Shown here: in pieces, positions 1 to 64,000 of the stretch
Numbering within the stretch: position 1 is the stretch's first letter
Layout: every line of letters begins with the position of its first letter
Assembly: GCA_903813345.2 (NCBI GenBank)
Contig: CAIIXF020000010.1
Location: 11,785,181-11,849,180 of the forward strand
Length of the DNA stretch: 64,000 nt
DNA from: Owenia fusiformis
Lineage: Eukaryota; Annelida; Polychaeta; Sabellida; Oweniidae
Direction of reading: 5' to 3'
Made by a program: the position numbers and the translations under genes
Notes under the pieces: model-generated
Databases searched by the model: none
What the model was told of the DNA's origin: nothing
Seen by the model: only the letters and a program-made list of their open reading frames with translations

Positions 1-1295
1 GAGTCGAGGCAATATCAATTCGACTTCATTTTCACCGTTGCTATTGAAAATGTCTACACAAATATTTTTGTGTAAAAATTTAGGATCCTCATCAATGCCT
101 GATAACGCCTATATATATATGCATTTACAATATTTGCAATACAGTGTACAATTCTAAAAGTATGACAAAGTATATCACATATTCTAATTTAACTATACTT
201 TGGATAAAGCCTTAAAATACCACAGAATAGCACTATCTCTGATGAAAATTCAATTGATCATTTGTATATCATTGACAAAAAGGGAAAATAGTTGTGTAAA
301 TCAATAATTTGTAGTCAAATATACAAAGTGTTCTTCTTAGGAGGTGTTCCACTTATAGAGGTTCATTTAACATTAATTCAGTTGGTCTTTGGACTCTGAA
401 AAATGTTCTACAAACAGAAGTGTTCCACTTCTAAAGGTGTTCCACTTTACAGGTTTCACTGTAGTCCCACAACATACAAGGGATTTTTTGGGCTTTCCAT
501 TCATTATATTTAAAGTAATTTGTGAACTATGTCTTATTTCATACATTAATTTTCATTCAATATCTATAGCTGTTTTAAAGTGGACTATAACATTTCAACA
601 AATCCATTCCATAGCCATGTTCAAGGCAAATCTCCAACAATGTAAAATATGTCATTTTGATAGTACCTTCGACTAAAGACTACTTGAATGCTCCAAAAAA
701 ATTTGACATTCAAAGCAAAACTTCAAATCATAATGTTGCAAATAAGGCGGTCAATATGACATGTATGAACAAGATTCAATCAATGACCATGCTTAACTTC
801 TATTGTGTTTTAGCCGATTATACTTGCACAAGGCACATGTATGTCATAGAGTTGCCATAACAGCCTAGAAATGTACACCTTTTGAAAATATGAATACATA
901 CAGAGTATACTTCACTTCACAAGAATAAGATTACGATTCAGGAGTTAAAAGACACACTTTTAACGATTCACTAATCTCAAAATGTATAAAGAATAATCTT
1001 GGAGAGGTCATTAACAATAACTTGTAGGGTTAAAGATTCCTAAATAATTGTTGAACTATGGATATAATGACTATATTATGAGAGTAACTGACTTAAGAAT
1101 TCTTAACTTTTATAAAGTTACTGTTAAAGACCTCCAAGTACAAGTCACTATCACATTGCATTCCAAGTGTGCATTTTCAGCTGTAAAACAAATGAACTGA
1201 GATCAATTAATGTCACGGTGTGATCTCAAAGGCAATCAGAATTCAGAATCAGAATTTTCTGGTTCACTTGTACTGTTAGAGTTATCACTATTGCT
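1..1295. other. 3' flank of the zinc-finger gene, no gene seen
   Basis: This is AT-rich sequence with no supported coding exon. The short open frames at 389-860 have no splice context or recognisable domain. A phrase of the type GTGTTCCACTT recurs two or three times near 340-445, which suggests a decayed repeat. It may include the 3' UTR of the minus-strand zinc-finger gene, whose stop codon lies at 1296-1298. I could not fix a polyadenylation site. Confidence 0.4.
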
Positions 1296-1675
1296 TCAAA
1301 CCTCTTCAGCATCAGTGTTGTCAATTGTTCCATTCTTCCAATTAGATCTACTTATATGGTTGACAATAAGAGGTTTCTTATTGTAAAATGTGTCATTTTG
1401 AGAATCCTCGTTAGAGTCTGACACTTTAGAAGTACTTGATACAGCGTTGATATGATCTGATTCAATCAGATCACCATCGTTATCACTTTCTGGATTGTTA
1501 ATGTCTCCAAAGAATCTAGGAGCATCATCAGGTTGAATATTATTGTCAGAGTTAGCTAAATCACTATTTTCTAAATTGGTGTCATTTGAATCTTTGAAGA
1601 TATGATTCATTGGGCTTGAAGGCTTGCTTACACCAGCATCAGACTCATCTCCATCTTTACTAGAATCATTACTTC
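1296..1675 (-). CDS. terminal acidic exon of the zinc-finger gene
   Basis: The acceptor CACTTTCAG lies just above 1675 and the frame runs to a stop at 1296-1298 (127 codons counting the split one). The product is rich in Asp, Ser and Asn (for example SNDSSKDGDESDAG near its start and DAEEV at the end) and has no Cys/His fingers. Such acidic low-complexity tails are often disordered. Frame and phase continue those of the 1904-1966 exon. Confidence 0.75.
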
Positions 1676-4600
1676 CTGAAAGTGTAGGGAATCAACATGA
1701 AATTGATCCAACAATTCACAATAATTCATACTACGTATGTACATACAAGTTCCAAAGGGAAAGGATCAAGAATTATAACATAACACAGCAAGAAAAAGAT
1801 AACATCTAAGAGTATACCAAGCTAGTATTTCCCCCTTTACATATGTATAGATGACATAACTACAAAACACTTTATTAAACCATGAGTCAATACAATAACT
1901 TACCTGTCACATTGACAACAACATCCCCATCAGCATTCACTCGTGAAGACATCTCAGTATAACCACCTGTAAGCATAAGACGATAAGTGAGGATTCAAAT
2001 TTTTAGCCACTACAGCCTGAACTGAAGCATGTCCAATTAAACTCAAATCGTAATAGCATAATATTTTTCATCCATGCATTCAAATCTTATTTTTGTGCTT
2101 TTTTATCTAAGATCAAAAATAATTTATGGTTAATGATAGTGACATAACACGTAAACAATAAAACACGACAAATAAAATTAAATTGGACATACCTTCCATC
2201 GAGTCATGCTCATCAGCAACATGGGACCTTATGTGGGAGAGTGTGCTTGTGCGGAATTGACAATATGAGCAATAGTACATCTTGTCATCCTTCTGGGTGA
2301 CTGACTGTGAATCACAGGCATCTCCTACTGTCAGTTCAAGATCATCATGAGTGTACTCTACATTAGAGTCATGAACAGAATCTATGCATTCTTGCTTGAT
2401 TGTATCATCTAGGTTGAAGTCAGAATCCTGATATTTATCCTGAGGTTCAAGATTTACTTCATATTCAATGTCTAACGGTTCAGATTTAATGTTTTGTGTT
2501 TTCAAAAGATCCTCTGCTCGCTCAAAGTCTGGAGGATCTGTATTTGACCCAATCTGTTGGGCCATTAATGATTCATCACTACAGTCATGTTCCTCGATAT
2601 GTTGGTTTATTTCACTTAAATCTGGAGTGGAAAGGGAACAATTGTCTCGATGGCATAAATATAGCTTTGAAGACTTTTTTTGGAACCTTAAATGATTGTC
2701 CCTACAGGTCCAAGGAGTATCAGAGTGTGGATGGTTCCAAATAATATGTTGTTTCATATCAGGTATAGAGGTGACATCATTTCTACATTTAAGACACTGA
2801 TATCCAAAAGCCTCATGTTGCATTGCACTACTTGCTTTGAATTGCTTGCCTTTATATGACATCTTTTTCCTTCTTTTAGAATTCCCTTTTCCAGATTGTG
2901 ATGTGGTACTAAGTGGAATATTATACTCAAGATTAGGGGGAACCCAATCTTTCTCTAATGCAAGATTTGATTCAGAGAATTCAGCTGGCTCAATCTGTAT
3001 GTCTTCTTGTTCATGTTCGATAGACCTCTTAAGAAGACTAGGCATACCGTTTCCTGTTGCATCATTATCTATGACCCTATCTGAGAAATCTTTGCCATTA
3101 TTATTGCTAACTGGGTAGAAGCTTTTTGATATATCAGGTGGAGCATCATCATCTAGTTCCTGTTTAATACATTTTGGAGGATGGACAACTTCATTATCAT
3201 CATTGTTTGTAGTGTCAATTTCAGAATTGGTAAAGGAAGGAGTGAAAGAAGGGGTTCTCGATAAAACTCGTTGTTCACATATTTGTCTATGTCTTTCAAA
3301 TAATGAGTAGGCTGAGAAAGCTCGCTGACAAAAATTCTTCAGACAAAAAAAGACTTTACAACGCTGTCTATCAATGTACTTTTTTATATCTACAGCAACT
3401 CCAAAAGTTGAATCTAACTCTGAACATTCTTGGAGGTGATTAAACATTAACAATTCTGTTAAACGCATGTCCAAAGCACATGCTTCGACTCCACAGTGAG
3501 TGCATACAAGAATGCAATTACCAGTTCCAGTTGTCTTGCCCATAGATCGATATGAATCCATCGCGTTTCTTGCTGTAGCACAAATGCTAACTTTAGTTTG
3601 ATCTTGACATTTTTGAACATGTTTTTCATAAAGTATAAATCTAGAGAACATATTTTTGCAGTTCAAGCAAAAAAAAACTTTGCAAGCCTGTTTTCCAATA
3701 TGGTTTCTGATATCTACAGCCACTCCCATTGTTTTATTTTTACAACAATCCTTTAGATGATCTAGCATCTTAGTCTTGTGTCTAGATACTGTAAGAGCAC
3801 GTGTTTCAAACCCACAGTGTGCACATACGAAAAGGCAACTGTTTTTTAATTGTCTCATGCCTAAGGATTTATATGATCCTAATACATCCTTAGCCTTTCC
3901 ACAAAGTGATACATGAATGTGTATGTCTTTCCTCACTCTTTTTCTCAGTTCATTATTTCCTGGAGTGTCTATTTTCCTCTTATTCAGGAATTTAGTTTCT
4001 GTCTTTCTATATTTTTTCTTTCTTGGCTTGGGGGTATAGTCTTCATCATCAGAAGATGGAATGTATTCAGAGCTTGGACTTTCATCTTCAGTCTTGGATC
4101 CGGAGTCAGAAGAATTTTCTAGTTCATCATCAGGAGATACAATGAGTGAAGGTTGAATAGGTATCAGAGCTTCAGCATTGTCTTGTTTATCATATTCTGC
4201 TTCCTTGGGGTCGTTGATTTTGTCCAAACGCTTCAGTCCTCTTGGAGTTAAAACATACTGTGGCTTTGATGCCTCTTCTTTCTGGACATGTGGAATTTCT
4301 CCTTTGACATCATCATGATCAACTTTAGTGACAGTAGAGAGAGAAACAGCAGTTTTCACATTTGGATCTTCTGCGATATTATTACAATATTGGGTCCACA
4401 GAGACGGGTGCATGGATTGAATGTGAAGAAGTATACCAGTTTCCTGATGTTTAATAAGAGAGCACTTCTTACATCTGTACAGGAATGCAACATTGGAAGC
4501 AAATTTCAAATTTTCCCCATGAGTCTTATAAAAATGCTGTTCGACCTTCTTTATGTGCAAAGCTGCAACATCACACAAGCCACATTGGAAGGCTACATCG

Positions 4601-7600
4601 TATAGGGACTTTGTTGAGTGAATAAGCAAATGTTGGTCCATATTTTCAGCTTTTACTTTCACTGCACATATCGAACATTCATCTAGATTAGTAATTGTGG
4701 ATTTGGCATCAGAATCAAGTGATGTTGTAGATAAAATAGGCAAGTTGATTTCTTGTTTGTTGCCAGAGTAGACAGGAACAGCAGCAGTATTTAGAACTAT
4801 CAGGGGCGAATTTGTATTGACTGTTTGAATGACATTTGTTGATTGTTGTTTGGTTGGTGTTTTGGAATTGCCATTGATCGGATCCTTCTTATTTGAAGAT
4901 TTGTATTTAGTCACTTTTATTGCACTGATAACTTTCCCGGGATGATGCAATCTAACATGATTTGCAGTACAAATATGATCATGGAACAATTTGAAACAGT
5001 ATCTACACTTCCATGTAACATAGCTTTGTCTAGGATCAGATAAACCTGGCTCTATAGCTGTCTTTGATTTGATGTCTGTGGGGGATAAGTGTTCAGATTT
5101 GCTCTGCGTATCTGTTATAGGAGCTGTTTGATTTGAAGCTAAAACATTGAGGTCAAGCAATGCATTCGGAGATAATTCATTTGCTTGGTTTGTATTTCCA
5201 TACTTGTTGCTTGTACTCAAAGATTTTTCTGAACCCTTTGCTTGGGCTGCAGTCTCTAGGTCTCCAATGTGAGCTGGATCAGAAACTGTTGCTTGGTCTG
5301 AATTTATGGTCTTGAGGTCAGTTCTTAAGGGTACATCAGAACTATTTGTCTGGACACTTTTGACATCAGAATCATTTGTTTCATCTTTAGTATTAGCCTT
5401 AAGGTTTCTCCCTAAAGACACTACTTCATCTGTAGCCACAGACTGTAATTCTTGAGCTAAAGATGTATTGAGGCCATTTGCTTCTTCTAATATTTGATTG
5501 AGCTGTGGATATGTATCTGGCACACTTGCTTTTTCTTCTTTTTTCTTCGTTGTATCAACATGTTTTACTGTAATAACAGGTAAATTGTGTTTTTGTTGTA
5601 AATGATTGTCATACTCTACTTCTGTGAAGAATTTCTCTGAACAGATATGGCAACTCATCGGAGGAGTGGAGGATGGTGATTGCATTACCTCTGTATAGTT
5701 ATGATCATCACAATTTTTCAATTTATCAATCAAATCATCATACTTGCTTTTAATGATGGAGTTTTGCATAAATTTAATTCTTTTACAGCCATGCTGTTTC
5801 ATAACATGAGCTAAAACTCTGTATGGAAGCTGCTCATTTCTATATGAATTAAACTTACACAAAAAACACCCATACATCAAAGATTTTCTAGCTGTAAATG
5901 ACTTATGATGTATATGGGATTCCATTTCTTTCATAGTCATTTCAGATGCAGTATTGCATTCAACACAGGAGAATTTTGCATCCTTAATTAATTCTGTGTG
6001 AAAGATCATAATGTGGATGTTCAAGACATTTATATCATGATTTTTGAAAGAACAGAATCTGCATTCTTCTGTTGCATTACTGCTGCAACCATGCCATGTA
6101 GTGACATGGCTATATAAAGATTCACAACCAATAGTTGAGAATGTGCACCACTTGCATTTCATACTCATATCTTCAATACTAGTAAGCACAGACTTTTTAG
6201 CAATATCCTTTCTTTCTCCATATGAACCAACTCTGGCAACATTTTTTCCAACAATCTCTCTTTCTTCCTCTAATCCATTTATTTCAGCAGAACAGAACTT
6301 ATGCTGAGTTGCATCTTTATTATTATGTTGAAACAAATTGTGCTGGAGGATTTCGAGCCTTGTAAAACCAGCGTAATTACAGAATTTACACATAAAGACA
6401 TGTGTGGCTACATGCTGGTTGAATAAAGTTGAATCAATACATTTGAACTTGCAAAAATTGCACCAAAATTGTTCTACCTCTTTATCTGTTTGGTGAACTG
6501 CTGTATTGAGAGCTCTTGTAATCCCACATACACGTTTAGGGTCACTCTCAACGATATCAGCATATGACATTGTATTGACACTTATCCTAGGTGTTTTCTC
6601 CTCCAATTCTGAGTTGGTTGCATCTTCTTCAATGCTGTGAATATCATTTTTGACACCTAACAAAGAGAATATATGAGGGTTATTTACTGGTTAATTTTGG
6701 ATATAGGGTTTATCCCGAGCGAAATTTATTAGATATTTTCAGAGGAATAGATAGTTTAAAAGCAAAGGATAGGTATCCATATGGTGAACTGAATTCAACA
6801 ATGTTTTTCTCTTAAACCAATTACTGAAAACATTCTGTAAAAAAACACGGTCCTTTATGTAAATATATAAGAACAAGTGCCAAAGGGAAAGGACCAAAAG
6901 TTGTAATGGAACTTTGCAAGAAAAAGCAAACTCCAAGTGCACACCAGTCAAGAAAAACAAATCCCATATAGCCCAAAACCATGATCTAACGTGAAAAGAA
7001 ACAATGTCCAATACCCCCTTCACCCACCATTCAAGAACCAATATCACAATCCAAGACCAGAAGACCAAGGGGCATTTCATTCATACTGAAGTCATTACAA
7101 TACATGTTGAAGAAAAAATTAGAAATTGATGACCAATACTCATAACCTCAAAATTAGTTGAAGATACAAGTACTCATACAAGATTGAGCATTCAGTCTCA
7201 AATGATGTGGGATAGATAAAATCCAGTATCCAAGTCCATAGGCGTTTCAAAGGGTCAACATCAATTCACTAAAGCCGCCGCCATAATTCATAAAACACAA
7301 TAATTCACAATGGTCATCAGGAGAAAACTATGGCTGGTTTCGATCCCTATTTCTCAACCATTAATGCCATAGCCGGGATCTACCTCAAAAGGTGCCAAGT
7401 GAAAATATTGTGAGTTCAGCACCAATGTCTTAAACAATTCCTACATCCTTCAGCATCTCAAGTGGTAAAACTTGAAACTTAGAAATTAATGATTTGTATT
7501 TTTCAGCAAAGCCCAGAAAGTATTTCTTAAGCTTTATACAAGTATAACCTTGACCTAACAGTTTGATCACTAAAGTATTGTGTCTTGGCTTAAAATCTAA

Positions 7601-10600
7601 ATATTTAGAGCATGCCCTGCCATATCTAATAAGCTGGGATACATAGACCCCATATGCTGGGTTTAATAAAATATTACTGTCCAAATGGGGAAAATTCACA
7701 ATATCAAAGTTGAAATCATCTCGTTTATCATACAACTTACAATATATACTGTTGTCTTGTTCAATGTGAATGAAAAGGTCAAGATAAGGCACATTTATGT
7801 TCGATTCATTGGTCTTTTTTAACTCGGAAGGGTATATCTCGATCATTTACAAAATCTTCAAATCCAGGGTTGTCCAAACTCATCTATGTCTATCTGTTTT
7901 ATTGAAACGTTTAGCTATGTGGAATTTTGTCTTATCTTTCATCATCTTTTACAAAAACTTATATTCATACGAAAATAGAAAAAGGTCTGACAAAAGAGGA
8001 GCACAATCTGTCCCCATTGGTATTCCTATATTTTGACGTAAAACAGTATTTCCAATCTTTACAAAAATGTTAGCCTAAAACCTCATAAAGTTGTATTGCA
8101 GTGAAGGAAATATACTTTTCATGTTGATCACTAGAAAAGAAAGCTCATACTACCTTTCATTGTGTTTTTAATGATACCAAATATTTCCTCTTTCAATTTG
8201 TTATGGGGAATTGATGTGTAAAGTGTGGAAAAATCCCATGTGGACATACATTTAACTTTTGAATAATTTGGTTGATCAAATTTAGAAGATAAAAGGTCCT
8301 TCGAATTTTTAAGGATCCACATATGGTTAACCCCAGAATTTCTAAAAATGGCGTTACAGTATGACGACTCCCTATTATTTTTAACAGCTTGGAGACACCT
8401 AGTCAATAGCCCAGAAACCTTTTTAGTAGAACAAACCCTAGAACCAGCAATAAATCTAGATTCATAAGGGTCTTTATGTAATTTAGGTATCCAATAAATT
8501 TTAGGCAAATGTTCTTTAAGATCTTGTTTCTCTGTTGGTTTGATCTTGTGTTTAATCAAGAAGTCTAAATGATTTTGACTATTTCAACTTCATTAGCATC
8601 AACCTTAACATACGTCTTATTACTTGCATTTTTAATTCATGTCCAATTCTGTCATAATAATAGACAAATAGAATTTTTTACATATAACAATAACATTATT
8701 TGACGCTTTTTTTATGAAAATTTTCTAAATATTGAACAACTTGAGGGTCATCTAATATCTTGTCATTAGATTCAAACTTTTGACTTTTAAGTTTAATTAT
8801 TCTACTATTAACAATATCCTTGACTTTAAGTATCCACTCATCTAATCAAGATTTATCAGCATGCTCACATCTAACCCAATCCTTAGCATATTTTTCAACA
8901 ATTTTTTTTTATTATATCTCCATAAAATTGGATTCTGTTCATGAAATTTAGGACCTTTTTTAATCAGATTTCGAAGCTTAGTATTAGATATAGTATCTAA
9001 GTTACCTGTGAAAATATGTTTGTGGGGTTCATATTTAAAATCAGAATCCTAACAATTACGAATCATATCATCGAAATCGGTATTGTCAAAATCTGTAACA
9101 CTTTTGTTATGATTAAAGATTTTCCTTGCGATCGTATCTGTGTACTTTTAAGATTTGGATGGTACTTTAAAAGTCAAAATAAGCAGGTATTTTACTTATT
9201 ACATTCTTGTCATTTAACACTCTAGGCAGGTGAATGTGTGCAATACCCTTATTGTGAAAAAATATTTTCATATACCTTTTAGGTTTTAGTTCTTTTGATG
9301 TCAAAGTACTTGTACCCAGGTCAACAATAATACAATGCAAATTTTGAGGATTTTTTTTATCTGAAAAGGCTTTATTGGAGTCTTCAAGTATTTTATGCAG
9401 TTTTGAATGGGGTAAAGAAAAAATCAAAGTCCTCAGATAGTGTAAAAACTTATTTGGGTCATTAAAAATTTAATAAGTTTATTTATGTCAATTTCTGCGT
9501 GTAAATTGCGCCTTCCAATACGATCTTTGATTCTCCTCCCACAGGATCGGGCAGTATATTGCTGTGAGTTAAAATTGTTATCAACCTTAACATTATTATG
9601 GGTTTTGGTGACATTACCAAGACCTTTAACATTATCATTTAGACCATCATATTAATGTTGACTGATTGGCTACAATTTTATGCAAAAATTATTTATATAT
9701 ATTTTATATAACTGTTTTTGTTAACATATTTTGTTTTTTAGTGCAATTGTTTTTTGTTCCTTTCTACCAATTCTTGAGAATGAAATAAAATGTCTTTCTG
9801 AAAACTTAAAACAAAATCCCCCAAAATAGATAAAAATTAAGATAAACCTTTTATTTCATTAACAAGATACTTTTTTAAAATCAACCAAACTTTCCTTTGT
9901 ACAATTACAATATTGAGAGACCTAAACAAGTTGTGTTTATGTCATTAGAGAGAAAAGAATATATATATATATAATTCAAATCATAATGTTACCATCCAAA
10001 AGATGACCATTAAATTGACGATGTGTAAAATTTTCAGAATGTTTTGATGACTGGTCTAAGAGAAATGCGTGTTCAAAAAGTTCACCATATCGATACCACT
10101 CCATTGTATCTATTGATTTAAATGGAAACTTGACAAGAATAAATTTTCTCCAAAAGTATCTAGAAATTTCCTTAACCCCATTTTATTGAGATATTAATAT
10201 TTACATTGATGAGATCCATGAACAGACACTTCACAGGGCTGTTATTGAATAATGTTGAGATTAGATATTAGTATACCATAATCATTTAAAGGAAAATAGC
10301 TGCATATTAATTCGGTCAACTAAGAGCTCTGCAGCAGTGTATGGAATGTAGCTAAGATAACATTACTAAAAGGAAATAAAATCAACATTAAGAGAAGAAA
10401 CTTGATAACAGATAGATGGACAGACAGATGGATGGACAGACACACGTCTTCTCTGTCTGTCGAGTAGAACTCGAACTTATTTGGTTGGATGATAAAGGAT
10501 CACATTCATAAATCTATATTTACCCTCTGAGAGACTCCGGACATCTTCGATTTGAAGTTTGACACCCTCGTCTGTAAAACAAAAAGTGACATCAAACATC

Positions 10601-13600
10601 AATGAATTCATGTTTCTGTATAATAATTGAGACTTTAAGCAATGCATATACAGGGCGTTCATAAAGTTCTTGCAAAAGTACTCTAATTTTTTTGTTTCTC
10701 AATCAATCTGGCTGAAATTTTCACTCAGTATATCTACACTATTCATACATTTGAATCTTGAATAATAATAAATAAGTCCTTGAAGAAAAAAAGTTATGAC
10801 TGCTATAGTAACACTAGTCGGGGGTAGGCGGAGCAGCATTGTAAAAAAGAAAAGTTTAGACAAAAGATATGGAATAGAGGTAACTTTATCGTACTTTAAA
10901 GTATCCTCGAAAAATACAAGCTAATGTTGACATGTCAGTACTAGATGCTGCCATATGATGACATTATAGTTGAAATTTCTTTGATTCATGACATCACAGA
11001 TGGCATCATAGTGACCTATGTTGGTTGTTGACATCGGACTTTGTGAAAGGCAGCGTCAACTTTATTTTTGTGAAAATGGCTGCAAAATCAGCAAAATATG
11101 ATGATTTACAATTACAAATATTCCATGCAAAGATCAATCGCAGGAAACTCTCCAAATTAGTCCCGTCATCTGTTTGAGGAATGGTAAGTAAGACAGCAGA
11201 GGTGTATAAACCATGGTGGACACTATTTTGAATACTTATACTGTTTGAGTTACTGTTATTGAAGTAAACAGGACAAGGTAAAAACATTTTGAACATTCAA
11301 ACAAAACAGATCTGTTTTTGCCTGCTCCGCCTACCCCCGACTCTTGTGACTATAGCAACCATAACTTTCATTCTACACGGACCTAATGATTATAACTTTG
11401 GGTCTCAATGTATGAATAGTGTAGGTATACTGAGTGAAAATATCAGCCAGATTGACTGAGATACAAAAATTTTAGAGCATTTTTGCAAGAACTTTATGAA
11501 CGCCCTGTAAAATCGAAATGTTACCCTATACAAATGCATATAGTTTTTTCAGATAAATAATCATTCATTTTCATACGACTGAAGAGATAATACATATCAA
11601 AATATAAATTTGACCTAGATATAAACGTTTTTCTTAAGCGTAAAATCAAAGCACAACCATTAACTTAAAAAAAAATAGGACCCACGGTCCTGTGCTCACA
11701 CAGTTTGGAACCTTCAGAGGAATGTTTATCCTGACTTTCAAACAAAAATATTGATTTGGATTTGTAGTCTCGAAACTTAGATAGCACAGTTGTGTGACCT
11801 AGTTTGATGACCTTTGACCTTGAAAATTTTACTTATTCAGAGCTCAGTAAGGTCTTTTGTGATTAAGCTGACCAAAATTTACATCCAAAAATCAATTTGA
11901 AAAGTCAACTTTTTTGACCTTTGAAGGTCACTGAAGGTCAAGTAAAGGTCAAATCCTAAAACTAACGTCAGATTTCAACTCCTGGCAACTTGTAGATGAT
12001 TTTCAAAAAAATAAATTTGGTCAAATTGAAGCAAGTTGAAAAATAACTTATTTTTACTGTTTTTTGATGTCAAATATCTCAAAAACGGTAAAAATTTGAT
12101 GCTGACATATATTGAGCAATATGTAGGGAATGCTTAAATCTAGTAATGATGTAATTCATTGCAAGAAATGATCAAGTATAAGGCAAACCTTGAGAAACTT
12201 GTCAATCACAAAACCTGCCACTGACTTTATACATGAGAAAGTTTCCTGAAAATGACTAAGTCCTACTTTTTGTCAAATTTTATTGAGTAAACACCAAAAA
12301 CTGTAATTCCAAGAGCTTTGAAATCTTCAGAGGACATAAGTTGCATATACAGCAACTACTAAAAGGTATTTGAAAGTTCTACTTCAACAAAGTGTCTAGT
12401 ATTTACAGAAAATTTTTGACGTCAAAATCCGCAATTTCTCGGAAACCGGGCGAACTTGGGAAATGGCGATGATAGGTCAAATAGGCATTATGGATATGCA
12501 TAAAATGAAAGTGGATATGACGCAATCCAAATAGCAGTTTTAATTTGTGCGGCCAATGTTGACACGTGACATTCTAAATTTAGAAATCTTCTAAGAGATT
12601 TGTTTACCGGCGAACTTCTGAGCAATTGAATGAACAATCGTCAAAATAACATCTTTATCGTGAGTATTTCTTCACAGTATTTGCTCCATTTGTTCATTAT
12701 TGTATATTTTCTCATTTAAGCACAAAATATTACCAGGCCAGGGACCCCGGGAACAACCTAAGATTACGTCTCGGAGAGAGGCGCGACTTTAACTTTAACC
12801 TTTTAAGATACCATGCAGTACAATTACAAGCAAATTGAAGAAATACTTCTTCAATTTGCTTGTCATTGTTGTGGAGTTGTCTAATAAAAAAATAAAACCC
12901 GTATTTTTCCACAGTAAAAGTGGCAACCATTTTGAATCTACGCAACTTATTTTGCTGAAACTTGTAGAGTCATTATTGATTTGTATAATTCTAAGCAAAC
13001 TGGTGGAACACTTGTTGAGTTATGATTAAAAAAGAGCTGAAACCCTGATTTTTCCACAATAAAAGTGGCCGCCATTTTGAAACATTTTAAGCAAGCTTTC
13101 GAGACGCCACTTATGGGACATTTGACGACCTCACATAGATACATTTTTAAAGACAACCATTTCAATTGTCATTGAGGATTTCAAATGAGCTACCAATATG
13201 TTGACAGACGGACAGACATCTTTAGGATGCTGCTTGTATTGTTAGCTTATATTAAGAGTCTCTTTGTTCTTTTTTTCTATTGTTCTTTTATAATTTTTTT
13301 TTTATAATTTGGTATTTTATTCTTGGCAATGTGGTACCTCACTAATATGTCATATCAAACCACCCACTGTGTCCTGTGTTTGGCCAATCTAAGAGACACC
13401 TGCTTCCCTAGTTGATGGACAATAACCCCCCTATCACACCAAACTAGTTCTTACCCGTTCTTGCCAGTCCTACGAAAATGTCGTAAAACGGGCTCGATCT
13501 GGCTGCGGTCGGGATATATGTCTAAAATAATTAGCTACTTCGTTCATAAACAGTCTTCAATACGTCCATCACATTTGCAGTTCGTTCAGGTCGCACCACG

Positions 13601-14244
13601 TCGGTGTGCAACGTAGTATAAACCGTCCCTTAGTCTAGAAGGTCATCATGACCTGATTACAGAACGGTATGGTCGCCATCGAATTTTGAATCAATTCAAA
13701 ATTCTAAATCACATACCCCGTCCGGGAAAGTCCATGAAGTTCGTAAACAGACCATAGAACGTTGTAGCTACGTTCATTCAGTTCGCACACAGTTTAAAAC
13801 CGATTCGGCAACGTTTTGATGATCACCAGAAAATGTTGAGCATGCTCTAAGTGCTGGAGGACCTACTCGTTCTAGTAGTTTCATGAAGTTTGTAAACAGA
13901 TCCCAAATGGTTCTTAGTGGGTTCGTAGTACGTCAAATCCATTCGTGCACAGTTAAAGCCCGTTTTCGAGAACGTAGTGAGAACTAGTTTGGTGTGATAG
14001 TAGGGTTATGGATAGAATACAGCAAGACAAGTTGGCCTTAACAATAGCTTGAACCCATTTGAATAAAATAATAATATCATATTAAACTTACAAGGGGTTG
14101 ATGGCTCTTCTTCATTATTGGTCTCTACTGGGCAATGCCAACCCTTCAGATCAGTTGTCCTTTGCTGTTTTTCTACCTCTTCCTCTATTGTTGACGACAT
14201 GTCATTTGGATTTCTCACAAAAGGGGCTACCCCTGTTAGATTTC
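1296..14244 (-). CDS. multi-C2H2 zinc-finger protein, five coding exons
   Basis: Predicted nuclear, DNA-binding zinc-finger protein; no orthologue recognised. Exons in transcript order are 14244-14092, 10571-10524, 6656-2193, 1966-1904 and 1675-1296. All introns have GT-AG ends in phase 1 (donors GTAAGT, GTAAAT, GTATGT, GTAAGT), and the frame stays open throughout. Starting from the first Met in the first exon (ATG at 14200, protein begins MSSTIEEE) the CDS is 5,064 nt, or 1,687 aa. The frame is open upstream of that Met to the acceptor at 14244, so an earlier start in an unseen exon is possible. The N-terminus is acidic, the centre carries the fingers, and the C-terminus (last two exons) is Asp/Ser/Asn-rich with no fingers. 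The long introns hold several transposons. Structure is inferred; the main exon and finger content are directly visible. Confidence 0.82.
1904..1966 (-). CDS. 63-bp coding exon of the zinc-finger gene
   Basis: On the minus strand the acceptor TTACAG precedes GGTTATACTGAG and the donor ACAG/GTAAGT follows. The exon is 63 nt, phase 1 in and phase 1 out, and encodes about 21 residues (GYTEMSSRVNADGDVVVNV). It keeps the frame between the finger exon and the terminal exon. Being a multiple of three with symmetric phases, it could be skipped without a frameshift. Confidence 0.75.
2193..6656 (-). CDS. main zinc-finger exon (1,488 codons)
   Basis: This large exon holds all the fingers. About fourteen C2H2 or C2H2-like units are visible. 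A cluster of six lies near residues 65-290 of the exon (for example WCNFCKFK...HVATH and FMCKFCNYAG...HNLFQH), then single fingers near 337, 555, 660, 693 and 727, two near 1260-1340, and a last one (YYCSYCQF...HVADEH) near 1461-1485. Linkers are long and not of the TGEKP type, so this is not a KRAB-style array. Residues about 840-890 are acidic Ser/Glu/Asp-rich, followed by a basic patch (PKPRKKKYRK) that could be a nuclear localisation signal. Three PsiKxE sumoylation-type motifs are present (IKQEL, IKSEP, IKQEC), which is common in transcriptional repressors. Residues about 909-1135 are a tandem duplication of an atypical Cys/His module. Any DNA target is unknown. Confidence 0.88.
6657..7120. 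repeat. dispersed repeat fragments in an intron
   Basis: Positions 6763-6858 match, in inverse orientation, one end of the foldback element at 33429-34023 (shared GTATC...ATATGGTGAA and TTTCTCTTAAACCA). Positions about 6870-7085 resemble 39800-39955 (shared ACCATGATCTA and CGTGAAAAGAA) and partly 1735-1800 (shared AAGGGAAAGGA). The open frame at 6739-7080 lies in this repeat and is not supported as a gene. Confidence 0.5.
7300..7400 (-). repeat. hairpin region downstream of the RT fragment
   Basis: On the minus strand GGCTATGGC at about 7375 pairs with GCCATAG near 7330, and a GATCGAAACC motif lies between the arms. CTGATGA follows at about 7316. This is directly 3' of the retroelement coding remnants and may belong to its terminal region. 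The CTGATGA and GAAAC boxes are in an order that does not form a simple hammerhead. Confidence 0.3.
7430..9650 (-). mobile_element. decayed reverse-transcriptase retroelement (Penelope-like type suspected)
   Basis: Read on the minus strand, broken frames line up in the order expected of one reverse-transcriptase polyprotein. 9650-9480 is basic and Arg/Lys-rich (CGRRIKDRIGRRN). 9427-9167 follows. 8559-8131 contains PKLHKDPYESRFIAGS and then FSTLYTSIPHNKL, which looks like RT motif A. 7846-7430 contains VPYLDL, YDKRDDFNF and AYGVYVSQLIRYGRACS. The style resembles RT proteins abundant in cnidarian and lancelet genomes and, less surely, Penelope-like elements. The catalytic Asp-Asp segment falls in a gap between 8131 and 7846 that is shifted or deleted. 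Several frameshifts and stops mean it is dead. It sits inside an intron in the same orientation as the zinc-finger gene. Confidence 0.65.
9653..10108 (-). mobile_element. truncated copy of the 33.4-34.0 kb foldback element
   Basis: The sequence matches 33429-33930 in the opposite orientation. Shared segments include the ACTGATTGGC end, CCTTTCTACCAATTCTTGAG, AATCAACCAAACTTTCC and the terminus TTCACCATATCGATACCACTCC. One terminal arm is missing where it abuts the retroelement. It has no coding capacity. Confidence 0.65.
10402..10443. repeat. degenerate GATGGACAGACA microsatellite
   Basis: A short run of GATA/GACA/GATG units. Similar GGACGGAC runs occur at 13203-13215, 36738-36812 and 43262-43292 and often mark the edges of dispersed repeats in this window. 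Confidence 0.6.
10524..10571 (-). CDS. 48-bp coding exon of the zinc-finger gene
   Basis: The acceptor TTTTACAG precedes ACGAGGGTGTC and the donor is GAGG/GTAAAT. The exon is 48 nt, phase 1 to phase 1, and encodes about 16 residues (EGVKLQIEDVRSLSE). It joins in frame to both the 14092-14244 exon and the main finger exon. A foldback transposon begins only 80 bp upstream of its acceptor, at 10651-11507. Confidence 0.68.
10651..11507. mobile_element. 857-bp foldback element with TA duplication (mariner-type MITE)
   Basis: The ends are inverted repeats that open CAGGGCGTTCATAAAGTTCT and continue with mismatches for about 190 bp, including the inner block GTCGGGGGTAGGCGGAGCAG (10818) matched at about 11320. 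The element is flanked by TA on both sides (10649-10650 and 11508-11509), as expected for Tc1/mariner insertion. The inner ~500 bp shows no transposase. Confidence 0.8.
11510..13420. repeat. intron 1 of the zinc-finger gene filled with old repeats
   Basis: No exon is seen. 11680-12200 contains repeated TGACCTTTGAAGGTCA-type phrases, and 12840-13210 contains two diverged copies of a unit with TTTTTCCACARTAAAAGTGG and GCCATTTTGAA, ending in a GACGGACAGACA run. Similar GCCATTTT-rich repeats lie at 36.8-37.5 and 41.7-43.3 kb. The small open frames here are repeat-derived. Confidence 0.45.
13422..14009. mobile_element. 588-bp inverted-repeat element (MITE)
   Basis: The left end ATAACCCCCCTATCACACC and right end (complement) ATAACCCTACTATCACACC are inverted repeats that continue through AAACTAGTTCT. 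The interior is unusually CpG-rich for the window (GTTCGTAAAC-type phrases) and has no coding frame. It ends about 80 bp before the donor of the first zinc-finger exon, so it is intronic. A target duplication is not clear. Confidence 0.7.
14092..14244 (-). CDS. first recognised coding exon of the zinc-finger gene
   Basis: The acceptor TTTTTCAG is at 14245 and the donor CCTT/GTAAGT at 14092. The exon is 153 nt, phase 1 to phase 1, and its peptide is acidic (MSSTIEEEVEKQQRTTDLKG, then WHCPVETNNEEEPSTP). The Met at 14200-14198 is the first usable start if the upstream exon is non-coding. Fifteen open codons precede it. Confidence 0.7.
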
Positions 14245-17200
14245 CTGAAAAATTCAATGTGTAAAGATGAATTGTTCATAAAAATAACATGAATTAATCC
14301 AATTTTTGCTGAGTTAAAAGCACCAATGACGGAATGGGATCGTGTATCTAAATAAATGTAAATTAGGTAAAAGGTTCCCAGTTGATCCTTTTCAAAACAC
14401 AGTGAGTTCATGGCACCTTTGAGAAAGAAAAGTATGATGCAACAAGTGAGATAAAGACAGCATTTAAGTAATATTTGTTAGATTCAAACAATGGCCCTAG
14501 TCTTGCTTCAATCCCTGGACCCTCTTTATCTACTTCACCACCATGGGAAGGTATGAGCAGTATGAAGGGGGAGGGGGCACATGGGTTTGTAGCTAGACTA
14601 CTTTGGCCATCTCAATCTCAAGTATACTTGGCAAATCAATGTAGCTTTGGATAAGCTTTAATATGATATATGACACATACTATGACGACACTGGTATATG
14701 TCTGCCTAGGGGGGGCCATACTTTCGGGACACCCTGTATATTACACCAGAACAGCACTATTCACCTTTCCAAAAAGTAAAGAAAATTGAGTATTTTTGCT
14801 GAGCTGATTGGCCACAAATGAGTGCAATCAATGATAAAATGGTTTTGATGATTTAGTATACAGTAAAACCTGTGAATAGAGAACATTTTTTTGCTGAGAA
14901 AAAATGTTCACTGTTAGTAGGTGTTTATGGTGTTAAAACTGTATCAAAATTAGACATCTTTTATTTATGTAATCCGTGTGACTTCATACACAGTTTGCTC
15001 GAATTTGCACACTGTATGTTGGTAAAATCACACTTGTATATGCGTATTTGTATATGCACTGTTTAATATTGACATCGAACAGAGTACACAAGTGGAACAA
15101 ATGGTTATACGGCTCACACAACATTTTTCTTTTCACAATCCATGATGTGAAGATCACACACCTTGATGTTACATAAACTGGTTTCTAGAGAATTTCGAGA
15201 TTTAGTTCTCGATTTTTTGAAATCTTATGACTTTTGACTTTCTATGGAGGACACAGTAGGAAACACAAAACCAATTGATCCTTCCGCTGAACATTTTTGA
15301 CCTTTTAGACCTCCCTCCATCTGTCAAAATTAGAATGACAATTTTGACATTTTCTATAGATGGCGTTTTCAACAGGGGAGATCTTTTGATTTTCGTTGGG
15401 AGTTTTAATTCAAACTTTTTTCACTGGCAGAGGATGTACATGTACTTGGGTATGATGGCATGATAGCAAAACATGGCCACAAATCTTAATTTTCTCTAAA
15501 AGACAGATCATTTGTATGGGAAAACGCATGTTATATAGCATTTAGTTGTGTTATCCCGTAATGTAGAAATCAGGATGTAAATGTCAAGTGACTTCAAATC
15601 TCGCACCCTCATTCGAAAACTGGATGAAATGTCTTTAACGTCTGACATTAGTAACTGGCTGTAAATTCTAAGTTAGCGATCCAGAAGATGTGAACTAATA
15701 CACTGATCACTTTATGTGTGTTTTGGAATTTTTGGTGAGGTAATAAGACCAAAACCTGCAATTCAAATTGTGATGTGGAAAAATGGCGGACATATAATTT
15801 CAAATTTTATGATTACAACATGACCCGTTATACATGCAGGAGTTTATCTTTAATAGAAGCCCACGATACAGTGGCCTTAGAAGAAGATAATAAACAAGTA
15901 TTTTTTTAATCTCGGAATTGACCAATAGCTAAGAAAGAGGACACAAACCCATTTTCTTTAATGTAACTCGTCTGACATTTATTGTTGTACTTTTAGGAAT
16001 TATGATTGTATGTATGTAATTTTTGATTTATAACTCAAATACCAGTGGATGGATTTACTTCAAATTTTATATACTGATGCCTAGAGATAAAGGAGCTCTG
16101 CTTGAGACGAAATTTTCAAAGAGGCTGCTATTTATTGAAAACTCCGCCATTTTTCATTAAACATGTAATCCTTGGGGACTCAATTGTGCTTTCCTATGTT
16201 TCGTTTATAACCGACAGGATTCTAGGACAGAAAAACCAAAATGGCCACATTTTTATACCTATAATGCCCAAACACTAATCCGTTCGACATTTTCAAACAA
16301 CGAATTATCCTTGAAAATTTGAATCCATCAATTTGTTTACCTAGAATCGCATTGACAAAATAAGTGGGATGCCCACCAATCTGCCTATATATGCACCCAC
16401 CAAGAGCTTATTTAATACCTGGGGCTAAAGTTGTGTACCAAACAAAACGACATGACATCCGGGGCTTCATATGATCTGCATTATACAATGGTGTATAGAT
16501 TTATTTGGTTGATAGAACAGTAAACGATAAAAGGCAGAACACCGAATACATTGAAATTGAGAACGAGTAACATTCCGGGTATTACATTCACCCTTGCACC
16601 CACCCACCTGTCCGAAAACAGATAACAGACTTAGCCTTAGACTTAGCTCAACAAGAATGATCGGTCTTGAGACGCACCATGTTGTAAATTAAGTTTAGCT
16701 ATGTTACAGTTCTACTTTGTATCCCAAGTTATTGGCTGGACAACATTGGACTAAGCTTAGATGCTGATAAGCTGTACAGCAATCTAAATTTCATTTGGAG
16801 TCCAGCTTCACTGAAATATATAACAACATGACTTACATGATGATGATGTGCAGTCACTTAGATTCCTATGGCATAAATTCTTCATAATTCTAGGCTAAAT
16901 ATGATTCATTTTCACTTTCGTTTTGTCAATTTTGACCTGGATTTTCTATCATGTTCTTTCAATTTCTTACGGCAAGGTCCAATCTGATACATCTAGGCTA
17001 TCTTGATCATGATTCAAGGAGACATTATCTCTTCCGGGAATACCTTGATTACCAGCTACAAATATCCAGTGTAAGTTAGTCTAACTTGTAAACTAATAAA
17101 TATCTTCTTACTTCTTGGCCTAGTTTTTACTCCTTCGAATCCCCCTAGCGGGCATAAGAAGAAGTAGATCAAATTCCATAACACGAAACAAGAACATTAA

Positions 17201-17264
17201 TTAGCATATAGCGGGTTTGCAGCTGTATTTTGAAACTAGCCGTACCAGCGCAGTAGTTGACCTT
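14245..17264. other. upstream of the first coding exon, no gene seen
   Basis: There is no supported exon. 16020-16170 matches 61195-61300 (shared AACTCAAATACCAGTGGATG and AAAGGAGCTCTG) and belongs to a dispersed repeat family. Otherwise the sequence is AT-rich with short unsupported open frames. Confidence 0.4.
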
Positions 17265-17352
17265 ACCTTTATCATGCCCAAACGTTGAACAATGCAGCCA
17301 AATACGAGCGAAACTGTTCCGCGAATTCGATGCGCCATTTTTCGGATGCGTA
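17265..17352 (-). promoter_or_regulatory. possible 5' UTR exon and promoter of the zinc-finger gene
   Basis: On the minus strand a GC-richer stretch containing AAAATGGCGC (YY1-like) leads into a good donor AAAG/GTAAGG at 17265. CpG density across about 17280-17480 is higher than in surrounding DNA, with CACGTG and TGACGTCA-type boxes nearby (17370-17390). If spliced to the 14244 exon, the ATG in this exon would open a short upstream frame of about 26 codons that ends before the MSST start. This is inference; the first exon could lie elsewhere. Confidence 0.3.
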
Positions 17353-17439
17353 AAATTCGTGACGTCACTAAGCCAAGTCACGTGATAAATCTCCCCACCG
17401 CAATCCGGGGGGTTTACCGTGATCACCCGCGTAGGGTTA

Positions 17440-18140
17440 TTCCGTGCCGGGACTATAGGATTTAGCGAGTCTCCGGGGGGGGGGGGGGGGGTACTGGTCA
17501 AATTTTTGTAAAGGGGGGTGCCGCTGAGACTCAAAATATCTACCCACATCTAGGGATTTTTTTTTCTCTAAAAATGGGCCCACATCTCAGGGGCGGATCT
17601 CGGAACCAACAGGGGGGGGGGGTAAATTTCAGGTCAGAGAAAAAAACTTCGTCGCTTGCACGGAAAGAAATTTGGGCCCCTAATAAAACGGCCCAAAATT
17701 TGAGGCCCATTTTCTTCCAAATTTGACCTGAAATTAAAGAATAAGGGCTCAAAGGCTCGGTAATGACCAAAAAGGCCCACTTTTTGGGGCGGCCTTAAGT
17801 TTAAGCCTTTTATGGTTGGGACAAATTTTTAGGCCCGCCAGTGCATCTTAAGAGGGTTTTTCTTTTGAAAAAATACCCACTTCAAGGTTATTTTTTTAAA
17901 ACAAGACCGACCCACTTCCGTCGATATTTTTCAAGAACAGTAAGCCTACCTAGTTTTAGGATTTTTCAAAAAGTAGACCCAGTTCTAAAGATTTTTTTCA
18001 TCGATGGAACCCGATTTAGGTTTTTTTTTCAAAATGGGACCCACATCTAGGATTTTTCCGCCGAAAAAGTGACCCACTTTAGCGGCACGTCCCCATATAG
18101 CTAACATATCAGAGTTCACTCCCCCCCCCCCCCTGAGTGA
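17440..18140. repeat. G/C-tract-bounded dispersed repeat
   Basis: The segment is bounded by long poly-G (17476-17490) and poly-C (18121-18133) runs with related edge phrases (GAGTCTC and GAGTGAGTCCC in opposite sense). Inside are repeated phrases of the type GGACCCACATCTAGGATTTTT in both orientations. The open frames at 17540-18173 are products of this repeat, not genes. Confidence 0.5.
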
Positions 18141-18326
18141 GTCCCACAGTCTATCGTTATTTGGTCTTATCATGGGCTTTCAACAGATATCTCTAGGCCT
18201 ATTAGGGATTAACTTTAAAATTATGTTGATTGTTTGTTGTTTATCCCTACTCAGCAGCTTGTAATCACAGTAGCCTAAACTAGCAATCTACGATAATCGG
18301 ACTATAATCAAAAGTGCTAAAACACT

Positions 18327-18598
18327 CATGGGCGTAGCCAGGGGGGTGCGATGGGTGCGATCGCACCCCCCCCCCCCCCCCATAACCATTGGATAGAGGA
18401 AGAACAGAGCTTTAAAATGCTTTTTATTTGAAGCTTCTAGCTCAATTTTGAAGGACGTTGCATCAATTTTTGTAAAATTCAAAAGAAATCTTAATTTTTT
18501 GTGTTGCTTATGCCAAAATCGCACCCCCCCCCTGACCGAAAACTGAAATTTTTTCGGCGATCGCACCCCCCCTGACTGAAAGCTGGCTACGCCCCTGA
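18327..18598. mobile_element. GGGCGTAGCCAG foldback element
   Basis: The ends TCATGGGCGTAGCCAG and (complement) TCAGGGGCGTAGCCAG are inverted repeats, followed by C/G homopolymers and GCGATCGCACCCCCC in both arms. Related copies are at about 44905-45075, 31105-31260 and 60230-60400. There is no coding capacity. Confidence 0.7.
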
Positions 18599-18904
18599 CA
18601 CTGTATGTTTACATTAAAGTAATCTGTAATTAATAGACTTCAAGATGTCCCTAGTCCTACTAGCGGGCTAGTGGGATATCATCATGGCCATTGGAAAAGG
18701 CTAGTAATTAACTGTAATCTATATACTACTTGGAGGAGTAGTTCCTTGAACTACTGCACAATCGGCATGAACTTGATGTAAGACCACACGAAATTTAGTG
18801 TATTATATGTATAATATAATATAATATAATATAAATATATATATAAGTGCATATATATAAATTAATATATATATATAATATATATATTATATTCTTGTAA
18901 ATGT

Positions 18905-19465
18905 ATATGCATGTGTTTATTTATATATTTGTCTCCTCTGGTCCCCAGTCCCCAGTCCCCAGTCCCCAGTAGCTATATATATATTTATATCGGTCTCCAG
19001 TCCCTCCTTTATATATGTTTGTATATATGCATATATATGTATCTATTTATATATTATACATGTACTTATTTATATATCTGTCTCCTCTGGTCCCCAGTCC
19101 CCAGTAGCTATATATATATTTATATCAGTCTCCAGTCCCTCCTTTATATATGTTTGTATATATGCATATATATGTATCTATTTATATATTAGTCTCCTCT
19201 GGTCCCCAGTCCCCAGTCCCCAGTGAGCTATATATATATTTATATCGGTCTCCAGTCCCTCCTTTATATATGTTTGTGCATATGCATTTACATGTATTTA
19301 TTTATATATTAGTCTCCTCTTGTCCCCAGTCCCCAGTGAGCTATATATATATTTATATCGGTCTCCAGTCCCTCCTTTATATATGTTTGTGTATATGCAT
19401 ATCCATGCATCTATTTATATATTAGTCTCCTCTGGTCCCCAGTCCCCAGTCCCCAGTTACTATAT
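18905..19465. repeat. minisatellite, ~115-bp unit (left palindrome arm)
   Basis: Units start with GTCTCCTCTGGTCC at about 18930, 19079, 19191, 19311 and 19424, with variable numbers of CCCCAGT repeats inside. The open frames translated here are repetitive YIYI/SPVPS peptides and are artefacts. Confidence 0.8.
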
Positions 19466-19504
19466 ATATAGGAGAGGTTTTTTTGAAAAGCAATTTTGAC
19501 TTAA

Positions 19505-19870
19505 AGCCCCCCATGCCCCATCGAGTCCCACGAGGTCCCATGAAGTCCCACGTGGGACTCGGTGGGACTCGATGGGGCAAGATGGGGCAAAATCCCACGG
19601 AGTCCCATGGAGACCCATCGAGAATGAACATGTTCATTCTTTCCATGGGGCATCATGGGATTTTCGATCATATGACGTGTTGTGTGAAGCCCGACATACA
19701 CCAATGGGGCACGGTGTGATTTGATGGGACTCCATGGGGCTTGATGGGACTCCATGGGGCACGATGGGGCAAAGTCATCAAGGTCCCATGGGACTCCGTG
19801 GGATTCGATGGGGCAAATTGGGACTCGATGGGGCAAGATGGGACTCGATGGGGCAAGTGGGATTTTGCCC
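19505..19870. repeat. GATGGGGC / GGGACTC minisatellite in the palindrome loop
   Basis: A degenerate array of short units such as CATGGGACTCGATGGGGCAAG occurs in both orientations, with GGTCCCATG and CATGGGACC phrases. It is unlike the arm repeats. All reading frames here give low-complexity peptides. Confidence 0.7.
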
Positions 19871-20208
19871 CATTGGTGTATACCAGGCTCAATTGAATTT
19901 GATAACTTTATTTAACAAAAATTGATATGTTTCTTAAAGTTTAACAAAAAAAACTCTCCTATATATATAGTAACTGGGGACTGGGGACTGGGGACCAGAG
20001 GAGACTAATATATAAATAGATGCATGTATATGCATATACACAAACATATATAAAGGAGGGACTGGAGACCGATATAAGTATATATATAACTACTGGGGAC
20101 TGGGGACCAGAGGAGACAAATATATAAATAAATACATGTAAATGCATATGCACAAACATATAAAGGAGGGACTGGAGACCGATATAAATATATATATATA
20201 TATTTATA

Positions 20209-20720
20209 CCACTCTAAGTCCAATTACAGTTGTATAACATGGGTCTATAACAACGATATACAGTGGAGAGTGGTATATCGTCATCGTATACAACTCCTCC
20301 GTATACACTCCAGCGTATACCACTGTAGAAATGCATTCTGGGAACTAATGAATAAAAAAATCATGAAAATGTTCATGATTTCCTAGAATCAAGTGACGTC
20401 ATGAATGGTTCAGGTGTAAAAGGGAATGAGGTCCTATCAAATTATGGTCCTACTCTCCATTGATTTATATGGTGACCTAAATACAACTCTCTCCCTCATT
20501 ATCTTATACACAATCAGGGCCAGTAAGGGCCGTTAAGAAAGGGGACCATAATCCCTGGGGGACCATCATTTCTTTCACACCGGCATGATTTGCTAGAATC
20601 AAGCCACGTCATCAATGGTTCGAGATCAACATCAGCATTATTGAGTTGGCTATGGGATATTTTTATGGTTTTTAATTGTTATGATTGTGTTCGAATCAAC
20701 TGTAATTGAACTTAGAGTGG
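20209..20720. mobile_element. 512-bp inverted-repeat element nested in the palindrome arm
   Basis: The left end CCACTCTAAGTCCAATTACA and the right end complement CCACTCTAAGTTCAATTACA are inverted repeats. It interrupts the right arm of the giant palindrome, so it is younger. No coding frame and no clear target duplication are seen. Confidence 0.7.
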
Positions 20721-20731
20721 CATAATAAGAT

Positions 20732-20876
20732 TATATTATGGTTCATTCTGTATATCGTGCATTTTATACTCTCGTGAGAATATAATATATTCACTCGTTC
20801 GCTACGCTCACTTGTGAATATATCATATACTCACTCGAGTATAAACACGATATACAGAAAGAACCATTATATAACC
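20732..20876. mobile_element. ~145-bp hairpin element
   Basis: The arms TATGGTTCATTCTGTATATCGTG and, near 20855, the complement of the same string (CACGATATACAGAAAGAACCAT) face each other with further pairing inside (ACTCGTTCG, CACTCGAG). It lies directly beside the 20209-20720 element. It is non-coding. Confidence 0.6.
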
Positions 20877-21139
20877 TCATAATATATAACTACTGGGGAC
20901 TGGGGACTGGGGACTAGAGGAGACAAATACATAAATAAATATATGCATATACACATTTACAAGAATATAATACATAACTATATATAATATATACTTTTAT
21001 ATTATTTTATATTATATATATAATGCGCCATTTAATAATATTATAACTATATATATACATTTGTAATATATACTTTTATATTATATTATACATATAATAC
21101 ACTAAATTTCGTGTGGTCTTACACCAAGTTCATGCCGCA

Positions 21140-23760
21140 CAATCTCATCAGATGTTATCAGAGTCATAATATTTAATAATGTAATTTTGATATTATATTT
21201 CCTCTTACTCTACACATTTTATTGTTGCACCTGAAGAGACCTTTAATCATTTTCATTAAATCACTTTATTTTCTCAATTATGTACAAGATCATACTTTAC
21301 AAAATAACATGTACACTTTTTATAATATTTAACAAATCATTCTAAATACCATTATGTGGCACATAATACTCCCTCTTGGTGGTCATAGCCACTAAAACCT
21401 GTAAATATGTTACATTTTTTCAATAAATAAAAAAAAGTTAAGTTTGAAAATATGTTTTTTTCATTCATTTTTATTATTTGGCATGGCTTCAAAGTTATTT
21501 TAGAGATTTTAAAAAAACAAAATTGAAAAAAGTTGTCAGCTTTTCATTTTTCAAATATTCAAATTTCCCGCCATTTTTCAAATAAAAGTTGAAATTTTTT
21601 TAATCATCAGAGCATTATTTTTAACACCAATGCAAAGATTGACCAAAGGACACACTATTTCAATAAGTTGTTAATGAAATTTCATATCTATTAATGTGCC
21701 ACTTCAATGTGTTAGCATATCAAAAATATTTGAAACCTAAGTGACCTCATCGTTATATCATGGGCTCTCTTGAAAGCCCATGGTTATATACGGTAACATG
21801 AATTTTTTTCCACGTTAATCTTAAGTTAAAAAATAAACCAATGTTGATTGTCTAACCAGCTTAAAAGAATGAATATATTATGTTTTAAATTTTATTGTAG
21901 TATTGTACCATTGATGTCTACGAGAACTAAAATTTTGAAATGCATTTTTCTCTGAATCATTTTCATTTTCGCTTATTTATGAATCAATTGTCTTAATTTT
22001 TCGGCAGAAACACGTCAGGATGAATGCCATAGCCGTAGGGACCGGGGGTTCGATGGTTTCGGACGAACCCCCGGTCAGGGTTTTCCAAAAAAATATTTGT
22101 GGAAAACCAGAAACATTAAATTCAATTTATATGACCAGTAAATAAAACATGATAAAGCTGTACACTTCTCTCCAAAAGATTGGCAACCTTAGGCACGGGT
22201 TGGGATTGTCTAATTTTGGGAAGACCCCGGATCATCATGACATTATGTAAAGAAATAACAATAATTTCGCACAACTAAAAACTGCTTCATATCCGGTGAA
22301 ATAAACCAACTGTCTTCAAACTAACAAATTGATTCAGTTTTGCAATATTTCGACTTATTCTTTAAATCTTTTTGAAGCAACTGAAAATCCTCGGTTGATT
22401 GCTGTAAATTATTGACGGATTTTTGTTTTATGTTAGCATTTATGAAACAGATTAATGACATGTTGCCATTGCACTCTAGACAATAACGGCCAGAATAGAG
22501 TGCAATGGCAACGTGTCATGAATCTGTTTCATAAATAATCATAAATAATCATAAAACGTATTTACTGAAAACAGAAGACAGTAATTGCAAATTAAAAAAT
22601 ATTTTAAATTAGCCAATAAAATGGCAACATGACAAATACGGCCAGAATAGAGTGCAATGGCAACGTGTCATGAATCTGTTTCATAAATACATAAAAATAA
22701 TTTACTGAAAACAGAATTAAGTAATTGCAAATTACAAAATATTTTCAAATCAACCAAAATTAAGCAAAACGACAGTAATGACCATAATAAGTGCTTATAG
22801 ATATAAAGATGCAATATGTGCCATTAAGCGCCCGCCCCCCCCCCCCCCCCCCCTTCTGACATTACATAGCACATTCCGGACGCATCCTCAAATAGACGAT
22901 TCTCTGATTTATTTCAGATGAATATTCAAACCGGTGCCAAGTCACGAATTGGGTGTTTCTTTTGAGGGGTGTCTTCTTACTCACGTCGAGAGCTACCATG
23001 TTAGATTTTGAAAGTAAGTACATGTAGCTCTCGACGGGAGTAAGTGTCTTCCAGTTATGGCGATTGAGAAATGCAGACATACAACACTGCCATCTTTCTT
23101 TTTCAGTATAAAACTTATTTACAACTATCCAACTATCGATATTTTTAATAGGCAAGGTCTCACATATTGTATTATTGTGATGTTGAATATTATACAAATA
23201 GTGACTGCCACCATGGACTTCTAATCACTTATTTGAAGTCCATTGTTACACAAGGGAATAACTACCCTGCGTGCAGAGTCTAGTTAAACTACAGACGAAG
23301 CTCTCTTTAAGAAGTGAAGTCAAACGAATGCAAAGGGTAGGGAATAACAAATCAATTTCAAATAAATAATATTAGAAGTCCATGGTGTAACTTGTGATTT
23401 ATGAATCCAGGTGCAAATCATCATTTTTGATGAGAAATTACGAGAAATTAAACATCTTGAAGATTTGAGCACGTATAGACTATTGAAATGGGAATTGCCG
23501 TTTTTATCAGTCAATAGAGAGCTTTCGATAAAAGTTTTTTCGAAAACGTATACGTAAATTTGTACTATCAAATAAAATATTTAGATATAGATATAAGATA
23601 TATATATAAGATAAGATATTTTTGCAATTACTTTGCTACCAGAGAAGCTTTTTTTCATTCTGACTTCAGTTTTACATAGGTTAATCTAATACCTTTCAGA
23701 ATATGTATGCATTATTTATCATGAATGCAGGGAAATATGTGTAAACATAATCATAAGGGG
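21140..23760. other. intergenic, with a hairpin and duplicated segment
   Basis: No gene is supported. 22439-22536 is a hairpin with ~40-bp arms (TTATGAAACAG...GTTGCCATTGCACTCTA). Its right arm plus downstream DNA is repeated in tandem at about 22637-22745. The minus-strand frame at 22862-23197 spans an internal inverted repeat (CTTACTC...GTCGAGAGCTAC) and cannot be supported as a gene. GTGCAGAGTCTAGTTA at about 23270 recurs at 46195. Confidence 0.4.
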
Positions 23761-24111
23761 TCAGAGGCCTCATTATCATCTGGTCGCAAATAGTTGCGTT
23801 GCGTCTGCGATGCGATTGCGATCGCAATTCGTAACGCATGCGATGCGTGATATTATCAATTGAGCGCAATCGCAGACGCAAAGCAATCGCAAAACAATTA
23901 AAACGTAAGTTGCGATCGCAAGTCTAGAGTGTATTATGCCGCGAAATTTAAAAGGACACTGGCGCTAGTTTTTGACATTGATTGATTGAAATTGATAGAA
24001 ATCCAATAATTGATATGATTTGATTGGTTGCGCATGCATTACACTTGTGCAAGACATAAGTGCGCCAAAATGCAAATCGATTTACATTGAACAGACGGTA
24101 GTCGAAGAAAC

Positions 24112-24413
24112 ATGTCGAGGGCAAGGAATTGGACAAATGATGAACTAGAATTATTAGTATCTCTCATTGAGAAGGATGCAAATATTCTTTTGGCACCACT
24201 TAGCTTAGCCTTGCCCAAGTCGGTATTTTTTACTCATCTGATCTTGAATTATTACCGCGGTCATAATAGAAATCAGATAGTAAAAGAGACCGACTTTGGC
24301 AAGGCTACACTTAGCTGTCAAATAACAATACAGTCCAAGGATAGTTGCTGGGCAAGGGTAGCTGAAAAAATAAGTTCACTTGGTGTGGAAATGAGGACTA
24401 GAAAAAACGTTAT
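24112..24413 (+). CDS. Myb/SANT-like DNA-binding ORF, exon 1, of the outer transposon
   Basis: The frame starts MSRARNWTNDELELLVSLIE, typical of the first helix of Myb/SANT-like domains found in transposon accessory proteins and their domesticated relatives. After an interruption it resumes with SKDSCWARVAEKISSLGVE and RTRKNV, matching the second and third helices (the CW and the KxxxLG-x-RT spacing). It ends at a good donor, TTAT/GTAAGT, at 24413, so the protein would continue in a later exon that I cannot identify. Residues about 32-68 are encoded by a 102-bp inverted-repeat element plus one target-duplication copy, inserted in frame. That segment would split the helix-turn-helix, so the product is probably not functional as a normal Myb domain. 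Confidence 0.55.
24206..24307. mobile_element. 102-bp MITE inserted in frame in the Myb/SANT ORF
   Basis: The ends are inverted repeats: TAGCCTTGCCCAAGTCGGT on the left and the complement TAGCCTTGCCAAAGTCGGT on the right, with more pairing through TTTTACT and ATCTGAT. It is flanked by a perfect 9-bp duplication CACTTAGCT at 24197-24205 and 24308-24316. Element plus one duplication is 111 bp, or 37 codons, so the host frame stays open on both sides. Confidence 0.85.
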
Positions 24414-25727
24414 GTAAGTCACACATCACTGAAAATAAATAACTGTTAAAACGGGAAGTTGTCATGTTACTGAAACTAACTGAAATAAAATGAACTTTTG
24501 GCCGTTGTTGTATGTGTTCTACAATGCTTCTATCTAAAATCCGTCAACATAATTTTTCAACAGCACTGGGGATGAACTGGAAACGAGGGAGGTTTTGCCT
24601 CGTATCAAAATGGCGGCGCGTGAAAAAATTTCATTCGGTACGATTTTTGTTTTTTACAATTTTCGTGCTTTTATCCTTCAAATTAAAACTTAATATTTGG
24701 CAAATAAATAGTTTATAAGTTCCGGTTTTATAATATGATTGCAAATTAGAAATCAATACAGACATTGCTGAGATATTTACATTTCAATTCTCTCACTTAG
24801 GAAACGAGGCACCTGTCTACATTTTGTAACAATGAAACGAGGCAATGTTTGACTTGCAACGAGGCAACTATTCTTTCTGTGATAGTGTCTACATTTAATG
24901 ATCTTATTTCCACCGTTCTGGTCACATACGACCGATTACGTTTTACACGATATACTTAGGTGGTTCAAAAAGTTTTGCATTTGATGTCATAACTTCAAGG
25001 AAAATAGTATTGTTGCAATGAAACTTGGTACACATATGTGTTATATATTTATACATTATATGGTAAAATTTGGGACCTCAATTTTGATTGGTTCTTGAGA
25101 TATGGTTGCTATGGTAACCAGAGTGGTGGGTACCATGTTCAACCCGAAATTACGTTTTTCCAAACAGTTTTCTTGCTTGAATAAACTCTTTGTAAAATGG
25201 CAATTAGCAGGTGTAAGTGTCTTTGGGTGGCTATTTTTCTTCATATTCTTCCATTTTTCTTATTGTCTCTATGACATCACAATAGACAAGTGACACGATA
25301 AGTTCCTTTGTGATGTATACCGTCCAAAACGCCGAAAAAAAACGTACGCATTTCGTTCGGATTTTTCACGCGAATTACGTACATGTCACGCATTCCGTTC
25401 GAAATTTTTCGTACTTAAATATTTCGAAAACGTTAAATAGCATTGTTTTGAGTGTCAATTCCAATAAACGAGCCAGCTATCCGAGCTATCAATGGTAGCG
25501 CATATATCGTCAAAATGTTCTCTCAAATAAGAAAAATCTCGTTCAAAGAAGTGCTATTTTAATAGGGAGCTTAAGCTACACGTATTTTAGAAATGGCGAA
25601 CGTAAACGTGAAATGACCCCTGGGAACTATAGTTCCGTTCTGGATTGACTTATACAAAGACCCAATTAAAAAGTTTAACTGATACCTTTGTAATCATTCA
25701 TGCAAATAAAGACGTTGAAGACAAGAA

Positions 25728-26108
25728 CTAAAAATTTCTCCATCTAAAATGTCACTCGACTTTTTGGCAATTAAAAGTCCCTGCCTGCATTTAGTAGTCA
25801 TATATTGTCATGTGCATAATTTTGAAACCATATCCTAATTATTTCACAAACCCTTTGTTGATTCTGCCATCGTTTCCAATTTGTAAACAGCATTTAGCCT
25901 TTTTAATTGGGAACTTTTTTGAAATTTCCAAAATGGCTGCCATGTGATTCCAGAATTAACATGAGTGTGACGTGACATCACAGTTGCTCGTTCCTAGGTA
26001 AAAACAAGATCACAATTGCTCGTTTCTAGATAGCTCAAGAATGCTTTCTTTGACTCATAATCACAAAAAAGTTGAGTGACATTTTAGATGGAGAATTTCT
26101 TAGTTCTC
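25728..26108. repeat. inverted repeat nested in the 24.6-27.4 kb element
   Basis: AACTAAAAATTTCTCCATCT then AAAATGTCACTCGACTTTTT at 25728 is matched in complement by AAAAAGTTGAGTGACATTTT then AGATGGAGAATTTC at about 26068-26100. The spacer has no supported coding frame. It is probably a further small foldback insertion. Confidence 0.6.
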
Positions 26109-26891
26109 TGAAGATTGCAATTTTACACGTTTACGTACACTTCTCTTTAAAACATGTGTCGTTAAACCTCCCTACTAATCGTACGCAAATGGGGCATTGT
26201 TGTTGCTCGAGATGGCTATATTTGATAGAATATAATTCCAGATACGATAAAAAAAGAATGACCATGGTAATAATTAAATGACTCGCCTATATTACAAAAA
26301 TAGCAGCGTCAAGGAGCACACTGGCATTGTCTCATTGGTGTACATTGGATTTTACTGTTTGTATTCTTTAATGTCTGTATGTTCCTTATTATGTCACTAT
26401 CAATTATGTTATTCTGCATATAGTCCAACGAAATGTGGAAATGTTCGGCGTCTGACGTCTGGAGTTCGGCGTCTGGCGTTTTGCGTCAATGGCAAATTCT
26501 TTAGCAATTTTAGCAACTTTCAAAAACTGAACAAATGCGTACCGCTTAGACTGACATCATATTTTACTGTGAACAATTATAAACTTATTATGACTTTCAA
26601 GTATTTCTTAGAACATATGTTACCATGGTAGCAGATAAATGGACTTATTTGTTATTACTAAGTTACAACACGTGTCATATGTTAATGCCTTGTATTTTCT
26701 TAAATGCTAGAAATGGTAATGCATTTGTAAATGAAATATTCATAAATTTTCTAGATTATTAGCCATATGAAAAATGTTAATGGTCGATGGCATAAATATT
26801 ATGATGTCGCTATCGTGAATTAAAATAAATGATGTTTCAAGGTAGAATAAAAGCAAGCTTTGTTCCGTGACAACTGTCTATATCTGCTTCC

Positions 26892-27011
26892 CTATTCAAC
26901 ATAACATTTTTGCTTTTTAGGAAGCTTCAACATAACAATATCAGCAACGTTGTCGTTTCCTGTTACAGAAATAGCATTTGAACAGGGATGCTTCTTTTTG
27001 TAGGCCCCGTT
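26892..27011 (-). CDS. possible terminal exon of a transposon gene
   Basis: On the minus strand the acceptor TTTTTATTACAG is followed by 39 open codons to a stop (begins NGAYKKKHPCSNAISVTG, ends KKQKCYVE). It lies inside the 24564-27351 transposon just within the right terminal repeat. It is basic, with two Cys. I do not recognise it. If real it would be the C-terminal end of the element's own protein, with the remaining exons decayed or unrecognised. Confidence 0.3.
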   Translation of the reverse strand, partial: NGAYKKKHPCSNAISVTGNDNVADIVMLKLPKKQKCYVE

Positions 27012-29209
27012 CTGTAATAAAAACAAAACATTTTTAATTAAATATGGTTGCCTCGTTTCATTCTTAAGAATGCTATATAGCTGCCTCGTTTCCTTGAGAA
27101 ACATGCCTCGTTTCCTAAGTGAGAGAATTGATATGTAAATATCTCAGCAATGCCAGTATTGATTTCTAATTTGTAATCATATTATAAAACCGGAACTTAT
27201 GAACTATTTACTTGCCAAATATTAAGTTTTAATTTGAAGGATAAAAGCACGAAAATTGTAAAAAACAAAAATCGTACCGAATGAAATTTTTTCACGCGCC
27301 GCCATTTTGATACGAGGCAAAACCTCCCTCGTTTCCAGTTCATCCCCAGTGAACAGACAATGAAACAATAACAGCTAATGAGTTTTCTATTTGGTGGTGT
27401 ATATTTTTAAATATGTCTTCAGTGTATTGCATTTATTTTCCTTTGGAACAAAATATGAAACACGTCTTTTCATTTGCATTGTGATCAAAGCAAATCATGT
27501 TTGAATCAGGGTCGGGATGAAAATGTGAAAATCTTCAATTTTGAGACGAACTCTCATTTCAAATTGAAAATCTAACTCTTTCCGACGAGTCAACTTCAAT
27601 GCGATGGGGGATGCTTGAACAACAGATACAGAGTACATGTCTATGTAAAAAAGAAAATCGTGCTTTTTCATTTTTAAACTATTAAATTTAACAACTTAGT
27701 AATTTGCAGTGATATGCATTTACTCTATTATGTAGAATTAACAACGTTTCTATTCATATTCAAACTCGATCAAATAAAATGTCTTTAATATTTAATCTAT
27801 ATCTGGGAACATGGTTAAACCTATCTCGAAATACTCTTCGGCCAATACGATTGTGGTGATCCAGAATGAAATGAAACATCTTGGTGTTCTTGTACTTTTA
27901 CAGACGATGTAGGTGAGGTACATATACACTAGGAATACTCAGAACATTAGTGTAGTAGTGGCAAGATTAATTTACCAAACAAGCTTTATTAGCTAGATAA
28001 ATATTTAATTGGCGAAAATCCTATGCTCCAAAGAGCATGAAATATTGCAGGCACCAATCTAAGACGTATACAGTATGTGATGCGTTCGCAATATTTAGAA
28101 ACAAACGTGATTTTTAAGGATTTACAGGCTCAATTAAATGTATATTTTAATCATATCAAATAAATAAAATTGAACAATTTCTTCGATACTATTGATTAAT
28201 ACTTAACAGGTAGTGAAATGACCGATATAAAACACCACAAAATATCCATTAACATAGATAAAATAACGCTCAAAGATGAACTAGATTTGCGATTTGATTT
28301 GCGACAGGGTAAATGTCGTCGCAACTTTTTGTTTAGTTGCGACCAGAAAATCGATAACTTTGCGTCAGACTTGCGATGCGATGGAATGATAATAACATTT
28401 TTGGGAAATAGTTGCGTTGCGATGTCTTGCGATGCGATTCGCATGCGATTTTGCGTTGCGACTAGATGATAATCACTGTTCCACAACTGGATGACTCTAA
28501 CTGCAGATGGTGGACAAAATTCGTTCGTTTTCGATAAATCTCCAATTACAGCCAAACCAAGCTGAATCTTGATCCCAAAAGTTTCGCCATGCAAACTAAT
28601 AAAGATATGATTGTAAACAACCACAAATAAAGGCTCACGCACCCGCGATATTAGAGAAATTGAAAGAAAACGGCTTCACTTAGAATGACTCTAACTGAAG
28701 TTAGTGATGACGTAGGAATGAAGCTAACTGAAACGGGGAATGAAGCTAACTCAATGGGATGAATATATGGACGGCCCTGTCTGTTGTTATAAAATATCTA
28801 AATGTTATTGACTGTTGTTATTGGTTGTAGCCATTTGTATTTTGACATGGAGTGAGTTTCTATTCAATCCCATGGCCGGTGATCGTAGAAATTGGACGGA
28901 GGGGGAGCAGACAAATTCTGGTAGAAATTTCAACAAATCTGGAAAATTTACTTTTTCAAGACAAAATTTAGTTTACGATTGAATGGCCAAATGAATAGGC
29001 TTACGGTATGGTAAAATATTGTAAGTATTCTAGGATTAAAGTATATGATGTAAAAGGCGAAATGCCGCAAACGTCCGAAAGTCAATGTTTTGCTAGTCAA
29101 GCAAGAATGGTCTACACGACCTGTAATTAAAAAACGCCACCATGGAACATTGCAGTATTCTTATTTTAGGTTTACTGAAGACAGATACAGAGACCAGACT
29201 CCAACGGAT

Positions 29210-30265
29210 AGGAACAACCAAACTAAAACCCCAACACAGAGAGATCACACAACACAACCGAACACAACCAAATAAACTCACCCGACTAGGCACAACCGAC
29301 CACCTATCTTAACATAATCGGGCACAACCCGCCACCACCCCTCATTTAACGATCAGGCACAACCAACCACATAACACAATCGGACTCAACCAGATACCTA
29401 ACCTGACTGGGCACAACCTGCCCCCCGACCAGCATAACAAAATCACAACATAACACAACGCATTTTAAAATTAACATAACACAATAAGGCACAACTCGAA
29501 ACCAGGCTAAATAAACAACCAGACACAACCCAACTACAAGCCAACAACACAATACGACACAACCCAATACTACAACCTTAGTTTAACCTCCGAAAACACA
29601 ACCAATTGTCAAATATACGCAACACAATTTGGCACAACCAAATAATAAAACAACAAAACCAAAACACAACCCATAATGGACGAAGAACAACACAATTTTA
29701 CACAAAACAATCAAAACACAATCAGGCACAACCAAACTGGAAGACAAAAACACCCAACCAACACTCTCTGAAAACAACACCAATCACGCAACACAATCTG
29801 ACACAACCACATACTTCATCCTACTGGGCACAACCCGCTACCGACCAGCACAACACAATTACAACATAACACAACCACTTTGAAATTAACATAACTTAAT
29901 GAGACACAACCCGATACCAAACTTACACAACACATCCAGGCTCAACCAGACAAACAACCACCAAAACACAATCGACTATCAAACTAACACAATGGAACAC
30001 AACCAAACAACAAACCAACACAATACAACATAGCCAACGAGACCGAATTCAAATCAACCCATTTTTGAATCATTACAACACAACCTGACACCAACCACAG
30101 TAACAGAGTCAGTCACAACCCAATACTAAATCAATTAATTTACACTATTAAATACAATCAGGCACAATCTACAAACACAACCAAACTATGATACCAATTT
30201 ACTTAGCACCCAACTAACTGTCTCCAACTGGAGACAATCCCAAAACAAAACCTAACCCAGCAAAA
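29210..30265. repeat. degenerate CACAACC/CACAATC low-complexity array
   Basis: About 1 kb of strand-asymmetric, A/C-rich sequence with irregular CACAACC, CACAATC, GGCACAACC and AACACAACC words spaced roughly 5-25 bp apart. The plus strand is nearly G-poor. Open frames at 29346-29869 are low-complexity artefacts. The origin is unclear; it lies wholly inside the 28474-31587 transposon. Confidence 0.7.
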
Positions 30266-30357
30266 CAACATTCTCTAGAAACCAATAACAATCCCGCGAA
30301 ACGCGTAACCTGAACAGGAAAAAGTAGCCCTCACTATATTCTTAACCTTTTTTCTTT

Positions 30358-30415
30358 GGCCGCTGATGAGAAACATATCATGGAATACCCCCATGAGTTC
30401 GAAACATCTTCGGCC
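30358..30415 (+). ncRNA. hammerhead-ribozyme-like motif
   Basis: The conserved boxes occur in hammerhead order. GGCCG (30358) is followed by CTGATGA (30363-30369), a ~31-nt arm, GAAA (30401-30404), CATCTT, and CGGCC (30411-30415). GGCCG pairs perfectly with CGGCC as stem I. GAA/TTC plus CATGG/CCATG give an imperfect stem II. Stem III would be minimal, as in hammerheads described from Penelope-like elements. The predicted cleavage triplet (CUU) is allowed but weak. It could be a decayed ribozyme or chance. Confidence 0.4.
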
Positions 30416-31104
30416 CTTATTATGACCAACATATAAGGGAGAGGATCCGCAACAGGATCGAGATGTCCGGCCGCTCTACATTAATGACAATAGGAGATGT
30501 CACCACTAATGGCATCATCCTAGGATCAACTAAATATACTCTACCTGTCACATAAGAACTGACAATGGTTTGGGGAAACTTAGATACTAGACCATATCTC
30601 CCAGGTCCAATCAACGAGACCTCTAACCAATTGACACAGATTGCATGACCATGCGTGTCCATAAAAGGTAATGTCTCAAGACATGGTCTCAGCCACCACT
30701 CCCAACACTATACACCACACCAACTACTTAATATTTACACAGAACAATTAACCACCAGTACCATGGGAAGGCATCATCTGTGGTCACGTGGTTACATAAC
30801 AAGACAAAGCCCAGTGCGTATGGCAAAACACAGTCTCTCACAAATAATCTAATTAATTAAGGAAATGTGTTCGAAGTTTAAAAAAGGGATAATAAGGTGA
30901 ATTCTGTCATAAGCAATAATTTAGTAAACCATATACACTTATATTATTTTGATAATGCACTGACTGAACAAATAAAAATGAACATTGCCTTTAACTGCAT
31001 GTCTTCAATATTCAGGTTGTTACATCATTGTATACAATATTGTTGCTTCACGATAAAAGAAACCCTTTTTATCCATCATTCGCTTACAATTTAGAATGAT
31101 AATT

Positions 31105-31260
31105 TGAATCGGGGGGGGGGTGCTTTTTGATAGTTTTGTTTAGAAAATCGTGCGAAAAGTGCTCAGAGTGGTGAAAACCTGCGGGAATTTGAAATAATTT
31201 CTGGCCAGGGAGGGGGAAACTACCGAACCTCCAGCTTCCCCTGGTTACGGAACTGCTTAT
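31105..31260. repeat. G-tract repeat related to the GGGCGTAGCCAG family
   Basis: It contains GGGGGGGGTGCTTTTTGATAG, GTGCTCAGAGTGGTGAAAACC and, at the other end, CTTCCCCTGGTTACGGAAC, paralleling 44905-45075 (GCTCAGAATGGTGAAAAACTG, CCCCCTGGCTACGGGTCTG). It is a degraded copy nested in the 28.5-31.6 kb element. Confidence 0.5.
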
Positions 31261-32370
31261 TGGTAATTTGTATAGCCCATTATAAATCTCCATTCAGTTA
31301 GAGTCATCAATGGTGAAATCTGTGTTGGAGTTAGCTTCTTATCAACCTCAGTTAGAGTCATTCTAAGTGAAGCCGTTTTCTTTCAATTTCTCTAATATCG
31401 CGGGTGCTTGAGCCTTGATTTGTGGTTGTTTACAATTATATATTTTTTAGTTTGCATGGCGAAACTTTTGGGATCAAGATTCAGCTTGGTTTGGCTGTAA
31501 TTGGAGATTTATCGAAAACGAACGAATTTTGTCCACCATCTTGAATGAAGCTAACTGCAGTTAGAGTCATCCAGTTGTGGAACAGTGATAATGAGGCCTC
31601 TGGTGTTTTAGCACTTTGTAACATTTCGTAGCATTTATATATAACACAGTATTAATTGAATATGTTTCAGTGATAGTGATGTTCTTTGGCCTCAGGTAGC
31701 ACAAAAAGTCATAATGCGATTTATATCTGGTTTGTTTTATCTGAAAGGAATTGAATTAATTGAGGATTAGATGGAATTTCATGTTGATAGAATGATTATT
31801 TCTGATATAATTATTGCAAAGATCAAAAACCATTTAAGGGTTAAGAATCCTATCCTAAATTTCATTTTATTCCCGGAAATATCAATAAATGAAATTATTG
31901 GAAGGGATATCAACTTTTATTATTTGGAATAATTATAAGCAATTTTACTCCCTGGAACTACGATTTCACGAGACATTATGGACCTTTTGGAGACAATTTA
32001 TTTAAGGTTCGATAAGAAATAACTGAGGAAATTTAAGTCAATTTTCTTCTTGCCACCATTGTTTTCTTCATGAGATGTTAGTAGACAATTGTAGCGTCAT
32101 CTACAATGCTAACTTTGTCGACACTGTTACCATGGTTATGTTTCACAGAACAATCAAAACAAAGTCATTTTATTGGATGGTACATGTACAATGACTCAGG
32201 TAATATCATAACTTCTGGTAGTCGCATATTCGTTTACCAGTTTGATTTTCAATATGAAAACTTCATACATTGGTAATCCAAGATGGATAGTTGGGTAATG
32301 TCTGTTGTAGTAAGACTTCGCCACTTGGTGATTGTGCCTGGTGACAAAACGATTGATGGCTCAATCAAAA

Positions 32371-32404
32371 CAGAGACATATAAAACGTGTTTTATATGTC
32401 TCTG
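32371..32404. repeat. 34-bp near-perfect hairpin
   Basis: CAGAGACATATAAAA, loop CGTG, then TTTTATATGTCTCTG: 15-bp perfect arms. The surrounding DNA (31603-33040) shows no gene. It may be a small insertion or a cruciform-prone site. Confidence 0.75.
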
Positions 32405-33042
32405 ATCAAAAGAATTATGTTTTTGTTGTAACTGAAATTATTCATTTGTAAGTTACGTTTAATGTTTTGAATGAAAGCGATAGTGTACTATGAATGAACT
32501 TTTTCGAAAATCGGATAAATATGACTCAAATCATAAGCTTTTTTTTCAATATAGTTTATTTAAGTTTCTCAAGTAAATACAGATACAGTAGTTGTAAATC
32601 AATTACAATCTTATCATATTCCATTTGTTTTTAAAAAATACATTTTTACGTACATAAATTTCGAATTTTAGAGTTTTAACAATTCATTCAAACTACTTGT
32701 GCAAATTAGAGCCTCTAAGTGCGCTCCATATTGATTTTGAAATTACCTTTCCTGCAATAAGGTTCCAATAGACCGTTGGAAAGCTGAAGACCGTTGGGAA
32801 GCTAAAAGAACAATTGGACATTGAATTAGTTGTCATTTTGAAAATTAGTATATGACCCCTTGGTGATGAGATGGTTCATATCTAATTTTGCATTTACAAA
32901 AAATTCAAATGGAGGTCAGACTCTTGAAGCTGACACTCTTAGCTTTCCAACGGTGTATTGAAACCTTAGTTCAGAGCTGGTCATTTATATTGCCCTAATT
33001 TGCACTTCTACACATTATTTCTTTTGCTATCGATTGAAAAGC

Positions 33043-33413
33043 CGATCACCACAAGAAAGCCAGCCACCAGAAGCAGTACGGGGTCGCTACCACTCCCTGG
33101 AAATAAATACTACATGAAAACAACATCACGACGTTCCAAAACTGGCCCCCGTAGACGAACCTCGAGAAAATTGCAAAGGTTGCAGCACCCTAATGCTATT
33201 GATCCCTTAACATTGCCAAGTTGTAAACCATGTTGTCGGAGAGAATCGCAACAATGCGCAAGCGACATTAACAGAAGAATGGTGGTTTGTATGATGTCTG
33301 ATATAAACTTTGAACATTATTGGGCTTGGAATTCCATCTCCTCCATTGCTGACATTCAGACTCAATTAAAAGCGAGAGCTAAGCGACCAAATGCAATCAA
33401 ACATTATTCCTAA
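33043..33413 (+). CDS. unidentified exon-like ORF, basic and Cys-containing
   Basis: An open frame follows a possible acceptor (ATTGAAAAG/CC, weak pyrimidine tract) and runs to a stop at 33411-33413. The peptide is Arg/Lys/Ser/Thr-rich (TTSRRSKTGPRRRTSRKLQR) and then carries a Cys cluster (SCKPCCRRESQQC) followed by MVVCMM. Composition is less AT-rich than its flanks, which favours real coding. I do not recognise a family. It could be the first of three exons on this strand or an isolated relic; a foldback transposon starts 15 bp after the stop. Confidence 0.35.
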
Positions 33414-33428
33414 ATGTAATATCAGAAA

Positions 33429-34023
33429 GGAGTGGTATCGATATGGTGAACTTTTTGAACACGCATTTCTCTTAAACCAGACTTCAAATGGTATCATATG
33501 TTAAATATGAAATGAAACATCTTTTCGAACCTCATTGGAACAAAACGACATAAACACAACGTGTTTAGGTCTTTCAATATTATAATTGTACAAAGGAAAG
33601 TTTGGTTGATTTTTAAAAAAGTATCTTGTTAATGAAATAAAAGGGTTATCTTAATTTTTATCTATTTTGTTTTTTTTAAAGTTTTTGCATACTTTTTGTT
33701 AAATCAACCAAAATTTCCTTTGTATAACTATAATATTGAGAAGTCTAAAAACATGGTCTATATGCTATTTTGTTCTAACAAGGTTCGGAAAGACATTTTA
33801 TTTAATTCTCAAGAATTGGTAGAAAGGAACAAAAAATTGCACTAAAGAACAAAAAATGTTAACAAAAACAGTTATATAAAATATATATAAACAATTTTTG
33901 CATTAAATTGTTGCCAATCAGTCAACATTACTTAAACGACCGTGTTTTTTGACAGAATGTTTTAATAATTGGTTTAAGAGAAAAACATTGTTGAATTCAA
34001 TTCACCATATCGATACCTATCCT
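33429..34023. mobile_element. 595-bp foldback element (MITE)
   Basis: The left end GGAGTGGTATCGATATGGTG and right-end complement GGATAGGTATCGATATGGTG are inverted repeats sharing TTTCTCTTAAACCA further in. The interior is itself an imperfect inverted repeat around 33600-33730 (ACAAAGGAAAGTTTGGTTGATTT and AAATCAACCAAAATTTCC). Related copies are 9653-10108 and 6763-6858. Confidence 0.75.
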
Positions 34024-34238
34024 CTAGAAAAAATGTCTGAATCTTCAATATTGGAATTCCGAGAAATCAAAAGGTCTTGAAGATTGTTTAATAAAGAGTA
34101 AATATGTAAATTACAAACTGAATACTGAGATTAAAAATTGTTATTGTTGGTAAGAATACATTGACTGAACAAAAGTAGGCTTAATTGTACATGTCGATTT
34201 ATAATTTAATCATAACTTGCATTATATGACGATTGTAG

Positions 34239-34496
34239 CTTCGAAAACGGCAACCCCGCAAAGATAAATTAAAGAAACTTTCACAAAGGAAGTCAAAGAG
34301 TAAAGCCAGGAATATAGATGAGACAACACAATCCCAAATCAGAGACACTTATACGATGATTTCCAAAAGAAATTCATGTAACGAAGGATTTTGGAGCAGG
34401 TGTGAGCTGAAAACGGGTCAGAACAGAAAGTTGTTCGAGATTAGTAATCTCTTGAACGATATGAGTGAAGCAGTTATGCTGCAACAAATAATACAG
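34239..34496 (+). CDS. unidentified 86-codon internal exon
   Basis: The acceptor ATTGTAG is at 34236-34238 and the donor ATACAG/GTAATT at 34496. The 258-nt segment is open in one frame, phase 0 to phase 0. The peptide starts very basic (LRKRQPRKDKLKKLSQRKSK), then CNEGFWSRCELKTGQNRK and a leucine-rich end (FEISNLLNDMSEAVMLQQ). The long open frame that continues to about 34976 beyond the donor is minisatellite read-through. Family unknown. Confidence 0.4.
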
Positions 34497-34556
34497 GTAA
34501 TTGTTCCATACTGGCAAACTATCTACAATATTGTGGTCATGAAATCTAAAATATCA

Positions 34557-35150
34557 ATGTTCCATAGCCGGCAGATCCACCATTCACAATCTCATTTGTA
34601 TAACCGGCAGCTCCACCATTCACAATATCATGTTCCATACCCGGCAGATCCACCATTCACAACTTCTCATGTTGTACAAACGGCAGCTCCACCATTCACA
34701 ATATCATGTTCCATACCCGGCAGATCCACCATTCACAACTTCTCATGTTGTACAACCGGCAGCTCCACTGTTCACAATATCATGTTCCATACCCAACAGA
34801 TCCACCATTCACAATCTCATTTGTATAACCGGCAGCTCCACCATTCACAATATCATGTTCCATACCCGGCAGATCACCATTCACAACGTCTCGTGTTGTA
34901 CAACCGGCAGCTCCACTATTCACAATATCATGTTCCATACCCGGCAGATCCACCATTCACAATCTCATTTGTATAACCGGCAGCTCCACCATTCACAATA
35001 TCATGTTCCATACCCGGCAGATCCACCATTCACAACTTCTCGTGTTGTACAATCGGCAGCTCCACTATTCACAATATCATGTTCCATACCCGGCAGATCC
35101 ACCATTCACAATCTCATTTGTATAACCGGCAGCTCCACTAATATCATGTT
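34557..35150. repeat. minisatellite, alternating ~36- and 37-bp units
   Basis: About sixteen units of the form (A/C)TCCACCATTCACAA followed by TCTCATTTGTATAACCGGCAG, TATCATGTTCCATACCCGGCAG or CTTCTCATGTTGTACAACCGGCAG. Adjacent units alternate, giving a ~73-bp higher-order repeat. Degenerate units continue to about 35330. The frames translated through it (HHSQYHVPYPADPPF and similar) are artefacts. Confidence 0.9.
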
Positions 35151-35554
35151 GTATGACCACCATCTGTAATAACATGTTCTTTATCCCATTCACAACAGCA
35201 TGTTCCACTGTTCCTTACCCGCTAGCTCCACCGCTCACACTATATTGTACTATACCCTGCATCTCCACAATCCACAATAACATGTTCTTTACCTGGCAGG
35301 CCCACCATTCACAAATCACAATATAACATCCCATTACAAGTATGTTTAAGAGTAAAAACTGTACATGTGTTCTTTTCACTGATTCACCTAATTGCGTCCT
35401 CATTGTTAAAGCGATAAACTTAAATCAGAATATTTTAATTAAAAGCTGACAAATGAACGGTCTCATTGAACCCAGTATAATAGTCTTAATACGGCTTCAT
35501 CCTCGCGTACATATTGGTCTAATCATCATGTATATTTTCGAGGGACTGTATAAA

Positions 35555-35794
35555 AGAATATGGGACGGCAAGAGCAACTACTTTGAGAAAGGTATAGTCG
35601 ACCCGGTGCAGCTGGGACATGAACTGAAAATGAGGCTGGCACCTGTAAGCAATATACTTGTAGAGAGCGTTGACGCTGATCGCGTGTGTACATTTGAAGA
35701 ATACTCGCCAAACGTAAGAGAAGTTCCACAATTGGACATTGACGTTGAAGAACAAGATTTTGATATTATTTGTTTCATGAAGTTGTATACGTAA
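35555..35794 (+). CDS. unidentified terminal exon-like ORF
   Basis: Downstream of a possible acceptor (TATTTTCGAG/GG) a frame runs to a stop at 35792-35794. The peptide (GLYKRIWDGKSNYFEKGIVD at the start; VREVPQLDIDVEEQDFDIIC near the end) is well balanced, and GC content is higher than its flanks, which favours coding. Read with the exons at 33043 and 34239 it may form a plus-strand gene, but the first of these ends in a stop, so the three cannot all be joined as drawn. Family unknown. Confidence 0.4.
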   Translation, partial: RIWDGKSNYFEKGIVDPVQLGHELKMRLAPVSNILVESVDADRVCTFEEYSPNVREVPQLDIDVEEQDFDIICFMKLYT

Positions 35795-35799
35795 ACACA

Positions 35800-36756
35800 A
35801 AACTTTTCTTGTATATTTTATTCACCATTTATTATATCACAGTGGATATCATAAACATCATTTACTGATTAATACCCATCATCAATCGGTAAGATATTAA
35901 TAAAGTCAAAATATTTTCCATATTCTTGACTCACAATTCTTTTCTATAGTTTTGTTAAACTTCATGAAACTTTTAAATGTTTATAAAAATGTAAGATGCG
36001 TTTGACGATGATGAATCACTAAGAGTACCATTTGAATCGCAAATGAATAAACATTCAGTGTTGTTTTAAAGTTGGATAACAAATATTTCAATTTTGCTGC
36101 AAAATTTGCTAGTGATACTTTTTTGATACTTGACATTATACTTTTATATGCCATTTGGTGTCAGTTTTAGTATATACATTTTTCTAAATAAATAAAATAA
36201 ATATTTGTAACGTAAATGCAGTCCAAACGGATACCATGGCGTCTTTGGTCATGATTGACGCCCCGGCATCAACAAACCATACATGATAGTTAATTCCAAA
36301 AACAGAGAATAGAGTACTGCATAATCAGGATGCTAAATAAACCGAACGATTTACAATGTAGATAACCAAACATCGACAAACTACCATACGACTAAATGAT
36401 AAAATTTGAAAATTAAATCTAGTGTGGTTTGTCTATACAGCTTGAATAAGAGATGAAACAACCCCAGCAGAGCTCAGAAATGATGCTTAACTATTGAAGT
36501 TATGATCTTGAATTCTGAGGTTTTCTCTCCTCTTATATGGAACATATCACAATGCCATCTTTCTATCAACTTGGTTTGTATTCGTAATTGCAAATACCTG
36601 CTACCGGCTACCGGATTGATTGATGGCAAACTCAGCTTGTATTTGCGAATTCAACTTTCGGCTGGCGGCTACCGGATTAACCTACTATTTTATGGGCAGC
36701 TCATTTAGATATGAATAGTACCTGTACCTGGATATAGTGAAGCCCTCCGTCCGTCC

Positions 36757-36787
<31 letters not shown>

Positions 36788-38145
36788 AGTCAGTCAGTCC
36801 GTCCGTCTGTCCGGAAGATAACTCAAATATTAGTTGACCGATTTTCTTCATATTTGGTGGAAAGATGTATATTGATAAAGAGTTTTACGCAAAAAAAAAA
36901 GATGGCCGCCACTTTAAAAATGACGAGGCTTTTTCGCAAAAATCATAAATTTTTCATTCTAAACCGAAGTAATTAATATTATTGTTTGAAATTTTGGTAG
37001 TATATTCACAACATCTATCTATTTCACATATATTCCGTGTTTTTCATCCTGACCCCCAGGGGCCGTGTATGGGGGGTCAGGAAAACAGAGATTTTCGCTA
37101 ATTTTTAGATCTTTCTGAAGTATAGCTTTATTATACTCAAATGAAAGGCAATTAAGAGTAGATTGCAAATATTGTATCTTTTTCTAATTCGAGCCTCGTA
37201 AAATTCAAAATGGCCGTCTAATGTACGATTTCGCAATAATTTTTCGATCCCTTCAAAGTATGGCTATATTATACTCAAATTGAAGGAATTTTGGAGTAGA
37301 TCACAATTATGGTATTATTTTTCAGATTTGTACCTCAGAAAATTCAAAATGGCTGTTTTGCAGGAATTCGCAATTCTAAATCTAAATCTTCCAATTTTAA
37401 TCAAAGTAATGAGTATTGATTGGATTGGAATTCGGTAATTGATATTTTGTTCGTTGGGATTTGCTACTCCGCGGAGTTGCCGTTATCTAGTTAATCAGTC
37501 TTAAGGTACGCATAAAACCCAAGCTGATTCACAATAAATAAGGATCGAGCAAAAGAAAATAATTTACAAGAAAATGTAACTTTATTTAACCTTTTCTAAA
37601 CTATATTTATGCGACTGTACATAAATGTGTAACTGTAAAATATAACTTTTAATAGTTTTTTTTCAGTATCCGAGGTTAAGTATTCATAAAATTGACAAGT
37701 TGAATGCACACGCACGTAGCTATATAGTCTTCGGAATGTTATACATAGTTTAAAAGTTGTTTCAATGACATTAAAAACTGGTCATTTAATTCAATGCTAG
37801 AAAAAACAACCACACAAATATCATTTTTACTGGCGTCCCACCAATAACCTCAGTGGGAAAAGCAGCAGATAAGGGAAACGGGTTTTCGTGTAAATGATGA
37901 GTATGAGTGAAAATAGTTGGTCAACGATATTTTGATATAATATTCCAAAATTTATAACATGCTATACAGCGGGTGCACATCAGGATAATAAAACTAAGAG
38001 TCAACAAGGAAACTGGACTACAACTCAGTGACTCTCATTCGTATTATACAGCGGGACATATTCACAAGAGACAGCGAATCCTGAAATGGAATAACAACAT
38101 ATTTGCTCACATATATTAGTTTTCGAGAAAGGTACGTTATGCATA
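35800..38145. other. intergenic, dispersed repeats
   Basis: No gene is supported. 36738-36812 is a GTCC/GTCA microsatellite. About 36820-37490 is a dispersed repeat with GATGGCCGCC and ACTCAAAT(T)GAAGG phrases that ends GGATTTGCTACTCC...GAGTTGC...TCTAG. The same end recurs at about 43770 and 61328. Confidence 0.45.
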
Positions 38146-38147
38146 TT

Positions 38148-39716
38148 TTTGGTGGTCGGATTGCTTGTTTGTTATTGCTTACCTGATTGTCTGTAGTGGT
38201 CGGATTGCTTGTTTTTTATTGCTTACTTGATTGTTTGTAGTGGTCGGATTGCTTGTTTGTTATTGCTTACTTGATTGTCTGCAGTGGTCGGATTGCTTGT
38301 TTGTTATTGCTTACTTGATTGTCTGTAGTGGTCGGATTGCTTGTTTTTTTGCTTACTTGATTGTCTGTAGGGGTCGGATTGCTTTTTTGTTATTGCTTAC
38401 TCGATTGTCTGTAGTGGTTGGATTGCTTGTTTGTTGTTGCTTACTTGATTGTCTGTAGAGGTCGGATTGCTTGTTTGTTATCGTTACTTGATTGTCTGTA
38501 GAGGTCGGATTGCTTGTTTGTTATCGTTACTTGATTGTCTGTAGGGGTCGGATTGGTTTTTTGTTATTGCTTACTCGATTGTCTGTAGTGGTCGGATTGC
38601 TTGTTTGTTATTGCTTACTTGATTGTCTGTAGGGGTCGGATTGCTTGTTTGTTATTGCTTCGTTGATTGTCTGTATAGGTCGGATTGCTTGTTTGTTATT
38701 ATTTAGTTGATTGTCTGTAGAGGTCGAATTGCTTGTTTGTTATTGCTTCGTTGATTGTCTGTAGAGGTCGGATTGCTTGTTTTTTATCGTTACTTGATTG
38801 TCTGTAGTGGTCGGATTGCTTGTTTGTTATTGCTTACTCGATTGTCTGTAGTGGTCGGATTGTTTGTTTTTTATTGCTTACTTGATTGTCTGTAGTGGTC
38901 GGATTGCTTGTTTTTTATTGCTTACTTGATTGTCTGTAGTGGTCGGATTGCTTGTTTGTTATTATTTACTTGATTGTCTGTAGAGGTCGGATTGCTTGTT
39001 TGTTATTGCTTACTTGATGTCTGTAGAGGTCGGATTGCTTGTTTGTTATCGTTACTTGATTGTCTGTAGTGGTCGGATTGCTTGTTTGTTATTGCTTACT
39101 CGATTGTCTGTAGTGGTCGGATTGTTTGTTTTTTATTGCTTACTTGATTGTCTGTAGTGGTCGGATCGCTTGTTTATTATTGCTTACTTGATTGTCTGTA
39201 GTGGTCGGATTGCTTGCTTTTTATTGCTTACTTGATTGTCTGTAGTGGTCAGATTGCTTGTTTATTATTGCTTACTTGATTGTCTGTAGTGGTCGGATCG
39301 CTTGTTTGTTATTGCTTACTCGATTGTCTGTAGTGGTCGGATTGTTTGTTTTTTATTGCTTACTTGATTGTCTGTAGTGGTCGGATCGCTTGTTCATTAT
39401 TACTTACTTGATTGTCTGTAGTGGTCGGATCGCTTGTTTATTATTGTTTACTTGATTGTCTGTTGTGGTCGGATCGCTTGTTTGTTATTGCTTACTTGAT
39501 TGTCTGTAGAGGTCGGATTGCTTGTTTGTTATCGTTACTTGATTGTCTGTAGTGGTCGGATTGCTTGTTTGTTATTGCTTACTTGATGTCTGTAGTGGTC
39601 GGATCGCTCGTTTGTTATTGCTTACTTGATTGTCTGTAGTGGTCGGATTGCTTGTTTGGTATTGCTTACTTGATTGTTTGTAGTGGTCGGATTGCTTGTC
39701 TGTTATTGCTTGCTTG
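38148..39716. repeat. large minisatellite, ~44-bp unit, about 35 copies
   Basis: The unit is GTGGTCGGATTGCTTGTTTG then TTATTGCTTACTTGATTGTCTGTA, with single-base variants (TCGTTAC for TTGCTTAC, AGAGGTC, GGATCGC). It spans nearly 1.6 kb. The variants occur in patches rather than at random, for example GGATCGC copies near 39170-39480. The open frame at 38231-38458 is repeat read-through. Confidence 0.93.
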
Positions 39717-39799
39717 ATTTATGATTTTGGAAAGCAACACATTCAAAGAATAGTCTTTTCACATTGCACCGAATGCTGCTTAAAACCTTAATCTAAGAA

Positions 39800-39954
39800 T
39801 GCACCAATTATAAGGAAAACAAACCCCAACTATCCCAAACCATGATCTACCGTGAAAAGAACCAATGTCTGATACCCCTCTGCCCTCCCCCACCATTCAT
39901 GTTCTATTATCACATTTAAAGGAAGACCACAAAACCAAGGACATTACATTTAAT
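39800..39954. repeat. dispersed repeat fragment
   Basis: It shares ACCATGATCTA(C/A)CGTGAAAAGAA, CACCATTCA and AAAACCAAGG-type phrases with about 6940-7080. It lies just after the stop codon of the cysteine-rich exon. Confidence 0.5.
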
Positions 39955-40067
39955 TTACTCAGGCCTACAAGCTGTTTGTCCATCAATACAGGTGCTGTTT
40001 GAAGCCACTGTGACATGACACGTCGGTGTTAATGAAGAAGTGCGACACACAGGCTTACATGTAATCC
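39955..40067 (-). CDS. cysteine-rich terminal exon
   Basis: On the minus strand a strong acceptor (AGTTTCTACAG) at 40068 is followed by an open phase-1 segment of 113 nt ending in a stop at 39955-39957. The peptide ITCKPVCRTSSLTPTCHVTV continues ASNSTCIDGQTACRPE, giving five Cys in about 36 residues, plus an N-glycosylation sequon (NST). It looks like the last disulphide-rich piece of a secreted protein. I found no partner exon in 40.1-44 kb on this strand, so the gene may have decayed or may have distant exons. Confidence 0.4.
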
Positions 40068-40919
40068 CTGTAGAAACTTAGACAAATAGAAATAAATCTT
40101 TCCAACTCAACCGCCATACTCGTTAGCTAGTTTGATTTGAAAACTGCATACCTCTCTTGGCAATGCTCTACTGGTGCATTATATATAAAATAATCGTACC
40201 TTTAATTTTCGACAGACCTCATTGAGTGGGTGGGGTGGGGGGGGGTATCAAAACGGAAACTGACAACTGATATTATATTTCATTTCCTTTGGTTTTGTTT
40301 TGAAATGGCATTGCTAGGTATCGAAACTGCATATCATTTGGAAATGTGATTTCACCCGGGAATATGTTACATAATTTCAAGAGCCATTCGCCTCTCAGTC
40401 AGCAACTAGGGGTGTGCCGGAACGAATGGTGCGATCCTAATTATCTTTCTTAGAATTTATACAAATGCCTGGTAATGCAATATTACTTCACGGCCTGCCT
40501 TCAAGTCCATGATTGACTAGACTACAAATCCTCTCATTCCGGCGAATAGACAACAACCCGGGGGACAACGCCTATAGTATCAGCCCTGAAAAGGTATTCC
40601 CGGGTTTGGATTTGATCGGAGAATGAACTGGACGAAAACAGTAAAGATACACTGGACGAAATTTTAAAAGCGGTGATTTTAAAAAAGTTAAAAATAATTC
40701 ATAGTTTCTGTTTATTCGACAAATTTACAGATCATACTTTCATTTAATTGAACCCTTTGGAATATTATGTTCAAAATGAACATGTTCAATAAAATTGGTA
40801 AGCATTGATATTTTCTATATTTGTGAAAATGGAATTTGAACACATTATTTTTAGAAATATCCATTATTAGACTAGATCTATCGCCCACAATCAATGTGAA
40901 TATCGTGCAGTCAATCACA

Positions 40920-41030
40920 GGGAGTTGGCTCGGGGGTCTAGCAAGTCCTCTGATTTGTCTGTACTAATCAAATACTCTTAGAACAGTACAGACTTATCAG
41001 AGGGCTTGCTCGACCCTCCAGCCAAGCCCC
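40920..41030. mobile_element. 110-bp hairpin element
   Basis: The arms (GTTGGCTCGGGGGTCTAGCAAG...TCTGATTTGTCTGTAC and the complement of GTACAGACTTATCAGAGGGC...CCAAGCCCC) pair over about 45 bp with few mismatches around a short loop. It is a small foldback insertion with no coding role. Confidence 0.65.
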
Positions 41031-41639
41031 TGAGCAGTCAATAATTGCTGTTTGATTTTGAGCAGCCAAATCAGATTCTTCCTATACCTGTTCCTCTCTG
41101 CAAGTTGATCAACATGAATTGCAATTGTATCAGTACCTCTTGATCTGGGTTATCGATTGACTTTTCTGCTATTCAACATTGACTTCTAATCTTTCGGCCA
41201 AAATCACCCCCAGGCCCGTCATAAAGGGGGTGGCACTTTATGTATTCCTACATTTGTACCTCTCAAGACATGAACACCTCAAAATAAGGCCTTTTGGAGG
41301 ATTTCCTACTTGTCTGATAGGCCTTCGGTTATATTTGAATGGCAATAAATACTGTAAATTGCTTAATTGATTTGCCGCTATTTGCTTCGGGGGAATGACC
41401 CATCAGTAAAATAGAGATATTCAGGAGGGCAAGCTAGAAAGTCACATGCGGGGTCACATGGCAAGATTACTCTTAGGTGACTAAGAGAGGTTTTACCTTC
41501 ATATATGAAAATGTAAAAATGGGGTTACAAACAAAATATTAAAAGAATTTTCAATGAGACCTACTGTAAGGTTCAGGGGATTTTTCAAAGAATTGGTGGA
41601 TACTTAAGAGCATAGATCCCGGCCAGATTCTTTTGTTGT

Positions 41640-43330
41640 AGGATCAGTAGCTCAATAAATATTCCTCAAGATGGGACACCTCAGAAAATTTCAAATTTTA
41701 AAATGACGATTATGGAGCCATTTCTGAAAAATATGAGACAAATCATACCTCATTCGAAGCATCTTGTTATTCTTTAACTTTTTTTTATCACCAATGACCG
41801 TTATTTAAGCAATGCTGCGTTGATAAGAGGCCAAAACAGTGATATTTTATCGCCGGACTCTTGTCTGTCCAAATCTGAATGATGCTCCCGTGGTTCCAGA
41901 AATGTGACGTCATCAGTACAATGATATTTGGACACACAAGAGTCCCGATCTCGTGAAAAATATTCGCTGTATTAAAAGTCAAATAACTGCATCCATAGGT
42001 TATTTACTCGAACCAAACAAGTAGAAATAGAAAGATGAAGATCTCAGCTATAAAATAAGTGCAAAATCCGTCATGGGGAAGCAGGTACCATTTTGTATAC
42101 GGATCATTTTTGCTTACAGTACATTTATTTATGGAGGCATGAGAATTCAAATCTATGCTTAACAACTCAAAACCAGAACAACGGCAACGCCAAAGCGTAG
42201 CGAATCCCATCGAACAGAAATGGCTGGCATTTTTACAAACGAAATATATAGCAAATATCATAAAATAACAAACATAAGAAAGGCCACCATTTTCAAAATA
42301 GTTGCTCACTAGCCAAGTTGTCATCAGAAGAAGAAATATGCTTTTTTTTATAGTATTCACATATCAAATATGAACAAAATCGCTACACCACTTTTCGAGT
42401 AAAATACTTTAAAATGGTGGCCATTTTTCTACCAAAAGTGTCATTAGACTGTGTGCCATGCTTATAGTATTCACATACCAAATATGAACAAAATCGCTCC
42501 ACTACTTTTCAAGTTACAGCAAAACTCGTAAAATAATGAGTAAAGGCCGAGTAAAATACGTTTAAATGGTGGCCATTTTTCAAAATGGCCGCCTTCTACC
42601 AAAAGTGTCATTAGACAGTGTGCCATGCTTATATAATTCACATACCAAATATGAACAAAATCGCTCCACTACTTTTCGAGTTATAGTAAAATAAGTTAAA
42701 ATGGCGGCCATTTTTCAAAATGGCCGCCTTCTACCGAAATTGTCATTAGACAGTGTGCCATGCTTATAGTATTCACAAACCAAATATGAACAAAATCGCT
42801 CCACTACTTTTTGAGTTATTGTAAAATATGTTAAAATGGTGGCCATTTTTCAAAATGGCCACCTCCTATTAAAAGTGTCATTAGACAGTGAGCCATGCTT
42901 ATAGTATTCACATACCAAATATGAACAAAATCGCTCTACTACTTCTTGAGTTATAGCAAAAATCGTAAAATAACGAGTAAAGGCCGCCATTTTTCAAGAT
43001 GGCTGCCATGTGCTTCTTTAAAATCTACATTTCTAGCTTTATCAATGTTCTATATAATTTTTTTACATTTAAAACATATTGCTATTACAGTTTTACATAA
43101 TGTACCTAAATTACTGTAAAATCGGCACTAAAATGGCCGCCATTTTTAAATGAGCGGCCATTTTGAAAATCGACTTTCAAGCAGAACTTCTACCCCCATA
43201 GGGTATATGTGTACAAAATATGAACAAAATCGGGCCAACGGTATTTGAGTTATTGCCCGGATGGATGGACGGACGGACGGACAGACGGACGGAGGCGTTC
43301 CCTAAATCCCTCCGAACTTTGTTCGATGGG
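41640..43330. repeat. repeat block with ~130-bp tandem units and a GGACGGAC end
   Basis: From about 42340 to 43010 five diverged units of about 110-180 bp repeat CATGCTTATAGTATTCACA, CCAAATATGAACAAAATCGC, CACTACTTTT and AAAATGG(C/T)GGCCATTTTTC. The block ends in GAGTTATTGCCCGGATGGAT and a GGACGGAC microsatellite (43262-43292), then TCCGAACTTTGTTCGATGGG. Frames here (for example 42004-42360 on the minus strand) are repeat-derived. Confidence 0.6.
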
Positions 43331-43379
43331 ATAATAAGTTAAAGAGTTGCATTTTAAATATACACTGTATTGATACATA

Positions 43380-43800
43380 TTAATCACCACGAATGGAGTT
43401 CTTTAGGGATATAATGAACCACAATTTAGAGTAGATTGCAAATATTGTATATTTTTTTTATTCAGGCCTCATAAAAATCAAAATGGCCACCTATTGTGGG
43501 ATTTCTCAATAATTCTCTGATCTCTCCATTAGAAAATTCAAAATGGCTGCCAAGAGTAGGAATAAGCTATTACTTACAGATCTCTTTAAAGCATGGTTAC
43601 ATTATACTAATAAATATTGTATTGTCTTTACGATCACCCAAATGATTAAATCGGTAGAAATTTTGATACATCTCTCATGTATGCCTTTTAATATCTGCCA
43701 ATTTAATCAAGGGTACAGAAATGGTACATTCTGACAGATACAGATTCATGAATATAGTGTTCGTTTGGATTTGCTACTCCATGGAGTTGCTGATTTCTAG
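43380..43800. repeat. copy of the GGATTTGCTACTCC dispersed family
   Basis: It ends with TTCGTTTGGATTTGCTACTC then CATGGAGTTGCTGATTTCTAG, matching the ends of the copies at about 37455-37490 and 61318-61350. Internal phrases (AGAGTAGATTGCAAATATTG, AAAATGGC) match 37150-37350. Confidence 0.55.
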
Positions 43801-43939
43801 TAGTTCTTAATATGTGAAGTTTATTTTAAAATTTTGTTGTTTCAGTCACAATCTATGACAAATTGTTACACTTTAAAGCAAGTGTAATTTACATTTGTGC
43901 AAGTTACACTGATTTTTTGTTCATAATTTTATATTTCAG

Positions 43940-44034
43940 ATAAATTTCAAATTAGAAGACAGCAATGGTTTCAAATATTGGAAGAGTTTGGCTGAGTTTT
44001 GCAGCTATAGCTTCCATCGGGTTCACTACACAAG
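43940..44034 (+). CDS. Ig gene exon with start codon and signal peptide
   Basis: A good acceptor (TATATTTCAG) precedes 43940, and the exon holds 25 nt of 5' leader before ATG at 43965. An upstream non-coding exon is therefore likely. The ATG context is AGCAATGG. The donor CAAG/GTATGT closes the exon in phase 1. Confidence 0.75.
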
Positions 44035-47000
44035 GTATGTTTATATCTTAAAAGTGCCAAATGTTTAATGTAATGTATTAAGAAACCAATTAATCTAGTT
44101 AATTTCAATTTAGATAAAAGTTTAAGTTGTAGTACATCATTCATTTGAATTCAACTGAATTTAAAGCTTTATCAGGTGTAGTCTTTTATAGGTCAGCAAT
44201 CGATAAATGGCTATCTATTACATGTTAGACATTAATAAATAGATACAAACATCCATACTTTTAACAGCAATGTAATTCAAATGACTTGTCAAAGTATGTT
44301 AATAATGCAAGTGAGACGTCAATATCGTGTTTTTTGTTTCCATGGTTCCACACATTAAATTTACTGGATGAAACATTCTCAATGTATCCAAACACATAAG
44401 TGACATTTACTCACTCCCCATTGTTCATCAATTTTCTTTTCACTGTGGAAGATGAGTAATAACATACAGTGAATAAATACATTGTGATCATTTATTGCAA
44501 ATATACCACTTTTAACTTTTGAAAAATAATGATTGGTCATAATGTGATCATGATATCATTTAACACTAAAAACAAGAGAATCATTTTGATTTGATTATAA
44601 ATCACCATTTAATATATACTTTAAAGTTAAGAAATAAGAATGTCCTAAAAATCTGTCACTTAGCTTTACAACTTTTTAATAGCAGAGTAGGCTATATATA
44701 AGTATAGCTTCGATTCATGTGTTTAAATACTTGTTTTAGTACAAAAAATGTAATCACCCCAATAGATGCTGAGTCAAGGTTGAAAGAGTATATGTTTATG
44801 ATCTTTCACCTATTCATCTTTTTTTTTTTTTTTAAAAGGGCTAAGATGAATCAGACCATGTAGAAACTGTTTTTAAATCCCAAATCAACGAAATGACACT
44901 CAGGCCTGTAGTCAGGATTTGCCAAGGGGGGTTCCCTTTTTGAAAAATTTCAGGGGGGTTCACTTTGATAAATATGGCCCAAAAATGGCCAAAATCATTT
45001 GAAAAATGCTCAGAATGGTGAAAAACTGCATGATTTTGAAAAATAATTTTTGAACCCCCCTGGCTACGGGTCTGACACTTAAATTAATGGATTAACATAG
45101 AACTATATGAATGTTTACATTCAATCAGACAACTAGGAAGCTACACTATTTAGATTTTATTTACAAAATAAAATGATGCACTATGTTTAAAGTATGATCA
45201 AAATTTAAAACCATTTAAGTCAAATAGAATATGTCTGAATTCATCACTCAATGTTCCTGCATTTTTTAAGTTTTCACAAAGCATTGGTAAGATTTGTATT
45301 TCACAATAGCAACCGATCGCCAATAATAATATATTGTATTCTAGATAATCCTGAATTGTAAGTCCAAGAATTCAAAACTTAAATTTCTTTCTATAATTTG
45401 ATATGCTATGTTATGATATGTTACGTTAGGTTACTTTATGAATGTTTTTTTGTTTGTTTCTAGGTATAGAGTTTGCAGAGTCCCCCACTTCCGTTACACT
45501 AAGGAGGTCAGATAGCCTATATTGGCCATGCTCAGCCAAACCTAGCCCAGGGGAACCAGATCAATCATTCACCTATAGGTAAACTCTCTTTTTTGGCAGA
45601 CTTTTTTTTTGACATAATGAATGGTATCCATTTTTAAAGATCCTAGATGTTGTACCAAGTTGAAAATCTATTTTAATTTTAATTTGGAAAACCATTTAAG
45701 ATATGATAGAAATTCTAACGAGGTTCTAGGATTTTGGTACAGAGCAACTGTTAAAACCATTCTTAATATTAGAATGGCAAGAGCCAAGGTTAGAGTGACC
45801 CAAATATGTTAAGTTGGTTTAACTATTTTCGTTGCATAAAAATTTATTTATTTTATGTCCCTATAATATCAAAACACAGTTGAATAACAGTTGGAGGTTT
45901 CTATAAAGTCAAACAATATGTACAAATATGTCGATATAAACAAGTAATATATTTAGTATGTACCATTGATTAATATACTGTTTTGTAATATTTTGGCATG
46001 CTCTGGTCCAATTGTTATATAATACTGTTCATCAAGAAATACATGTGAAAAGATGCCAAAACTATTTTTTAATAATATACCATGATGTATCCCACACCAC
46101 AAGAATGTGCATTGTGTACTACCTGTACATGTATGATTACAGTAGAAATTGCCAATTGTGATATTTTGATATCACTTGTTTGAACAACCCTGTGTGCAGA
46201 GTCTAGTTATAAACTACCCTCTGCCTGTATAGACTAGATTACAGTTTAGCAGCCCTGCCCACATGGCCTGTGACAGCCTGGGTCAGAAATCATTTCAAAC
46301 CTAGCAAGCTGACCTGTTCACAACCAATCAGCGAGCTGGAAAGAACACGCGCTAAATACATGCTCATTAACTATATGCAATTATGTCAGAGAAAGTGATC
46401 ATATATAGAATATCGTAGATTTATTTCTTCAAAAAACTCTGTTTGGCTCAGTGAATTCAGAGATTTATTTTAAACTGAAAGAGTGATGACGAAGCCTATA
46501 GAGCTATTAAAAGTAACTCTCTAAGAATAATTGTCATTCATTTTTCATTTAAAGAGAAAATCATTGCATGGGTGATATTCAAAAAAATTGAGATTACATG
46601 TGTCATGATTACAGCTAGGGGCTATGTCATGTGCTATACTTATTTTGTACTATCAAATTTCACCATTGTGTGACATAGCTAACAGTTGATGGATTTATAT
46701 TTGATACCACCAACAAGATAAATGCATGTGCATGAGAAATCTTTGTTTTCACTGAGAGTCGCATTTGTCAATTTGTCAAATTCCTCATAACTCAATTTTC
46801 TGTATATTGACAATAAAGACCTCTCATAAAACAACCTGTGGCTTTAGTGTAGTATTAGGTCTCTAGATCCCCTTTGCCTCCAGAACCCCTCCTCTAGTAT
46901 GTACATGTGTAAAGGAGGTCCCAAGAGATAAAAGCAAGACTAATCTATAGCCCTAAGTAAGCTTATAGTACAATGGAGTGCAGTACAGTGCAGTGCAGGG

Positions 47001-50000
47001 GAGCACAGTGTAGTACAAAGCTGTGCAGTGCATTGCAACATAGTACAGTGCAGTATAGTGCAGTACAGTGCAGTGCTAATTATAAAAACAGTGCAGTTAA
47101 GTGCTGAACAGTGCAGTAAAGTGCTAAACAGTTTAGTATAGTACTTTGCAACACATTGCAGTGCAGGGCAGCACAGTGCAGTACAATGCTATGCAGCACA
47201 GTGCAGTGCAGCATGGTGCAGTGCAGTATAGTACAGTGCACTACAATACAATAAAATATTTTATATTATAAAAATACAATACAGAACATTACCAGAAATT
47301 CATAATTTCTTTACTTATAATTTCAGTTGGGCATACTACAATGCTTCTGGTATCGCTGACAGTGTTCAACCTTCAACATACTCCAATGGCACGCTATATG
47401 TGGAGAGTATGTCCAGTGATTTTGCAGGAAGGTACAAATGTTCAGCTAGCGGAGTTACAACTGGAGATGTGATCAAAACAGACTTGGTTACACTTGGATG
47501 TAAGTAAAATAACGACGTCGTTATCGGAATTCTGTGTCCTGCCTTATTTCATAATTCAAGCTTTGTCCATTTCCTGATGTGGCAGAAGCATACATGTTTC
47601 TTTGTTTGTTTACATACATGTTTCTTGTTGCTTGTTTATTTGTTTGTTTGTTTATTATTTGGTATGAGCATAATGTGCCAAAATCTAGTAGCTCCAAAAC
47701 TTTTACTTTGTATACCAAAAAATATATTAAGAATTCATTCAATTACACATTCATTCAATTAGCATCATCACATTCAAAACTTCCATTAAGGGCAATATTA
47801 AGGAACACCAATACAAACAAACCATATTAACTGATTAAATCAAATCAAAACTAGTTTTATTCAGTTCTACAACCATAAATTCATGTTTCAAGGCTCATCA
47901 GTGACATAGTCTTGTTTACTAAACTTAATAAATAGTTTCAAAACCATGTGCTGAATTCACCTATTTATCTACTGTAATCATGTACATCTTCACCCGTAAT
48001 AAAACATTCCAAGCTCACTTTCAAATGTCAAAACCATTCAACTGCATATATCTACTATCAGTTTGCCAAAAGTTATAGTAAGGCACAGAGAAAAGTTATA
48101 ATAGGGCCAGTTGGATCAAAGAGGATCATATCAAAACAACAATCTTTCCCTAAAGGCACGGTGTTGTTTTTAATTTGATAAATAGAATTGATACATATGG
48201 TACTTATCTCCCTATAAAAATGTGTTGCTGCTAAGGTATGATGATACATTTAATGAGTGAACAGAAACTAAAGATAACTCTCCTTCCAAAATAAGTTATC
48301 ATCAAAATGTATGAACTTTGATGTGACCCCGCAGTGTCACCAACAGCTAAAATGATACAAAATGATAATTATAGGAGTCAATACTGTACTCTAATTAACA
48401 AGTGTCATCGTTGTTAATATAGAATGCCGAGTTATTCTTTGCTTCACCTTCCCTTGACACAGATCAGATTTCCCAATGTATAATTTCTCCCATTTCATTT
48501 ATTTATTTTCAAACATCTGGTGAAAAATACAGATAAGGTGGATGACACCACCCTAGTGAGCATATTATCCACACAAAGAAGATGAACATGATTAATAAGC
48601 AGAAATGTAGCCAACGAAGAGAAAATTTTCATGAATACAAATCCAAAATGCCCATTCATTGGTCTTATATTTGGACATTTCAGTATGGCTTTTGGGAATT
48701 ATTTTGGTTGGTATGGGAACACATTGAAATTTGGCAGATTGGTATGGGAAGATATTGATATTTGAAGGTTCAGCCTAAGACCCCGCCAAATTTTATATAC
48801 AGTGAACCCTCCCCCCTCCGGGTACGACTTATATCATTTTATTTTTTAGTCTTCATTATTACATATCTAGTTTAGTAGGCCGATTGGACAACAGATAATT
48901 ACCATGGAGATGAGTTCTTTGCCAATAAGTTACTGTGTCAAAATTAGAAAGTTATGATTTATTTTATAGTATGACATAATTTGAACATGACACTCTGAGT
49001 GGGTGTATCAGTGTCTATATCAAATATTTTGCATGAACAGCCAACTTAATATACTTTGTCAAATATTTTTCATGTTTTGTATGTACTGTACAGGGTGTCC
49101 CCGAGGTACACCCTGTAATGGCCTGCATATATACTTGCATTTAAGTTCCAATCACAAGCTAATAAGCTTATTTGGTTGAAATATTATTTTGTCTTCTATG
49201 CAAAAAGTGATTTGATTCAATCAAAAATCTTAATTTTTGAAAATCACTGCAGCCAACTTTAAAGGAACATATAATGTCTTATGATTTGGCTAGTAGACAG
49301 CCAGTGGTTCGGACACCACCTAGAGATTCATTCTTGTTTTTTAACCAAATGATTGTGATTTTATTATCATGTCAACTTTACACTAGAGCTTTAGTGATTG
49401 TGTTGGCTGTATGAAAATCTAAAAATAATATGTGTCGAAATATTGCATTTTAGAGTAATGCGCAGGTTTAAATGTGTTATTTTATAGTTTTTATCATAAC
49501 AGGAAAAATAGTTGTTTTTTAATTAATACTGTTGTCCAATATTTTCAGAAATAGTTGTCTAATTAAATGGGTATTCAGTTTAAGATTAAAATCACATAAG
49601 CCATAAGCAATTGGTGCTAAATAGGAAACTGCTCAGAATGAATATCACATTCAAAATGATCTTATCTCTTATAGCTCTCTATTTTAATAAAACATTATAG
49701 ATAATACAGAACATGTAAAGTAAATTCTGCAAAGTCCAGTTTTCACTGATTTAGTATGAACCTCTTTTAGTTGAACACCTCCCAAGTAGAATATTATTTT
49801 TAGGGTAACCAAGGCATTCCACTCATACAAGTGTTTTAAAGTTATGCCTTTTCAGGATTGATTAATCTCTCGCTCCGTATCCCATATCTTTTGCTTCGGA
49901 AATTATTTTCATGACCTCAAACTGTTATACTTACATTGACATAACTGAAATAGGTAGTGGTTACTTTGAATGTATCTTCTATTGTGTTTAATAAAACATT

Positions 50001-53000
50001 GTGCCAATAAACTTATAAATAGATTTATGCATTACAAAATCCAGATGAATTATTTGATTAAAAATAAATTTGTAATCACATACCTATTGGAGGTATAGGA
50101 AGTTAGAACTATGTTCTTTGTTATAAATCATATTAAAATATTTCCTTCATAATGGTCTGAGAGTTGTTTGGTTGATTAAATATAAAAGGGCTTCCATCCT
50201 TACAGGGTTCGTACACACCTGGAAATGTCAGGGAAATTGATTTATTTTTCCAGGTGCTGGAAATGTCAGGGAATTTTAAAATTGGGTCAAAAAGGGACAA
50301 AAATGTCAGGGAAATTTGAAACAGTAGATGTGTCAGGGAAATGTCAGGGAATTTTGTATCATTGTTGAAAAAATAATGTTCCAGCAAAATACATTTTAGG
50401 GCTATGACAGGATATCAACAATGAAATTCAAAATCATTTAGTTATTTCCACAAATTGGAAATCTTTTCATTAGGGTTGATTGAATGACATTAGATCTGGT
50501 ATTGTCTATTTGTAAGAACAGTGTGAACACATTATACTGAAACCGAACAATATAAATAATGTATAGATGATTAATACAATTATGCTTTTCCATGTAGTAA
50601 GCTTAGTCTAAGGCAATTCAAAGTTAATTACTGGTACATATATGTTTCATGGTTTGTTGAGGGGTTAATCTGAGGGGGGAGTTGTATTTATATTAAGAAG
50701 CTGTCTGTTCGACAGTCCGGTCATGCGTCAGTCTTTTCAACTTTCAGGGGCTTTGCCAATTTTGAAAACCTTAGCCCATGGAAGTAGGCCCATAAGAAGT
50801 AGATTCTTTGTTTTGCATCCCCTTGCTTGCAAGATTTTGAGTAAATCAGAAATAACAAACACATCCAAATAGCAATCACAAGGGTCTAAAAGTAGCATCA
50901 CATTCCTTCAATCAGAATCAGACGAAATGGCAATTTAACATGCGTCAAAATTGGCAGTGTTGTTGATTACTTTGGCATACATTGTGTATTTTATTTTCTT
51001 CTTTTTTACCCTTGAATAATAGCTATGTTTTAATACATTGTATAAATTCTATAGGCCTAGATATGTCTTTGTAATCACTGCAAATTGGCATGTCATCCCT
51101 TTTTATGCCCATAAAATGTATACATTTCTCAGCAAACAAGTTTGTATTTTTTCTTGAGTTTGTGTTTGTTTTCCTTGTACCCTTGAACTGTTGAATGATT
51201 TGGATTTTGCCAGGACGCGAAACAAAGAATCTACTTCTTATGGCCTTGGCAACCAAAATGTGTGTCGGGTACTATTAACAGTTTTTGAATTTGGTCCAAA
51301 TTTTTCTTCGTGTAAAGATGAACCCGGCATTTTAGGGACAAAGGACCTGCTCAAGAAGAAATATTCAAGATGGTCTCTGAATTCAAAATATCACCATTTT
51401 TATGAAATTTTATTCCTGATAACACAAATACCGATTATTTGATTTGGTATCATAGGCCTGAGCCTTATCGTGATGCTACTTGAGAAGGAATTTCTAATAT
51501 GGTGTCAATTGTTTAGGTGTAATTTTCCCAAAAGGGAGAAGACAATAGTAATGCCAGGTTAATACTATCATTTATAACATACCTATGATGATGTATAGTG
51601 CAAAGTGTACACAAGACAGCGGGCCAATATAAGTTTTAAAAAGCCCGCGCCCGCTAACTTTCTGATTGGTCAAGGCGCTGACGTCATAACCAATCAATCG
51701 AAGATAAAACTGCACGAGCAATTTTTCTTAACTCATTTCAATCATGTTCAAACCATTTGTTTGTCAATTCTATAAGAAAACGGTACTCTCTGACCAGTCT
51801 ACATCATCATAGGTATGTTATAAATCGTTTATGTCACTATCGTGGCACATATGCCCTCGGTTCTCAGAGATCAATGTCCCTCCCAAGGTCAGGCCATATA
51901 TCACTGAGACCTCGGGCATATATGCCACGATAGTGACATAACCTCTAAATAATGTTCATAATGATCAGTATTCAATAAAATATGTTTCATTAGATGGGAA
52001 TTGCTCAAGTGAGTTGCTATTTTCTAGTAGGATTTAGATTAAAATTTTAAAGTTTTAGTTGTCATTTGGATTCATTACAAAACATTAAAAATTATGGTTT
52101 GAAATGCTTAGAATGCACCATATACAATGTCAATTTTAAAAAATTTCTGGGGGTGAACCTCCGTACCCCCCCCCCCTTGGGTTACTTTTGCTCGCAGTGA
52201 TGCAAGCTCAAAAATTTACACCTTCTTGACACTTGCTGGCTTCGCCCCTATATACATGTACGAGTATGTTTACCTTTGGCCTTATACAATGTAAAATATG
52301 TAATATTAAAAATATAATGTATGTAGGAATAAATTGGTGAATCAGATGGCCTGTACAAGTAAAGTCATGAGAAATGGTACTGAAGGAGAAACCCAAAATG
52401 TTTCATAATAAGTCTTTTTGTCCTTAATAATACAGTTGTTAGAGATTTTTTAGAGGCCGTGCAAGGAAAATTAGATCTGGAATTTTCCTTTTTTGCCTGG
52501 AAATGTCAGGGAATTGTCAGGGAAATTCATTTTGAAAAAGGTGTACGAACCCTGTCCTAAAAGCTTCCATAACATTTCTGTTATATATTGGACAAACGAA
52601 AAAATACACAAAGATTAGGAGTTTATGGATTCTGGGCAAAAGCTAGATAATTGTATAGATAACATGCTTTCAATGATGTCAAATTCAATCTAGTTATAAA
52701 GATAATTATTTTTAAATATGTAATTAACTTCAAGTTTTATGTCACCACCAACAAAACTTTTTTTGCGGATGGTGTTCGACATTCGGTGGTCAGCATCTGT
52801 AACAAATGGCAGGTGGTGACATTTGACACAATACCTTGTTTAATAATTGTATACATTTGAGTAATATTATATTAATGTGCATGAAGTTTATAATATAGCC
52901 TTTGCATTATAAAAATAGAAAATATTTAATTCATTTTGTATTTTTAGATATTGATGATGCATTCATAACTAGTCCTATCTCAGCCACAATTGCTCCTAGT

Positions 53001-56000
53001 ACCACAGACTATGCATTCTTCTGCTCTGTTGCATCCTACCCCGCTGCCACCATAGAGTGGAGATATGATGACAAGCCAATAAATGATAGAGATAGTGATT
53101 GGGCAACCATCAACACCAGCGAGGATGAACTTGTTGTGTCTACAACATTGGTTTTAAAATATCCCACTCATGCTAGATGGGGTGAATACAGGTGTTCTGC
53201 GACTAATGACTACTTGCAGGTGCCTTTGCTTAGTGACATTGCTGAACTCAAGATTTCAGGTACGAGGACATCTTTCTAAAGTGAACACATCAAAATGTAA
53301 ACATTTTCAGTCAGTTGATCCAAACTCTGTATGTTGGCTAAAATGTACTCATTGATATGTAAAAAGGTGATTATTATTTCTCATGAGTTTTATTTCTATG
53401 TAGAAATTCAAAATGGTCATCCTTTTTCGGAAAAAAACACAATCTTTGATAACTCAAATACCAAGTGCTGATACCAAGGGATAAAGGACCTCTGTTCTAG
53501 AAGAAATTTTCAAGATTTACTTATTTTGGCAAATATGTTCCAGTCTGTCAAATACACAAGAGAAAATAGTTGAGTGTCGTGCTGATGTCTCACCTAAATC
53601 AATTATAGAAATGTTAAATGGGCAAAAACCTATGACTTTCAAATGTTTCTAACATTTCCAGGTAGCCCAGGATTCAAGATCTCTCCACAGACAAGTGACG
53701 TAAATGAAGGCAGCACAGCAATGTTCAGATGTGTAGGGAAAGGTATGACAGAACCTGACCAATACTGGGCCTTCAAACCTGACGGCAGTGCCACATACAG
53801 TGAGATATATGTGAGTATACATGGTTAGAAAAAGAGAAATTAGTGCTGCAATAGAGTCAGTATTATAATATGAAATCAATTGGTCGAGTTTTAAGAAAGC
53901 AATTATAAATCCATTGAATAACACATCACAGCGTAATTTAAAGATTAAAATTCTAAAAATTAATAATAATAACAGTTGTTATTGTTGAAGTCATGTAACA
54001 TCTTATTGTCTCCTGAGGGAGAAACCAAAACATTGTCTCCCTATATACCAAATAATATATACAGTTGTTATTGTTGAAGTCATGTAACATCTTATTGTCT
54101 CCTGAGGGAGAAACCAAAACATTGTCTCCCTATATACCAAATAGTCATGTAACATCTCATTGTCTCCTGAGGGAGAAACCAAAACATTGTCTCCCTATAT
54201 ACCAAATAATATATACAGTTGTTATTGTTGAAGTCATGTAACATCTTATTGTCTCCTGAGGGAGAAACCAAAACATTGTCTCCCTATATACCAAATAATA
54301 TATACAGTTGTTATTGTTGAAGTCATGTAACATCTTATTGTCTCCTGAGGGAGAAACCAAAACATTGTCTCCCTATATACCAAATAATATATACAGTTGT
54401 TATTGTTGAAGTCATGTAACATCTTATTGTCTCCTGAAGGAGAAGCCAAAACATTGTCTCCCTATATACCAGTTGACTATAAAGCAATAGGGAAGCATGA
54501 GGCCGTGGGTTTCACTAATATAGCATTTTACTTGCAGTTTAAATTTTCTTTTGAAACAAGCCAGAGATTTTAGTACAGGGTGACACAAATGCAATGCTGT
54601 AGATTTTTTTTTTCACCCTGTAATTGCTGTTAGTTCTGATATGGACAAAATTTCAAAGGGTGACCACCAATTTACTTTTTTCACATTACCTACAAAAACA
54701 TAAACACTTGTAGCGGCTTTGTTGAAGCATTATCAGTTCCTTGGATGAGAAAATATTTGCAGGGTGAAGAAAATGCAAATAAGTAGAATGGCCAAATAAC
54801 AAGGAATTTTGTGTTTGTCTCAATCCATTCAATCTCACCTGTTTTATTTGATACTTGACCATTTTCCTTACCTCTTTTGTAGCCCAACGACCCCAATAAT
54901 ATGACGTATCTATATGTGCACAATGTAACATCTGATGATGTTGGGTCCTATAGATGCAGTATAAACAACACAGATGGAGAGAGAAATGCTGAAGCTAATC
55001 TTACGCTAGGTAAAGTAGTTGATTAAATCACGTTTCTTAAATATCTTTAACATATTGACCCAGTCCTTTGTCAGAGGTTTGTAAAAAATGAAAGAATTTC
55101 GGCAACCATCTTGAATGACGCTAACTGCAGTTAGAGTCATCCAGCTGTGGAACAGTGTTTATGGGATAACATTTAAATCTCTACAATGTAGTTTGATTTA
55201 CACCATATAAATTCAGTCTCCTAAAAAGCGATTAAAGGAACATTCCTTGCCAGACTATTTCTCTCCTGATATGGTAGCTACAATTATATATATACTTTAC
55301 ATATTTAGCAAAACACGGGAAAATGTTTTCATATGGTCAATATTGATCATTTAAAAATGTAGTACTCATTCCCAGTAAGCTGCCATCTTTTCAGATTTTT
55401 TCAGGAAGTGATGTCATCGACTCTCACCTGTTATAACCTTGTCTATTACAGTATAGGAAAGAAGTACAAAATCACTTTTAAACAAGAAGCCCTTATCTTC
55501 TGTGTAAAAATATTTTCGGGAGTTGTCAACTTAGAACTAAAGAAGAGATCATCAAAAGGATTTTAATCATAGACCAAATTGAAAAAAATATTCAGCTGGT
55601 TTAGTAATTCTAATAGCTCCTTACCTAATGTTATATGCAAAGTTGAGAGTCGATGACATCACTTCCTGAGTGAAATTTTAAAAGATGGCAGCCTACTGGA
55701 ATTGAGCACTACATTTTTAAGTGATCAATATTGACCATTTCAAAACATTTTTCTGTTTTTTGATAAACTTGCAAAGTATGTATATGGTTATAGCTACCAT
55801 ATTAGGAGAGAGATGGTCTGGCAAGGAATACCCCTTTAAATGACTCAAGTTTTAGATGCTGTCCATACTATGGCCCAATTTAATGACATCATTTAACTTG
55901 TTCTAGTGGCCTATGCACCTGTCCTTGAAGATCCAATAGTGAACCAGTTTGCCAATCTTAGAGATGCAATCACATTGACTTGTTCTATAAGAGGGGCACC

Positions 56001-56694
56001 ATTGCCAGAAGCTGTGGTCTGGAGTAAGGTAAGAGATAACATAAAAGTCAGATCAATAGGCTTTGGGTAGGAGAAATAACAGTTTTCGTGCTATTACCCC
56101 AAAAGTAGCTATGATGGCTTTAGTGAGCAGTCCCATTATAAAAACAAATGTCAGGTACTTATAGAAGCCAGTGGCATAGTCAGCAATCGTCAAAGTCGAT
56201 GCGATTTTTGGTTTTTTTAAATCATTTTTTGGGTTTGCATCATTACGCCCATGGAAGCATAAAACTCACTGAATTCTATGTTGATTTGGTAGCTGGATCT
56301 GTATTGACCAACAATCTTAGTTTTCTGATTGGTTAAGGCTGGATCATTTGATCATCTCACGCTTAAAGAGTGTAGAACAGATGAAGCTCTCTTGAAAAGC
56401 AGTTAATATCAAACTATTAGAAAGGTTAGGTACAGTAAGACAGAGTAATTGGTGTCATCTTCTCTCTCACCAAAAACATATTTGTAAATATCATGAATAA
56501 ATAACTTTTGTAGGTGAATGGAGATCTTCCAGACGAGAGCAGTACAGTCATCAAGAGTCAGTTCAATTGGCCTGATAGGGTGATCGGCACATTGAAGATA
56601 AACTATGTTATGGAGGAAGACCAAGGCATATACACATGCTCTTCAAGCAATTCAGAGGGCTCTTTCACTGAAAATGTCACCCTTTCAGTATATG
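43965..56694 (+). CDS. signal-peptide protein with four Ig domains, eight exons, 3' end open
   Basis: Exons are 43965-44034, 45464-45578, 47327-47499, 52948-53259, 53662-53810, 54883-55009, 55907-56028 and 56514-56694. All junctions are GT-AG and phases agree (1,2,1,1,0,1,0,1), giving 416 codons. Exon 1 encodes an N-terminal hydrophobic signal (MVSNIGRVWLSFAAIASIGF). Four Ig-like domains follow: D1 (exons 2-3; WPCSAKP, DFAGRYKCSASG), D2 (exon 4; FFCSVAS, IEWRYD, WGEYRCSA), D3 (exons 5-6; FRCVGKG, YWAF, DVGSYRCSIN) and D4 (exons 7-8; TCSIRG, VVWSK, DQGIYTCSSSN). Domain borders sit at phase-1 introns, as usual for Ig genes. Several N-glycosylation sites are present. No membrane span is seen. 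The exon 8 donor (TATG/GTAAGT) implies more exons; reading through it adds five codons and a stop. Likely a cell-surface or secreted adhesion or recognition protein; no specific orthologue recognised. Confidence 0.82.
44036..45463 (+). other. intron 1 of the Ig gene
   Basis: No exon is seen. A copy of the G-tract repeat family lies at about 44905-45075 (AAGGGGGGTTCCC to CCCCCCTGGCTACGGGTCTG). Confidence 0.5.
46970..47250. repeat. degenerate CAGTGCAGTA simple repeat in intron 2
   Basis: Irregular runs of CAGTGCAGTACAGTGCAGT words occur with short interruptions, ending 75 bp before the acceptor of exon 3. Non-coding. Confidence 0.85.
51570..51825. mobile_element. hairpin element 1 (256 bp)
   Basis: The ends ATTTATAACATACCTATGAT and (complement) the same string face each other. 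The interior has AACCAATCA and GCCCGCG motifs and no frame. It lies inside the 50.2-52.55 kb element. Confidence 0.7.
51829..51941. mobile_element. hairpin element 2 (113 bp)
   Basis: TTATGTCACTATCGTGGCAC...ATGCCCTCGG pairs with CCTCGGGCATATATGCCACG...ATAGTGACATAA. Arms are about 32 bp with one or two mismatches. It begins four bases after the first hairpin. Confidence 0.7.
53971..54475. repeat. minisatellite, 89-bp unit, about 5.5 copies, intron 5 of the Ig gene
   Basis: The unit contains ACAGTTGTTATTGTTGAAGT, CATGTAACATCTTATTGTCTC, GAGGGAGAAACCAAAACATT and GTCTCCCTATATACCAAATA. One copy (near 54143) is shortened. Each unit contains a GAGGGAGA...TCTCCC hairpin. Copies are nearly identical, so the array is recent. 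Confidence 0.9.
55090..55165. mobile_element. solo terminus of the CACTGTTCC transposon family
   Basis: GCAACCATCTTGAATGACGC then TAACTGCAGTTAGAGTCATC and CAGCTGTGGAACAGTG match the right terminus of the 28474-31587 element (31535-31587). Only one end is present, in intron 6 of the Ig gene. Confidence 0.65.
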
Positions 56695-57302
56695 GTAAGT
56701 TTCCAAAATAACAAGCTGTTATATTTTATACATTTAATAGATAAGAGAGGTCTCCTTGGAACAACTATCTCCTGTCACCCCAGCCAATCACCTTCTTCCC
56801 TCACACCAACCTTTCCGCCTATCCACCAGTGTTCTATCGCCTCCCCTCAAATCTTACTCAATTTACTTTTTGAAGTTTAAACGAAAAACCTTTGGGGAAA
56901 GTGGTTAAGAAGATCCTAATAGTGATTACACTATAGTTTGTATAGTGTGTGATCTAATTAAAAAGGGACTTACTAGTAACATACACAAACCCTACATTTC
57001 CTAGACTTTGGTCTGGGGCCTGCTTGATCACACTTGTTTTGTCTAAAATGCCTCATATGCACTTTTACCAGTTCACGGTGAAATGTTTTCCAATGGGAAA
57101 ATAGGGAATGTTATTACTTGACATCAGAAGATCATCGGTAACCTATGTAATACACCATACAATAGCAAATTACACTATTCAAATTAGAAAAAAGGAATAA
57201 ATATATATAAGGCAAAGTAGTTTAGAAGTTATACTCAGTTTATTGAAATTATACTCAGTCAATTGAATCAATAGAAGTTAGTCTTATAGTCTTAATTATG
57301 CC
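56695..57302. other. between the Ig exon 8 and the Reeler gene, no exon found
   Basis: I searched the plus strand for a phase-1 acceptor leading into an open frame with a membrane span or further Ig domain and did not find one. Either the Ig gene ends by intron retention here, or its next exon lies beyond or within the minus-strand Reeler genes. Confidence 0.35.
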
Positions 57303-57380
57303 CAGTCTACAGAAGTTATTCTCAGTCTACAGAATTTATTCTCAGTCTACAGAATTTATTCTCAGTCTACAGAATTTATG
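57303..57380 (-). repeat. 20-bp tandem array spanning a stop codon and AATAAA signals
   Basis: The minus-strand unit AATAAATTCTGTAGACTGAG is repeated about four times. The most 5' copy carries the stop codon TAA of Reeler gene A inside its ATAAATT. Two further copies carry intact AATAAA at 57355-57360 and 57335-57340, within 40 nt of the stop. Confidence 0.85.
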
Positions 57381-59545
57381 CAGGTGTCAAGGTAGCAGAT
57401 CTAATTCCAGTCCAGTATAGGCTTGTTGTTGGATCAGGATGTTGGTAGTTTCTCACAAAGGTGGCCCTGGAAATAACCAGACATGAAATGTACTGTATAG
57501 TACAGATAGAGGTCACTGCATGCCACTTTGCAACAGTGGTTGATCCAAACTGCAAATCTCCATGACCCGAATCTGGCATGGGGCAATCATTCAAACTAAC
57601 TATTGAGAAACATGCACTTTGTGTCAAAAGATTTTAGGATACATAGTTTATAGATAAAAAAATTCAAAATTACATCAGTTACAATAATGCTTGAAATTCA
57701 CAGTTTGACGTTAACAATTTTATTCTTGCTTTTCAAAATGACTGCCTCCTGTTAAAACTACCACACATGTAGGAATTAAAGCTGCTAGGAAACAATTTAG
57801 GGAGAAAAATGTCCAAACAAATGTTACGTCACTTTTTGAAGTGCCCATTTGTGCTATTTTATTAAGGTCACCTCAAATCTAATTGCTTAGTGATCTAATA
57901 TAGGAACATGGTCAGTAACTTACACAAACACTACATTTCCAACACTCTGGTCTGGGGCCTGCCAGTTCAAAGACACCTGCGCCGCATTCAGTCTGTCTGA
58001 GTGTGACACCGTGCTGTTGTCATAGCTACATGCCATGTGTTTGGTCAAAGTGGGGAGGTTGGTCCATGTCCCTACCACTGTGCTTGCCTCATCACGTGCC
58101 TGGATCATGAATCCTTTAAATCTCTGACCATCTGAACTAGAAATGGTAACTGGAAATAAAAAGACTCATTCATTTGTAATTGTAAATGCTGATTCTAATT
58201 TTGTCAACTCTGATTCATTTTTTTCTTTTTTTTCAGTGTAACAATTAATTAACATTACATTTACAAAAGGAAGATATGATAAACAAATGTTTGTTGTGTT
58301 GTCATATGGTAAAAGGTTAACATGCTATTTTGAGTAAAACTTCAGTTTGGTTCAACTCTGATTCTACATTTGGTATAAACTGGATCAGCTTAACTATGCA
58401 ACCCATTACTGTGTTACACTAAACTATGTTGCACATTACTGTGTTATACTAAACTATGTTACACATAACTTCATTACACAGCACTTCTGCACAGTTCTTC
58501 CATCCAAAATACTCTACTACATATCAAATTAAATTTATACTGCACAATATAACATTACATTAAGGTGGTGGTGTACCATCTTGGTTCACTCGGCTCCTGT
58601 TGGTCGCAGTGAATGCAGCAGTAAGAACGGAGCATGCGAAGATGCTTGGTTGTTTACCCGGAGGTTTAAGAATTACACTTCGATAAAGGGCATATATTTT
58701 TTATTCTCAAATGACCATGACATAATTATGCTTTATAACCAAATGAAAAAATTTCGAAAATTGTTGATTCCTATGTTGGAGATTCAGAGGCTGTTTTATT
58801 GAACGGCAGTTAAAGAAATCAAGTCGATTTTAAGAAAATATAAATCATAGGTCACTAACTTGTTTTTTGTCATTGCTCTTAAAAAAACAGTATGTGTTTG
58901 TATGATTTTTTCTAATATGTTGCTAAGTACCAAAGTGCATCAAAAATACTTTTAAGTGACAATACTGAGTATTATAATTCATTAAATATATGTACATCAA
59001 AATTATTTTTCAATATTTTAAATAAATCATTTTTCAAAAGTGAAATTTACATGCTAAACACTCATCAAATCATTGCACCTATGCTGTAGCCTGTATGGTG
59101 CCACTTGATGGTGCTTCAGTAAACTGCTTGCTTAAGTCTACAAAACAAATATATCCAGCGATCTCCTCACAATTTTTTCTCAAGTGCGTGCAAAATTCTC
59201 ATTTTCACAATTCAGACCAACATTTGTCAAAATATGCCCATTTTTCATGATTTTTTCATTTTCAAGTGGGTACAAATGAATTCTCAGGTGGTTCTCATGT
59301 TTTTAAAACCTCAGATGGGTGCTGCGCCCACTTGCTTTAATGCTGGGGAGATCACTGATATCCTTACCTTGCACTTGCTGTCCTGGTGAATAGGTTGGAA
59401 CATTGACATTAATTGTAAAAGGTGATCCGGGTTGTGATTCTGAACCGCCATGCAATGGTCTCAAGTCTTCACATGCTTCTATAGGGGGACCAGATGGGAA
59501 GGCTGCCACTCCACTTACAAGACTCAATAAAATTAAGCTTATCAT
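57376..59545 (-). CDS. Reeler-domain secreted protein A (defense-protein-like), three exons
   Basis: The exons 59545-59368, 58149-57924 and 57466-57376 (178, 226, 91 nt) give 164 aa plus stop; junctions CAAG/GTAAGG, TTTCCAG/TTACC, TTTGT/GTAAGT and TTTCCAG/GGCC keep the frame. The signal peptide is MISLILLSLVSGVAA with probable cleavage before FPSGPP. The mature protein has the Reeler pattern: FPSGPP..AC, VPTYSPGQQVQV, FKGFMIQARDE, VGTW, ACSY, TVSHSD, WQAPD..VGNVVFVATFVRNY and a short tail. This single-domain form matches arthropod and other invertebrate putative defense proteins (Hdd11-like). The Reeler fold is also found in reelin and in ferric-chelate-reductase-like proteins, but no DOMON or cytochrome domain follows here. 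The biochemical role is unproven. It is a tandem paralogue of the gene at 61556-63330. Confidence 0.9.
58150..59367 (-). other. intron 1 of Reeler gene A
   Basis: 1,218 nt. It holds a degenerate ACATTACTGTGTTACACTAAACTATGTT simple repeat (about 58380-58560) that corresponds in position to a similar repeat (62270-62450) in the paralogue's intron 1. The remaining sequence has no recognised feature. Confidence 0.5.
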
Positions 59546-60460
59546 ATCGTAAGATTGTATGTTACGCTTCGCTCCTCAACTTGGGTTGAAATGAAATAAT
59601 GTAAATTGTCACAGACTTTATCTGAATTCATTCAGTTAACCCTTTTTATTTGTGGCCTTCATTATGAAATGTATTTTTATACAGGGTAACCCTCAAATGT
59701 ATCAGGGTATTGATAGTCACTTCTTCAACCATTAAATACAACATTGGATAGGAAATTAATTTTATATTTGATGAATATTAGAATCTGGAAAAGTAACGAC
59801 TGGACATTGAGTTGTGGGAAAAGTTAGGAACATTTTGGTTAAATATACAGTGTACCAGGATAAAATGAAATTAGGTCAGTTTTTGATTTTTAAAATTTTT
59901 GAAACTGGGTGATCAGAAACAAGAGTGTGTTTGAATATATGCAGTAGTTAGTAGCAAAGCCTTTTAATTTGATCATTCACTGATTGACCTGAAAAAATAT
60001 GTCGAAATATTGGTCAAACAAATTAAGTCCAGATCATGAAAATTTTTCGTGAATACTGAAATGATTATTGAGATGCTGTTCAATTGGAGTATTGTACAAT
60101 GGGTTAAAAGACCATCCTTGGCCTTGTCTGCTATCCTTGACATCATTTATTTTTTGCGATATCATTGTGACTAATCAACGTTTTCAGACCATACTTTCCC
60201 ACACATGTCAGTCTCTTAGCCAGCTTTTGCCAATGGGGGTTTACTTTCTAAAACAATCCAGAGGGGGGGGGGGGTTATTTGACAATGTTTGCCCAAAATC
60301 AAGCAAAAGTGCTGAAATTTGTGAAAAACTGCATGATTTTGAAATCATTTTTTTGGGGCTTGCCCACACCCCTTGACCCCCTTCCTCTCTAGCTACGAGC
60401 TTGCACGTGATAAGACTTGTGATTAATGATTTTAGTGCCATGTGAATATGAAATTGTGTT
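59546..60460. repeat. upstream part of duplicated Reeler unit A
   Basis: Blocks here match 63350-64000: CCCTTTTTATTTGTGGCCTT, ATACAACATTGGA, GTACAATGGGTTAAAA, GTTTTCAGACCATA and TGTGATTAATGATT. An extra G-tract repeat (about 60230-60400, GGGGGGGG and GGGGCTTGCCC) interrupts unit A; its GAAAAACTGCATGATT core has a counterpart at about 63742. This shows that the duplication included 5' flanking and probable promoter sequence. Confidence 0.7.
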
Positions 60461-61400
60461 TGAAACATTTGTCATCATTAAGTTGTATAGATTGTAATGC
60501 ATGGTTAAAGTTAACCGTAGTATCCAAATATTTTAATGTAATAGTTTATATGTTTTCACTATATATTGTATTGTATTGTATTTTTTCACCACCAATGAAG
60601 GTGGGCAATACCTCTTGGGTATATCCCGTATATATTTGGTCGTAATTTATGTAGTAGACTAGGTGCGAGCAGAAATAATCTTGATTTACATCATTAAATA
60701 TTCAAAATTCAGTCAAAGTGATGTCATATTTGAAATCTGCATGTAAAAGTACGTCTAGAAATATGGTTTCAAAAATTGTTTATAAACTTTGAAAATTTGA
60801 TTTTTTTGAAAATGTGACTTCTAGCTCGGGTTGATTCTCATAGACCCCATGATACAAAATCACAAAAAGTGAAATATCTTTTCTTGTATTGGACAGATAA
60901 CATTTTCTTTTACTGGACATATTTCAGTTTGCATAACTATTAGATACATAAGGGTTATATGAAAATTGAATCATTAAAACAAATGTGATTTAAGTTTAAG
61001 GGAACTTTCTCCTATACCCGTCATGCTATCTGACCCGAACGAGCCACCTGGTGGTGAATCTGGTAACTATACCTACTCGCATCTGCGTTATTAACCTGGA
61101 AGATAGACCCAAAAACCCCTCCTTGAAGGCGCCCTGTATTCTTTTATGTGCACTTATCATAGACATACATTTTTGGAAAAAACACAATCTTTTCTTTGTT
61201 AACTCAAATACCAGTGGATGAATTTGGATCCAATTTGATATACCGATACCTAGGGACAAAGGAGCTCTGTTCAAGAAGAAATTTTCATGATGGCCGCTCT
61301 TTATCAAAATATGTTTTGTCTGGTGGGATTTGCTACTCCGTTGAGTTTTAATTTATCTGTCCAAACAAACCATATATAAACATGGATCACAGAAACAAAA
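60460..61400. other. between Reeler genes, dispersed repeat
   Basis: No gene is seen. About 61170-61350 is a copy of the dispersed family (AACTCAAATACCAGTGGATG, AAAGGAGCTCTGTTCAAGAAG, GGGATTTGCTACTCCGTTGAG). A TTTATT at about 61412 could be the polyadenylation signal of Reeler gene B on the minus strand. Confidence 0.45.
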
Positions 61401-61555
61401 TATTGTTGATTTCATTTATTATGGTACACTAAACCACTAAGGCAACATTCTTTATGGAATATTTCCAAAGGTAAAATCATACAGTTTGGGCAATAATTCT
61501 GTTCAATGCCAGATGTTTGGCTCAGTCTATAAGGGCAGTGATCAGTCTGTAGGTG

Positions 61556-63330
61556 TTATTCAGGTGTCAAAACACCAGATGTAACTCCAGTCCAGAATAG
61601 GCTTGTTGTAGGATCTCCCCCTTGGAAGTTTCTCACAATGGTGGCCCTGGAAATAATCAGATATAAGATGAACAAAGACATACCCAGGATTTTTCAGGGG
61701 GCTCTATTTGCGTAATAATCATAATATTTCCCGCAAAAATATGAACCTCGAGTTTCATCTATGAATTCTGGGTTAATCCCCCCTCTTAATTGATAATTTT
61801 CAAAATGATTGCCTCTTTTGTTGACAGATCTTTCAGTATGTACTTAGTTCCCATGGTGCTATTATATGTTAGGTCCCCTGAAATCACTAAATAGTAATAT
61901 AATTTAATAAAAAAGGGACAAGTTTAGTTACTTACACAAACACTACATTTCCAACATTCTGGTCTGGGGCCTGCCAGGTCATAGAAGCCTCCACCACATT
62001 CAGTCTGTCTGAGTGTGACACCGTGCTGTTGCCATAGCTACATGTCATGTGTTTGGTCAAAGTGGGGAGGTTGGTCCATGTCCCTACCACTGTGTTTGCC
62101 TCATCACGTGCCTGGATCATGAACCCTTTGAATATCTCACCACTTGAACTAGCAATGGAAACTGGAAGTATATTGACTCATTTGTTTTATAACAACTACA
62201 TTTATACCACTGATTCTAGCTTTAGCTTTTTAACGACCTGAGGCGCTGCATGACATGTTACAACATTATATCACACTATATTACACATTTCTGCATTAGA
62301 CAACACTGTATTACACATAACTATACTACATTATATACATTCTATCACAACACTATGTTACACATTACTACATTGCACAACACTATATCACATATTACAT
62401 AATACTATTTTACTGGATTAGACAACATTATAAGTTATTGAATGATTTGAAGTGCAATACAGGATATATTCTGCTCGAGAAATTCCGTATTGGAACGAGA
62501 CAAAGTTGAGTGCCAATATAGAATATCGAGACAATATATCCTGTATTGCACTTCAAATCATTCAATAACAGTTTTATCGTGTGATCCTCTGTATTGCTAC
62601 TGAGACAGTCCCCTCCGTACCAATATTTTCTGTATTACTTTTATTTACTTCTATTCCACACACATCAAAAAGAACTCATTTCAAAATGTGAATGACAATG
62701 AGATAATAATATGAAATATTATATCATAAATATAATTCATTACACTACACAATATTACATTACATTATTACAAATACATGTACTCACCTTGTAGTTGCTG
62801 TCCTGTTACACAAATATATGTACTCACCTTGTAGTTGCTGTCTTGTTACACAAATATATGTACTCACCTTGTAGTTGCTGTCCTGTTACACAAATATATG
62901 TACTCACCTTGTAGTTGCTGTCTTGTTACACAAATACATGTACTCACCTTGTAGTTGCTGTCTTGTTACACAAATACATGTACTCACCTTGTAGTTGCTG
63001 TCCTGTTGCACAAATACATGTACTCACCTTGTAGATGCTGTCCTGTTACACATATACATGTTCTCACCTTGTAGATGCTGTCCTGTTACACAAATACATG
63101 TACTCACCTTGTACATGCTGTCCTGTTACACAAATTATGTACTCACCTTGTAGTTGCTGTCCTGGAGAATAGGTTGGGACATTGACATTTACATCATAAG
63201 GTGCTCTCCCTGGCTGTGATTCTGCACTATGCATGGGAGTCATGTCCTCACATGCTGATGTAGGGGGACCAGATGGGAAGGTCACCACTGCACTCACACT
63301 CACAAGAATCAATAAGATAAAACTCAGCAT
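61556..63330 (-). CDS. Reeler-domain secreted protein B (defense-protein-like), three exons
   Basis: The exons 63330-63147, 62161-61936 and 61646-61556 (184, 226, 91 nt) give 166 aa plus stop. Junctions are CAAG/GTGAGT, CTTCCAG/TTTCC, TTTGT/GTAAGT and TTTCCAG/GGCC; exon 2 and 3 lengths are identical to gene A. The signal peptide is MLSFILLILVSVSAVVT before FPSGPP. Reeler landmarks: SACEDM, VPTYSPGQQLQV, FKGFMIQARDEA, VGTWTNLP, MTCSYGNSTVSHSD, WQAPDQNVGNVVFVATIVRN and TSLFWTGVTSG. Two Cys (one per half) are conserved with gene A and may pair. The donor of exon 1 lies at the edge of a 40-bp array that repeats it nine more times into intron 1. Function is inferred as in gene A. Confidence 0.9.
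61936..62161 (-). CDS. central Reeler exon of gene B
   Basis: 226 nt, phase 1 in and phase 2 out. It encodes SIASSSGEIFKGFMIQARDE through WQAPDQNVGNVVFV, the core of the domain, and matches gene A's exon 58149-57924 nearly base for base across GATCCAGGCACGTGATGAGG and CCCCACTTTGACCAAACACA. It differs mostly at N-terminal (SSGEIF versus SDGQRF) and central (VVEASMT versus AAQVSLN) positions, a pattern compatible with local divergence after duplication. Confidence 0.88.
62435..62568. mobile_element. 134-bp hairpin element in intron 1 of Reeler gene B
   Basis: The arms TTATTGAATGATTTGAAGTG then CAATACAGGATATATT and their exact complement at the other end give ~36-bp perfect inverted repeats around a ~60-bp loop. 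It is absent from the corresponding intron of gene A, so it inserted after the duplication. Confidence 0.85.
62771..63166 (-). repeat. 40-bp tandem array copying the exon 1 splice donor
   Basis: Ten units start at 62771, 62811, 62851, 62891, 62931, 62971, 63011, 63051, 63091 and 63131. On the minus strand each reads (C)AGGACAGCAACTACAAG followed by GTGAGTACATGTATTTGTGT. The unit nearest exon 1 contains the real exon end and donor (63146-63147). The other nine lie in intron 1 and all keep GTGAGT. Units differ by only one or two bases. Confidence 0.93.
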
Positions 63331-64000
63331 ATTGTTCGATTCGGGTTGAAATAAAACTTATGAAAACTGTCACTGACTTTATTTAAATTAATTAAATTAA
63401 CCCTTTTTTATTTGTGGCCTTATCAAGATAAGTGCCTTTTAATATGAGTACAGGGTAGCCCTAAAATATATCAGGTTATTGCTATTTGTCATTCTTAAAC
63501 CATAATATACAACATTGGAAAGAACGTGTAATCTAAATTTTATTTAATGAATATTTTGGCTGGAATAGTAAAGGCTGCTGCGTTTTGAGATGTGAAAAAA
63601 GGTCATTTTTGTGAAATATTTCAGGATGGTATGATATTGATGAAATATTTGATTTATACAATTTTTGATCATTTGTGATCAAAAACAAGAGTGGGGTAGA
63701 ATTTAAGTGGTAGTAAGTAGCAATTTTGGTTTTGGTTTTGGTGAAACACTGCATGATTATGAAAGAATTTTTAGATAGAATTGAACAAAAATAGTAAGGA
63801 GGAGACTTGATGAAAGACTGAAATTATTATTGAGCTACAGTTCATTTACAGAATAGTACAATGGGTTAAAAACATCCATCCTTGTGCAGTACATATATAT
63901 AACCGCTCAACATTTGAAGGTTTTCAGACCATATTTTCTCATAATTATGATAAGATATGTGATTAATGATTGCAGTACCTTGTGAATGGGAACAGTTTGA
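63331..64000. repeat. upstream part of duplicated Reeler unit B
   Basis: It matches the region upstream of gene A (59546-60460), including TTTTTTATTTGTGGCCTTAT, AACATTGGAAAGAA, TACAATGGGTTAAAA and TTTTCAGACCATATTTTC. It likely includes promoter and any 5' UTR of gene B. The duplication runs to the end of the window and may continue beyond it. Confidence 0.65.

Follow-up and report, generated by a model that had tools for sequence, protein, structure and literature searches.

A tandem array repeats the first 5' splice site of a predicted Reeler gene ten times in Owenia fusiformis

The window analyzed here is a 64,000-nucleotide stretch of the Owenia fusiformis genome (assembly GCA_903813345.2, contig CAIIXF020000010.1, positions 11,785,181 to 11,849,180 of the forward strand). 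On its minus strand we predict a three-exon Reeler gene, gene B (63330-61556), next to a paralog with the same exon plan, gene A (about 59545-57382). The exon borders of gene B are predicted from GT/AG signals and paralogy:

63147..63330, minus strand: coding part of gene B exon 1, from an open reading frame and its likeness to gene A; it holds a leader-like start and the beginning of the Reeler domain
62162..63146, minus strand: gene B intron 1, as predicted from donor 1 (985 nt)
61936..62161, minus strand: gene B exon 2, homologous to gene A exon 2
61556..61646, minus strand: coding part of gene B exon 3, with the stop codon

Joining exons 1, 2, and 3 through donor 1 gives a complete Reeler protein of 166 residues. 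The spliced product matches the Pfam Reeler model PF02014 with an E value of 5.8e-30 and a score of 105 bits, against a curated cut-off of 21, and covers profile positions 1-126 of 131. By this model it is a Reeler-domain protein, with the domain at residues 27-144; its N-terminus is leader-like by eye. A search of the protein against viral_contigs returned 47 pattern matches and no relatives, and a search against PDB sequences returned two matches at chance level (E 0.28 and 0.71).

Two further features of the gene were noted. The leader part of exon 1 (63288-63303, minus strand) reads GTGAGTGTGAGTGCAG, which contains two further GTGAGT motifs and a CAG. Intron 1 contains a perfect, hairpin-forming 37-nt inverted repeat with a 62-nt spacer (62434-62569), which we take to be possibly MITE-like.

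The border between exon 1 and intron 1 lies in a tandem array that repeats the splice donor. Counting donors from the exon outward, the features are as follows:

62770..63164, minus strand: 40-bp tandem array, 10 copies (Tandem Repeats Finder score 685, and a further repeat search)
63141..63146, minus strand: donor 1, GTGAGT, native, placed as the single donor of gene A; 166-residue product
63102..63107, minus strand: donor 2, GTGAGT; adds 39 nt, keeps the frame, inserts 13 residues (179 aa)
63062..63067, minus strand: donor 3, GTGAGA; weaker predicted U1 pairing, frameshift, 91-residue product
62782..63027, minus strand: donors 4 to 10, GTGAGT, every 40 nt; any one gives an 88-residue truncated product

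Tandem Repeats Finder reports a period of 40, 9.9 copies, and 94% matches. The first-pass annotation had described the 40-bp unit as the end of exon 1 plus the start of intron 1, and had proposed that the array multiplies a 5' splice site at this border of a Reeler gene. Both points are borne out by the copies and by the period: the unit consists of the last 18 nt of exon 1 and about 22 nt from the start of intron 1, and ten donors could be located, with G+1 at 63146, 63107, 63067, 63027, 62987, 62947, 62907, 62867, 62827, and 62787. The 18-nt exon tail CAGGACAGCAACTACAAG is exact in four of the ten copies, including the exon's own, and the others carry one or two changes. All ten copies have AAG/GTGAG (the slash marks the splice junction). 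The donors do stand ten in a row, as had been stated, but they are not uniformly GTGAGT; donor 3 reads GTGAGA, leaving nine of ten. The step from donor 1 to donor 2 is 39 nt, because the intronic part of copy 1 is one base shorter, and the remaining eight steps are 40 nt.

The copies differ at seven aligned positions, plus one net base in copy 1, and copies 7 and 9 share all 40 nt. Several variants are common to neighboring copies: A at -16 (copies 6, 7, and 9), T at -8 (copies 2-4), and A at +11 (copies 7-9). Minisatellite units range from about 10 to 60 bp, and with head-to-tail units and partial homogenization the array is a minisatellite, one whose unit includes a splice donor. The copy number of minisatellites usually, but not necessarily, varies among individuals; ours is a single sequence.

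Chance does not explain the array donors. Between 62101 and 63300 on the minus strand, GTGAG followed by T or A occurs 12 times (ten in the array, one in exon 1 at 63297, and one in exon 2 at 62140), whereas 200 dinucleotide shuffles gave 1.7 on average and never more than 5. The array also holds 10 of the 14 occurrences of AGGTGAG on both strands of the whole window. Nine donors, donor 1 among them, are predicted to pair with U1 at -12.1 kcal/mol; the value for donor 3 is -9.6 kcal/mol. Both strands of the window together have 7,064 GT sites; predicted pairing reaches -12 kcal/mol or lower at 11 of them, nine of which belong to the array. Since nine donors are alike at -12.1 kcal/mol, strength alone does not single out donor 1.

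Tandem arrays of other kinds occur elsewhere in the window. A 44-bp array at 38152-39719 has about 36 copies with 91% matches, and an array with periods of 76 and 149 at 34550-35138 is overlapped by plus-strand stop-to-stop frames of up to 245 codons. At 53962-54471 an 89-bp array includes a 65-bp variant unit; the part at 54143-54471 has 98% matches and has perhaps expanded recently. A degenerate array rich in AGTGC/TGCAG (46967-47245) ends about 80 nt upstream of an apparent acceptor at 47326, which has many CAG motifs nearby and whose exon gives a weak, sub-cut-off immunoglobulin match. There is also, at 2113-6690 on the minus strand, a stop-to-stop open frame of 1525 codons, with sub-cut-off matches to C2H2 zinc-finger models.

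Comparison with gene A, which the first-pass annotation had suggested and had described as having a single donor, agrees with that description:

59368..59545, minus strand: gene A exon 1, with the single donor AAG/GTAAGG at 59367

This donor occupies the same place in the coding sequence as donor 1 of gene B. When the array unit was compared with gene A, we found one exon-1 donor and no array; the sole match with E below 1 was gene A's own junction (59385-59366, 18 of 20 nt), and a further 9-nt match (58465-58457, E 5.8) is due to chance. Because gene A has the exon tail and junction without the array, the unit probably derives from that junction. The genes are 85% identical over 338 nt in the exon 2 region. 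Across exons 1-2, dN is 0.133 and dS 0.221 (NG86), and the ratio near 0.6 is consistent with mild constraint on the protein. A value this high does not prove maintenance of gene B, and the average also takes in the period that preceded the array.

These comparisons suggest how the array may have formed. It would have been seeded, after genes A and B parted, when a stretch spanning the exon 1/intron 1 junction of gene B was duplicated; this is the simplest history, the alternative being loss from gene A. The array would then have grown by slippage or unequal exchange, which the variants shared between neighboring copies fit. Because such a seed would have included the splice donor, the array now contains ten near-equal U1 sites. 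The first roughly 800 nt of the gene A intron, from the junction onward, show no match to gene B (blastn, E 0.01). A 28-nt match of 89% joins the sequence right after the array (62767-62740) to gene A 58562-58535, about 800 nt from the gene A donor; this match suggests that the intron starts of A and B were rearranged differently.

To see what each donor would produce, the spliced products were translated. It had been claimed that using the next donor would shift the frame and using the third next would restore it, and translation contradicts both statements. Because the first step is 39 nt, use of donor 2 leaves the frame intact and lengthens the Reeler domain by 13 residues, GEYIICVTGQHVQ; the 179-residue product scores 93.2 bits with the Pfam Reeler model, versus 105 for the product of donor 1. 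Donor 3 shifts the frame and ends after 91 residues. Donors 4-10 all yield one common product of 88 residues, because a TGA lies inside donor 3 itself, and restoration of the frame through the third-next donor is rejected. For donors 3-10 the stop falls 216-505 nt before the last exon junction. A stop well before the last exon junction is the usual geometry for nonsense-mediated decay (NMD).

Taking these observations together, we think it probable that a minisatellite was seeded at the exon 1/intron 1 border, that donor 1 is the productive one, and that the nine extra donors are rarely used. Productive mRNA would come from donor 1 (63146), the first and exon-proximal donor, and the others would be little-used competitors. 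Leakage to donor 2 would give the 13-residue in-frame insertion, and leakage to donors 3-10 would give truncated mRNAs, expected to be cleared by NMD. In splicing, the array is probably mostly ignored.

This expectation for donor 1 draws on minigenes described in PMC9225289, in which, as in the array, a single acceptor faces competing 5' splice sites that are identical. Five minigenes that combined a pair of equally strong donors with 365-nt introns on either side were spliced exclusively at the upstream donor. According to the same paper, about 60% of all human events favored the downstream donor, as do short introns; among strength-matched events the upstream donor was preferred in 60%, which is only a bias. 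Gene B is a long-intron case, its intron 1 measuring 985 nt when counted from donor 1 and 626 nt when counted from donor 10, so donor 1 would be expected to dominate. This is an argument by analogy: the minigenes are engineered, with two donors on an internal exon in transfected cells, whereas the array is natural, with ten donors on a first exon. SRSF1 can shift the choice among neighboring donors, as reported in PMC5585400, so donor use in gene B could also be regulated.

Two other ideas about the array are not supported. The first is that RNA structure masks the extra donors. All 100 shuffles of the 410-nt array RNA fold better than the array RNA itself (z +3.39), and three shorter stretches give z values of -0.19, +0.22, and +2.80. 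Predicted donor accessibility is mixed: the donors rank between percentiles 0.08 and 0.78 of the region's 6-mers, and donor 1 (0.49) lies above six of the nine extra donors and below three. The second is that selection preserves the donor and the exon-like part. In copies 2-10, three of the 21 columns in the exonic 15 nt plus the 6-nt donor are variable, compared to four of the remaining 19, numbers too small to tell the two apart.

Alternatively, the downstream donors might be used often. Array length would then set the share of unproductive mRNA, because donors 3-10 give premature stops, and hence the dose of protein. The stop positions given above have the geometry usual for NMD, and in predicted U1 pairing the native donor has no advantage over eight of the nine extra ones. 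We nevertheless consider frequent use of the downstream donors unlikely, given that the identical-donor minigenes with 365-nt introns described in PMC9225289 used the upstream site only. It is quite improbable, in our judgment, that a length-variable array acts as a dose dial, with the copy number of each individual setting the share of mRNA that decays and the 39-nt step keeping an in-frame isoform.

We also considered recursive splicing, in which donor 1 would be spliced to the AAG of a later copy, so that a donor forms anew at the joint and the array is removed stepwise, leaving no trace in the mRNA. By eye there is no pyrimidine run before the AAG, and the copies lie only 39-40 nt apart, too short for most animal introns; with this spacing judged too short, at least two copies would have to be skipped at a time. 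All ten copies do carry AAG/GTGAG, and AG/GT is the motif used by models of intron gain through tandem duplication, as given in passages of PMC3443670, yet we consider this route very unlikely.

An unspliced array could also serve as a platform for U1. U1 snRNP recruited close to the promoter would help transcription or block early polyadenylation, and the concentration in the array of nine of the window's 11 strongest predicted sites (-12 kcal/mol or lower, among 7,064 GT sites) would suit such a role. Against this, gene A has no array, and the mechanism is a general one; we give it a similarly slight chance.

The first-pass annotation had further proposed that the units could act as cryptic microexons, each with a CAG just before a 15-nt, five-codon piece in frame. 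Inclusion of CAG/GACAGCAACTACAAG/GTGAGT cassettes would add GQQLQ-like repeats. The coding part of this proposal holds: the 15-nt pieces are in frame and open, encode GQQLQ, GQHLQ, or GQHVQ, equal the exon's own tail exactly in seven of ten copies (counting the exon copy), and are followed by a strong donor. The CAG is less general than stated. It is present in six of the nine intronic copies and is CAA in copies 6, 7, and 9, so that the acceptor AG is kept in six of nine. Over the 17 nt that lead up to CAG or CAA in copies 2-10, pyrimidines make up a share of 0.41-0.53 and form no run, and these acceptors look weak. The predicted exon 2 acceptor has a share of 0.53 by the same count; the copies thus overlap it, and the difference rests, by eye, on its ACTTCCAG end. 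Pyrimidine share alone does not rule out the 15-nt pieces as exons. Copy 2 as a microexon would require a 24-nt intron, and copy 3 a 64-nt intron; moreover, any insert would sit inside the Reeler domain (residues 27-144). Inclusion may be possible for some copies, but as a prediction for the array we find it highly improbable.

Finally, it is scarcely credible that the array is an assembly artefact, absent from the organism or wrong in copy number; short tandem arrays are prone to miscounting, and the identity of copies 7 and 9 over 40 nt means that a small miscount could have occurred, but copies that differ at seven aligned positions, plus one net base in copy 1, are not a single copy repeated by error.

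We return to a minisatellite with donor 1 as its productive donor, and to how such an array compares with known systems. Zhuo et al. have reportedly described introns that come from tandem arrays. New introns have been described that arise when a tandem duplication spans an exon/intron border (PMC4974935 and PMC3443670). The potato duplication in PMC3443670 resembles the array in crossing an exon/intron border and copying splicing signals, and the array copies carry the AG/GT motif of the general model given there. For intron gain of this type, the duplication has to supply both the AG and the GT that bound a new, spliced intron; AAG/GTGAG is present in ten of ten copies, as read from the DNA. 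In potato, however, the duplication spans the intron 1/exon 2 border and gave one new intron, whereas gene B has its 5' border tenfold, with no new intron shown.

The [D] stwintrons of Lipomyces are another point of comparison. A [D] stwintron consists of two introns removed in two steps, the internal one having its own acceptor and interrupting the donor of the external one. As described in passages of PMC7138796, a first-intron donor is thought to have been duplicated, giving neighboring donors in one intervening sequence, as in the array. The suggested Lipomyces duplication is 4-7 nt with one extra donor and experimentally confirmed splicing, whereas that of gene B is 40 nt with nine extra donors, known here from sequence. 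The array does have repeated donors; acceptor contexts between its copies look poor, judging by composition. The minisatellites in intron 1 of earthworm metallothionein genes share with the array their short units, their position in a first intron, and their occurrence in a gene with a tandem duplicate, but a unit containing the exon/intron border is not described in the passages of PMC12783039 concerned. A literature search for a many-copy 5' splice site array found none among the passages it returned; some search terms with "5" may miss the prime sign.

The rules by which exon-proximal or intron-proximal donors are chosen have been studied through engineered pairs and a survey of human events (passages of PMC9225289). 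With near-identical donors in tenfold, nearly fixed spacing, and one acceptor, the array is a natural test of these rules. It may also be an intermediate predicted by tandem-duplication models of intron change, in which splicing signals are multiplied before a new intron is fixed.
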